From Candidatus Kapaibacterium sp. (GTDB lineage Bacteria; Bacteroidota; Ignavibacteria; Palsa-1295): a stretch of 43,528 bases of DNA. Below the pieces are notes generated by a model. That model saw only the letters and a list, made by a program, of their open reading frames with translations, made no database searches and was not told the DNA's origin. Of the stretch, positions 1 to 43,528 are shown in pieces. Position 1 is the first letter of the stretch, and every line of letters starts with the position of its first letter. The stretch covers positions 1 to 43,528 of the forward strand of contig JADGPZ010000001.1 of the NCBI GenBank assembly GCA_017882165.1, written 5' to 3'. A program made the translations under genes and the position numbers.

Positions 1-1553
1 ACACCCGGCTCCAGCTCCACGAATGCGCCGAACTGCGTGATGTTGCGGACGATACCACGGTGCTTCGATCCCATCGGATACTTCTCGAGGAACAGCGTCC
101 ACGGATCGGGCTCGAGTTGCTTGAGCCCGAGCGAAATCTTCTTCGAATCCTGATCGATGTTGAGAATGATCGCCTCGGTCTCACCGCCCAACGTGAGCAG
201 CGATGACGGATGCTTGACGTGCTGCGTCCACGACATTTCGCTGACGTGGATGAGGCCCTCGATGCCCTTCTCAAGCTCGATAAACGCGCCGTAGTCGGTC
301 ATCGAAACAACCTTCCCCTTGACGCGCTGGCCAACGGCGTAGCGCTGTTCGATCTCGGCCCACGGATGCGGCGTGAGCTGCTTCATGCCGAGCGAAATGC
401 GGCGCTTGTTCTCGTCGTAATCGAGCACGACTACGGTGACGATCTGATCGAGCTTGACCACTTCGGATGGATGCTGCACGCGGCCCCACGTGAGGTCCGT
501 GATATGCACCAATCCATCGATGCCGCCCAAATCGACGAACGCGCCAAAATCGGCAATCGCCTTGACTGTGCCTTCGAGCACTTGTCCGCGCTCGAGCTTC
601 TCCACGATCTCCTTGCGCTGATCTTGCAGATGTTCCTCAAGCAAGACCTTGTGACTGACGACGACGTTCTCGTTCGGGAAATTAATCTTGACGACGCGAA
701 CATCAAGCGTCTTGCCAAGGAATGCATCGAAATCGCGGACGGGCTTGACATCGATCTGGCTGCCGGGCAGGAACGCCTCGACGCCCAACACATCGACGAC
801 CATACCGCCCTTGATGCGGCGCATGCACTTGGCCTGCAAAATTTCGCCGGTCTTCTGCGCTTCGATGATGCGCTGCCAGGTGCGAGTGAGTTCAGCCTGC
901 TTGCGGCTGAGCACCAAGCGGCCTTCCTTATCTTCGATCGACTCTAAAAAGACTTCGACTTCATCGCCGACGGCAAGGTCGGGCGAAAGATTGAATTCGC
1001 TCTTGGAGATGACGCCTTCGGACTTGAATCCGATGTCGATCGTCACGTCACCCGTGCTGATGGCGACAACGCGGCCTTTGATAATCTCTCCATCCTTAAG
1101 AGGCGTCAGCGCAGTGCCATAGAGCGCTTCGAGTTCTGCATGCTCTTCCTTGGAGTATCCGCCGCCAAGCTTAATGTTGGGATCGATGATCGTGAGATTG
1201 CCGCGGTCGCGGGACTTCACATCGGATGCTTTCATCGTGTGCGCTGAGCCGGGGCGCAGTTTCTTGCGTTCTTTTGGCCCGGTAGGAGCGGTAGGCGCGG
1301 CAGCGGGGGTCGCTACGGCTGGGATCGCTGATACCGGACTCGGAGCCACGTCTGCCACTGGAGCAGGCTCTACCGCTGGTTGGTGATGATCGAGGGCCAC
1401 GGGCGCATTGTGAGCGATAGCAGCGGTCTCTTCTGGATGATGGTGGCCGTTCTGGAGTGCAATGTCCTGAGCAGAGATGGTGCTCGTGGCAGTGTCCGCC
1501 ACTGCCTGGAGCGTGGGCGCTCCATGCGAAATTTGTTCGTCGATTTCAGTCAT
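1..1553 (-). CDS. rpsA: 30S ribosomal protein S1 (C-terminus beyond window)
   Basis: Reading the minus strand from the ATG at 1553 gives about 517 codons before the left edge, so the C-terminus is missing. After a low-complexity N-terminal extension of about 100 residues (Ala, Pro, His and Thr rich, ending in a short basic patch), several S1/OB-fold RNA-binding repeats follow, marked by phrases such as GGMVVDVLGVEAFLPGSQ, VKAIADFGAFVDLGGIDGLV and TDYGAFIELEKGIEGLIHVS. S1 binds mRNA on the 30S subunit and helps initiation on messages with weak Shine-Dalgarno sites, which fits this genome. The long Ala/Pro-rich leader is longer than in E. coli S1 and its role is unknown. It is transcribed away from the TIR gene at 1860. 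Confidence 0.95.
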   Translation of the reverse strand, partial: MTEIDEQISHGAPTLQAVADTATSTISAQDIALQNGHHHPEETAAIAHNAPVALDHHQPAVEPAPVADVAPSPVSAIPAVATPAAAPTAPTGPKERKKLRPGSAHTMKASDVKSRDRGNLTIIDPNIKLGGGYSKEEHAELEALYGTALTPLKDGEIIKGRVVAISTGDVTIDIGFKSEGVISKSEFNLSPDLAVGDEVEVFLESIEDKEGRLVLSRKQAELTRTWQRIIEAQKTGEILQAKCMRRIKGGMVVDVLGVEAFLPGSQIDVKPVRDFDAFLGKTLDVRVVKINFPNENVVVSHKVLLEEHLQDQRKEIVEKLERGQVLEGTVKAIADFGAFVDLGGIDGLVHITDLTWGRVQHPSEVVKLDQIVTVVVLDYDENKRRISLGMKQLTPHPWAEIEQRYAVGQRVKGKVVSMTDYGAFIELEKGIEGLIHVSEMSWTQHVKHPSSLLTLGGETEAIILNIDQDSKKISLGLKQLEPDPWTLFLEKYPMGSKHRGIVRNITQFGAFVELEPG

Positions 1554-1572
1554 GTATGAATGGTCCGGAGCA

Positions 1573-1592
1573 ACGGATGATCGCTCATCCGT
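1573..1592. repeat. Short palindrome, GGATGA-TCGC-TCATCC type
   Basis: A perfect 8-bp stem (ACGGATGA / TCATCCGT) with a TCGC loop lies just upstream of the rpsA start. The same core recurs at 7605-7636 (imperfect, two in tandem) and at 14590-14609 inside a coding sequence, so it looks like a dispersed mini-palindrome rather than an rpsA-specific signal. Confidence 0.5.
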
Positions 1593-1668
1593 CAGATTGT
1601 TAAAAAAACGGCATTTTCGAGCCGCTCCGAGAGCTTGAAATGCCGAGTGAATTATGACCCTTTCCGAA

Positions 1669-1698
1669 CGCCCTTTCGGGCGCCCTTTTTGAAGGGCG
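1669..1698. other. Two overlapping hairpins in the divergent rpsA/TIR spacer
   Basis: CGCCC-TTTC-GGGCG at 1669-1682 shares its right arm with CGCCCTT-TTTG-AAGGGCG at 1681-1698, so the two stems are mutually exclusive. The site lies between divergent genes, so a terminator makes little sense. It could be a leader structure of the rpsA mRNA or a repeat remnant. Confidence 0.4.
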
Positions 1699-1776
1699 GG
1701 TGAAAACGGACTTGAGCCGGAAGAAGTGCCCTGGCCTCGGCGTTGCGAATATGGAGCATGACCGCCTAATATTGCG

Positions 1777-1784
1777 TAAATTTG
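1777..1784 (+). promoter_or_regulatory. Candidate Bacteroidota-type -7 box TAAATTTG
   Basis: TAAATTTG matches the TAnnTTTG -7 consensus known from Bacteroidota. Its context TGCGTAAATTTGC is repeated exactly at 42836-42848 before another plus-strand gene. I do not see a convincing -33 TTG at the usual spacing. If real, transcription would begin near 1790, which favours the ATG at 1860 (or 1800) over the in-frame TTG at 1782. Confidence 0.4.
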
Positions 1785-1859
1785 CCGGTTCTGGCGCGGA
1801 TGATATCTCAACCGCCGCTGTTCGACCGTTTTCGTAATACCGTTCAAGCCCCTTTTTTC

Positions 1860-3635
1860 ATGACCGCCGACGTATTCATTAGCTATTCCCGCGAGGATAA
1901 AGACCGCGTGGTCGCGCTTGCGCAAAAACTGCGCGAGGCCGGTGTCTCGCTCTGGATCGATCAGGGCGGCATCGATGGCGCGGCGATGTGGAGCGAGGAG
2001 ATCGTCCATGCGCTGGAGGACGCGAAGGTCCTGATGCTCATGGTGAGCGAAAAGGCCGTCGCGTCGCACAACGTCGTCAAAGAGGTGACGATCGCGAGCG
2101 AGCGGAAGGGTCATATTCTTCCAGTCCATCTCGAACCAACTCGCATACCGGCCGCATTGAAGTACGCACTTGCCGGAATCCAGCATATCGAGTATTTCAC
2201 ATCCGGACCAGAAGAGGGGACAAGAAGCATCCTCCGTTCGCTGGAGCGGCTTGGCGTCAAAGTTCAACCGCTCAACTCGACGATTGCGGGTGCCGCAGCC
2301 CAAACATCTTCTCACCTCTCCTCGAATGCGGGAATGCACAGTTCGGTCGAGCTCGAACGAGCGATCGCCGTCCTGCCGTTCACGAACATCAGTCCTGATA
2401 AGGAGACCGATTATTTTTCTGATGGTCTGACCGAAGAGCTGATCACGAATCTCTCGCGGCTGAAGGACATCCGTGTAGTACCGGGGACGATCACGATGCA
2501 GTTCAAGGGGGCGCAGAAGAATATCCGCGGCATCGGCGAAGAACTGCGCGCTCGCTACGTCATCACCGGTAGCGTTCGCAAGCACGCGGAAAATCTTCGC
2601 GTGACCGCTCAGCTCATCGACGTGCAAACCGAAGCACAATTATGGGCCGAGACCTACAAAGGCAAGCTCGAAGATGTATTCGAGATTCAAGAGCAAGTCG
2701 CAAAGCAGATCGTCGATGCGCTGGCCATCAAGTTGACCATGGCGCAGCAGATCGCTTTGACGAAGCGCTCGACGGATAATCCCGAAGCGCTCGATTATTA
2801 TCTCCGAGGAAGGGAGTACTCCTTCAAAACGGCTCGGAAGAACTTCGAGTTTGCGATTCAGCTCTACCGGAAAGCGATTGAACTCGATACTCGCTACGCG
2901 AATGCATACTCAGGTCTGGGCGAGGCGTATGCCGCACTCTTTTATGCCTTCGAGCGAAACCCCGACTATCTTGAGCGAGCGGCGGAGGCAAGCCTCAAGG
3001 CGCTGATGTATGACCCTGGGTCGGCAGAAGCATACGCCGCCCTCGGCTTGACGTACTTCTATCAGGGGAATCCACGCGAAGCCGAGGAAGCCTGCTTAAA
3101 GTCAGTTGAGTTGAATCCTCAGCTTTTTATGGGGTATAGCAATTTAGGCCGAATCTATCATCTCACGGACAGAGATGCAAAAGCGGTTGAGGCATGGCAA
3201 CGTGCGGCGGAACTTCGTCCAGATGCCTACGCCGTGCTCGCGATGCTTGCCGGTATCCTGGCAAGCCTGGGACGACAAAGCGAACGAGAAGAGGTATTGA
3301 GAAATATGCTCGATGTCCTACCCCGCCATCTTTTGCGAGAACCGGAAGATTATTCGGCCCGCGTGTTCTATGCACTTGCTCTCTCGTGGGTGGATCGGGC
3401 GGAAGAGGCAAGGGCGGAAGCGCGACGCGTCTTGGATGCCGAGCCGAGCGATCCACTCCTCCTATACAACGTCGCGTGCTCGCTGTCCCAACTCCGGGAC
3501 TATGATGGTGCCGTCCTGGGATTAAGCAGCGCGATCAAGGCCGGTTATACCACGTTCGATTGGGTCAAACGCGACAGCGATCTCGAACCCATCCGCAACC
3601 ATCCCGGCTACATTGAACTTATGAAGGATAAGTGA
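1860..3635 (+). CDS. TIR domain - TolB-like - TPR repeat protein
   Basis: The product has 591 residues from the ATG at 1860. The frame is open to a TTG at 1782, but MTADVFISYS is a normal TIR beginning. Residues 3-130 form a TIR domain (FISYSREDK, then E75 in NVVKEVTIAS at the position of the TIR NADase glutamate). Residues 165-290 match the TolB-like/FlgO-type N-terminal module often seen before TPRs in adenylate-cyclase-like proteins (IAVLPFTNISPD, YFSDGLTEELITNL, YVITGSVRK). Residues 310-591 are TPR repeats. There is no signal peptide or membrane segment, so it should be cytosolic. It may be a scaffold, a signalling protein or an NAD-cleaving effector; the sequence does not decide. It shares the A of its TGA stop with the start of the next gene (TGATG), implying translational coupling. 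Confidence 0.85.
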   Translation: MTADVFISYSREDKDRVVALAQKLREAGVSLWIDQGGIDGAAMWSEEIVHALEDAKVLMLMVSEKAVASHNVVKEVTIASERKGHILPVHLEPTRIPAALKYALAGIQHIEYFTSGPEEGTRSILRSLERLGVKVQPLNSTIAGAAAQTSSHLSSNAGMHSSVELERAIAVLPFTNISPDKETDYFSDGLTEELITNLSRLKDIRVVPGTITMQFKGAQKNIRGIGEELRARYVITGSVRKHAENLRVTAQLIDVQTEAQLWAETYKGKLEDVFEIQEQVAKQIVDALAIKLTMAQQIALTKRSTDNPEALDYYLRGREYSFKTARKNFEFAIQLYRKAIELDTRYANAYSGLGEAYAALFYAFERNPDYLERAAEASLKALMYDPGSAEAYAALGLTYFYQGNPREAEEACLKSVELNPQLFMGYSNLGRIYHLTDRDAKAVEAWQRAAELRPDAYAVLAMLAGILASLGRQSEREEVLRNMLDVLPRHLLREPEDYSARVFYALALSWVDRAEEARAEARRVLDAEPSDPLLLYNVACSLSQLRDYDGAVLGLSSAIKAGYTTFDWVKRDSDLEPIRNHPGYIELMKDK

Positions 3636-4990
3636 TGCGCCTTCTATCTTACTTCGTTACCAGTTGCTCTCGCCCGATTGGGCATTGCATGATCGCCTTC
3701 GCCCCGTGTATTGTGTTGAACGGTTCGCTTTCGGCGCAGCCGAACGCGGCTTTGCATGCGCGGATCGACCAGGTCACGGCTCTTCTTCGTACCGATCCCG
3801 GGGGTTTCGATACTCTCTTCTCCGCCAATTTTCTGGATAAAGTGCCGGCAGCCCAGCTTGTCGGTATCTCGAAAGATTACTTTGACAAATACGGCGCTGT
3901 GACGAGCTGGCGTTATTTGGATTCTTCAAAAGAGTGGAGCGCGAAAGTGCGCGTCAAGCTTTCGAAAGGATTTTCGGTCGATATGAGCATTGCCGCGACT
4001 GAATCGGGGAAGCATCTTGTCGAGGGATTTTGGATCGGACCCGCAACGCCGCAACTGAAGACGCTCGATGAAGTGGCAACGAAGATCAGCAAATTGCGCG
4101 GCACAACCGGATTCCTGGTCGCAAAACTCGACAAAAGTAGCATTGGCAAAATGTGGACGCTCGCGCCCATTGCTTCATGGAATCCGGACACCGCGCTGGC
4201 GCTCGGATCGGCGTTCAAGCTGTATGTGCTTGCGGCTCTGCTAAAGGAAATCAATTCCGGTGAGCGTGGCCGCTCAAAGCGGCATTGGAGCGATGTCATC
4301 TATCTCGACTCCGCCTCACGCGCCTTCCCCTCCGGCCAAATGCACGTATGGCCAGACCATGCGCCGGTCACACTCGAAACGGCAGCCACTCTCATGATCT
4401 CGATCAGTGATAACACCGCCACCGATCTGCTCATCCACACACTTGGCCGCAAGACCGTCGAAGCGATGCTTCGCGAGACAGGAAATTCACATGCTGACCG
4501 CGACATTCCATTCCTCACTGTACTTGAAGCATTCAAACTGAAGGAAAAGAGTCAGAATCTCGGAAAAGAGTATGTCGAGCTTTCAGTGGAGAAGAAGCGG
4601 GAATTCCTTGATACGAAAGTGGCCGGGTTTCCGCGTGAGGGCGTCGGCCACGCCGAGGGGATGATCGATAAAATCGAGTGGTTCGCATCACCGAGTGATA
4701 TTGCGAATGTTCTCAAGTACATCTTCGATCACTCTGCCAGTGGCACAGGCTTCCGGGCGCGCGAAATTCTTTCGGTCAATCCGGGTCTGCCGCTCGATAA
4801 ATCGCGCTGGGAATATATCGGTTACAAGGGCGGCTCGGAGCCTGGCGTGCTGAACCTTTCTTTTCTGCTCCGCTCGAAGCTGACTGACGATTGGTATGTT
4901 ATCACCGGCACATGGAATGACCCGGACGCCGCGCTCAACGAATCCGATTTCGAAGGCTACATCCAGCGGGCGACGGAGCTTGTCCCATAA
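3635..4990 (+). CDS. Exported serine hydrolase of the class A beta-lactamase fold
   Basis: The product has 451 residues. The ATG at 3635 overlaps the stop of the TIR gene by one base; an in-frame GTG at 3632 is possible. The N-terminus has a hydrophobic stretch ending SLSA/QPN, a plausible signal peptide. Residues 40-135 form a small alpha+beta domain, and the hydrolase follows with the expected triad: S192-A-F-K195 (SxxK), S258-D-N260 (SDN) and K398-G-G (KTG-like). It is therefore probably active against an acyl substrate in the periplasm, either a beta-lactam or peptidoglycan-related. It is longer than ordinary class A enzymes (about 290 residues) because of the N-terminal domain. No clear ExxxN omega-loop motif was found, so beta-lactamase activity is not assured. 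Coupling to a TIR protein is unusual. Confidence 0.8.
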   Translation: MRLLSYFVTSCSRPIGHCMIAFAPCIVLNGSLSAQPNAALHARIDQVTALLRTDPGGFDTLFSANFLDKVPAAQLVGISKDYFDKYGAVTSWRYLDSSKEWSAKVRVKLSKGFSVDMSIAATESGKHLVEGFWIGPATPQLKTLDEVATKISKLRGTTGFLVAKLDKSSIGKMWTLAPIASWNPDTALALGSAFKLYVLAALLKEINSGERGRSKRHWSDVIYLDSASRAFPSGQMHVWPDHAPVTLETAATLMISISDNTATDLLIHTLGRKTVEAMLRETGNSHADRDIPFLTVLEAFKLKEKSQNLGKEYVELSVEKKREFLDTKVAGFPREGVGHAEGMIDKIEWFASPSDIANVLKYIFDHSASGTGFRAREILSVNPGLPLDKSRWEYIGYKGGSEPGVLNLSFLLRSKLTDDWYVITGTWNDPDAALNESDFEGYIQRATELVP

Positions 4991-5021
4991 GGACAAGTGG
5001 AAGTCTACCCCAAGCGCCGCG

Positions 5022-7487
5022 TTACATGGACGCTTCGAGTTGCAAGTTGCGTTCGAGAATCCGGGATAACTGCTGGCTTGTAAAGGGCTTCGTGAGATAG
5101 TCCACACAGCCCGCACCGAGGGCAGTCTCCCGGCTGATCTGGCCAGCAAAGGCCGTGACCGCGACGACCGGAACTTGGGCGGTCCTGGGATTTCGTTTCA
5201 ACTCCCGCGTCAAATCCAGCCCGGTCGTGAACTCACCAAGATTGATGTCCATGAGGATCAGATCGGGGAGCGTTTGCGACTGGGGATAATCGGTCATCCC
5301 AAGCGCCTGCCGCGCCTGGTAGATATTTGTTGCGTGAAGAAGATTATAGCGCGTTCCTAAGAGCGCATCGACCAGCTTCATCGCTTCCGGAGTGTCTTCG
5401 ACGAGCAGGATGGTCGCGCGAGTCGCCGGGTCTGACGTACGGGCCTCCTCCACAACATTTTCGCTCATGTTGCGCGGAAGCCGGACAATGAAGGTGCTGC
5501 CAACGCCGATGGCGCTTCGGACTTCGATCGAGCCACCCATTGCCTCGACGAGCCTGCTCGCGATCGTGAGCCCGAGTCCGGTACCGGGATGGGTTCGGTT
5601 GAGACCGTTCGATCCTTGTTGGAATTCGTCAAAGATGTCCGAAAGACGCTCGGGTGGAATGCCGATCCCGGTGTCTTCCACGATGAGACGAAAGTATTCC
5701 TCCTTGGGGGTATCGCCAAGCATAAATGAATGATAGGGAGCCTCCAGAGGAGCCTCGGCCTCCGAGTTCATCTTGATGCGGACCGTGATGTCGCCCTCAT
5801 CTGTAAACTTGATCGCGTTCCCGAGGAGATTGGTAACAATTCGATCGAACTGCTGCGGATCGATGAGCGCCTCGGCACCATGCAACGTCGGTGAGAACTG
5901 CAGGCGCAGCTTCCTCCGGGCGGCGAGCGGCTCCAAGAGGGCACAGGTGCGCTGCGTTTCCACATTCACATTGTGCTTCGCTAACGAGACTGCAATCTGG
6001 TGGGATTCGACTTGCGCCAGATCGAGGATGCTGTTGATCGTCGCGAGCAGCCGCGTGCAACTCGACTCGATGATCGTGGCATACTCGTGCTGTTCCGGAT
6101 CTTTGATACTCTCGGCGAGGACACTCGCAAAACCCATGATCGCTGTCATCGGCGTCCGGATCTCATGGCTCATGTTGGCCAGGAAGCTCGACTTGAGCCG
6201 GTTCATTTCTTCGGCCTTCTCTTTGGCGCCAATCGCCTTATTGCGTTCCTGTTCGAGCTGCGCTTCGAGCGCCTTGCGTTCCGAGATGTCCTGGGCGCTG
6301 CCGACGACGCGCACGGCCTTGCCTGCCGCGTCGCGCTCGATGATTCCGCGGTCCCAAACGGAGACATAATATCCATCGCGGTGCTTGACCCGGTACTCGA
6401 CCTCGTATTGCTTCTCTTGTTGCAGGGCACGATCGATCACCGCCTGTGCATGTCGACGGTCATCCGGATGGATGCGGCTCATCCACCACTCGACGTTGTC
6501 GATGTTCTCGTCCACCTTCGCATCGAATCCGAGCAACGGCAAGAGACCCGGCGTGTCGATCGAATGGCCCGTTACGACATCCCAATCGTAAATCACGGCC
6601 GTCACCGCATCGGCTGCGAGACGAAAGCGTTCGTTCGCTTCCATCAGTTCGCGTTGTGCCTTCAACCGTTCTGTGATGTCCGTGACGAGCGAAAAGCGAG
6701 CCGTTCGTCCATTGTACTCGACGACATGAGGATGGAGAAGGGCATCTATTTGCTCCCCATTTTTCTTCACATAATGGGCGACAATCGGCTTCTCATCCCT
6801 AAGATCCTGAAACTGTGGGAGTAGATCCTTCATGAAAGTCGCCTGCTCTACTGGCGACCGAATATCAAGAACCGTTTTGGTGAGGAACTCAGCTTCTGAA
6901 AACCCGAATAGCTCGCACGCCGCTCGATTGACCCGGAGAAACTTGAGCGTCTCGATGTCGATGAACCACATCGGCAATGGACTGGTCTCAAACAACTGAC
7001 GGTAACGGAATTCGGAGGCCGAAAGCGCCTCGAGCGTGGCCCGTTCCGTCGTAATATCTCTTCCAAAGATGGCAACGCCGCTGATCGCTTCGCCTTCTCG
7101 TATGGGATTGAACGAGAACTCGACAACGGCGCGTCCCATCGGGTTGTCGTAGATGCGCTCCAGCGTGAACTGCTCGTTGGCAAAAGCACGCTTGTACGCT
7201 CCCTGCCAGAATGCGCGCTCATCTTCTGAAGGGATGTGTGCTCCAAGATCCATCCCTACCTGAAGTTCGATGCCCCAGATCTGCCGCATGAGCCCTTCCA
7301 GCACCGCATTAAACGTAACTAATCGGAAATCACGATCGACCGAGGAGATCGCCTGATCCGAGTTGTCGAGCACCATTCTCAGGTTCGCGCGGGAACGGGC
7401 CAGTTCGAAGGCTAATGCCTGAATAGGATTGTTCGATGGAAAGTCCGACGAATCATCTGCCCGAATCTTGGGCTTGCTATTATCCAT
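5022..7487 (-). CDS. Hybrid sensor histidine kinase (three PAS, HisKA, HATPase, receiver)
   Basis: The product has 821 residues and no obvious transmembrane segment, so it is probably a cytosolic sensor. PAS-like domains lie near 33-150, 157-275 and 283-405 (the last ending in the PAC-like IHPDD and GSAQDISERKA). HisKA contains SFLANMSHEIRTPM with phospho-acceptor H441. The HATPase domain has N-box VTNLLGNAIKF (551-561), DTGIGI (605-610) and GTGLGL (635-640). A C-terminal receiver has acidic residues at VEDT, the phospho-acceptor D747 in LMDINL and K800 in YLTKPF. The His and Asp on one chain suggest an internal relay or passage to an unlinked Hpt or regulator; no partner is adjacent. It converges with the beta-lactamase-fold gene across a 31-bp gap. 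Confidence 0.93.
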   Translation of the reverse strand: MDNSKPKIRADDSSDFPSNNPIQALAFELARSRANLRMVLDNSDQAISSVDRDFRLVTFNAVLEGLMRQIWGIELQVGMDLGAHIPSEDERAFWQGAYKRAFANEQFTLERIYDNPMGRAVVEFSFNPIREGEAISGVAIFGRDITTERATLEALSASEFRYRQLFETSPLPMWFIDIETLKFLRVNRAACELFGFSEAEFLTKTVLDIRSPVEQATFMKDLLPQFQDLRDEKPIVAHYVKKNGEQIDALLHPHVVEYNGRTARFSLVTDITERLKAQRELMEANERFRLAADAVTAVIYDWDVVTGHSIDTPGLLPLLGFDAKVDENIDNVEWWMSRIHPDDRRHAQAVIDRALQQEKQYEVEYRVKHRDGYYVSVWDRGIIERDAAGKAVRVVGSAQDISERKALEAQLEQERNKAIGAKEKAEEMNRLKSSFLANMSHEIRTPMTAIMGFASVLAESIKDPEQHEYATIIESSCTRLLATINSILDLAQVESHQIAVSLAKHNVNVETQRTCALLEPLAARRKLRLQFSPTLHGAEALIDPQQFDRIVTNLLGNAIKFTDEGDITVRIKMNSEAEAPLEAPYHSFMLGDTPKEEYFRLIVEDTGIGIPPERLSDIFDEFQQGSNGLNRTHPGTGLGLTIASRLVEAMGGSIEVRSAIGVGSTFIVRLPRNMSENVVEEARTSDPATRATILLVEDTPEAMKLVDALLGTRYNLLHATNIYQARQALGMTDYPQSQTLPDLILMDINLGEFTTGLDLTRELKRNPRTAQVPVVAVTAFAGQISRETALGAGCVDYLTKPFTSQQLSRILERNLQLEASM

Positions 7488-7604
7488 AAAATATCATTCG
7501 CACACCAAGAACAGCACTATTCTTCGAACCTCACGCGGTGGACGTGGGTGTTCCGAGCCAGATTTTGGGCACATGGGCAAGAAACGACGAAATCGAGAAC
7601 AGGC

Positions 7605-7637
7605 GGATGATCGCTCATCTGGATGATCGACCATCCA
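7605..7637. repeat. Tandem GGATGATCG mini-palindromes
   Basis: GGATGATCGCTCATC is followed at once by TGGATG-ATCGAC-CATCCA, two imperfect copies of the palindrome at 1573-1592. They sit in the 253-bp gap between the histidine kinase start and tRNA-Arg. Nothing else is visible in that gap; the open frames across it look random. Confidence 0.45.
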
Positions 7638-7740
7638 CGGCTCATCTTGCTTTTCTCATTACATTCGGAAAGACAAGCAGGTTCCATGAACCAGCCAGAC
7701 TGAACCGAGAGTCGCCTGCCTTAGTTAAGGATTCACAGTA

Positions 7741-7813
7741 GCACCAGTAGCTCAATGGATAGAGTACCGGTCTTCGGAACCGAGGGTTGGGGGTTCGAGT
7801 CCCTCCTGGTGCA
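7741..7813 (+). tRNA. tRNA-Arg (anticodon TCG)
   Basis: The 73-nt sequence folds as a cloverleaf: acceptor GCACCAG/CTGGTGC, D-arm GCTC/GAGT, anticodon loop CTTCGGA with anticodon TCG (reads CGA and probably other CGN codons), T-arm GGGGG-TTCGAGT-CCCTC and discriminator A. CCA is not encoded. The first anticodon-stem pair is a C27-A43 mismatch and the other four pair well. It lies on the plus strand, convergent with the E1 gene. Confidence 0.93.
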
Positions 7814-7857
7814 CAAATTCGAGGCTTTGCAGCGCGAGCGCGCCCGAACCTGAAAAC

Positions 7858-10344
7858 TTACCAGATTTCTGGGTAACGTGCTGGCTCGCTTTCCCGCATG
7901 AGCCGGTACCCCGCTTCGATAATGTCTTCGACCTGCGGTTTGGAGAAATAATCCCCGTCCGATGCATACGCTGGACGGTGGTCCTTGCCGGTCAGTGTCA
8001 CCGGCTTTGAATCAAGCCAGCGATAGCCGTCCTGCTTTTCGAGGACTTCCCGCATCATAAATGCTGACGCTCCACCCGGCACATCCTCGTCTAAGAAGAT
8101 GATGCGACTGGTCTTTTTGAGAGAATTCAAAATCATCTGATGGAGGTCGAATGGCAGGAGCGTCTGCACGTCGATTACTTCGAGTGACACTCCGAGCTTT
8201 TCAAGTTCAGAGGCAGAGTCCATCGCAACGCGGCAGGATGCGCCGTATGTAACGAGTGTGATGTCCGAGCCCTCACGAAGGATTTCTGGCACGCCGAGTG
8301 GCACCGTGAACTCGCCGACGTTTGCCGGAATTGTCTCTTTGAGTCGATAACCATTCAGCACTTCGACAATCAGCGCCGTATCGTCCGAGCGAAGCATCGT
8401 GTTGTAAAATCCTGCGGCTTGCGTCATGTTGCGCGGCACGAGGACGTACATTCCTCGGAGCGCGCTCAGGATCATTCCCATCGGTGAGCCGGAATGCCAG
8501 ACGCCTTCCAGCCGGTGCCCGCGCGTGCGAACGATGACCGGCGCCTTCTGTCCCGCTTTCGTGCGCCAGCGCACGGTCGCGAGATCATCCGACAATGTTT
8601 GAAGCGCGAAGAGCAAGTAGTCGATGTATTGAATCTCGACGATCGGACGCAGCCCGCGCATGGCCGCGCCAATGCCTTGGCCAACGATCGTGGCTTCACG
8701 GATGCCGGTGTCGGTCACGCGCGACTCGCCGTACTTGGCTTGCATGTCCTCGAAGCCCTTGTTGACATCGCCAATCACACCGATGTCTTCGCCAATCGCG
8801 AAGACACGCGGATCGCGCGCCAACGCATGATCGAAGCAAGCTTGCATGACTTGCCGACCATCCACTTTCGCTTCATCGCCGGTGTAGTCGGCTTTGACTT
8901 CTGGCACGAGCAGCGCAGACTCCGCAGTCTCGCTATACATGAGCGAACTGTATTCATCGAAATGCCGCGCATCGGCCTGCGTTTTCCATTCGCGTAGGTC
9001 GGCGCTTCCAGCCCGACCCGCCAAGCGAAGAACCTTGCCGGCGGCGCTGTAAATATCCTTGTGGAATGGCTCCTTGATCGCGTTCAGCGATTCTTTGATT
9101 GCAAGAATCTCCGCACCATTCCCCACTTGCGATGCAATCCGCTCGAACATGGCAGTGACTTCCGCAATGTCTCGCTTGATCGGTGCAAGATAATTATCCC
9201 ATGCTGCTTGCTTGGCCTGATCGACGATCTTCTTATCTTCGGCGTCGATTGTATCCAGCTCTTCAGCACTCGCGACGCCAGCTTCAATCATCCACGCGCG
9301 CATCCGCTTCACGCAATCGTGATCGTCCTCCCATGCGAGGCGCTCTTTGGATTTGTATCGCTCGTGTGAGCCAGAAGTCGAGTGACCCTGCGGCTGTGTG
9401 ACCTCGGTGATATGAAACAGAACTGGCGTATGCTCTTTGCGCGCGCGCTCGATGCCCTCCTGGTAGGCCTTCACCAAGGCGGGATAATCCCAGCCATTGA
9501 CTTTGTAGATCAAGTAGCCATCACCACACGCATTCGTCTCGAATCCTTTGAGGATCTCCGAAATATCTTCCTTGCACGTTTGATATTTTGCCGGCACGCT
9601 GATACCGTAGCCATCGTCCCACACGCTGATTGCCATCGGGACGCGCAGCACACCGGCGGCATTGAATGCTTCCCAGAATAATCCCTCGGAAGTCGAAGCG
9701 TTGCCGATCGTGCCGAATGCCACTTCGTTGCCGTGTTCGGAGAACTGCTCAAAGCCTTCTTGCAGGACTGGCGTCTCACGGAAGAGCTTCGAGGCGTAGG
9801 CGAGCCCGACTAAGCGCGGCATTTGTCCGCTGGTGGGAGAAATATCGGCAGATGAATTCTTCTGCGCCATCAGGTTCTTCCATGAGCCATCTTCATTCAG
9901 GCTACGCGTGGCGAAGTGGCCGTTCATCATGCGGCCCGCACTGGCTGGCTCGGCCTCGACCGACGTGTGCGCGTAAAGCTGCGCGAAGAACTCCTGAATG
10001 GTGTAGAGGCCCGCAGCAAACATGAAGGTCTGATCGCGGTAGTAGCCGCTACGCCAATCGCCGTTCTGGAACGCGCGCGCCATCGCGACTTGCGGCACTT
10101 CCTTGCCATCGCCGAAGATGCCGAACTTCGCCTTGCCGGTCAAGACTTCACGACGACCCAGCATGCTCGCCAATCGGCTTTGGTGCGAGATGCGGTAGTC
10201 GTTCAGGATTTCGTCGCGGGTGAGTCCCAGCTCGCGCCAGGAGTCGGATTTCGTCTTTTTATCTGACATAACGTGGCCATTAGAGCCATTTTTGGGTAGG
10301 TCCTTGATGTCAGAGCGTTTTGCCTTTGCGGCCTTTTGTGGCAT
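7858..10344 (-). CDS. Fused alpha-beta E1 component of a 2-oxoacid dehydrogenase complex
   Basis: The product has 828 residues and combines both E1 halves. The N-terminal half is E1-alpha-like, with the thiamine-diphosphate region written GTIGNASTSEGLFWEAFN and VWDDGYGIS. The C-terminal half, from about residue 495, is E1-beta-like (FAIGEDIG, VTDTGIREATIVGQGIGAAM, TYGASCRVAMDSA, DVQTLLPFD). Such fusions are common in Bacteroidota-type bacteria and decarboxylate pyruvate or branched-chain 2-oxoacids, passing the acyl group to E2 lipoamide. Substrate cannot be assigned, and no E2 or E3 gene is in the window. The GN in place of the usual GD of the GDG motif may be a lineage trait. The first 25 residues are Lys-rich and possibly dispensable; a second ATG (MSDKKTK) is an alternative start. 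Upstream lies an inverted-repeat element. Confidence 0.92.
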   Translation of the reverse strand: MPQKAAKAKRSDIKDLPKNGSNGHVMSDKKTKSDSWRELGLTRDEILNDYRISHQSRLASMLGRREVLTGKAKFGIFGDGKEVPQVAMARAFQNGDWRSGYYRDQTFMFAAGLYTIQEFFAQLYAHTSVEAEPASAGRMMNGHFATRSLNEDGSWKNLMAQKNSSADISPTSGQMPRLVGLAYASKLFRETPVLQEGFEQFSEHGNEVAFGTIGNASTSEGLFWEAFNAAGVLRVPMAISVWDDGYGISVPAKYQTCKEDISEILKGFETNACGDGYLIYKVNGWDYPALVKAYQEGIERARKEHTPVLFHITEVTQPQGHSTSGSHERYKSKERLAWEDDHDCVKRMRAWMIEAGVASAEELDTIDAEDKKIVDQAKQAAWDNYLAPIKRDIAEVTAMFERIASQVGNGAEILAIKESLNAIKEPFHKDIYSAAGKVLRLAGRAGSADLREWKTQADARHFDEYSSLMYSETAESALLVPEVKADYTGDEAKVDGRQVMQACFDHALARDPRVFAIGEDIGVIGDVNKGFEDMQAKYGESRVTDTGIREATIVGQGIGAAMRGLRPIVEIQYIDYLLFALQTLSDDLATVRWRTKAGQKAPVIVRTRGHRLEGVWHSGSPMGMILSALRGMYVLVPRNMTQAAGFYNTMLRSDDTALIVEVLNGYRLKETIPANVGEFTVPLGVPEILREGSDITLVTYGASCRVAMDSASELEKLGVSLEVIDVQTLLPFDLHQMILNSLKKTSRIIFLDEDVPGGASAFMMREVLEKQDGYRWLDSKPVTLTGKDHRPAYASDGDYFSKPQVEDIIEAGYRLMRESEPARYPEIW

Positions 10345-10386
10345 GGTAGCCGCCTAAACAGAAGCGGGAGAGGTTTTTATCCCTCT

Positions 10387-10486
10387 GTCTGAACCTTGAT
10401 TTCATGAGATTTGATAGATTAGTGAGATTGCGTGACCCCGACTCATCTTCTTAATCTCTAAAATCTCATAAAATCAAGGTTCAGAC
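10387..10486. repeat. 100-bp inverted-repeat element (GTCTGAACCTTGATTT arms)
   Basis: GTCTGAACCTTGATTT plus a further 18 nt at 10387-10420 is mirrored by the complement at 10453-10486, about 34-bp arms with three mismatches, so the element folds back on itself almost completely. It fills the gap between the E1 start and the stop of the next minus-strand gene. There is no ORF inside. It resembles a non-autonomous MITE or REP-like unit. I have the impression of similar TCTGAACC-ended repeats in other environmental bacteria, but that is memory, not a search. Confidence 0.75.
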
Positions 10487-10488
10487 GA

Positions 10489-12606
10489 TTATGGCAATAT
10501 AACCACCGCCCGCGCCGCACTCTGCCCGCCCGCTTCTAACCGGCAGAAATAGACTCCGCCCGGCAGCGTCCCACGATCGAACGTGACCTCATGCTCGCCC
10601 GCATCGAAAAAACCGCTCGCCAGCACCGCAACCTCACGGCCAGTGGCATCGAAGAGTTTGAGGGATGCGAAGGCTGGTACGACAAATGAGAAACTCATCG
10701 AGCAGCCTTGGCTCACGGGGTTCGGGTAAGTCGGTTCAAGCGCCAGATCATGACTGAGGTGAGTACTGTTTTCTACAACCGACAACATTGTTGTTGATTG
10801 AGAGCTTCGAAAGACGCCGAATGGTGTACCGGCAAATAGAATTCCTTCAGAATCGATCGCGAGACTTGCTACATGATATAATCCGGTGTATAACTTATTC
10901 AGGCCACCGGTCACATTCATCCAATTGTCACCATCATTGGTGGATTGGAATACGCCGCTATCCGTCGCTACAAACACGAACCCACTTGAATTCACGATCA
11001 GCGAGGTGGGGTAACCGCGAGCAAGTCCATTGTTTGTTAGTTGCCATGAATTGCCATCGTCAGTGGAACGCAAGACACCGCCGTTTGCCCCTGCGAATAC
11101 TGTGTGCGGTCCCTTCAAAGCAAGGAACCGCCATCCATCAAACATCACCATGCTGTCAATCCATATCCATGAATCCCCATTGTCTGTGCTTCGATAAATG
11201 CGGGTATGTGTCCCTGCAAAAACCGCCCCGTTCCCGCGACATTCAAGTGATATGACTTCCACACCGCCTAAAGCCCCTTGGGTAGCATCCGTCCAGCGGT
11301 TCCCGTTGTCGGTTGATCGAAGTACCGCACCTCCGCGAGTGCCGGCGAAGAGCGTTCCTTGTGAACTGCATGTGAGCATGGTAATGTCTCCAATGCCCAG
11401 TTCGGTCGAATCCCAATTCCTACCGTTGTCAAATGATCGGTAGATGCCACCGGTGCCGTTTCCATCGATAAATCCTGCGAAGACGGTTCCGGAAGTATTA
11501 GCCGTTAAAGCTCCAATGCTGACGTACCATGGCACACGACCAGTGGCTTCCCAACTCTTACCCTGATTCGTCGAACGTGCGGCATAATAACCCGCTCCTG
11601 CAAAGATCGTAGCGCCTGAACGAATCGAAATCGGATCGATCTCAACTCCTTGCAACGAGGGAAGCAACGGTGTCCAACGCGAACTTCCATCAAATCTGAA
11701 TAACCCATTGAAACTACTCGCGATCATTCCGATGTCGGGTGAAACAACAAGTCCACTCGCATTTGGGACTCCTGCTTGTCTGTACCAATACATGCCGCTT
11801 GGAGTCGTCGAAAATTCCCACCCACTATCTGTCATGATATCGACAATCCTTGACTGGTCGATAGTTGCAGCATAAACATGCTTTCCTGTTATGCTAAGCT
11901 TCTCCCAAGAAGTACCTGCATTTAAGGAGCGGATCATTCCATTCCCATAGGTACCTACAAATAAGGATCCGTTCTGATTACCCAGGATGCAAGTAATTGG
12001 CGCAGTCGAATGGGTGTCACCAGTCGCGGACCAATTGTCGCCTCCGTCAGAGGTTACGTAGATTCCACCTCCATGCGTGCCGCCGAATACTTTACTTGAC
12101 GTAGGAACACCCAAGACTGTAACCGTTTGTTCAATGGGACCGGTGTAGACACGCATCCATTTTCGACCATTGTCGGTGGATCGAAAAACACCACTGTCAC
12201 TACACGCGAATACTGCATTATTTTGAACCACAACAAGTGACCTGAAGTAACTCTTAATGAGACCGCTATCTGGAGCGAGCCACGAATTTCCATAGTCTGA
12301 ACTGTAGAAGACGCCGCTATCGGTCGCGGCAAAAAGTGGAGAGTTGCCATCAATGCCTAATGAGCTGATGACCCCGGCTGAAACACTTCCTGTTGATCGG
12401 GTCCATGAACCACCTCCGTGTGAGATATACACTCCGCTACCCACAGCGGCATATAGTGTTCCACTCTGGCTCATCGCAAGCGCAGATACACTCGTTGTCG
12501 AGCCATTGCAAGGCTCCCAAAAATTCTGCGCGCGCGCATCGCCAATCTCAAAGAGAGCAGCGGAAAGCATCAGCAAGATTACCTTAATCACAACGGCTTC
12601 CAACAC
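10489..12606 (-). CDS. T9SS-exported BNR/sortilin-like repeat protein
   Basis: The product has 705 residues. The frame opens at a GTG (12606); another GTG at 12591 would give a more compact signal peptide ending near DARAQ. At least ten repeats carry an Asp-box-like core, for example RSTDNGRKW, VTSDGGDNW, RSTNQGKSW, RSFDNGRNW and RSTDDGNSW, predicting a beta-propeller of the BNR/sortilin/Ycf48 type. The last 80 residues form a T9SS type A sorting domain (TYPNPVSQG, LKLFDATGREVAVL, LPGGVYFCRL, ending VVILP), so the protein should cross the outer membrane and be anchored or released. The function is unknown; such propellers usually bind partners or glycans. It is the last gene of the minus-strand run from 15383. 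Confidence 0.87.
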   Translation of the reverse strand: MLEAVVIKVILLMLSAALFEIGDARAQNFWEPCNGSTTSVSALAMSQSGTLYAAVGSGVYISHGGGSWTRSTGSVSAGVISSLGIDGNSPLFAATDSGVFYSSDYGNSWLAPDSGLIKSYFRSLVVVQNNAVFACSDSGVFRSTDNGRKWMRVYTGPIEQTVTVLGVPTSSKVFGGTHGGGIYVTSDGGDNWSATGDTHSTAPITCILGNQNGSLFVGTYGNGMIRSLNAGTSWEKLSITGKHVYAATIDQSRIVDIMTDSGWEFSTTPSGMYWYRQAGVPNASGLVVSPDIGMIASSFNGLFRFDGSSRWTPLLPSLQGVEIDPISIRSGATIFAGAGYYAARSTNQGKSWEATGRVPWYVSIGALTANTSGTVFAGFIDGNGTGGIYRSFDNGRNWDSTELGIGDITMLTCSSQGTLFAGTRGGAVLRSTDNGNRWTDATQGALGGVEVISLECRGNGAVFAGTHTRIYRSTDNGDSWIWIDSMVMFDGWRFLALKGPHTVFAGANGGVLRSTDDGNSWQLTNNGLARGYPTSLIVNSSGFVFVATDSGVFQSTNDGDNWMNVTGGLNKLYTGLYHVASLAIDSEGILFAGTPFGVFRSSQSTTMLSVVENSTHLSHDLALEPTYPNPVSQGCSMSFSFVVPAFASLKLFDATGREVAVLASGFFDAGEHEVTFDRGTLPGGVYFCRLEAGGQSAARAVVILP

Positions 12607-12663
12607 GCACGGCTCAATTCAAATGCCATCAACCAAGGGGCAAAACGAGTGCCCATCAACGCA

Positions 12664-13542
12664 TCAGCCTGCCACCGCCTGATAACGCTTCATCCACGTC
12701 ACTTGCCGTTTGGCATACTGGCGGGTGCGGATGACGATGCGCTCGCGGGCCTGGGCAAGCGGGAGGAGTCCTTCGGCGACATCGAACATTTCGCGGTAGC
12801 CGATGGCGCGCATGGCGGGCGCTTCGCGTGTGACGCCACTTCGCAAAAGCTGTCTGGCCTCGGCGAGCCATCCGTGCGCGATCATTTGGTCCACCCGCTG
12901 CTCGATGCGATGCCAGATCTCGGGCCGCGGAACGTCGAGCACTTTGAACTCCGGCAAAAACTCGAACGGCTCCGGCTTTTGCTTGCGCGTTTCACCAAGC
13001 GGCTCGCCGGTCGCGTAGTAATGCTCCCACGCGCGCTGCAACCGGATCGGGTTCATTTCGCGGTGAATCTGGGCGAAGAGAACCGGATCGACACCGCGCA
13101 GGCGTTCGAGCATTTCTTCGAATCCATTACTCGTGATCTCGTCTCTGGCACGCACTCGCGCGATTTCCAGCTTGCCATCCAGCAGATCGACGGACATGAT
13201 GCCATCGAAGAGCGCGTCGATGTAAAGTCCTGTGCCGCCCACGACAACCGGCGTCTTCTGCCGTTCGATGATGTCGCGAATCGTCTCTCTCGCAAGGCGG
13301 GAGTAATCGGCGGCGTTGAACTGCTCGTTGGGTTCGAGGATGTCGATGAGATGGTGCGGGACACGCGCGCGGATTTCCTTCTCCGGCTTCGCAGTACCGA
13401 TGTCGAACCCGCGATAGATAAGGAAGGCATCGGCGTTGACGATCTCGATTGTCGGATCGGCCTCGGCCAATTTCAGGGCGTAGTCTGTCTTACCCGACGC
13501 CGTCGGGCCGGTGATGACGAGAATGCGTTCAGTTGAGATCAC
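12664..13542 (-). CDS. miaA: tRNA dimethylallyltransferase
   Basis: The product has 292 residues from a GTG start. MiaA transfers a dimethylallyl group to N6 of A37 in tRNAs reading UNN codons. The ATP/DMAPP-binding P-loop GPTASGKT is at residues 12-19. Family motifs VNADAFLIYRGFDIGTAKP, VPHHLIDI, VVVGGTGLYIDALF and the C-terminal RTRQYAKRQVTWMKRY are all present. Length is normal. It lies between pcm upstream (with a palindromic repeat in the gap) and the BNR-repeat gene downstream, so the three may be co-transcribed. Confidence 0.96.
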   Translation of the reverse strand: MISTERILVITGPTASGKTDYALKLAEADPTIEIVNADAFLIYRGFDIGTAKPEKEIRARVPHHLIDILEPNEQFNAADYSRLARETIRDIIERQKTPVVVGGTGLYIDALFDGIMSVDLLDGKLEIARVRARDEITSNGFEEMLERLRGVDPVLFAQIHREMNPIRLQRAWEHYYATGEPLGETRKQKPEPFEFLPEFKVLDVPRPEIWHRIEQRVDQMIAHGWLAEARQLLRSGVTREAPAMRAIGYREMFDVAEGLLPLAQARERIVIRTRQYAKRQVTWMKRYQAVAG

Positions 13543-13636
13543 AAGGAGACCAAAGGATATGAGGAAGCGGAGGGCTTTCGGAAGCCCTCGGTAATAAGAA
13601 ACCGTTATCAGGTTTTCATAACAGACTTTTTCTGAA

Positions 13637-13704
13637 CTGTCATCCGGAGATCCTTCGACTCCGCAATTCTCCCTTCGGTCGAATTGCTTCGCTCAGGATG
13701 ACAG
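13637..13704. repeat. Intergenic palindromic repeat (CTGTCATCC ends)
   Basis: A 68-bp unit begins CTGTCATCC and ends GGATGACAG, with internal GAATTGCTTCGCTC-type sequence, and forms an imperfect hairpin. It ends 3 bp from the pcm stop codon. The ends resemble the GTCATTGCGAGG repeats at 14396 and 21055 and probably belong to the same broad family. A separate stem, GAGGGCTT-TCGG-AAGCCCTC at 13570-13589, lies in the same gap. Confidence 0.7.
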
Positions 13705-13706
13705 AA

Positions 13707-14375
13707 CTATGCGGCCCACCCCTCTTTGCCAATCAACGGCACAAACGCAAAGTCGATCAGCTCTTTGGCTTTGAGTTCTTCTCCGTTCTTCCGGATCAGG
13801 TACATGCGCTGACGGCCCATGTCGCCAATAGGAATAACCATGCGTCCGCCGTTCGGCGAGAGTTGCTTTGCGAGAGATTCTGGCACATCCGGCGCGCCAG
13901 CGGTGACGAGGATCGCATCGAATGGCGCATATTCCGGCCAGCCGCGGGTGCCGTCTCCGGCCCGCGAGATCACTTTGTGGTAGCCCAGAGAGTCAAGCCG
14001 CTTGCGGGCTGTTTCCAGAAGTGGGATGTGCCGTTCGATCGTAAAGACGCGCACGCCCATCTGCGCCAGCACAGCAGCCTGGTAGCCCGAGCCGGTGCCG
14101 ATCTCGAGCACTTTCTCGCCCGGTTTCAGGTCCAACACCTGGGTTTGATATGCCACAGCAAACGGCTGGGAGATCGTCTGGCCCTCGCCGATGGGGAGCG
14201 CGGAGTCTTCGTATGCTCGTCTGGCGAATGTCGCATCCAAGAATCGCTCGCGCGGTACTTTCGACATCGCATCGAGCACGCGCTCATCGTGGATTCCACG
14301 TGCGCGCAATTCGGCTACGAACCCCTCCCGGGCCGCCGAGACCATCCCACCGTTCCGCTTGACTTCTGCTTGCAA
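13707..14375 (-). CDS. pcm: Protein-L-isoaspartate O-methyltransferase
   Basis: The product has 222 residues. Pcm uses S-adenosylmethionine to methylate isoaspartyl residues in damaged proteins and start their repair. Diagnostic sequences include VPRERFLD, YEDSALPIGEGQTISQPF, the SAM-binding VLEIGTGSGYQAAVLA, GDGTRGWPEYAPFDAILVTA and the late GGRMVIPIG. Length and motifs are complete. It lies between two palindromic repeat units, in the same direction as miaA. Confidence 0.96.
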   Translation of the reverse strand: MQAEVKRNGGMVSAAREGFVAELRARGIHDERVLDAMSKVPRERFLDATFARRAYEDSALPIGEGQTISQPFAVAYQTQVLDLKPGEKVLEIGTGSGYQAAVLAQMGVRVFTIERHIPLLETARKRLDSLGYHKVISRAGDGTRGWPEYAPFDAILVTAGAPDVPESLAKQLSPNGGRMVIPIGDMGRQRMYLIRKNGEELKAKELIDFAFVPLIGKEGWAA

Positions 14376-14395
14376 GTAATTCTCCTGATTTAGCA

Positions 14396-14498
14396 GTCAT
14401 TGCGAGGAGTGCGAAGCACGACGAAGCAATCTCCAGAAGGAAGCCACGGACTCCGTGGTGGGGATTGCTTCGCTTCACTTCGTTACGCTCGCAATGAC
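14396..14498. repeat. REP-like palindrome, GTCATTGCGAGGAG family (copy 1)
   Basis: The unit starts GTCATTGCGAGGAG and ends GCTCGCAATGAC, with inner inverted blocks CGAAGCAATC and GATTGCTTCG. The same ends and inner blocks recur at 21055-21185 between rplM and rpsI. It fills the gap between the glyoxalase-like gene and pcm. Confidence 0.8.
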
Positions 14499-14507
14499 AA
14501 TCCTATT

Positions 14508-15383
14508 TTAGTATCCAAATACAATCCCGCCATCTTCAATCGAAAGCCACTGGCCTTCCGGCTTGAATGATTTCTCGGGAGTCGCGGATGTGGATGATCG
14601 GTCATCCACTGGTATCTCAAATCGAATCGCCGTGCGCGCATCAACCGGCCCAACGAGCCAATAGTCGCAGCAACCTTCATGAAGTTTTCGCAAACTGAGC
14701 GCATCGAATACCCGCCGAAGAAGCGCCTGCGATGAATCGCTCGCCGAAAGGATGATCCACGAGATTCGCCGGTAGCCGTTCTGCCCTGCCTCGGCTTGGA
14801 TCGGTCTCGGTTCGCGCGGCACAAACACAAAGTCGAGCGGGGCCGTCCCGATCATTCCGAAACCGGAAGGAGCGACCAATCCGTGCGGAATCCCGAGTGA
14901 GTCCAGATGTCTCCCAAGCAGTGGAATATCCTCGACCGCGAATGCGACACCGGCGACATGATTACCATAGGCAGCGAGCGCGCGAGTTTTCCAGGCGCTG
15001 GTGTCCCTGGGGATCGCCCACGATCCGTCACTTGATTCTAATTCGATGCTGTTGCCGCTCGGGAGCCGGACTGCAACCGGGCCGTATGCCGCGAACTCAG
15101 AATGCTCGAATTTGAACCCGTGGGCCAGAAACGAGCGCATCGCGCTGTCCAGATTCGTGGTGAGATAGGTGACGCGGTCGAGACGCACCGAGTTTGTCTG
15201 GGCGGTCGAGACGATCGGAGTGACTAACTCTAAGATGAGCGAAATTTGGACTAATAATGGCCAAATCAGCCTGCATTCGGCCTTTGTTGCTGGTAGACAA
15301 ATGCGTTTGGGCACTTTTTTGGGTAATCGACTGTATAGAGCACGCTGAATGATGAGCCGGATCGTCCACTCATCGGGGTACAT
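14508..15383 (-). CDS. VOC/glyoxalase-like domain protein, probably exported
   Basis: The product has 291 residues from the ATG at 15383. A hydrophobic stretch near residues 40-62 (WPLLVQISLILELVTPIVST followed by AQ) resembles a signal peptide, so the true start may be internal, although I see no good start codon there. From residue 67 the phrase RLDRVTYLTTNLDSAMRSFL and later GNHVAGVAFAVEDI look like a glyoxalase-like (VOC) domain. VOC proteins are metal-binding lyases, dioxygenases or binding proteins; the substrate cannot be inferred. A GTGGATGA-TCGG-TCATCCAC palindrome lies within the coding sequence and encodes a stretch around PVDDRSS near the C-terminus. Confidence 0.65.
   Translation of the reverse strand: MYPDEWTIRLIIQRALYSRLPKKVPKRICLPATKAECRLIWPLLVQISLILELVTPIVSTAQTNSVRLDRVTYLTTNLDSAMRSFLAHGFKFEHSEFAAYGPVAVRLPSGNSIELESSDGSWAIPRDTSAWKTRALAAYGNHVAGVAFAVEDIPLLGRHLDSLGIPHGLVAPSGFGMIGTAPLDFVFVPREPRPIQAEAGQNGYRRISWIILSASDSSQALLRRVFDALSLRKLHEGCCDYWLVGPVDARTAIRFEIPVDDRSSTSATPEKSFKPEGQWLSIEDGGIVFGY
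14590..14609. repeat. Intragenic copy of the GGATGA-TCGN-TCATCC palindrome
   Basis: A perfect 8-bp stem GTGGATGA/TCATCCAC with TCGG loop sits inside the 3' part of the glyoxalase-like gene and keeps the frame open. Its core matches the intergenic copies at 1573 and 7605. Confidence 0.5.
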
Positions 15384-15409
15384 TCTAACAAGGGAGAAAC
15401 ACGACGCCT

Positions 15410-15691
15410 ATGCGTATGCAATCCAAAGATAAGGAAATTCTTCCGGGCACGGAAGAGCCGAACATCAAGATCTCCACGCCGCTGAGCCGCCTGCAGGTCT
15501 CGCTCATCCAGGAGTCACTCCGCGAAACCGGCTGGAAGCACTCCGATTTCTTCCACGGCAATCACACACCCGGCGGCATCCGTCCGACGTTCAAGATGAC
15601 CGTCTTCCAGGCCAAGGCCGGACTTAAACGCTCCGAAGTCGTTCAGCGCATCCAGACCATCGTCGGGAAGTTCAAAGAAGAGAAGGTGTAA
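15410..15691 (+). CDS. Hypothetical protein, 93 residues
   Basis: I do not recognise this family. The protein is small, soluble and basic, beginning MRMQSKDKEILPGTEEP, with an amphipathic middle (SRLQVSLIQESLRETGWKHS) and a Lys-rich C-terminal helix (VVQRIQTIVGKFKEEK). It diverges from the glyoxalase-like gene across 26 bp. Codon use and composition resemble neighbouring core genes, and the frame is a better candidate than its antisense. No signal peptide or metal motif is visible. Confidence 0.6.
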   Translation: MRMQSKDKEILPGTEEPNIKISTPLSRLQVSLIQESLRETGWKHSDFFHGNHTPGGIRPTFKMTVFQAKAGLKRSEVVQRIQTIVGKFKEEKV

Positions 15692-15697
15692 GCCTTC

Positions 15698-15889
15698 TCA
15701 GTGAACGACCGCGATTCTCCGCGTCTGCCGCTCCCCTCCCGCCTGCGCGATCGCAAAATAGACCCCAGCCGGAATCGTGGAGAGATCGACATCGATCTCT
15801 CCCATGCCGCGTTGCGCCATAACCTCTTCGCCGAGGACATTGAAGTGACCTTCCCCCGATTTGGTAGACAGCGATGACCCTATTTCGTA
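15698..15889 (-). pseudogene. Relic of a T9SS C-terminal sorting domain
   Basis: On the minus strand the frame ending at the TGA at 15698-15700 reads HFNVLGEEVMAQRG, then IDVDLSTIPAGVYFAIAQ, then RRIAVVH and stop. This is the second half of a Por/T9SS type A sorting domain. The frame is closed upstream by TAA at 15890-15892, no start codon gives a sensible protein, and nothing like the rest of a surface protein precedes it. I read it as the surviving 3' tail of a deleted gene. Confidence 0.65.
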
Positions 15890-16215
15890 TTACTGTTCAT
15901 TTGCGAGACCGTCACAATGTCCTGATGTTACCATAATCTTCTCTTAAGCCGCTGCAATCGGATATGATCCCGAACGCCCGCAAGTGGGTACGCGGACCGG
16001 CTACACTTAAGCTGTAGATACTCGGACCGCAATCGCAATCGTCTTTCGTGTATCTGCAATTCAGGGAAAGGTCCCTTTGAGGCAAGTGCTGTCAATAAGA
16101 AAGAACGGTCGAAATTCAGGACGAAATCTATTTTAGCCCTCCTCAGGGGTAAAAAGATTCACTGTAAGGTGTTGAGTCTCATGGACCTTCATTAAATGTG
16201 GAAATTAGAGCAAAA
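15890..16215. other. Intergenic, no gene seen
   Basis: About 325 bp between the T9SS relic and the first cassette gene. I see no convincing ORF, tRNA or strong terminator; only small stems such as AGGGAAAGGTCCCTTT near 16057. It marks the left boundary of the AT-richer block. Confidence 0.5.
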
Positions 16216-16854
16216 ATGAATTGGAACATCGTTGAACCGAGTGCTGGGGACAGGATCTTTGAGTGTGATAAGGAGGCTCTCAAAGTGAGCCGAGCAAAAA
16301 CGGATGGGCTGGATTTTCGACTTCTTCCAGAGCCTTTCGTGGGAGATGTTGAGCACGCTAAAGTGATTCTGTTAAACGGTAATCCATTCTTCGATGAATC
16401 TGACATAGAGTACCCACTCAGACAGGAGTTTGAAAAAAGAGCACAAGCTAACTGGCAGAATCGACACGACCAATTTCCATTCTACTACTTTGATCCGAGG
16501 TTCAGCACTTCAGGGGGTGCTCGATATTGGATCAAGAGGTTCAGAGCAGTTACCAATCTTACATCGGCGGATGAAGTTGCGCGTAACGTTGCGGTCATTG
16601 AGAGTTTTCCTTACAAAAGCAAAAGTAATCCCAAGGAGAACTCGTGGCTACGGAAGTTGCCCTCAGTGGCGCAACTCAGACTCTTAGCCGAGAAGGCGGT
16701 TACTCGCGGTGCCGTAGTGATCGCGCTCCGTGCGGAGTGGGCTTGGAGTGAGGTCGCCTTTATTGAGGCATGCAGTAACCCGCAGCAGCCTTATCTGACC
16801 GAGAAGCAGCTTCCAAATTCGTTTCGCTCCATAATTGGGGCTATTAATAGTTGA
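16216..16854 (+). CDS. Uncharacterised protein, possibly uracil-DNA-glycosylase-like fold
   Basis: The product has 212 residues from ATG 16216; the frame is open to a GTG at 16198. Visible blocks are AKVILLNGNPFFDESD, FPFYYFDPRF, ARYWIKRF, AVIESFPYKSKS and RGAVVIALRAEWAW. The ILLNGNPFF segment resembles motif I of the uracil-DNA glycosylase superfamily (GxNPG-like), and the later FPYxSK block resembles uncharacterised proteins I recall from other bacteria, but the C-terminal HPS motif is absent, so activity is uncertain. It is first in a four-gene plus-strand cassette, 6 bp before the next gene. Base composition is AT-richer than tsf next door. Confidence 0.6.
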   Translation: MNWNIVEPSAGDRIFECDKEALKVSRAKTDGLDFRLLPEPFVGDVEHAKVILLNGNPFFDESDIEYPLRQEFEKRAQANWQNRHDQFPFYYFDPRFSTSGGARYWIKRFRAVTNLTSADEVARNVAVIESFPYKSKSNPKENSWLRKLPSVAQLRLLAEKAVTRGAVVIALRAEWAWSEVAFIEACSNPQQPYLTEKQLPNSFRSIIGAINS

Positions 16855-16860
16855 CGCGCA

Positions 16861-17277
16861 ATGCTACGAGTCGGCGAGCCGATACGAATTTCTATCGAAG
16901 AGACAAGGCTCCGCGTCAGCGAGTTCATGGAGGAAGTTGACGAGTTCCTGGGTGCGGACACCTGTTTGACTTGTTACTTCAGCTATGGGCCGCAAGGAAT
17001 GTCGGTGCACGTGAGTGACGTGGTGTCGCAGCGGAGTTACGGCTGGTCAATAGCACAGAATCCAAGTGCCCAGCTATTGTTATATCAAAAGTTGGTTCGC
17101 TCGGGACGTTACGTTGCACCAATCAGGCAACAACGAAGTGATATGGCCGACCTTCTTATTCAGATAGAAGAAACTGTTTCAAGCGACGAAGCAATTGTTG
17201 CATGGCGAGCAATGCGTGATCGGTCGTTGGTGAGAAGACTCCTCGCGAAGCTGAATCAAGCGGATTTGCAAAAGTGA
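16861..17277 (+). CDS. Uncharacterised protein, 138 residues
   Basis: I do not recognise this family. Visible features are an N-terminal amphipathic start (MLRVGEPIRISIEETRLR), a middle with two Cys close together (DTCLTCYFSY), and a helical C-terminus rich in Arg and Leu (WRAMRDRSLVRRLLAKLNQ). No signal peptide is present. It starts 6 bp after the preceding gene, so the two are probably one transcriptional unit, and is followed by a 94-bp gap before the third cassette gene. Confidence 0.6.
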   Translation: MLRVGEPIRISIEETRLRVSEFMEEVDEFLGADTCLTCYFSYGPQGMSVHVSDVVSQRSYGWSIAQNPSAQLLLYQKLVRSGRYVAPIRQQRSDMADLLIQIEETVSSDEAIVAWRAMRDRSLVRRLLAKLNQADLQK

Positions 17278-17371
17278 CGAGAAATCTTAAGACGCCGGGG
17301 GCTTGGAACTCAAGCACCTTTCAATCGGATTCAAATCAGATTATCATCTTCCGCTATCCGAGGAATAACCC

Positions 17372-18252
17372 ATGATAACCGCATTCAAAGACAAGGAGGG
17401 CAACATCCATGTCGGTGTCGTCTCTGAGGCGGAAGGTGAGCGAATTAAGCGTGAGGTCGCATCAAAGGGGTGGGCAGAGCCTTCCGAGAGCGTAAGCGAC
17501 GAGAACCAGAATGTGCCAGCGGAGCCCCCCATGTATCCCTCGATGCGGACAGCAACATCTCGCAAGAACCTGCAGGCGTAGTTGTCGATCTTGCTGCTGC
17601 TGAGCGAGGAGAGCTGCCAGTCAAGCTCGATGATCTCGATGACGGGGAAGAAGATGATGATTTATTTCCGCAGGCTCAATTCCTGCTTATCGAACTTGGC
17701 CTCACCTCGGGCACGGAGGATAATGTGTTCGTTCGAACTTTGACACAAGTTCTTAATGGCTTTAGGTGGCTAACTTACGATAGTAAGAGAAAAATCGTCA
17801 CTCTCCCTGCCGTTGGTGGTTACCCGCCGACTATTGCTCTACCAGCGGCTGTGTTCAAAGATATTCTTCGAAATTTCGCTTGGGGCACGGGTAGCTTGTT
17901 TGAACTAGTTCAGTATGTTCTTGCGTCGCGAAGCTCTCACTTTTTGGAGATGTATTTGACTGGATCGATTTCGTTCGAAACGCTTATTTCCGAGGACTCA
18001 GATTTCCAGAATCTGGTTGATGGACCTATTGACGAAATGTCGGAGAATTTACCTACTGTGGAAGCCTGGGAAGCGATTTTCTGGTCTGAAGGCCCGAAGT
18101 GGAGCGCCAATCCAATTGTCCAAAGGTATTGGTATTACTGGGATCGAAACAAATTTGACTTCCGCCGCATCCTTCACGGATTACCCGAAGAATTTTGGAA
18201 AAGGGAGATTTTTACGGAGGACTTTCTTAACATTCTCAGCCGGTTTCGATGA
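17372..18252 (+). CDS. Uncharacterised protein interrupted by an apparent frameshift at a C6 run
   Basis: Two overlapping frames appear to be one gene. The first starts at ATG 17372 (GAGG upstream) and reads MITAFKDKEGNIHVGVVSEA through NVPAEPP; its partner continues HVSLDADSNISQEPAG through a very acidic stretch (LDDLDDGEEDDDLF) to FLNILSRFR at 18252. Frame change is needed at the C6 run 17525-17530; adding one C joins them into about 293 residues. The alternative upstream part of the second frame (MGRAFRERKRREPEC) looks like antisense-type noise. The C-terminal half is rich in aromatics (FWSEGPKWSA, RYWYYWDRNKF). The family is not recognised. It overlaps the next gene by ATGA, so coupling is likely. 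Confidence 0.55.
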
Positions 18253-18611
18253 GCGAAGCTAAGTTCTGGACGTGCGAGAAGGGAGTTCGCACTAAACCTT
18301 TGCCAATCCTAATCGCGAAGGGGGATCAGCTTTACCAGGCTCCTTTTGGTGCTGCTGCTGGTAAGCCAATCGCTGAAATCCGAGGCAATTGTGTATACCG
18401 GATGTACACGGGGCTAGCAATACCCGTGGCGACCGTAAGAGGTGACAATGTTACGCAAGGCTTCGGTTCTCGGCCGTGGATTAGTATTTCTGGTAACGGT
18501 GCGTACGACACCATTGGTGCAAAAGCCCTCGTCTTCCTGCAAGGTGTGAACTGCACCAAGATGCAGCTCGCGATGGCTGCTGCAATTTACAAAACTGAGA
18601 ATAGGCCGTAG
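18249..18611 (+). CDS. Small beta-repeat protein (beta-flower-like)
   Basis: The product has 120 residues. A degenerate repeat of the form G-x-P-x-A-x-I-x-G-N-x-x-Y is visible (AAGKPIAEIRGNCVYRMY, LAIPVATVRGDNVTQG, GSRPWISISGN), which recalls the predicted four- or five-fold beta-flower proteins; this is a resemblance from memory. The start ATG overlaps the stop of the preceding gene (ATGA), so the two are translated together. It is the last gene of the cassette and converges with tsf across 34 bp. No enzyme motif or signal peptide is seen. Confidence 0.6.
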   Translation: MSEAKFWTCEKGVRTKPLPILIAKGDQLYQAPFGAAAGKPIAEIRGNCVYRMYTGLAIPVATVRGDNVTQGFGSRPWISISGNGAYDTIGAKALVFLQGVNCTKMQLAMAAAIYKTENRP

Positions 18612-18645
18612 CGAGCATGCACCCGCGACGATCGAGTGGGAGTGA

Positions 18646-19524
18646 TTACTCCGTCGCGCCCTTATGCATATCCCCGAGCTGCATTCGCACGAAGCCACTG
18701 ACCGTCACGCCCTGACCGGCTTCCTTCAGTAGATCGGTGACCGTCTTCGCGGCGTCCTTGATGAAGCTCTGCTCCAGCAGGCAATTATCCTGATAGAACT
18801 TCTCAAGCTTGTTCTTGGCAATGCGGTCGATGATCTCTTCCTTCTTGCCTTCGTTGCGGGCCTGGGTGCGGTAGATGTCGATCTCCTTCTCGATCTGATC
18901 GGACTTGATCTCATCGCGGCGGACCGACATCGGGTTCATCGCGGCGATCTGCATCGCAATATCACGACCAATCGCGCTCGCCGCACCGTCCTTGGTGCCG
19001 CTGACCGGAGTACCGCTCAACGCAACCAGCACACCGAGCTTTGAACCGGGGTGGATATAACTCGTCACGAAGCCGTTCGGCTCGGAGAGCATCTCGAACC
19101 GGCGCGCTTCGAGCTTCTCGCCAAGTCGTCCGGTCTGCGCGCCAACTTCTTCGGCGATCGTTGCGCCGCTGGCAAGCTTCGAAAGTAAAAACTGCTCGTG
19201 CGAATTTGGATTCGCCTTGAGTGCCGCGTGCGCGATGTCCTGCGCGAACTGCATGAACGTCTCGTTGCGCGCGACGAAATCGGTCTCGGAATTCACTTCG
19301 GCCAAGACGGCACGCGTCTTATCCTCGGAGACCGAGGAGACGACGACGCCCTCTTTGGCGACGCGATCGGCGCGCTTGGCCGCGGAGGCCGCGCCCCGCT
19401 TGCGCAGGAATTCGATCGCCTGTTCTTCGTTGCCGTTGGCCTCTTCGAGAGCCTTCTTACAATCTGCCATGCCTGCGCCGGTCTTATCGCGCAGGTGCTT
19501 TACGAGTGCGGGAGATACTGCCAT
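18646..19524 (-). CDS. tsf: Translation elongation factor Ts
   Basis: The product has 292 residues. EF-Ts exchanges GDP for GTP on EF-Tu. The N-terminal UBA-like region reads VKHLRDKTGAGMADCKKALE, and SETDFVARNETF is the EF-Ts signature. The C-terminal end LLKEAGQGVTVSGFVRMQLG is typical. Length is ordinary. It is the last gene in rplM-rpsI-rpsB-tsf; rpsB-tsf is the normal bacterial pairing. Confidence 0.97.
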   Translation of the reverse strand: MAVSPALVKHLRDKTGAGMADCKKALEEANGNEEQAIEFLRKRGAASAAKRADRVAKEGVVVSSVSEDKTRAVLAEVNSETDFVARNETFMQFAQDIAHAALKANPNSHEQFLLSKLASGATIAEEVGAQTGRLGEKLEARRFEMLSEPNGFVTSYIHPGSKLGVLVALSGTPVSGTKDGAASAIGRDIAMQIAAMNPMSVRRDEIKSDQIEKEIDIYRTQARNEGKKEEIIDRIAKNKLEKFYQDNCLLEQSFIKDAAKTVTDLLKEAGQGVTVSGFVRMQLGDMHKGATE

Positions 19525-19564
19525 GGGGAAGTGCTGATGCTAAAGTGCTAAGTTCTCTTTCAAA

Positions 19565-19594
19565 GTCCTATCGGACAGATCGATCCGATAGGAC
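19565..19594. repeat. Hairpin in the rpsB-tsf gap
   Basis: GTCCTATCGGA and TCCGATAGGAC form a perfect 11-bp stem around an 8-nt loop; the overlapping pair ACAGATCG and CGATCTGT can form a competing stem. Just tsf-proximal of it, ATGCTAAAGTGCTAAG resembles the sequence at 41053-41069. It could attenuate tsf relative to rpsB or be repeat debris. Confidence 0.5.
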
Positions 19595-19603
19595 CGATCT
19601 GTG

Positions 19604-20431
19604 CTATTCGGCTGCGGTTGCCGGTACCGGCTGCACCGGAATGATCTCGAAATCCGAGGCTTGCAGTTCGACTCTGCGGCCGCGGCGCTCGATCGGGATG
19701 CGCTCTTCGCGATGCTCGGTCGCTACGCTCTCATCCGTCTTCTTGGCGCGAGCTGCTGCGCGGCCATTGTTGATCGCATCCGCAAACGCATGGACGAAGA
19801 GCTGCACTGACTTGAGCGCGTCGTCGTTCGCCGGGATCGGATAATCGACCAGATCGGGATCGACGTTCGTATCGACCAGCGCAAAAATCGGAATGCCAAG
19901 CTTGCGCGCTTCTTCGACCGCGATGTGCTCCTTCTTGATGTCGATGATGAGCATCGCCGAAGGCAGTCCGCGCATCTCGACGATACCGCCGAGGATGTTC
20001 GTCAGCTTTTCCTTCTCGCGCGAGAAGTCCAAACGCTCGCGCTTGGTGAAGTTGTCGATCGAGCCTTCTTCCTCCATCTTCTCAATCTGCTGCAGACGCT
20101 TGAGCGACTTGCGGATCGTGGCGAAGTTGGTGAGCATGCCGCCCAACCAGCGGTCGGTGGCGTAAAACTGTCCTGAGCGCTCGGCCTCCTCGTGGACCAT
20201 CTGGCGGAGCTGCTTCTTGGTGGAGACGAAGAGGAATCGCTTGCCTTCGGCGGCGAGCTTCTCCGCAGCCTCCAGCGCTTCTTCGGCGAGGGCCTGCGTC
20301 TTCTTGAGATCGATGATGTGGATCCCGTTGCGCTCCATGAAGATGTACGGTTTCATCTTCGGATTCCAACGGCGGGTCAAATGACCGAAATGCGCGCCCG
20401 AGGCGAGGAGGTCTTCTAAACTGATTCTCAT
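19604..20431 (-). CDS. rpsB: 30S ribosomal protein S2
   Basis: The product has 275 residues. S2 sits on the back of the 30S head-body junction and recruits S1. Motifs include [30 protein letters not shown] at the start (first 20 residues are the diagnostic part), [25 protein letters not shown] and [16 protein letters not shown] charged C-terminal tail of about 50 residues is typical for the FCB group. It is upstream of tsf by 79 bp. Confidence 0.97.
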
Positions 20432-20528
20432 GTCAATGTTTTGGTTGGTTTCTCTACGGAGTCACGACGCAATTCGCCGAAGCGAACACCATGCGGCGTG
20501 ACTGAACCCGTATCTGTTGTAATTTCTT

Positions 20529-20621
20529 CTCCCCCTTCTCCCAGCAGGGAGAAGGGGGTGGGGGGATGAGGCGTCTCGCGGGTTGGCCTCACCCCAACCC
20601 CTCTCCCTGCTGGGAGAGGGG
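20529..20621. repeat. CTCCCAGCAGGGAG palindromic repeat, two facing copies
   Basis: Between rpsI and rpsB lie two facing GC-rich units: CTCCCAGCAGGGAG flanked by C5/G5 runs, GATGAGG, then CCTCACCCC and CTCCCTGCTGGGAG. The right unit, read on the minus strand, closely matches the 51-bp copy inside the VWA gene at 38222-38272 apart from single-G length differences. Confidence 0.8.
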
Positions 20622-20631
20622 CTTTAATTCT

Positions 20632-21036
20632 TTATCGCTTCGAGAACTGGAAGCGCTTGCGGGCCTTTGGCTGGCCGGACTTCTTCCGCTCGACCATACG
20701 CGGATCGCGCGTCATCAGGTCGGCCTTGCGGAGCAGCGGCTTGTTCTCTTCGTTCATCTCCGAAAGCGCGCGGGCAATGCCCAAACGGACTGCGCCGGAC
20801 TGACCCGTCGTGCCGCCGCCATTCACGTTCGCCTTCACATGGAAGCTGCCGAACGTGTTCGTCACCTTGAACGGACGCACCACATCATCGCGGTGCAGCG
20901 AGTTCGGGAAGAAGTTCTCGAACGTCCGGCCGTTGATTGTGATGAGCGCCTCCTGGCCTGACGCGACCGGAGTAAGAAAGATGCGCGCGACCGAATTCTT
21001 CCGCCGCCCGACATAAATTGTTGCTTGTTTTGCCAC
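20632..21036 (-). CDS. rpsI: 30S ribosomal protein S9
   Basis: The product has 134 residues. S9 lies at the 30S P site, and its C-terminal tail contacts the P-site tRNA. Motifs are YVGRRKNSVARIFL, NGGGTTGQSGAVRLGIARAL, LLRKADLMTRDPRMVERKK and the final KKSGQPKARKRFQFSKR. It normally follows rplM, as here, but the two are split by a 131-bp palindromic repeat. Confidence 0.97.
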   Translation of the reverse strand: MAKQATIYVGRRKNSVARIFLTPVASGQEALITINGRTFENFFPNSLHRDDVVRPFKVTNTFGSFHVKANVNGGGTTGQSGAVRLGIARALSEMNEENKPLLRKADLMTRDPRMVERKKSGQPKARKRFQFSKR

Positions 21037-21054
21037 TATGCTATTCTAATAACT

Positions 21055-21185
21055 GTCATTGCGAGGAGGGCTTTAGCCCTCCGAAGCAATCCCGCTCTCG
21101 TTAGCCGAACTGCTTAGTAAACCTGTTAGGGATTGCTTCGTCGCTCCGCCGAGCGTGGTCGCTGGCCGTCGCTCCTCGCAATGAC
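21055..21185. repeat. REP-like palindrome, GTCATTGCGAGGAG family (copy 2)
   Basis: This unit begins GTCATTGCGAGGAG and ends CTCCTCGCAATGAC, with CGAAGCAATCCC and GGGATTGCTTCG inside. It shares ends and inner blocks with 14396-14498. It occupies nearly the whole rplM-rpsI gap, so the ribosomal transcript must carry this structure. Confidence 0.8.
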
Positions 21186-21193
21186 CCTAAATT

Positions 21194-21655
21194 CTAAAGA
21201 CTTAGCGGTACCGGATTCTGCGCCGCATGTTCGTGCGCGCTTCCGGCATAGACCTTCAGCTTCATGTAGGTCTTGCGGCCCAGCGAGTTCTTCGGAAGCA
21301 TCCCCTTGACCGCCTCTTCGATGATGCGCTCGGGGTGCTTCGCCATCAACTCCGAAAACTTTTCGTGGCGGTCGCCGCCCGGATAGAGCGTATTATGGTA
21401 ATACGTCTTCTGCTCCATGCGCTTGCCGGTCATCTTCACCTTCTCGGCATTGATGACGACGACGAAATCGCCGGTATCGACATGCGGCGAAAAAGTCGCC
21501 TTGTGCTTGCCGCGAAGGATGGTCGCGACGCGCGTGGCCAAACGGCCCACGGTCTGCCCGTCAGCATCTACCAGATGCCACTTTCGCTCGACTTCGCTCT
21601 GCTTCGTGGAGCGGGTGATCCGCCCGTTTTCGATGGTATTCTTGCTCGTCGCCAC
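21194..21655 (-). CDS. rplM: 50S ribosomal protein L13
   Basis: The product has 153 residues. L13 is an early 50S assembly protein. Motifs are [50 protein letters not shown] and [19 protein letters not shown]. It heads the rplM-rpsI-rpsB-tsf run. The first 20 or so residues ([17 protein letters not shown]) form the short N-terminal extension often present in the FCB group. Confidence 0.97.
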
Positions 21656-21685
21656 TTCGTTTTCCTCTAAAATCTACCAAATTGA

Positions 21686-21708
21686 CCCCCTCCTTCCTAA
21701 GGAGGGGG
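21686..21708. repeat. GC-rich hairpin upstream of rplM
   Basis: CCCCCTCCTT and AAGGAGGGGG form a perfect 10-bp stem with a 3-nt loop, 31 bp before the rplM start. It lies between the stop of the minus-strand TIR gene and rplM, so it may insulate the two, but no T-run follows. It resembles the GC-rich repeats at 20529 and 38222. Confidence 0.5.
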
Positions 21709-21832
21709 CAGGGGGAGGTTGTCAACATTTTCCCCTAAAACCCCTTTTTTTCAGCCGCGCTATAAGCCTCTGGGAGGGGTGAAAGTTCCAGTTAAGCACC
21801 GAGTCCCCACGAAGCATGATGCGCAATATCGC

Positions 21833-23278
21833 TCAAAACAACTGCATACTTACCCGCGGGTCATTCTCCGTAAGAATTTGCCATTCGATACCCGGGTGTT
21901 TGCCAAAGAATCTTTTGCAGGCTGTCTCGAGATCAGGGGCTTCAATCTCGAAGTAAACGTCATCGCGACCATCGAAGGGGACTGCCTTGAGTTGCTGAAG
22001 CTGAACATGCATCCAAGAGCGAAAAATGTACTTCCCCGGCCCGGGCTCTATGCTTCCCTTCTCGCCATTGAATTGAATAATGAGATAGAGGAATTCGACC
22101 CCATTTGCCTTGGTGATTATATCAGCAGCGGAGCCACCATCCTCAATCTTCACGACAACACTGAAGCCAAGCCTTTTAAGGCCAAAGTGCAGTGCGGCAT
22201 TGTCATGGTGATATCCGTCAAAGTACCCGCGGGCTGCTGCTCTTTGGAGGTTATCCTCACTATACAAATCAAGTATCCGGGTTCGATCCTTGATCCCATC
22301 CATTCGGTCAGACCTGCCGTTATCAAAATTGACCGAGTAGATTTTCTCCGGGATATCCAAAGCAGTCTCGGTCACTTCCTGAGTGGGCACAGCACTTAGG
22401 ACTGAAGCAAACTTGCTGAGTCCTCTCGTCCATTGGGCGGCGCTCGAATTGGGGATTCTCAATTTCTTATCGAGAAGGTCCTTGAGTGTTGCCATTTCGG
22501 ACGCTTCATCGGCAAGAATTTGATGTTTGGGTTCAAGGAGAACGCCAATCGGCCCTTTCGCTAATGGTGGTAACAAAACCGGGATAATGTGTCTTCCCAA
22601 TATCCATGCAGCGCCTAGTTCGTTCATGCAAATGGCGCTGCTCAAATATGCTTTCGAAATCACTGCCACGAATACTTCCGCGACATGAAGTTGCGAATGA
22701 ATTCTCTCTCGAAAATCAGCGCCTGGTTCATTGCCGAGACCATCAATCGACGTGCAATAAATATCATTGACGGTATTTAGTCCGAGGCCTGTTTGAAGTA
22801 CATCGTCGACAAGACTTTCGACGAGCAACTTGTCTTCTGAGCAATGGCTGACAAAAACTCGTTGCGTTATTCCGAGTATTGTGGGTGGGAGACTCGCGAA
22901 AGCTACGGGCATCACACTTGTTGAGACCACTTTAGTAGCACTTTGATTTTTGTCAGCCCTCAAAAGTTTTGGATTTCTGTTAACCCTTCGTTCCAGTGCT
23001 CTGAGCTCTCCCAGCACTTCGGTCACACAGTTATGGCTGGCCTGATTCAGGAAGTTTCTAGTACCCTGATCATAAATTGCATTAATCCTTAAAGCTGGTG
23101 TAGAATCCACGAGTTCGTCTCCAAGGAAGTCAACAACCTCGGACATGAATTGCGTAAACTGATTCTCTGCCGCATGTTCTAGGAATAGACTATCTCTGGT
23201 TTGGATAAATCGATTCAGGAATCTCTCATTCTGAGAGATGTAATGAAGAAGCTCCTTTTTAAACTCGTCTGCAGTCAT
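21833..23278 (-). CDS. TIR-domain protein with unrecognised flanking domains
   Basis: The product has 481 residues. Residues 1-110 are helical (FKKELLHYISQNERFLNRF and following). Residues 138-285 form a TIR domain: RVFVSHCSEDKLLVESLVDD, a linker with the expected acidic positions, and E220 in SSAICMNELGAAW at the NADase glutamate position. Residues 310-481 are a separate alpha/beta region (FDGYHHDNAALHFGL, GVEFLYLIIQFNGEKG, YIFRSWMHVQLQQL) that I do not recognise; it may sense a trigger or bind a partner. There is no signal peptide. TIR proteins with extra sensor-like domains are common in anti-phage immunity, where NAD depletion kills infected cells. Its minus-strand neighbours are a HicAB toxin-antitoxin and a small antitoxin-like gene. 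Base composition is AT-richer than the ribosomal genes downstream. Confidence 0.8.
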   Translation of the reverse strand: MTADEFKKELLHYISQNERFLNRFIQTRDSLFLEHAAENQFTQFMSEVVDFLGDELVDSTPALRINAIYDQGTRNFLNQASHNCVTEVLGELRALERRVNRNPKLLRADKNQSATKVVSTSVMPVAFASLPPTILGITQRVFVSHCSEDKLLVESLVDDVLQTGLGLNTVNDIYCTSIDGLGNEPGADFRERIHSQLHVAEVFVAVISKAYLSSAICMNELGAAWILGRHIIPVLLPPLAKGPIGVLLEPKHQILADEASEMATLKDLLDKKLRIPNSSAAQWTRGLSKFASVLSAVPTQEVTETALDIPEKIYSVNFDNGRSDRMDGIKDRTRILDLYSEDNLQRAAARGYFDGYHHDNAALHFGLKRLGFSVVVKIEDGGSAADIITKANGVEFLYLIIQFNGEKGSIEPGPGKYIFRSWMHVQLQQLKAVPFDGRDDVYFEIEAPDLETACKRFFGKHPGIEWQILTENDPRVSMQLF

Positions 23279-23358
23279 AGATTACAATTAAGATTCGCCT
23301 CACACCGCATTCCAATTTCATAGGCCTTCGCGGCTGGCGCAGGCACAGGCCATTACCG

Positions 23359-23388
23359 TTACAACGCCCGTGTCCGGGCTTCAAATCC
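23359..23388 (+). repeat. 30-nt direct repeat, left copy
   Basis: TTACAACGCCC-G-TGTCCG-GG-CTTCAAATCC matches 24303-24332 at 27 of 30 positions. The two copies bracket the antitoxin-like gene and hicBA. A surrounding stem (GCGCAGGCACAGG with CCTGTGTGCGC) is visible at this copy only. In the gap 23279-23482 I see no gene. Confidence 0.6.
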
Positions 23389-23482
23389 TGTGTGCGCTGC
23401 TGGCGCGGGTACCCCAGGGTTCCGCTCCGCTACTCCCTGACTAATTACCTTCGTGGCCGCGCGTTTTGATACAGTGCCTTTT

Positions 23483-23698
23483 TCATCGCTCATTCGCCTC
23501 GTCACGATTGAACTTGAATCCGCGAAGGTCAAGGCGGATGGCCCTAAAATGGGCATGCACGTCTTCGAGCGAAGTGAATCGTCTTTTTCCATTCTCCTCC
23601 AAATCGTCGAGTGTAACCTTGACCGCGTGCCCGATCATTTCGCGGGGCACGTCCAGCTTGACCGATTCCTCTGTGGGTGTAATAATTTGTGTGAACAT
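23483..23698 (-). CDS. Small antitoxin-like protein, 71 residues
   Basis: The sequence starts MFTQIITPTEESVKLDVPRE and continues with an amphipathic stretch (VKVTLDDLEENG) and a charged C-terminus (LDLRGFKFNRDEANE). The N-terminal strand followed by a helix resembles the DNA-binding halves of VapB or Phd-type antitoxins, but I cannot assign a family. It lies 63 bp downstream of hicB on the same strand, and no toxin of another type accompanies it. Confidence 0.5.
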   Translation of the reverse strand: MFTQIITPTEESVKLDVPREMIGHAVKVTLDDLEENGKRRFTSLEDVHAHFRAIRLDLRGFKFNRDEANER

Positions 23699-23761
23699 AG
23701 ATCTTAGTCCTTACTGAGACAAAAGCGGGCCAGAGGCTACTTCGTTTCGCCACTTCGACGC

Positions 23762-24031
23762 TTAGTTCGCCACTGCTTGCCGGATGCGATCGAGGAAGCG
23801 GTCGGTGTCCGGTTTTGGAATGGTTGTGTCGCGTGGTGTCGCGAGCCAGAGTGCGAGGACGCGTTCAAGCTCGGTGATGCATTCGAATTCCGTCTCACCT
23901 TGCGCGAGGCATCCTTTGAGTTCTGGAATTTCGGCAACGTAGCCTCCGTCCGGGTCCGGGTATAAGAGGACTGGGTAGGGGAGATTCCACTTCGCCGCTG
24001 CGTTGCCAGCAACCACTGATCCATGTGCCAT
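23762..24031 (-). CDS. hicB: HicB family antitoxin
   Basis: The product has 89 residues. HicB neutralises HicA and usually represses the operon. The core YPVLLYPDPDGGYVAEIPEL followed by KGCLAQGETEFECITELERV and IPKPDT near the end is the standard partial RNase H-like HicB fold. It starts one base after the hicA stop codon, so the pair is tightly coupled. There is no obvious C-terminal DNA-binding domain, so regulation may rely on another protein such as the neighbouring 71-residue one. Confidence 0.85.
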   Translation of the reverse strand: MAHGSVVAGNAAAKWNLPYPVLLYPDPDGGYVAEIPELKGCLAQGETEFECITELERVLALWLATPRDTTIPKPDTDRFLDRIRQAVAN

Positions 24032-24032
24032 A

Positions 24033-24272
24033 CTATTTTCCCTTCCTCATTTCGCTAATGATCGAAATTGCTCTTTTGACATAAACCGATTTGACCCGTT
24101 TCCCATGCACCGGAATCACGAATATCGCCGTCCCCTTCTTAAAGACGTTGTGGCTGCTTTCGGTTCGGTCGAGGTGAAACCCCTCAGCAACCAATAGCGC
24201 CTTAAGATCGGCGAACGTCGCATTATGTGGGCTGTCCTTTAGCCTCTCGAATAATTTCTCTGCTTTGTCCAT
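24033..24272 (-). CDS. hicA: HicA family mRNA interferase toxin
   Basis: The product has 79 residues. HicA is a double-stranded-RNA-binding-fold toxin that cleaves mRNA. The block ADLKALLVAEGFHLDRTESS followed by HNVFKK and IPVHGK matches the family; the catalytic histidine in the GSHxxY-type motif is present as SSHNVF. It precedes hicB in the usual toxin-first order. No ribosome-binding site stands out. Confidence 0.85.
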   Translation of the reverse strand: MDKAEKLFERLKDSPHNATFADLKALLVAEGFHLDRTESSHNVFKKGTAIFVIPVHGKRVKSVYVKRAISIISEMRKGK

Positions 24273-24302
24273 TCAATCGGAGGTATTCAGACTTTCTACT
24301 TT

Positions 24303-24332
24303 TTACAACGCCCTTGTCCGTTCTTCAAATCC
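24303..24332 (+). repeat. 30-nt direct repeat, right copy
   Basis: TTACAACGCCC-T-TGTCCG-TT-CTTCAAATCC, 27 of 30 identical to 23359-23388, starting 30 bp upstream of the hicA start. The similar GGTTCCG follows 8 nt later here and about 31 nt after the left copy. Confidence 0.6.
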
Positions 24333-24721
24333 GCCCCATGGTTCCGTTTCGCTAAGCCAAAAGAGAGGATGTGCGTTGTCAAAGTAACAAATTAGGTGTC
24401 TCATTTATGAATTCTTCATTAATAATTGGCGAAAGTATATAAATCTTTGACATCGCTGCAACACCGGAGGGGTTGAACCTTGTTATATAGGGTGGAAGGG
24501 GGTCTCTTCGTTTCGAGGAGTCAGTTTCAGAGGGACATTCACCCGTTACAGGGGTCCAGTCATCTGTTGATGAAGCGAAACGAGTCGATGCCCAAGTTCA
24601 TTGACAATTGAAAATTTTTTCCATGATTGTTCAAACGATATGGAGGTCGAGGAATCCACGCTGGGAACGAGATTGCTTCACCAGCCCTTCGAGAACTGTC
24701 ACACAAATTTCTTGTAAGTCC
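24333..24721. other. Intergenic region before the MBL-rhodanese gene
   Basis: About 390 bp with no supported gene. The reading frame of the downstream gene is open from 24608, but the extra 38 codons have no resemblance to its family. A GGAGGGGTTGAACC block at 24469-24482 looks like repeat debris, without a second copy in this window. Confidence 0.45.
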
Positions 24722-26104
24722 ATGTACATCGAGCAACTCTACACGAACTGCTTAGCCGAAGCCGCATACTACATCGAGAGTGATGGCGAAGCTGCCATCA
24801 TCGATCCCATCCGCGAGACCGAGCAGTATGTCGCGATGGCTGCCGCACGCGGCGCGAGAATCAAGTACATCCTGGAGACACACTTCCACGCCGATTTCGT
24901 CTCTGGTCACATTGATCTTGCTGCTGCAACCGGGGCACCGATTGTGTACGGTCCCGGCGCGGAAGCTAACTATCCGATTCATGTCGCCGGTGATGGCGAG
25001 CGGCTTCGTCTGGGCAAATTGGAAATCGAAGTGCTTCACACACCGGGCCACACTCCGGAATCGGTCTGCTATCTTTTGTATGACGAGCACGGCAAACCGA
25101 ACGCGCTTTTCAGCGGCGACACACTTTTTGTCGGCGATGTCGGGCGTCCGGATCTGCTCGATGGCAAGATGTCGAAGGAAGCGCTCGGCGCGATGATGTA
25201 CGAATCGCTGCGCACGAAGATCGCGCCGCTTCCGGATGATGTCATCGTTTATCCGGCGCATGGTCCGGGATCAGCGTGCGGCAAGAGCATCGGTAAGGAG
25301 ACGTTCTCGACGATCGGTATACAACGTAAGACTAACTACGCATTGGCCGGAGTCTCCGGTGGGCAAGACCGCACCGCATTCGTTGCCGAGTTGATTCACG
25401 GCCTGACGCCGCCGCCGCGCTATTACTTCAAGGATGCAGCGATCAACAAGAAGGGTTACGCGCCGCTTGCCGAGGTAATGTCACGCAACGTCCACGCGCT
25501 ATCGCTGGCGGATTTCGATCGCGCGATGACGCAGGGTACGCTGGTGCTTGATGCGCGAACTGCCGACGAGTTCGAACGCGGCCACATTCCGGGCGCGATC
25601 AATATCGGACTCAATGGCAGCTATGCCTGGTGGGCCGGGACGCTGTTGGACATCGCGACGCGGCTCGCGATCGTTGCGCCATCCGGTCAAGAAGAGGAAG
25701 CCGTTCTCCGTTTAGCGCGCATTGGATATGAGAATGTCGCAGGCTTCTTGGCTGGCGGATTTGATACGTGGAAGGATACGGGTCGAGCAATCGAAACCGT
25801 TCAGTCGATCGAGCCTTCGGAGTTTCCGGAATACTATGCATCGGATGCAACTGTGCTCGATGTCAGGAGACCGGGCGAGTTCGAGCAAGGGCATGTCGAT
25901 GGCGCCACAAATATCCCGCTTGCCGAACTGGAAGAGCGGATTAATGAGCTCGACCCCAATGGCGAGTATTTGGTTCATTGTGCCGGCGGCTACCGCTCGA
26001 TGGTCGCCGCGAGCATTCTCGCGCGACATGGATTCGAGCAGATCACCAATGTCCATGGCGGCTATTCGAAGATGAAGACATTCATCGAGCCAGTTCTCGC
26101 TTGA
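24722..26104 (+). CDS. MBL-fold hydrolase with two rhodanese domains (persulfide dioxygenase-like)
   Basis: The product has 460 residues from ATG 24722 (MYIEQLYTNCLAEAAYYIES), the family's normal beginning. The metallo-beta-lactamase part carries metal ligands H54, H56, D58, H63 in THFHADFVSGH, then H110, D133 in FSGDTLFVGD and H180 in YPAHGPGSACG, as in ETHE1-type persulfide dioxygenases, which oxidise glutathione persulfide to sulfite. Two rhodanese domains follow. The first (about 255-360) has APSG where the active cysteine loop should be and is probably inactive; the second (365-460) has C420 in VHCAGGYRS and should be active. It likely acts in sulfide or persulfide detoxification in the cytosol. 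No sulfur genes are adjacent. Confidence 0.9.
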   Translation: MYIEQLYTNCLAEAAYYIESDGEAAIIDPIRETEQYVAMAAARGARIKYILETHFHADFVSGHIDLAAATGAPIVYGPGAEANYPIHVAGDGERLRLGKLEIEVLHTPGHTPESVCYLLYDEHGKPNALFSGDTLFVGDVGRPDLLDGKMSKEALGAMMYESLRTKIAPLPDDVIVYPAHGPGSACGKSIGKETFSTIGIQRKTNYALAGVSGGQDRTAFVAELIHGLTPPPRYYFKDAAINKKGYAPLAEVMSRNVHALSLADFDRAMTQGTLVLDARTADEFERGHIPGAINIGLNGSYAWWAGTLLDIATRLAIVAPSGQEEEAVLRLARIGYENVAGFLAGGFDTWKDTGRAIETVQSIEPSEFPEYYASDATVLDVRRPGEFEQGHVDGATNIPLAELEERINELDPNGEYLVHCAGGYRSMVAASILARHGFEQITNVHGGYSKMKTFIEPVLA

Positions 26105-26222
26105 GCGCGAGAGGGGGAAGGTGGGAATTACGTAACGAAGCGTAGGGAATGTAGTATCTTCGTAGTAAGAATTGGTTTCTCAGGCCATTCGATGTGTCAT
26201 CACAATCATCTAAGCTACAAGC

Positions 26223-26498
26223 ATGAATCAACTCGCAATCCTCGCACAGGGTCAACAAACCGTGACGATCACCAATGCCGGGGACTTTCAACTTGTAATC
26301 ACTGACCCGTCTGGAGCCTCGGTCACACTCAACTCATTGAATCCGACGTGCACGCTTTCACCTCTTCCACTCGGTCAAGTGTATTCACTTGTTGCCATAG
26401 GAGGTATGGGCCAAATCAATATTATTGGCTCCCTCGGCGGACATCAGTATGAATACAGCGTCGGCGGTGGCAATATTATGACGATCACGATGAGCTGA
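26223..26498 (+). CDS. Hypothetical beta-rich protein, 91 residues
   Basis: I do not recognise this. The sequence is Gly, Thr and Ser rich and predicted all-beta (QQTVTITNAGDFQLVITDPS, QVYSLVAIGGMGQINIIG, EYSVGGGNIMTITMS), with no signal peptide. It is too short for a T9SS protein and could be a small structural protein or a fragment. A 118-bp gap separates it from the MBL-rhodanese gene and it converges with the TPR fragment across 39 bp. Confidence 0.45.
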   Translation: MNQLAILAQGQQTVTITNAGDFQLVITDPSGASVTLNSLNPTCTLSPLPLGQVYSLVAIGGMGQINIIGSLGGHQYEYSVGGGNIMTITMS

Positions 26499-26537
26499 GG
26501 GCGATCCTCGCGAATCGATCATCCGCTCCACCCAGGC

Positions 26538-27944
26538 TCAGGTCTCTGAAAAGGCGGACGTGAATTCCGCTCGCATGAGTTTAGCCTGGGGGTGGTCGAC
26601 CCCCAGTTTTTCTTCTTGGAGCGGGACGAACTTTTGATAGAGTTCTAAGGCTTCGGCGCGCCGACCTGCACGGAGGTGGTTCCGCGCAAGCTTGATATGA
26701 AATTGAATAACCGTCAGATGGTCCGGCCCGAATGCCGCTTTGGCATTGGAGATCCCCGCGAGCAGTATCGCGTTCGCTTCCTCGTATCGGCCCTGATCCG
26801 AGCGCAGCAATGCAAAGTTTTGCTGTAATGCAAGGACGATGGGATGCGTATGGCCTTTGATGGCTTCAAGCAGTGGGATCGCCTCGAGATAAATTGGCTC
26901 CGCTTCTGTGAGTTGGCCCTGCACGTGAAGCATGATAGCAAAATTCGCAACGCACTGCAGTGTGTCGGGATGGCGCGCGCCGAGCAAGTGCTTGTAAATC
27001 TCTATTGCGGTCCGAAAAAGTTCGATGGCTTCTTCCGCATGATTCCCGGGCTTTCGGTAGAGCACGGCTCCCAGATTGTTTGCCAAACGAGCATATTCAA
27101 GCGTCCGGCCTTCCATTCGCTCGCATTGATCGAGTGCCGAGCGGAAGAGCTGCTCCGCCTCCGGAACGTTACCCAACTCAAAGAGGGTGTTCGCAAGACT
27201 GGTCGTCAGACTTCGGTACGAGTTCGCGTCTCCGGCGGAATCCCTCATGGCCAGGGCACGCTCCAGTAAGGAAGCGGCCTCTTTGAATTCCGCCTTCAGG
27301 ATCAGGATGTTCGCAAGCTTAAGGAGTGACGCTCCAATCGCCTTCGTATCCCTATTGGATTCGCCAAGGGAAAGTGACTGCCGGAACAGCGCCACCGCTT
27401 CGTCTAATTTCCCACGTTCCTGCAAAATCGAACCGAGTCGCTGTAACGCTTCGCCAAGAAGTGTACTTTCGTTGGGGTATTGCTCGCAAATCGCCAGAGC
27501 TTCAGAGGCCAGCGCTTCCGCCGCATCATAGTTTGTCGTCAAACTCAGGAATTCACCGACATTGATTGCAGCCTGGGCGTATTTCTCCGGCTCCTTCCGA
27601 AGAGCATCGAGAGAAGAATGGTAATATTCAATGGATGACCGTTCGGACGCATTCCAGTATTTCAGCAGTTCATAATCTTGCCGGTTATCGACGGCATACG
27701 TGAGAAGATCGAGTTTCGCAAGCGAATCCGCCAGCCGCCGCTTATCGCCGCAGGCATTCCACTGCCACGGTTCTTCTTCGAAGCGGCGGGCCATCATCGT
27801 GTGCTTGCCGAAGAAGACTGCAAGCTTACGATGCCGCTCGCGTTCGATCAGTGGATTTGCAAGATACCGGCGATGCACGGCACGGCGCAAATAATCGTGG
27901 ACGAACGTGAAGCGGCCGTTCGGCTTCGAGCTCAGATACACCAC
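26538..27944 (-). CDS. C-terminal TPR part of a DUF4062-type protein (5' part disrupted)
   Basis: The frame gives 468 residues. It opens with VYLSSKPNGRFTFVHDYLRR, which reads like the end of a NACHT/AAA-type NTPase region (winged-helix part) rather than a protein beginning, then a helical linker and at least eight TPRs of the kinesin-light-chain type (LGEALQRLGSILQERGKLDE, YARLANNLGAVLYRKPGNHA, GARHPDTLQCVANFAIMLHV). It overlaps the DUF4062 frame at 27826-27944 in another phase. In intact relatives an NTPase of several hundred residues should separate the two. I read this as the 3' half of a gene that suffered an internal deletion; it might still be expressed alone. Confidence 0.7.
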   Translation of the reverse strand: MVYLSSKPNGRFTFVHDYLRRAVHRRYLANPLIERERHRKLAVFFGKHTMMARRFEEEPWQWNACGDKRRLADSLAKLDLLTYAVDNRQDYELLKYWNASERSSIEYYHSSLDALRKEPEKYAQAAINVGEFLSLTTNYDAAEALASEALAICEQYPNESTLLGEALQRLGSILQERGKLDEAVALFRQSLSLGESNRDTKAIGASLLKLANILILKAEFKEAASLLERALAMRDSAGDANSYRSLTTSLANTLFELGNVPEAEQLFRSALDQCERMEGRTLEYARLANNLGAVLYRKPGNHAEEAIELFRTAIEIYKHLLGARHPDTLQCVANFAIMLHVQGQLTEAEPIYLEAIPLLEAIKGHTHPIVLALQQNFALLRSDQGRYEEANAILLAGISNAKAAFGPDHLTVIQFHIKLARNHLRAGRRAEALELYQKFVPLQEEKLGVDHPQAKLMRAEFTSAFSET

Positions 27945-28542
27945 TCGCCAGTGGCCAGTCGCGTTCGAGAACGGCGAGAAGGTCCTGATAGACGCGCTCG
28001 CCCATCTCGTCCAGCGAGTCGAAACACCGCACCGGCCGGCCAGACGATGCGATCCGCTCTCTCAACAGATCGAGCTGCGGGTTCGGCACTGCTCCCGGCT
28101 CCGGCTTTCGGCAATAAACGAAGGCGCCGGTCGCACCCTTCGGAGCCTTCAGCATCCCGGCCATGATCTCGATCTCGACCAAACTCAACCCATCGATCGA
28201 AGCGTCCTCGATCCACGGATACTGCTCGATCAAATGGTAGTCCTTCTGCACTTCCGAGAGCGGCGGAATCCAACCGTACCGATCGCCGATGAGCGCGATG
28301 AAGTACGGATAGCACCGGTCGATCTCCTCTAAGCAGGTGCGAACGACGCGGCCCAGCGAGGCTTCTTCTTCCGTCACGCCCCAGAGCAGATCGATCTCGG
28401 TAAACTCGATCCCCCGCTCCCGGCACGCTGCCCGAACCTTCGGGAAGATGTGCTTCATCAGATACGCGCGCTCCGCCTGCAAGTCCAGGAACGTGGACGA
28501 TATGAAGAGACGAAACTCGGATCGGTTTGCCGGTGAAACCAT
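27826..28542 (-). CDS. N-terminal DUF4062 part of the same disrupted gene
   Basis: From ATG 28542 (a GTG at 28560 is possible) the frame reads a DUF4062 domain: SEFRLFISSTFLDLQAERAY, FTEIDLLWGVTEEEA, RTCLEEIDRCYPYFIALIGD and RYGWIPP. DUF4062 is a TIR/SIR2-like N-terminal module usually followed by a NACHT NTPase and TPRs in STAND-type proteins. Homology ends near LLAVLERDWPLASG; the following stretch (SELEAERPLHVRPRLF) is a shifted reading of the sequence that encodes SSKPNGRF in the neighbouring frame. Hence the domain is joined out of frame to the TPR part with the NTPase absent. Confidence 0.7.
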   Translation of the reverse strand: MVSPANRSEFRLFISSTFLDLQAERAYLMKHIFPKVRAACRERGIEFTEIDLLWGVTEEEASLGRVVRTCLEEIDRCYPYFIALIGDRYGWIPPLSEVQKDYHLIEQYPWIEDASIDGLSLVEIEIMAGMLKAPKGATGAFVYCRKPEPGAVPNPQLDLLRERIASSGRPVRCFDSLDEMGERVYQDLLAVLERDWPLASGVSELEAERPLHVRPRLFAPCRASPVSCKSTDRTRAAS

Positions 28543-28931
28543 GCGTGATCTTGCCCACACAACACTTTTTGCGGCCCATCATTCTCATTCCGTTAGAAAG
28601 ATTACGACCCGCACATTTTAGTATTTGAGATTAAAATTCATAAAGCTGCTCTCGCCCCGATTAGGGGTTATCTTGGTTCTTCTTTCCGCCAGTCCCAAGT
28701 AGTGCATCTGTTCTCACAGAATGCAGCCCAGTTCACCGAATCGGAATGTGAAGAGAACCCCTATATTAGTATAACATCGGAACCAAGTCGATCTGTTGCA
28801 GACTTACTGGAACACCATACCACACAACGACTTACAAGGATTATACTTTAGTCCCCATAACGCCAGCCGGGCACGTCGATCTGGTAGGATTCAGGCGAAG
28901 CGAGATGATTTTGAAGACCCGTTGGATGCTC
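28543..28931. other. Intergenic, nothing recognised
   Basis: About 390 bp upstream of the DUF4062 gene. No supported ORF, tRNA or clear hairpin; the minus-strand promoter of the DUF4062 gene presumably lies at its left end, but I cannot point to a box. Confidence 0.4.
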
Positions 28932-29063
28932 CTAGAAAACGTCCATGGACGTTTGCAGGAGACTGAATTCCGGCTCGGTGCTGATGCGCCGGAGAGCCGC
29001 CATGGCAATCCGCCCCATCTCTTTCCAGCGCCGCTCCTGTTTTTGTTGTTTTGTTAACCCCAT
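28932..29063 (-). CDS. Tentative 43-residue ORF
   Basis: ATG at 29063 opens a frame reading MGLTKQQKQERRWKEMGRIA, then MAALRRISTEPEFSLLQ and a C-terminal SMDVF. The charged, helical content looks more protein-like than the surroundings, but there is no family and the frame could be chance. Its stop overlaps the 18-bp palindrome at 28937-28954. Confidence 0.25.
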   Translation of the reverse strand: MGLTKQQKQERRWKEMGRIAMAALRRISTEPEFSLLQTSMDVF

Positions 29064-29296
29064 ATTATCATAGACGAGACACCTCCCCATATATATAACA
29101 AAATACTTATGCCAATTTGCTGCATGAACGCCATAAGTCATTGAATCCAAAAGACTTCCGGCGAAAACACCGAATAGGTGCCCATAACCGCACAATCAAT
29201 ATACCACACGAAAAGCCACGACGCAAGACCTCACTCAAAAAAAATCTAAAATTGTCGTGGCCGGGTTCCCCGGCGTGGCCCACACCCATTGATGAA

Positions 29297-29460
29297 AGCG
29301 CCGTTAGGTGCGGCCCGTTTGTAGAAGCAATTCCAGTTTAGAACAGATCAAGCCCCGGATGGGGCGGCCTATCGCCGTTTCAGGATCGGTCGCTCCTTAC
29401 GGAGCTTTGGGAATCTACTTCGATAACGTTTTCTACAAACGGGCCACGCCTAACGGCGCT
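29297..29460. repeat. 164-bp inverted-repeat element (GCGCCGTTAGG ... TTTGTAGAA arms)
   Basis: Arms of about 30 nt: AGCGCCGTTAGG then CGGCCCGTTTGTAGAA at 29297-29326, and TTCTACAAACGGGCC then CCTAACGGCGCT at 29431-29460. Inside are smaller inverted blocks (AGCCCCGGATGGGGC, GCTCCTTACGGAGC). No ORF. It has the look of a MITE-like unit; CGGCCnnTTTGTAGAA sequences of this kind are, from memory, common in FCB genomes. Confidence 0.75.
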
Positions 29461-29510
29461 GTCACTGCTTGCCGTGGTGCGCGGAGGCGATGGGGAACGC
29501 ACACCGGCCG

Positions 29511-29600
29511 CTCAGAGCCTGCCCTGAGCTTGTCGAAGGGGCGCGTGTGGTTTTGGTTGCTCGCTAACCCGCCCGCCGCAGCGGGTGGAGTGCAACTCCA
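29511..29600. repeat. Repeat debris (CTGAGCTTGTCGAAGGG and Cys-poor GC-rich block)
   Basis: CTGCCCTGAGCTTGTCGAAGGG at 29519-29540 is a sequence I recognise as a frequent dispersed repeat end in environmental bacteria. It is followed by CCCGCCCGCCGCAGCGGGTGG and a small inverted repeat GGAGTGCAACTCC. Function unknown; it directly precedes a gene fragment. Confidence 0.4.
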
Positions 29601-29665
29601 CCGTACACGTGGGATCGAGAGGGCACTTTTCCTTTCGCGCACGCCTTCAATTCGGCATACTCATC

Positions 29666-30328
29666 ATGCTACCGAAGCGACTCATTACACTCTCCTTTTT
29701 CGCCTCCATCCCCGGCGGAGAGGGGAATGAGGCACTCGATTTCCAAACGGTCGTGGGATCGTATAACAAGAGTTACTCTTACGCGAGTCAACTCAATAAT
29801 CTTATAGGGTGGCCTTCCTATCCAGCACCGGAGGCATTTATCTTCGCAGTCGGGAATGGATACTCCGCATTTAGTCGCTCCAACGCTTTCACGGTTTCCC
29901 TGAATGGTCATGCGACTGCCACACAAAGTCTAACCCCGACCGGCGCTCCAACGATCATGGGCACCATCTGTGCCAACAACACGAGCATTGCATGGGGTAA
30001 TGTTACTGTGGCGGGAGGTGTTTCAACCTTAGCTGCAGGAGTCGGTTGTAGCGTCATACATATGGGTGTCCCGAACTCGGGGCACACCCAGATCACGCTC
30101 AACGTTATGAACCATGACGGGGTTACTGCACACTCATTCGCGGCTGGAGGGGCTGCGGTCGTAGCATCGGTATCCTATCCCCCCACCGGCGTTTTGCCGA
30201 CAATCATCGACGTCACACCGATAACCGGCGGCACGGCAGCAACTTTCGATGTTTATACCTACCTTATCGGGGCAGGTGGAGCGACCCCATCGGACCTTGC
30301 ATTCCAATTCCATGTCGTGGCTAATTAA
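29666..30328 (+). CDS. 5'-truncated tail-fibre/adhesin-like protein
   Basis: The frame from ATG 29666 gives 220 residues. After a short unnatural leader (MLPKRLITLSFFASIPGGEG) containing repeat-like sequence, it reads FQTVVGSYNKSYSY, AFIFAVGNGYSAFSRSNAFT and VSLNGHAT, the YadA-head-like phrase found just before the C-terminal region in tail fibres and endosialidase-chaperone-type adhesins. A beta-rich C-terminal domain follows (GHTQITLNVMNHDGV, DLAFQFHVVAN). The typical long repeat head before EALDF is missing, so the gene seems to be a 3' fragment fused to repeat DNA. There is no convincing signal peptide. A hairpin terminator follows. Confidence 0.55.
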   Translation: MLPKRLITLSFFASIPGGEGNEALDFQTVVGSYNKSYSYASQLNNLIGWPSYPAPEAFIFAVGNGYSAFSRSNAFTVSLNGHATATQSLTPTGAPTIMGTICANNTSIAWGNVTVAGGVSTLAAGVGCSVIHMGVPNSGHTQITLNVMNHDGVTAHSFAAGGAAVVASVSYPPTGVLPTIIDVTPITGGTAATFDVYTYLIGAGGATPSDLAFQFHVVAN

Positions 30329-30341
30329 ACATCGAGACGAA

Positions 30342-30379
30342 AAATCTGGGAAGCCCGCTTTGGCGAGCTTCCCAGATTT
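30342..30379 (+). terminator. Hairpin after the adhesin-like fragment
   Basis: AAATCTGGGAAGC and GCTTCCCAGATTT pair perfectly over 13 bp around a 12-nt loop, starting 14 bp after the stop codon and ending with a short T-run. It is followed 22 bp later by the start of the next gene. Confidence 0.7.
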
Positions 30380-30401
30380 CTCCCGAAAGAGTCATCGAGC
30401 G

Positions 30402-32108
30402 ATGAGAGCGTTCTCGATCGGCATCCTCTTTTTTTTGCTGTTGCCCACGCGGGCGAACGCGCAGTGGGAGGCAATCGGCTCGTTCCCCCATCAAATTGCG
30501 AATGTCTATTTTATGAGCGATCACGGCCATCCTGAAGTTGGATTCGTGGGTATGTGCAGAGCGGATGAGCAGCGCTGGCTGCAGGACTCCGTCCAAGACT
30601 CTGCGGACCTATGGCGTACTTCTGACGGAGGCCATACATGGCAAGCAGTACCATTAACCACCCATTTCCCAGGCCCTTATTCTTCCGCCTTTGATATCAC
30701 ATTCAAGGATTCATTGAATGGCTGGATGACCGGACAGGATTGCTTTCACACGACGGATGGCGGTGCAACATGGAAGACTTTCCCTATTGAGGATGCGATA
30801 ACGGGAAGCTACTATCATCCGATGACAAAGTTACTATTCTTGTCTTCTCTTTACATAAATTCCATAGTTTCGAGCGATGAAGGATTGACATGGAATCAAT
30901 TTGGAGTTGAGCATGCCGGCTTCGCTTTTACGGGCTTGGATGGCGTGGTCGGCGCTGACGATTATCCTAACAGTTATGCATTGTATACTTCGGACGGCGG
31001 TGTCTCGTGGTCTCAATCCTCGTTCAAAGATGAGTGCTTTCAGCCTGTCGGCATTCCTGGCACTGCGACCTTCTTCGCGGCTTCCGAGCATGAGAACCGA
31101 ATATCGCGTTCGGATGATGGCGGAAAAACATGGAGGACCATTTTCACTTATGGGCCTCCCATCCTTCAAAATTCAACGAAGTTACTCTCCGGTTGCATGA
31201 GGATCGACAAATGTGGCAATCTCTATATGCAATCAAGCGACGAAGGCATCCTCATGTCTTCGGACGAGGGTGTATCGTGGCGTTCGATCGGCGGCCCTTT
31301 TGCAAGCGCGGATGTGCGTTTCTGGATCACAGACGATTATATCTATGCCGGGGAAGGGCCAACTGAGGGTGCTGGCCCTTTCACACCCGGTAAGCTTTGG
31401 CGGTATCGCTTGACACCGTACCTCGAAAGCACCTTCGCTGATGGATCGAAACGCATTAGCATGAAGGCGGGTGATACGATCAGCGTTTATTATACGATAC
31501 CTGGTGTAGATAACTCTCCGATGGACACGATGCATCTTGTCGTCAGGTATGACGATCCGTTGACTCTCAAGAACATCTTGATTCCACCTCAGTGGAGTAT
31601 TTTGGATTCAAGCGTGAAGAATGGTGTGCTCGATCTTTGGTTAGTGACGAATGCGCAACAACTGCCATCTCAATTGCTTTCACTGAACTTTGGGACGGTT
31701 CTCGAAACGCCATCGGCGAAGGTTTACCTCGATAGCAACCACCTGTATGGCAACCGTCTGAGTAGCGACTGCGCGGCGCTCTCGGTGGCCGGGCCGGATT
31801 CAGTCGAGATCGACTTCACCGGCTGCGGCGATTCCACGCTACTGCGGTACATGTCGGGCCAGTCGCCGTTCGCGATCTTGAGCGTGCAGCCCAATCCGGC
31901 GCAGTCGGAGATCGCGGTGCGGACTGCTAATGCCGATGCAACAACGTCTTCGTACGCACTCTTCGACGCGCTTGGCCGCCGAATGCTCAGCGGCAATGTC
32001 GGAGCCACGGCGACGCTCGATGTTCGGGCGCTCCCATCCGGATTGTATTACCTCCGCGTCACTTCGAATGGTTTTGCTCAGACTCGGAGCGTTTCGATTG
32101 ACCGATAA
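30402..32108 (+). CDS. T9SS-exported Ycf48/BNR-like surface protein
   Basis: The product has 568 residues from ATG 30402; the longer open frame upstream crosses a terminator and is not used. The signal peptide MRAFSIGILFFLLLPTRANA/Q is clear. Repeats with the Asp-box-like core RTSDGGHTW, TTDGGATW, SSDEGLTW, TSDGGVSW, SDDGGKTW and SSDEGVSW suggest a six- or seven-bladed propeller. An Ig-like stretch follows, then a T9SS sorting domain (VQPNPAQSEIAVRT, YALFDALGRRMLSG, LPSGLYYLRV, ending SVSIDR). It should be displayed on the cell surface. Binding partner unknown. It converges with citrate synthase. Confidence 0.87.
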   Translation: MRAFSIGILFFLLLPTRANAQWEAIGSFPHQIANVYFMSDHGHPEVGFVGMCRADEQRWLQDSVQDSADLWRTSDGGHTWQAVPLTTHFPGPYSSAFDITFKDSLNGWMTGQDCFHTTDGGATWKTFPIEDAITGSYYHPMTKLLFLSSLYINSIVSSDEGLTWNQFGVEHAGFAFTGLDGVVGADDYPNSYALYTSDGGVSWSQSSFKDECFQPVGIPGTATFFAASEHENRISRSDDGGKTWRTIFTYGPPILQNSTKLLSGCMRIDKCGNLYMQSSDEGILMSSDEGVSWRSIGGPFASADVRFWITDDYIYAGEGPTEGAGPFTPGKLWRYRLTPYLESTFADGSKRISMKAGDTISVYYTIPGVDNSPMDTMHLVVRYDDPLTLKNILIPPQWSILDSSVKNGVLDLWLVTNAQQLPSQLLSLNFGTVLETPSAKVYLDSNHLYGNRLSSDCAALSVAGPDSVEIDFTGCGDSTLLRYMSGQSPFAILSVQPNPAQSEIAVRTANADATTSSYALFDALGRRMLSGNVGATATLDVRALPSGLYYLRVTSNGFAQTRSVSIDR

Positions 32109-32113
32109 ACAAA

Positions 32114-32145
32114 AGGCTGAAGGATGAATCCTCATCCTTCAGCCT
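32114..32145 (-). terminator. Perfect 14-bp hairpin between convergent genes
   Basis: AGGCTGAAGGATGA, loop ATCC, TCATCCTTCAGCCT. On the minus strand it is followed by TTTTGTTT, so it is best read as the terminator of citrate synthase; it can also stop plus-strand transcripts of the T9SS gene. Confidence 0.8.
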
Positions 32146-32165
32146 CGATACTGGAGTGCTAATTC

Positions 32166-33356
32166 TTAGCTGCGCTCGCTCGCGGGCTTCCACACGCAAT
32201 CGACCGGGCCGGTGTATTCGGCCATCGGGCGAATGATGCGGTTGTTCGCATATTGCTCGAGGCAATGTGCCGTCCAGCCGGAAACGCGACTGATCGCGAA
32301 GATCGGCGTATAGAGATCGAGCGGAATACCCATCATATAGTAGGTGCTCGCGGAGTAGAAGTCCACATTCGAATAGAGGTGCTTCTCTTCGAGAATGAAC
32401 TGCTCGATCGTCTTGGACATCTCGAACCACTGCGGCTGGCCAGTGCGCTCGCCCATGCGCTCGGAGAACTTGCGCAGGTGCGTGGCGCGCGGATCCTCGG
32501 TGCGATAGACGCGGTGTCCAAATCCCATGACCTTCTCCTTGCGCGCGAGTGCATCGGTGATCCACTCTTTGGCTTTCTTCGGATCGCCGACTTTGAGCAA
32601 CATCTTCATGACCTGCTCGTTGGCGCCGCCATGCAGCGGTCCCTTGAGCGCGCCAATCGCTCCGGTGACGGCGGAGTAAATGTCCGAAAGCGTCGCGGCG
32701 ATGCAACGGCCCGTGAAGGTCGAGGCATTGAACTCATGGTCGGCGTGCAGGATGAGCGCAGAGTCGAACATCTTGACGATCTCCGCATCTTGTTCCTTGC
32801 CAAGCAAGAGATAGAGGAAGTTCGCAGCATGTCCGAGCGAGTCTTTCGGCTTCAGGAATTCGCGGCCGTTGCGTGATGCATCGTAGTATGCAACGAGCAG
32901 TGGAAACATGCCGATCATGCGAATGCTCTTCTCGAGATTCGCGGCGCTTGACATGTCTTCAGCCTGTGTGTCGTAGAGTCCCGCTTCGCTCACAAGTGTG
33001 CGAAGCGCGGCCATCGGATGAATGTTGCGCGGCATCTCTTTGATGCGCGCGATAACTTGCTGTGGAACGCTGCGGCTCTTGACGAGCTTCGCGCTGAACT
33101 CCGAAAGTTCGGAGCTGTTTGGCAACTTGCTGTAGAGGAGCAAGTAGGCCGTTTCTTCGAATGAGCCTTTGACGAGATCGTGAATGTCGTATCCGCGATA
33201 GGCGAGGATACCTCGCTTGCCGTCGAGTAAGCAGATCGAGCTTTGACCTGCTACTACGTCTTCCAGTCCGCCCTTGGGGGCCGCTGGTTTGGATGAGCCG
33301 TTATGTTGTCCGTCTTTCGATGAGGTGAGTGTCGCTACCGCGTGTTCTTCAGCCAT
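32166..33356 (-). CDS. gltA: Citrate synthase
   Basis: The product has 396 residues. It condenses oxaloacetate with acetyl-CoA to form citrate, the first step of the TCA cycle. The catalytic triad is visible as H242 (PLHGGANE), H281 (MGFGHRVYR) and D332 (NVDFYS), with supporting HADHEFNAS and RGYDIHDL. The short length and lack of an N-terminal beta domain fit the type II-like/2-methylcitrate synthase branch of smaller enzymes, so a 2-methylcitrate role cannot be excluded. The first 35 residues are a variable Ser/Lys-rich leader. It stands alone on the minus strand, flanked by surface-protein genes. Confidence 0.93.
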   Translation of the reverse strand: MAEEHAVATLTSSKDGQHNGSSKPAAPKGGLEDVVAGQSSICLLDGKRGILAYRGYDIHDLVKGSFEETAYLLLYSKLPNSSELSEFSAKLVKSRSVPQQVIARIKEMPRNIHPMAALRTLVSEAGLYDTQAEDMSSAANLEKSIRMIGMFPLLVAYYDASRNGREFLKPKDSLGHAANFLYLLLGKEQDAEIVKMFDSALILHADHEFNASTFTGRCIAATLSDIYSAVTGAIGALKGPLHGGANEQVMKMLLKVGDPKKAKEWITDALARKEKVMGFGHRVYRTEDPRATHLRKFSERMGERTGQPQWFEMSKTIEQFILEEKHLYSNVDFYSASTYYMMGIPLDLYTPIFAISRVSGWTAHCLEQYANNRIIRPMAEYTGPVDCVWKPASERS

Positions 33357-33763
33357 GGTGATGGAGGATAAATTGTCTTCGGCGCCCGCGAAAGCCGCCC
33401 GACTGTGTGGGCAGTCCCTTCCGGCGGTGCGGTAAACAGAAAGCGCGAAAAAAAATTCGTTATGTTTGCAAGGTTTGGGATGTATCTTATAGGGCAGGTT
33501 GCGGACGGAAAGTTGAATGGTTAGGCCAACTCACGTAGCGCCCACGCTGGCACCTGGTCTGCGACCTTCATCGAACGAGACATCGGTTTCGGAACGATGC
33601 GCATCGCCCACGATACAGTTTTCCTTGTAAATATCTGGCCAGCGCCCACGCTTGGCGTGAGCGCATCGGTTTGTATTGTTAGGCTGGCAAAAAAATACGG
33701 CGAACAAAACGGGTACGAATGAAGGCGCGGGAATGTTAGTAAATTAGAAGGTCTGGAAAGATC
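33357..33763. other. Divergent spacer with candidate -7 box and short repeats
   Basis: TATGTTTG at 33461-33468 fits the TAnnTTTG -7 consensus on the plus strand, though it is about 300 bp from the next plus-strand start. AGCGCCCACGCTGGC at 33538-33552 and CAGCGCCCACGCTTGGC at 33640-33656 are near-direct repeats bracketing a conserved-looking stretch. On the minus strand 33521 onward reads an open frame, but it runs antisense to the next gene and I do not accept it. Confidence 0.4.
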
Positions 33764-36700
33764 ATGAGTCATCGTATCCTCCTCTCGGTTCGAACGTGTC
33801 TCGCCAGTGTGGTGATGGCTGTTTGCGTGCCGCATGTTAGTCCGGCGCAGTGGCAAAAGCTCACGGCGCTTCCCGGGCTTGGCAATGTTGTCTATTTCCT
33901 CGATCAGTTCGGTGCGCCGAAGATCGGCTTTGTCGGCTGCGGCGGAGCGATCGTCCGCACATCGGATGCTGGACTCACATGGCAGACGGTTCGGATTACC
34001 ACCGGCAATTCCATTCGCGATATTACGTTTCGCGACGCATTGAATGGCGTTGCTATTGGCTATGATTTGCCCGTTGTCTACATAACAAACGATGGCGGCG
34101 TCACCTGGACATCGAGCCCGGCACCCAGCCCCGGCACGACGATCCACTACGCTGCTGGTTCAGGCCTCCTTTTCATCAACTCTCCCGGCGTTGTGCCTGC
34201 ATCGTCTTCGAACAATTGGGGCGTGACCTGGTCTGCGACGAATGTTCCATCCGGTCAGAATGGACTTTGCTTTGCCGATGGTATGGTCGGCATCTTTTCC
34301 GCGCATGTCTCTGGGCCGCTTTATCGAACGATCAACGGGGGACAGTCCTGGAGAGCATCGACGTTTAACAAACACATCTATAGCCCGGTCGCAATCGCGG
34401 GACTTTCCCCCGGCAGCTTCATCGGTCTCAGTGAAGTGGACAATACCTGCTGGATCTCGCAGGATAGTGGAATGACATGGACGCTCCGTTCGACCTTCCC
34501 CATGGTTGCCGTTCCCACGGGTTGCCTGCAATCTGTCAACGGACATCTTTGGGCACAGAGTAACCTGGGGATGTTTCTTTCAAATGATTACGGCGCGACT
34601 TGGACATCGCTCTGTGGTCCGCACCGGGGTGTCGATGCGCGATTCTATACCATCGATTCGACCATCTATGCAGCGGACGATCTATGGAATCTCTGGATGC
34701 TGCCGGACGGTACCAGGCCGCCGCCGGCGTCGGTCCTCTCTTTTAGCTCGAACCGAATACCGATCGCCGCGCCGCGCTGCGGCGAAGCCGATACGCCGAT
34801 CACACTATTTTCTGCCGCATGCTTCGATGTATTGGACTCGGCCTATTGCACCGGCTCGTCCAAGATCGTTGTGATCTACCCGCCACTGCCGGTGCCGCTC
34901 TCCGGATCGAATAATGTTCTCCTTCGCTACACGCCAGATGCCACGCACAACTTCGATACTGCCGTGCTGCACCTGGTCTGGGGCTTGAGCGGGCAGACAC
35001 ATGACACGACCATCACCGTGTATGCCCGTGTCGCCGGAACTCCGCTGACGGCAGCGTTTTCCTCGGTTCGCGCGTCACTCCCAAAGGCCTGCATGCAACT
35101 CGACACGCTGCTCACCGTCCGGAGCATTACCTGCGATACCCTTTACGTCCTCGGACTTTACCTCTCGGATTCTTCAACGTTGCACCTCGCCGTGCCACAA
35201 CTTCCTGCGACGATGCTCCCTCAAGGTACATTCCAATTCCATTTGAAGACAAGTCCGCACGATACCGGGACTTTTCAATCAATGCTGCATCTCGTCATCC
35301 GATCTCCACGGGGCATTCAGGACACGGCATTCCCCATCACCATCAGCGTGAGCGACATTGTTCATCCGTTTGCGCAGTCGATGCGAGTCTTTCCTCGTAA
35401 TCTCTGTGACTGGATCGACACGGTCCTCTGGGTGTACAATCCGCATTGCAAGCAGATCGAGATAGAGCGCGTCCGCTCCAATGATACCAGCATCACGGTT
35501 CTCGATTCTGTCGGCCCCATTCCGATCCCGGCTTCGGATTCGGTGCCCATCCACCTTCGCATTCAACCCGGTCACGGGGTAACGATCGGACTGCTCTCAT
35601 TCAGTTTTATCGCCGATTCGATCCGCATGGATACGACCACTTACGTGGTCGTGCAAACACAGAAAAGCATTATTCCGACGCCGCTCCTCACACCGGCGCC
35701 GCTTCGATTCGGCCTGACGAGTTCCTGCTCAGAAAAAGCTCTGATGCTTCGCCTCTTCAACGACAAGTGCATGGACGTGAAGCTGCTTGGCATCCACTGG
35801 TCGATCGCAGATACGCAGTTCTGGTTCGACCCCATTTCATTGCCGCTGACGATGATCCCCGGCGTTTCGGATACTATTCTGTTTCATTACAAACCGGCTT
35901 TGGTAAAACCGTCCACGGCAACCATCACACTGAGCTTTGAACTGGCGGGTCAACAGCGGGACACGACCCTTTTCGTAACCGGCACCGGCTCGGATATGGG
36001 TGTTGCGATGCTGAGCCAAACCATCCTCAACTATCCGACGATTCCCAAGTGCGATAGTGTGCTGGATACGACGATGTTCGAAAATGTCTCATGCGACACG
36101 ATGGTCATTAGCTCGCTGCGCGATTGGGAACAGAACGGATATTCGATTGTCAGGCCCACGCCACCTGTCACGCTCGCACCTGGCGATTCGATCCCGATCG
36201 TCGTGAAGCTTGTCCGTACATCCGACGGGCCGGCCAATGACTCGATCGACATCGGATACGCTTCGACAAAGCCGCCGCATTTCCCGCTCAACCTTCGCCT
36301 GAGTCTTTTTGGAAATATTCAAACAACGCTGGAAGCGCCAGTGATACGTCCGATGAATCTGACCGGAATTCTACTTCCACCGTGCAGCGAACTGGATACG
36401 ATGATCGAGATTGTGAATCCGAATCGGTGCGATTCGATCTCGATCACTTCTGCCCAACCGAGCGGGCCGGCCGTTAGGATTAAAACTCCGCTTCCAATCG
36501 GACTGCGCGCAGGCGATTCCGCACGTCTCATGATTCACGTGAGTCCAACCAGCGATACCACGACGGCCTCTCTGTCCATATCAGGCACGCAGTTCCAGTT
36601 GACAATTCCGATTTCGATCGTGAGCAGTTATGGCACTACGCTGTCTTACAGTCCTGCCACGATTCCACTGTTTTCGGCAGCTCGCTGTTCGGTTGCGACT

Positions 36701-37699
36701 GACACCGTGACAATTTCTGCGATCGGTTGTGATTCGGCTGAAATAGACTCGATCGCAATCGAACCAGCAAACTCCAAGTTTCAACTTACCTTGCGAGACA
36801 CTCCGCCATTCAAGTTGAAGGGTCGCGCTCCAATCGCGATTACATACAATCCTTCTTCGACGGGAAGTGACAGTGCGATGCTCGTGCTTCACTCGAAGGA
36901 TGGGAAACTCAACGTTCGACTCCCGCTGCAAGGTGGGACCTTTCCGCTCCCGGTTTTTCACTATGCGCTGCGATCGGAGGCCGGTGCGCTGACTGAGCAA
37001 GCCGCCGCTGGGAGCACCGCAAACGTCGTCATCCAGGCAACCGATACAATTGCGGATTCACTCGGGATGACAGACGTGACGTGTCAACTTACATTCAACA
37101 ATGACGTGCTGACGCTGCAAACAATCACTCCCGGCCCCCATTTTACGCTTGCCGATTCGGCGTGGACGCTCGGTCTGCTCAAGCTTCACTTGCGCCGCAT
37201 CGATCATGCCCCTATCGTTGCCGGTGCCGCTCTTGCAACAGTTGGATACTTTATCGCCGTTTCGGACACGCTTAGTTCACTGGTTGCACTTACCGCGTTG
37301 CGACTCAACCCGCAAGATTCATCCTACGAACGATGCGTTCTAAATGCTGATTCGGCTCCCCCGCCGGTGATCGTCGCCGTAGCGCCATCCTGTACTCGTG
37401 ATCCATTGAGCAATCTAATGGCTGGACGAGAAATGCTCCAAGTGATTGCCGTCCGGCCAACTCTCATTTCCAATGATGAGGAGACCGTGTGGCTCGATCT
37501 CAATTGCGCAGTGAGTTCGACCATCCGCATTCGACTCTTGAACACGCTCGGAAGCGAAATCGCCCGAACAACCTGGCCAGCGTCGGCCGGGAAGTCTTCG
37601 ATTCCGGTTGCAATCACTGGGCTTCCCAGCGGTCTGCTTGTACTCGATATTTCGGACGGCATGACCACCATCCGCAGGAAAGTCATGATCGCGCGCTAA
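33764..37699 (+). CDS. Large T9SS surface protein: BNR repeats, seven Cys-pair modules, cohesin-like domain
   Basis: The product has 1311 residues. The signal peptide ends near HVSPAQ. Residues 25-320 hold five Asp-box-like repeats (RTSDAGLTW, ITNDGGVTW, RTINGGQSW, ISQDSGMTW, LSNDYGATW). From about residue 335 to 1000 come Ig/ASH-like modules with a striking pair of cysteines, usually 13 residues apart (for example CMQLDTLLTVRSITC, CDWIDTVLWVYNPHC, CSVATDTVTISAIGC). A cohesin-like stretch follows (VTCQLTFNNDVLTLQTI). The end (IRIRLLNTLGSEIARTTW, LPSGLLVLDI, VMIAR) is a T9SS sorting domain without a clear YPNP. Probable role: structural or adhesive surface component. Confidence 0.85.
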   Translation: MSHRILLSVRTCLASVVMAVCVPHVSPAQWQKLTALPGLGNVVYFLDQFGAPKIGFVGCGGAIVRTSDAGLTWQTVRITTGNSIRDITFRDALNGVAIGYDLPVVYITNDGGVTWTSSPAPSPGTTIHYAAGSGLLFINSPGVVPASSSNNWGVTWSATNVPSGQNGLCFADGMVGIFSAHVSGPLYRTINGGQSWRASTFNKHIYSPVAIAGLSPGSFIGLSEVDNTCWISQDSGMTWTLRSTFPMVAVPTGCLQSVNGHLWAQSNLGMFLSNDYGATWTSLCGPHRGVDARFYTIDSTIYAADDLWNLWMLPDGTRPPPASVLSFSSNRIPIAAPRCGEADTPITLFSAACFDVLDSAYCTGSSKIVVIYPPLPVPLSGSNNVLLRYTPDATHNFDTAVLHLVWGLSGQTHDTTITVYARVAGTPLTAAFSSVRASLPKACMQLDTLLTVRSITCDTLYVLGLYLSDSSTLHLAVPQLPATMLPQGTFQFHLKTSPHDTGTFQSMLHLVIRSPRGIQDTAFPITISVSDIVHPFAQSMRVFPRNLCDWIDTVLWVYNPHCKQIEIERVRSNDTSITVLDSVGPIPIPASDSVPIHLRIQPGHGVTIGLLSFSFIADSIRMDTTTYVVVQTQKSIIPTPLLTPAPLRFGLTSSCSEKALMLRLFNDKCMDVKLLGIHWSIADTQFWFDPISLPLTMIPGVSDTILFHYKPALVKPSTATITLSFELAGQQRDTTLFVTGTGSDMGVAMLSQTILNYPTIPKCDSVLDTTMFENVSCDTMVISSLRDWEQNGYSIVRPTPPVTLAPGDSIPIVVKLVRTSDGPANDSIDIGYASTKPPHFPLNLRLSLFGNIQTTLEAPVIRPMNLTGILLPPCSELDTMIEIVNPNRCDSISITSAQPSGPAVRIKTPLPIGLRAGDSARLMIHVSPTSDTTTASLSISGTQFQLTIPISIVSSYGTTLSYSPATIPLFSAARCSVATDTVTISAIGCDSAEIDSIAIEPANSKFQLTLRDTPPFKLKGRAPIAITYNPSSTGSDSAMLVLHSKDGKLNVRLPLQGGTFPLPVFHYALRSEAGALTEQAAAGSTANVVIQATDTIADSLGMTDVTCQLTFNNDVLTLQTITPGPHFTLADSAWTLGLLKLHLRRIDHAPIVAGAALATVGYFIAVSDTLSSLVALTALRLNPQDSSYERCVLNADSAPPPVIVAVAPSCTRDPLSNLMAGREMLQVIAVRPTLISNDEETVWLDLNCAVSSTIRIRLLNTLGSEIARTTWPASAGKSSIPVAITGLPSGLLVLDISDGMTTIRRKVMIAR

Positions 37700-37755
37700 T
37701 CGCGGATCGAAAGAAAGCAAAACCACAACTCCCAAAGCGGAGTTAGGTATGGAGC

Positions 37756-38913
37756 ATGCGCGTCGCCTACTCAAAATGGATTCCCGGTCAAAGTCAGACA
37801 GCCGAAGACCGGCTGAAGCAGCTCGTTGACCTTTTCAGCCAGTTGCTGCTCACAGCGTCCGGTGATGTCGATGAAGTCCTCGAATGGATGCGCTATCTCG
37901 ACGAGCAATACAAGATCTTTGGCCCGGACATGACGCTCGATATGTTCAAGGACGAGCTGAAGCGCATGGGACTCATCGAAGAAGACGAGAACGCACTGGT
38001 CAAGCCGACGAACAAAGCGATCCAAAACATCCGGCGCGATGCATTGCTCGAGATGTTCCGCTCGCTCCGGAAATCACCAAGCGGCGCGCACGACACACCG
38101 CACACCGGCTCGGGCATCGAGCGGACGCAAAACACCAAGCCCTACAACTTCGGCGATCAATCCTCGAATATCGACTTTACACAGACATTTCTGAACGCGC
38201 AAAAACGCGCACTCCGAGAAACCTCACCCATTAGCCCCCTCTCCCAGCAGGGAGAGGGGGTTGGGGGTGAGGTCCCCAACTTAAGTGAAGAAGACATCGA
38301 GATTTACGAGACCGAGCACCAGACCTCCTGCGCCACGGTGCTCATGATCGACATCTCGCACTCGATGATCCTCTACGGCGAGGATCGCATCACGCCGGCG
38401 AAGAAAGTCGCACTCGCGCTTTCGGAGCTAATCAAAACGAAATTCCCGAAGGACCAGCTTTACGTCGTCACGTTTGGCGACGAGGCGAAGCTGATTACCG
38501 TGAGCGAGTTGCCGTTTCTCGAAGTCGGGCCGTTCCACACGAACACGAAAGCCGGACTGCGGCTTGCGCGGCAATTGCTCAAGCGGTCTGGCAACGTCAA
38601 CAAGCAAATTTTCATGGTCACCGATGGCAAGCCATCAGCCATGTTCGACGATGCCGGCCGTCTCTACAAGAACTCGTTCGGACTCGACCCGAAGATCGTC
38701 AACAAAACGCTCGACGAAGCGCTCGCCTGCCGCCGCGAAAAGATCACGATCTCGACCTTTATGGTCGCCCGCGATCCCTATCTCATCGGCTTCGTCGAAG
38801 AACTTACGAAGTCAAACCAAGGCCGCGCCTATTACTCTGGCCTCAATGATCTCGGACAGTTCGTCTTCGTCGATTATGTGAGGAATCGGAAGAAGAAATT
38901 TCGGGCGGATTAG
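37756..38913 (+). CDS. VWA-domain protein with an in-frame repeat-derived segment
   Basis: The product has 385 residues. Residues 1-150 are helical and charged. A VWA domain follows with a MIDAS motif D199-I-S201-H-S203 (MIDISHSMILYGEDR), plus FGDEA and VTDGKPSA; it should bind a divalent cation and a partner. This arrangement resembles the BchD/CoxE-like partners of MoxR-type AAA ATPases, but no ATPase gene is adjacent. Residues about 156-172 (SPISPLSQQGEGVGGEV) are encoded by a 51-bp palindromic repeat that matches the intergenic one at 20529-20621, so the linker before the VWA domain was probably lengthened by insertion. No signal peptide; cytosolic. Confidence 0.88.
   Translation: MRVAYSKWIPGQSQTAEDRLKQLVDLFSQLLLTASGDVDEVLEWMRYLDEQYKIFGPDMTLDMFKDELKRMGLIEEDENALVKPTNKAIQNIRRDALLEMFRSLRKSPSGAHDTPHTGSGIERTQNTKPYNFGDQSSNIDFTQTFLNAQKRALRETSPISPLSQQGEGVGGEVPNLSEEDIEIYETEHQTSCATVLMIDISHSMILYGEDRITPAKKVALALSELIKTKFPKDQLYVVTFGDEAKLITVSELPFLEVGPFHTNTKAGLRLARQLLKRSGNVNKQIFMVTDGKPSAMFDDAGRLYKNSFGLDPKIVNKTLDEALACRREKITISTFMVARDPYLIGFVEELTKSNQGRAYYSGLNDLGQFVFVDYVRNRKKKFRAD
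38222..38272 (+). repeat. 51-bp palindromic repeat inside the VWA gene
   Basis: The unit runs from CCTCACCC to GGGGTGAGG around CCCCCTCTCCC-AGCA-GGGAGAGGGGG. Its length, 51 bp, is an exact multiple of three, and the frame stays open. It matches the right half of the rpsI-rpsB repeat at 20529-20621 in reverse orientation. Confidence 0.8.
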
Positions 38914-39012
38914 TCCCATCTAAGTAGTTTTTGAGTAGTCAAGCTTGGTAACTTCTCGCTGGCTTATGGGTTATCCGGGTGAGTTTCGTTAACTAACCTA
39001 TTGCAACTCACT

Positions 39013-41043
39013 ATGGAACATTCGATACTGCACTCTCGGCGCGCCTCGCGCGTGCCTGTTTTCTTGAGCCTCGTGCTTGCGTCTCTCGTCCTGGCGGCAA
39101 CGCCCGGGCCCGGGAGCGATGCGCGAGCGGTCGTTACATACAGCTATAGCGGGTCCCATCAACTGGTGTGGACCTCGAACACATCGAAAACGCTGACGGT
39201 CTCCCGCACGGGTGGCTACACAGCGCTGATGGTCACGGCGTATCTCAGCGGCAGTTCCAAATTCTCGATCTCGCCGTCAAGCGTGTCTTGGCCCGATTCC
39301 TCGCAGGATACCGGCTATAATTTCCCACGGTATTTCTCCGTGAGCTTCTCCTCGAATGTGCTGGACACCAGCATCGCCTGGCTACTGCTGACCGATGGTA
39401 ACCGATCGGACACCATCGTGCTCACCGGGATTGGCACACCCAACACGACCGACTTCAGCGTTGCCGACACATCGCGATCGATCACGGTCAGTGATTCCGG
39501 TAACATTCCGGCCATCGTCATCGATGGGATTTATAATCTCCAGTCGAGCGCGATCAACGTCACCGCCACGCTCAGCGATAGCGGCTACTGGGATCTGGAT
39601 GGACATGGCAACTATGAAGTCATCTCGGTTCCGGGATTTAGCAAGACGCAGTTCCGGTTGACCTATACGCCGCACGGGGTTTACCAAGATCACGTGATTG
39701 TCATCCTGACATGCACGTCGCCGTATTACGAGCAGAAGACCGTCCTCGTACAAGTCACGGACCCACGTTACGCACCAGTATATTACGCTCCGACGGTGAC
39801 CGCGCCGGATTTGGGTCTTGTGCAGCCAGGCGATTCGGCCTGTGGAACCGTGACGATAGCCAATCACACCGTTCAAGGGATTACGATCACGTACATCTCT
39901 TCTGACTCGATCCATTGGAGCGAACGAGGCGGCACACTCCCATTCACGATTCCGGCAGGCGGCTCAATGACTGTCGGCGTCTGCTATCATCCACCGCAGG
40001 GCGACTTCGGCACGTATGCGACCGATCGCATCTATGTGTCCTATCGCGATTCGAGCGGTCTTACCGGGAGCGTCGCTGCGAATGCCACCGCTCACACGCC
40101 TTCGTGCATGGAATCGCTTGTCGATTCGCTCCAGCTTGACGATGTGATCGCGGGCGGGTATGTCGAAGCGACCGCACAATTCCTTGTACACCGAACATTT
40201 ATGCTCACGGCTGGCAACGGCTATCTCAGCTGGGGTGGGACTGTACAAGTTGTGAGTCCTTCGCTGCCGATGCAAGTCCACGCAGGAGACACGGTCTCCT
40301 TACGATTTCGCGTGACACCCAGCTTCGATACCGGCTCGTATTCGTATTATTGGGGCTACATTCCACTCGCCGACAGTGGCTGTTCCGCCCAGATCTCCTT
40401 CAACGGACTTGCAACGCGGTCAACAACAAGTAACCTGCAACTCTTCCCAGCACAAAGCGAACTGCTGGCGATGACAACGTCCTCGCAAGTGACAGTCGAT
40501 ACGTTCTGGTTCATCAACAACTATCCAGGCGAAGTACATATCCCGAGCGGAGGCGTGCATCTTGCACAGGGCACGTATTTCAGTATCCTCGGCGAGATTC
40601 CGCATAGTTTGCCCGATACGCTGACGACTTCTCAGAGTCTCGGTGTGATCGTGCAGTTCAGCGGCGATACGAACGGGTTCTATCACGATTCGCTCTATAT
40701 CGATGCGGAACATGCTTTGCAGTCGATGCCGATCAATTTGGAAGCGATCCGCACCGGTGTTCCCGCGGCTGTTCGTGGTGTTGCGGCCTCTGGCCCCGCC
40801 CTGCTTTGGCTCGCGCCGAACCCGGCCACGGGACCGGTTGCCATCGCCATTGCGAATGCGGAGAAAGCATCGATCGAAATCTTCGACCTTCTTGGTAACC
40901 GCGTTGCGGCAGTTCCGAATGCACTGTCGAGTTCATGGGATGCAACCGGCATGAGCGGTGGTATCTACATCGTCCGTGCAACCGGAGTCGATCAGAATGG
41001 TAACACATTTACCCTATCGAAGCGCCTCATCCTCGCCAAATAA
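39013..41043 (+). CDS. T9SS-exported Ig/ASH-like surface protein
   Basis: The product has 676 residues from ATG 39013; a TTG at 39001 would add four. The signal peptide covers about 35 residues (RVPVFLSLVLASLVLAATPG). The body is all-beta, with several Ig/ASH-like modules marked by IANHTVQGITITYISS, IPAGGSMTVGVCYHPPQGDF and LPDTLTTSQSLGVIVQFSGD, the choice-of-anchor style. The C-terminus is a T9SS sorting domain (WLAPNPATGPVAIAI, ASIEIFDLLGNRVAAV, MSGGIYIVRA, ending RLILAK). No enzyme motif. It is probably structural or adhesive. Confidence 0.85.
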   Translation: MEHSILHSRRASRVPVFLSLVLASLVLAATPGPGSDARAVVTYSYSGSHQLVWTSNTSKTLTVSRTGGYTALMVTAYLSGSSKFSISPSSVSWPDSSQDTGYNFPRYFSVSFSSNVLDTSIAWLLLTDGNRSDTIVLTGIGTPNTTDFSVADTSRSITVSDSGNIPAIVIDGIYNLQSSAINVTATLSDSGYWDLDGHGNYEVISVPGFSKTQFRLTYTPHGVYQDHVIVILTCTSPYYEQKTVLVQVTDPRYAPVYYAPTVTAPDLGLVQPGDSACGTVTIANHTVQGITITYISSDSIHWSERGGTLPFTIPAGGSMTVGVCYHPPQGDFGTYATDRIYVSYRDSSGLTGSVAANATAHTPSCMESLVDSLQLDDVIAGGYVEATAQFLVHRTFMLTAGNGYLSWGGTVQVVSPSLPMQVHAGDTVSLRFRVTPSFDTGSYSYYWGYIPLADSGCSAQISFNGLATRSTTSNLQLFPAQSELLAMTTSSQVTVDTFWFINNYPGEVHIPSGGVHLAQGTYFSILGEIPHSLPDTLTTSQSLGVIVQFSGDTNGFYHDSLYIDAEHALQSMPINLEAIRTGVPAAVRGVAASGPALLWLAPNPATGPVAIAIANAEKASIEIFDLLGNRVAAVPNALSSSWDATGMSGGIYIVRATGVDQNGNTFTLSKRLILAK

Positions 41044-41060
41044 AGTGCCACAATGCTAAA

Positions 41061-41106
41061 AGTGCTAAGGTGCTGAACCTCCTCTCGTGTTCAGCACTTT
41101 AGCACC
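41061..41106 (+). terminator. Hairpin after the surface-protein gene, repeat-like
   Basis: GTGCTAAGGTGCTGAAC pairs with GTTCAGCACTTTAGCAC over 17 bp with one G-T pair. The sequence ATGCTAAAAGTGCTAAG just before it resembles that near 19535 upstream of tsf, so it may be a dispersed repeat that serves as a terminator. No clear T-run follows. Confidence 0.55.
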
Positions 41107-41135
41107 TTAGTACTTGAAGCACTTCAGCACATAGC

Positions 41136-42818
41136 GTGAAACACGACCTCGAAGCAACGAAGCAAGCAATCGCGAAGGCGGCCTCCCCGGAGGACCGCCT
41201 TCGCGTGCTGCTCGAGTCGAGCATCGCCCTCTATCGCTCTCACCCGAAGGACGCCCGCATGTGGGCGGACGAAGCGCTCAAGCTCGCTCGTAAGCAGAAG
41301 CGCAAGCTCGACGAAGCACGTTCGCTAACACGCCTCGGATGTGCGAGTTTTCAACTCTGCCAGTTTCCTCGTGCTGAGAAGGAGTTGACAAAAGCGATCG
41401 GACTCTTCGACGCCATCGATCGCAATGCGCCAGTGAAGGGCGCCGCTCTACTTGCTCTCGGCATGACCTACTTCGAACTTGGAAGATTACATCATGCGTT
41501 GAAGCAATACGAGGAGGCGCTGCGAATCTATGCGGACAAGCCGGGGAAGCGAGTCGAAATACTCATTGAGATGGGGAATGCAGCCTTTGCACTCAGCGAT
41601 TATCCCAAGGCCATTGACATGCAATATCGGTGTCTGGACATCCTCGATGAAATTGACGATGTGCTAAAAAGGTCAATTGTGCTGTCGAACATTGCAGGCA
41701 TCTATCTGGAAGTGCAGGACTTGAATCGTGCTGACCAGATGCTGGAGCGCAGCCTGACGCTTCAACGAGAAGTTGATGATAAGCCTGGGATGGTCTCAGT
41801 GATCTTTAACCGTGGTCTTGTCGCCCAGAAGCGAGGAGATTTCAAGAATGCTAGAGTATTGTACGCCGATACGTTAAGCATTGCAAAAGTAGCCGAGCGA
41901 AAGGATATCGAGGCATACGTCGAACTTAGCCTCGGGCAAATCGATCTCGATGCGAGTAAGCCAAAGCAGGCGCTCGCCCATTTTAAACGTGCGGTCGACA
42001 TTGCCCAGCAACTCAAGATCAAGCAGGTACTTTCGGCCAGCTTGATCGGATTAGGACGCGCTTACATTGCGCTCGGGAGGTTTAATGATGCAATTGCAGT
42101 CCTGAAGGAATCGCTCGCAATGAGCAGCGAGGAAAAAATGCTGGCCATCGAAACGGATGGGACGAGTGCCCTTGCAAATGCATACGAAGCTGCTGGAAAG
42201 CTGAAGGACTCATTGAAATCCTATAACCGGTTCATTGTTTTGAATGCCGAACTCAATAGCCAGCAGCGGCAGCGGGCATTGGTCGAAATCGGAGCGCGGG
42301 TTGAGATCGAGAAGGCCGAGCGCGAGCGCGAGCGGATGGAACGCCTTGCAAACGATGCAAATGAACGAGCGGCGTTGTTTAGCGCCGAGAGCGAGCGGCA
42401 ATCGAAGGAGCTTACACAGCTTGCCTTGCAACTTGTCGAGAAGAATCAATTCTTGTGCGATCTCAAGCAAGAGATCGAGCCGTCGATAAAATCATCTCGA
42501 AAAGCAAAGTCCCTGATCGAGCGGATTGACGACCATATCCGGAGCGATCGCGATTGGGAGACGTTCGAGCATCAGTTTGACCAGGTGCATCGGGACTTCT
42601 TGCGGGAGCTCTCGGCTGGATACCCTGCACTTACTCCGACAGAACTGAAAATCGCCGTGATGATCAAACTCAATCTGCCGACAAAGGCCATCGCTTCACT
42701 CTTTTGCCTATCGGCGCGGACCGTGGAGAACCATCGCCATTCGATTCGACGCAAGCTGCGGCTCCTCGCAGACGATAATCTGGTCTCGGTTCTCACGGCA
42801 TTCGGAACCTCGAGATGA
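41136..42818 (+). CDS. TPR regulator with C-terminal LuxR-type HTH
   Basis: The product has 560 residues from GTG 41136. TPR repeats fill residues 1-385 (ALLALGMTYFELGRLHHALK, SLIGLGRAYIALGRFNDAIA and others). Residues 390-450 form a coiled coil (EIEKAERERERMERLANDAN). The last 65 residues hold a LuxR/GerE helix-turn-helix (LTPTELKIAVMIKLNLPTKA, LSARTVENHRHSIRRKLRL). FCB relatives often have a membrane segment between TPR and HTH, and none is visible here, so this is probably a soluble transcription factor. Target genes are unknown; the downstream secreted protein is an obvious candidate, as its ATG at 42815 overlaps this stop. Confidence 0.85.
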   Translation: MKHDLEATKQAIAKAASPEDRLRVLLESSIALYRSHPKDARMWADEALKLARKQKRKLDEARSLTRLGCASFQLCQFPRAEKELTKAIGLFDAIDRNAPVKGAALLALGMTYFELGRLHHALKQYEEALRIYADKPGKRVEILIEMGNAAFALSDYPKAIDMQYRCLDILDEIDDVLKRSIVLSNIAGIYLEVQDLNRADQMLERSLTLQREVDDKPGMVSVIFNRGLVAQKRGDFKNARVLYADTLSIAKVAERKDIEAYVELSLGQIDLDASKPKQALAHFKRAVDIAQQLKIKQVLSASLIGLGRAYIALGRFNDAIAVLKESLAMSSEEKMLAIETDGTSALANAYEAAGKLKDSLKSYNRFIVLNAELNSQQRQRALVEIGARVEIEKAERERERMERLANDANERAALFSAESERQSKELTQLALQLVEKNQFLCDLKQEIEPSIKSSRKAKSLIERIDDHIRSDRDWETFEHQFDQVHRDFLRELSAGYPALTPTELKIAVMIKLNLPTKAIASLFCLSARTVENHRHSIRRKLRLLADDNLVSVLTAFGTSR

Positions 42819-42840
42819 AGGCACGCTTCCATTATGTGCG

Positions 42841-42848
42841 TAAATTTG
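42841..42848 (+). promoter_or_regulatory. Candidate -7 box TAAATTTG
   Basis: TGCGTAAATTTGC at 42836-42848 is identical to the sequence before the TIR gene at 1772-1784. The following ATG at 42854 is only 6 bp away, so use of this promoter would give a leaderless mRNA or a start at the in-frame ATG 42869. Confidence 0.4.
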
Positions 42849-42853
42849 CAGGT

Positions 42854-43528
42854 ATGACCTTTCGCTACATGCCTTTGCTTTCGCGTCATCCTACATGGCT
42901 CCGTGTTTCGCTGGCTGCCACATTCTTATTCGTGCTTGCCAGTTCGCATCGTGCCTTCGGGCAAGCGGCGGATACCCTTGACTGCAATCATCGAAAATTT
43001 GCGCACCAGGTCCCAGGGGTTCTTCCCGGGGGAGCCATCTGGGACACGATCAGGCTTGCGAACGGTTTACCACCCGGCGACAACGTCTTTCAAGTCAGTC
43101 TGGATAGGACTATCGCCTTTCATGTCGATACGTCGAATTTGCATATAATTGGTGGGGATAGCGGATATCTTGCCGTTCATTATGTACCAACGGACACAAC
43201 GGCTAATTCCGCCACGATCACCCTCACGACTATTTCGCCCGATTCAGATACGGGGTGCCAGACGACAATTTCCCTGAGCGCGCCCGCATTACATCCCACA
43301 GTCGATAGCGCCATCTTTCCGCTCGCGCCTTCGACTCCAAATGTGGTTGCAATTCGGACCAGCTCCAATGCGACCACCCTCGCCGTGCGATTTAGGAATG
43401 AGGCAGTGAACGATGCTGTCATCGACTCATTCTACATTTCTGGGATCGACTCGTTAGAGATTAGCTCGCATCCAGGTTATCCGGTCACGCTGCACCAAAA
43501 TGATTCGCTCGAACTCTCGCTCACATAC
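42854..43528 (+). CDS. Secreted protein, N-terminal part (continues beyond window)
   Basis: The frame runs off the right edge after 225 codons. An in-frame ATG at 42815 overlaps the regulator stop (ATGA) but would place about 30 residues before the signal segment; 42854 or 42869 give a normal signal peptide (WLRVSLAATFLFVLASS, then AFGQ/A). The mature part is beta-rich, Thr and Ser rich (GGAIWDTIRLANGLPPGDNV, TANSATITLTTISPDSD), like the Ig/ASH modules of the T9SS proteins upstream. It may carry a sorting domain outside the window. Confidence 0.7.
   Translation, partial: MTFRYMPLLSRHPTWLRVSLAATFLFVLASSHRAFGQAADTLDCNHRKFAHQVPGVLPGGAIWDTIRLANGLPPGDNVFQVSLDRTIAFHVDTSNLHIIGGDSGYLAVHYVPTDTTANSATITLTTISPDSDTGCQTTISLSAPALHPTVDSAIFPLAPSTPNVVAIRTSSNATTLAVRFRNEAVNDAVIDSFYISGIDSLEISSHPGYPVTLHQNDSLELSLTY

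Follow-up and report, generated by a model that had tools for sequence, protein, structure and literature searches.

The explanation that accounts best for the data, and that we consider rather likely, is that the first gene of a short AT-rich cassette beside tsf in Candidatus Kapaibacterium sp. encodes a Brig1-related anti-phage DNA glycosylase. Brig1 protects bacteria by excising modified bases from virus DNA (Hossain et al. 2024, PMC11078745). Judged from its amino acid sequence, the product of gene 1 (g1) is a diverged member of a wider Brig1-like glycosylase group, and it probably has a role in defence. The original prediction had proposed a possible nucleic-acid- or defence-related function for all four genes of the cassette. 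This proposal stands for gene 1, which matches the antiviral model NF047634 and has homologues with defence-type neighbours, but the data lend no support to the four genes as one functional unit.

Layout and composition of the cassette

The window, which is the whole stretch of DNA that was analysed, comprises 43,528 nucleotides (contig JADGPZ010000001.1, positions 1 to 43,528). The cassette is flanked by a glyoxalase-like/small-ORF pair on one side and by tsf on the other, and contains the following features:

16216–16854, plus strand: gene 1 (g1), 212 amino acids, with an alternative GTG start at 16198
16861–17277, plus strand: gene 2 (g2), 138 amino acids, an orphan
17372–17530, plus strand: probable 5' part of gene 3, frame 2, open to 17581
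17525–17530, plus strand: six-C run in gene 3, GCGGAGCCCCCCATG, with the reading-frame change nearby
17533–18252, plus strand: main part of gene 3 (g3b), frame 1, about 240 amino acids, in an ORF that opens with GTG 17470; an orphan
18249–18611, plus strand: gene 4 (g4), 120 amino acids, an orphan with four repeats and a hydrophobic C-terminal segment; beta-flower-like

Four tightly spaced plus-strand genes had been described here. Three of the ORFs, the 6-bp gap between g1 and g2, and the ATGA overlap of genes 3 and 4 at 18249–18252 agree with that description, but gene 3 does not exist as a single ORF. As drawn, from 17372 to 18252, it has no single open frame and changes from frame 2 to frame 1. 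The ATG at 17372, located 94 bp past gene 2, opens a frame of only 69 amino acids that stops at 17579–17581. The long frame that runs to 18252 is not this one; its only early starts are GTG 17470 and GTG 17725. By codon log-odds, frame 2 is preferred between about 17355 and about 17460 and frame 1 beyond about 17535, the signal in between being weak, which places the switch between about 17460 and 17540, near the six C. The change may be a frameshift mutation, an assembly error, recoding or the trace of two overlapping genes. A programmed frameshift at the six C was weighed up and set aside: they do not make a classical slippery heptamer when read in the zero frame, and the idea has no comparative support.

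The cassette is AT-richer than the ribosomal genes, as had been noted from single lines of the sequence (41.7% GC at 16201–16260 against 68.3% at 19321–19380), and the difference holds overall, with 49.7% GC in the cassette against 58.6% in the tsf–rplM block. Within the window, only 3.5% of stretches of cassette length are equally AT-rich. Third-position GC (GC3) amounts to 0.47–0.54 in g1, g2, g3b and g4, compared with 0.76–0.79 in tsf, rpsB, rpsI and rplM. Similarly low values occur in a TIR gene at 21833–23278 (0.48) and a BNR gene at 10489–12606 (0.49); the composition of the cassette is therefore a mark of accessory genes and not unique to it. No terminator or promoter signal at the cassette exceeded the shuffled background.

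Relationship of gene 1 to the Brig1 family

The g1 protein has no match in Pfam. Its LLNGNP motif, which resembles that of uracil-DNA glycosylases (UDGs), prompted the guess of a kinship with Brig1, and this guess was then tested with the NCBIfam model NF047634 (antiviral_Brig1). The model matches g1 over residues 32–137 (E = 4e-6), which bears out the uracil-DNA-glycosylase-like start attributed to gene 1 in the original prediction. It also matches 15 of the 16 members of the g1 family (best E 3.4e-10), which was gathered from g1 independently of the model. With 26.5 bits, g1 lies far under the equivalog cut-off of 230 bits and fails formal Brig1 membership; it is thus a remote relative and not a Brig1. 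Canonical and repair UDG models (PF03167, TIGR00758) do not match g1. The family-4 UDG of the host, used as a control, is recognised by UDG_fam4 and related models and not by NF047634. The homology of g1 to the Brig1 family is therefore detectable and specific against repair UDGs.

Searches with tblastn found g1 homologues on Variovorax and Rhizobium plasmids and on two phage-collection contigs. A three-member alignment, scanned over 84,980 species, added 12 further g1-family loci; a five-member alignment had no conserved stretch usable for scanning. The family extends over Chloroflexota, Nitrospirota, Pseudomonadota, Bacteroidota, a Candidatus Peribacteria MAG and the phage-collection contigs, and a viral scan with it yielded no relative. 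Two weak genome matches of g1 (L003 and L004) were judged spurious, the latter by its E-value near 0.004–0.008; the weak matches of g1 and g4 that were inspected fell in a non-coding frame or within some other gene.

Two Streptomyces plasmid homologues of the family member at L027 (L041:5968–6669 and L042:5968–6669) are unmatched by NF047634, so the wider family extends past this model. The L041 gene is located about 5.6 kb from a cas3 gene. A Variovorax plasmid (L007) carries two g1-family-like genes, at 5884–6666 and 11742–12347, in a stretch of about 6.5 kb. The second, which is very divergent (phmmer 0.002), was recovered again from L027.

Within the family tree, g1 has the longest branch (3.28), and it carries NPF where nearly all other members have NPG. 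Its activity or substrate may therefore differ from that of its relatives.

Putative active site and fold of gene 1

Residues P38, P40, G43, N56, Y133, S150, R172 and W177 of g1 are invariant in the 16-member alignment. W105 is present in 15 of the 16 members, and position 129 is E in 14 and Q in two. E61, five residues past N56 in g1, is matched by E in only 3 of 16. Defence by Brig1 requires Y121 and E147 (PMC11078745), and defence by Brig3 requires N50, E55, W100, D127, R197 and N225 (PMC13160076). g1 keeps residues at the active-site spacing of both proteins, the equivalence being drawn by spacing and not by alignment. The series N56, Y104/W105, E129 (48/49 and 73 residues) resembles N50, W100, D127 of Brig3 (50 and 77), which puts E129 near the position of D127, and N56 and E61 stand at the spacing of Brig3 N50 and E55. 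For the acid and the aromatic pocket residue of Brig1, g1 likewise has candidates at a similar spacing, Y104–E129 (25) resembling Y121–E147 (26).

A UDG fold is suggested for g1 by structure modelling. The AlphaFold2 model, built with 13 sequences, reached a mean pLDDT of 61.8 and a pTM of 0.63. With this moderate model, Foldseek ranked UdgX structures first to third, at non-significant scores (best E 0.15, TM <0.3). Comparison of g1 with the host family-4 UDG by hhalign gave a probability of 5%, with a weak overlap in the region of the NP motif, and the g1-family profile found none of the solved structures. The fold superfamily is probably common to g1 and family-4 UDGs, although g1 matches neither of their models and the true family-4 UDG is encoded separately in the genome.

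Neighbourhoods of gene 1 homologues

Proximity of the homologues to defence genes, which the original prediction had proposed to look for, was seen: defence-type genes adjoin family members at 6 of 12 genome loci (L027, L029, L031, L035, L037 and L038), a raw count in which L035 and L038 are close relatives. At L027, the family member follows a type IV Mrr-like restriction enzyme with an ATGA overlap (PADLOC mREase_IV, 2.5e-58), and at L037, it comes after an Mrr-like protein. The L029 gene is situated downstream of an HKD-SNF2 protein (C3a139, 1.5e-61). At L035 and L038, DruE-like (Druantia) and UvrD-like helicases precede the homologue, their identities having been obtained by scanning the L035 copies. 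The L031 homologue is flanked by Abi_C on its upstream side and by a STAND ATPase on the other. A WYL regulator is found near the L010 homologue, together with an ORF that appears from its sequence to be integrase-like. The L028 homologue lies between dnaK and a gap gene, without defence-type neighbours.

Homologues of g2, g3 or g4 were present at none of the 16 g1-family loci. The four genes, taken by the original prediction as a set, were thus never seen together elsewhere. This non-co-occurrence is weak evidence, since genes 2–4 have no homologues at all.

Genes 2–4

Nothing credible was found for genes 2–4 in Pfam, NCBIfam, PADLOC, PHROGs, plasmids, phages, viral contigs or PDB sequences, nor in 295–394 other genomes of the phylum. 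For g2, the search covered all of these collections and 295 phylum genomes; for g3, no homologue was present in plasmids, phages, viral contigs, the genome-contig collection or 394 phylum genomes. Against PDB sequences, g2 and g3 gave nothing beyond chance matches and g4 gave no match; viral scans with either g2 or g4 detected no relative. One weak genome match of g3 (L006), judged by its E-value near 0.004–0.008, and two of g4 (L046 and L047) were considered spurious.

The g4 protein contains four tandem repeats of 17–21 residues each, with G[DN]x[VLIA][YT] motifs at 25, 46, 65 and 82. Its self-alignment score of 47, compared with 16.8 ± 3.8 in 150 shuffles, shows that the four-fold repeat of gene 4 is real. 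The tandem repeats, which may be beta-hairpins, and the hydrophobic C-terminal segment recall the four-fold beta-flower fold (PF21784, clan CL0395; PMC10584680). g4 does not match PF21784 at E ≤ 1, and its structure model has a pLDDT of 34.7.

Possible acquisition of the locus

The cassette DNA was not found in 12 other genomes of the host family, nor was any member of the g1 family in 344 others of the phylum. Horizontal acquisition of the cassette is consistent with the absence from relatives and with the low GC3. Of the transferred functional unit that had been predicted, the transfer fits, but no mobile element, flanking repeats or clean empty site was found at the cassette, and the unit of four genes is unproven.

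In three further species of the genus (G198, G199 and G200), pyrH comes next to tsf or is separated from it by one short gene, which in G200 is PIN-like; in G164, extra genes stand between tsf and pyrH. G201 has guaA next to the 3' side of tsf, where the present genome has the cassette. Gene names other than tsf, rpsB, rpsI and rplM were read from the sequence and not assigned by family search. An empty-site comparison was discarded because G201 has guaA at this position and the other species differ again. This variation by species (pyrH, PIN-like, guaA or unknown genes) was noted at 18611–18646 and at L020–L025, and it suggests that rearrangement or insertion recurs on the 3' side of tsf.

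An alternative reading of the block is a set of acquired ORFs, unrelated or in decay, at a site behind tsf that is prone to rearrangement, with gene 3 as a frameshifted pseudogene. We regard this reading as rather unlikely, though it would account for the frame change in gene 3, the differing content after tsf across the genus (guaA in G201, the PIN-like gene in G200, the extra genes in G164), the orphan status of g2–g4 and the long branch of g1. It is opposed by the fact that g1 retains almost all conserved residues of its family and no stop. Moreover, g2, g3b and g4 are open across 120–240 codons, frame 1 of g3b shows host codon bias, and g4 has kept its regular repeat.

Several further features of the window were observed. 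A TIR-domain protein is encoded on the minus strand at 21833–23278 (PADLOC spbK, E = 1.9e-20), with cassette-like GC3, and is a candidate second defence gene beyond the tsf–rplM block. Another TIR-like start, followed by TPR-like repeats, was read from the sequence at 1782–3635. The minus strand at 26538–28560 carries two overlapping ORFs in different frames, 27826–28560 and 26538–27944, the latter with TPR repeats (PADLOC TPR, STAND_TPR); possibly, they are one frameshifted NTPase/TPR gene. A 41-bp element at 14396–14436 is 95% identical to L020:8959–8998, which belongs to another species of the genus and stands in a different gene context; the element represents a dispersed repeat.

Comparison with known systems and proposed mechanism

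g1 is related in sequence to Brig1 across residues 32–137, has putative pocket residues at a similar spacing and has homologues in defence neighbourhoods. It differs in its length (212 versus 261 amino acids), in its score against the Brig1 model and in having no ADP-ribosyl glycohydrolase neighbour. A second comparison is offered by Brig3, an anti-phage DNA glycosylase with the operon partner BapA (PMC13160076). Here too, a UDG-superfamily protein heads a same-strand group with small uncharacterised proteins, but no BapA-like partner (ASC-1-type, double beta-barrel) was recognised beside g1 from the Pfam, NCBIfam and PADLOC searches of genes 2–4. The resemblance to a glycosylase with its partner is an analogy.

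Activity of g1, a modified base as its substrate and a defensive function are inferred. The protein would bind DNA and flip a base that is non-standard (modified by the phage) into a pocket that Y104/W105 line. Hydrolysis of the N-glycosidic bond would be assisted by N56 and the acid E129, and the abasic sites left behind would then block phage replication. Genes 2–4 follow g1 on its strand and may share a transcript with it; by analogy with BapA and Brig3, they could be partners of g1, or they could be unrelated acquired genes.

According to a bolder reading, which we think unlikely, all four genes form one defence operon with a Brig-type glycosylase and three accessory proteins that would broaden its range of substrates, recruit it or finish off abasic DNA. 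The common strand, the 6-bp gap, the ATGA overlap, the low GC3 common to g1, g2, g3b and g4 and the joint absence of the four genes from relatives all speak for such an operon, and BapA with Brig3 and the three-gene Brig1 operon provide precedents. However, homologues of g2–g4 are missing from all g1-family loci, and these genes have no homologues that could show co-occurrence. A tight operon also sits less well with the 94-bp gap and the broken frame of gene 3, and Brig1 and Brig3 were each sufficient alone in published assays. It is improbable, in our estimation, that the cassette is a new operon in which a diverged Brig-type glycosylase and three undescribed proteins, one of them a beta-flower, act against modified phage DNA with excision as one step.

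That g1 is a host DNA repair or base-scavenging glycosylase and no defence gene is very doubtful: UDG superfamily proteins mostly serve DNA repair, and the L028 homologue sits between dnaK and gap with no defence neighbours, but the host already has a family-4 UDG, g1 is absent from the 12 family and 344 phylum genomes, half of the homologue loci have defence-type neighbours, and g1 matches the antiviral model instead of the repair models.

Significance

Anti-phage DNA glycosylases have been described from 2024 onward, and few are known. The g1 family is a divergent one that lies beyond the curated Brig1 model, and its members often adjoin restriction or abortive-infection genes. Genes 2–4 are, by their position only, candidates for new partner proteins. 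If the g1 family is active, a wider set of bases or phages would be within reach of base-excision immunity.
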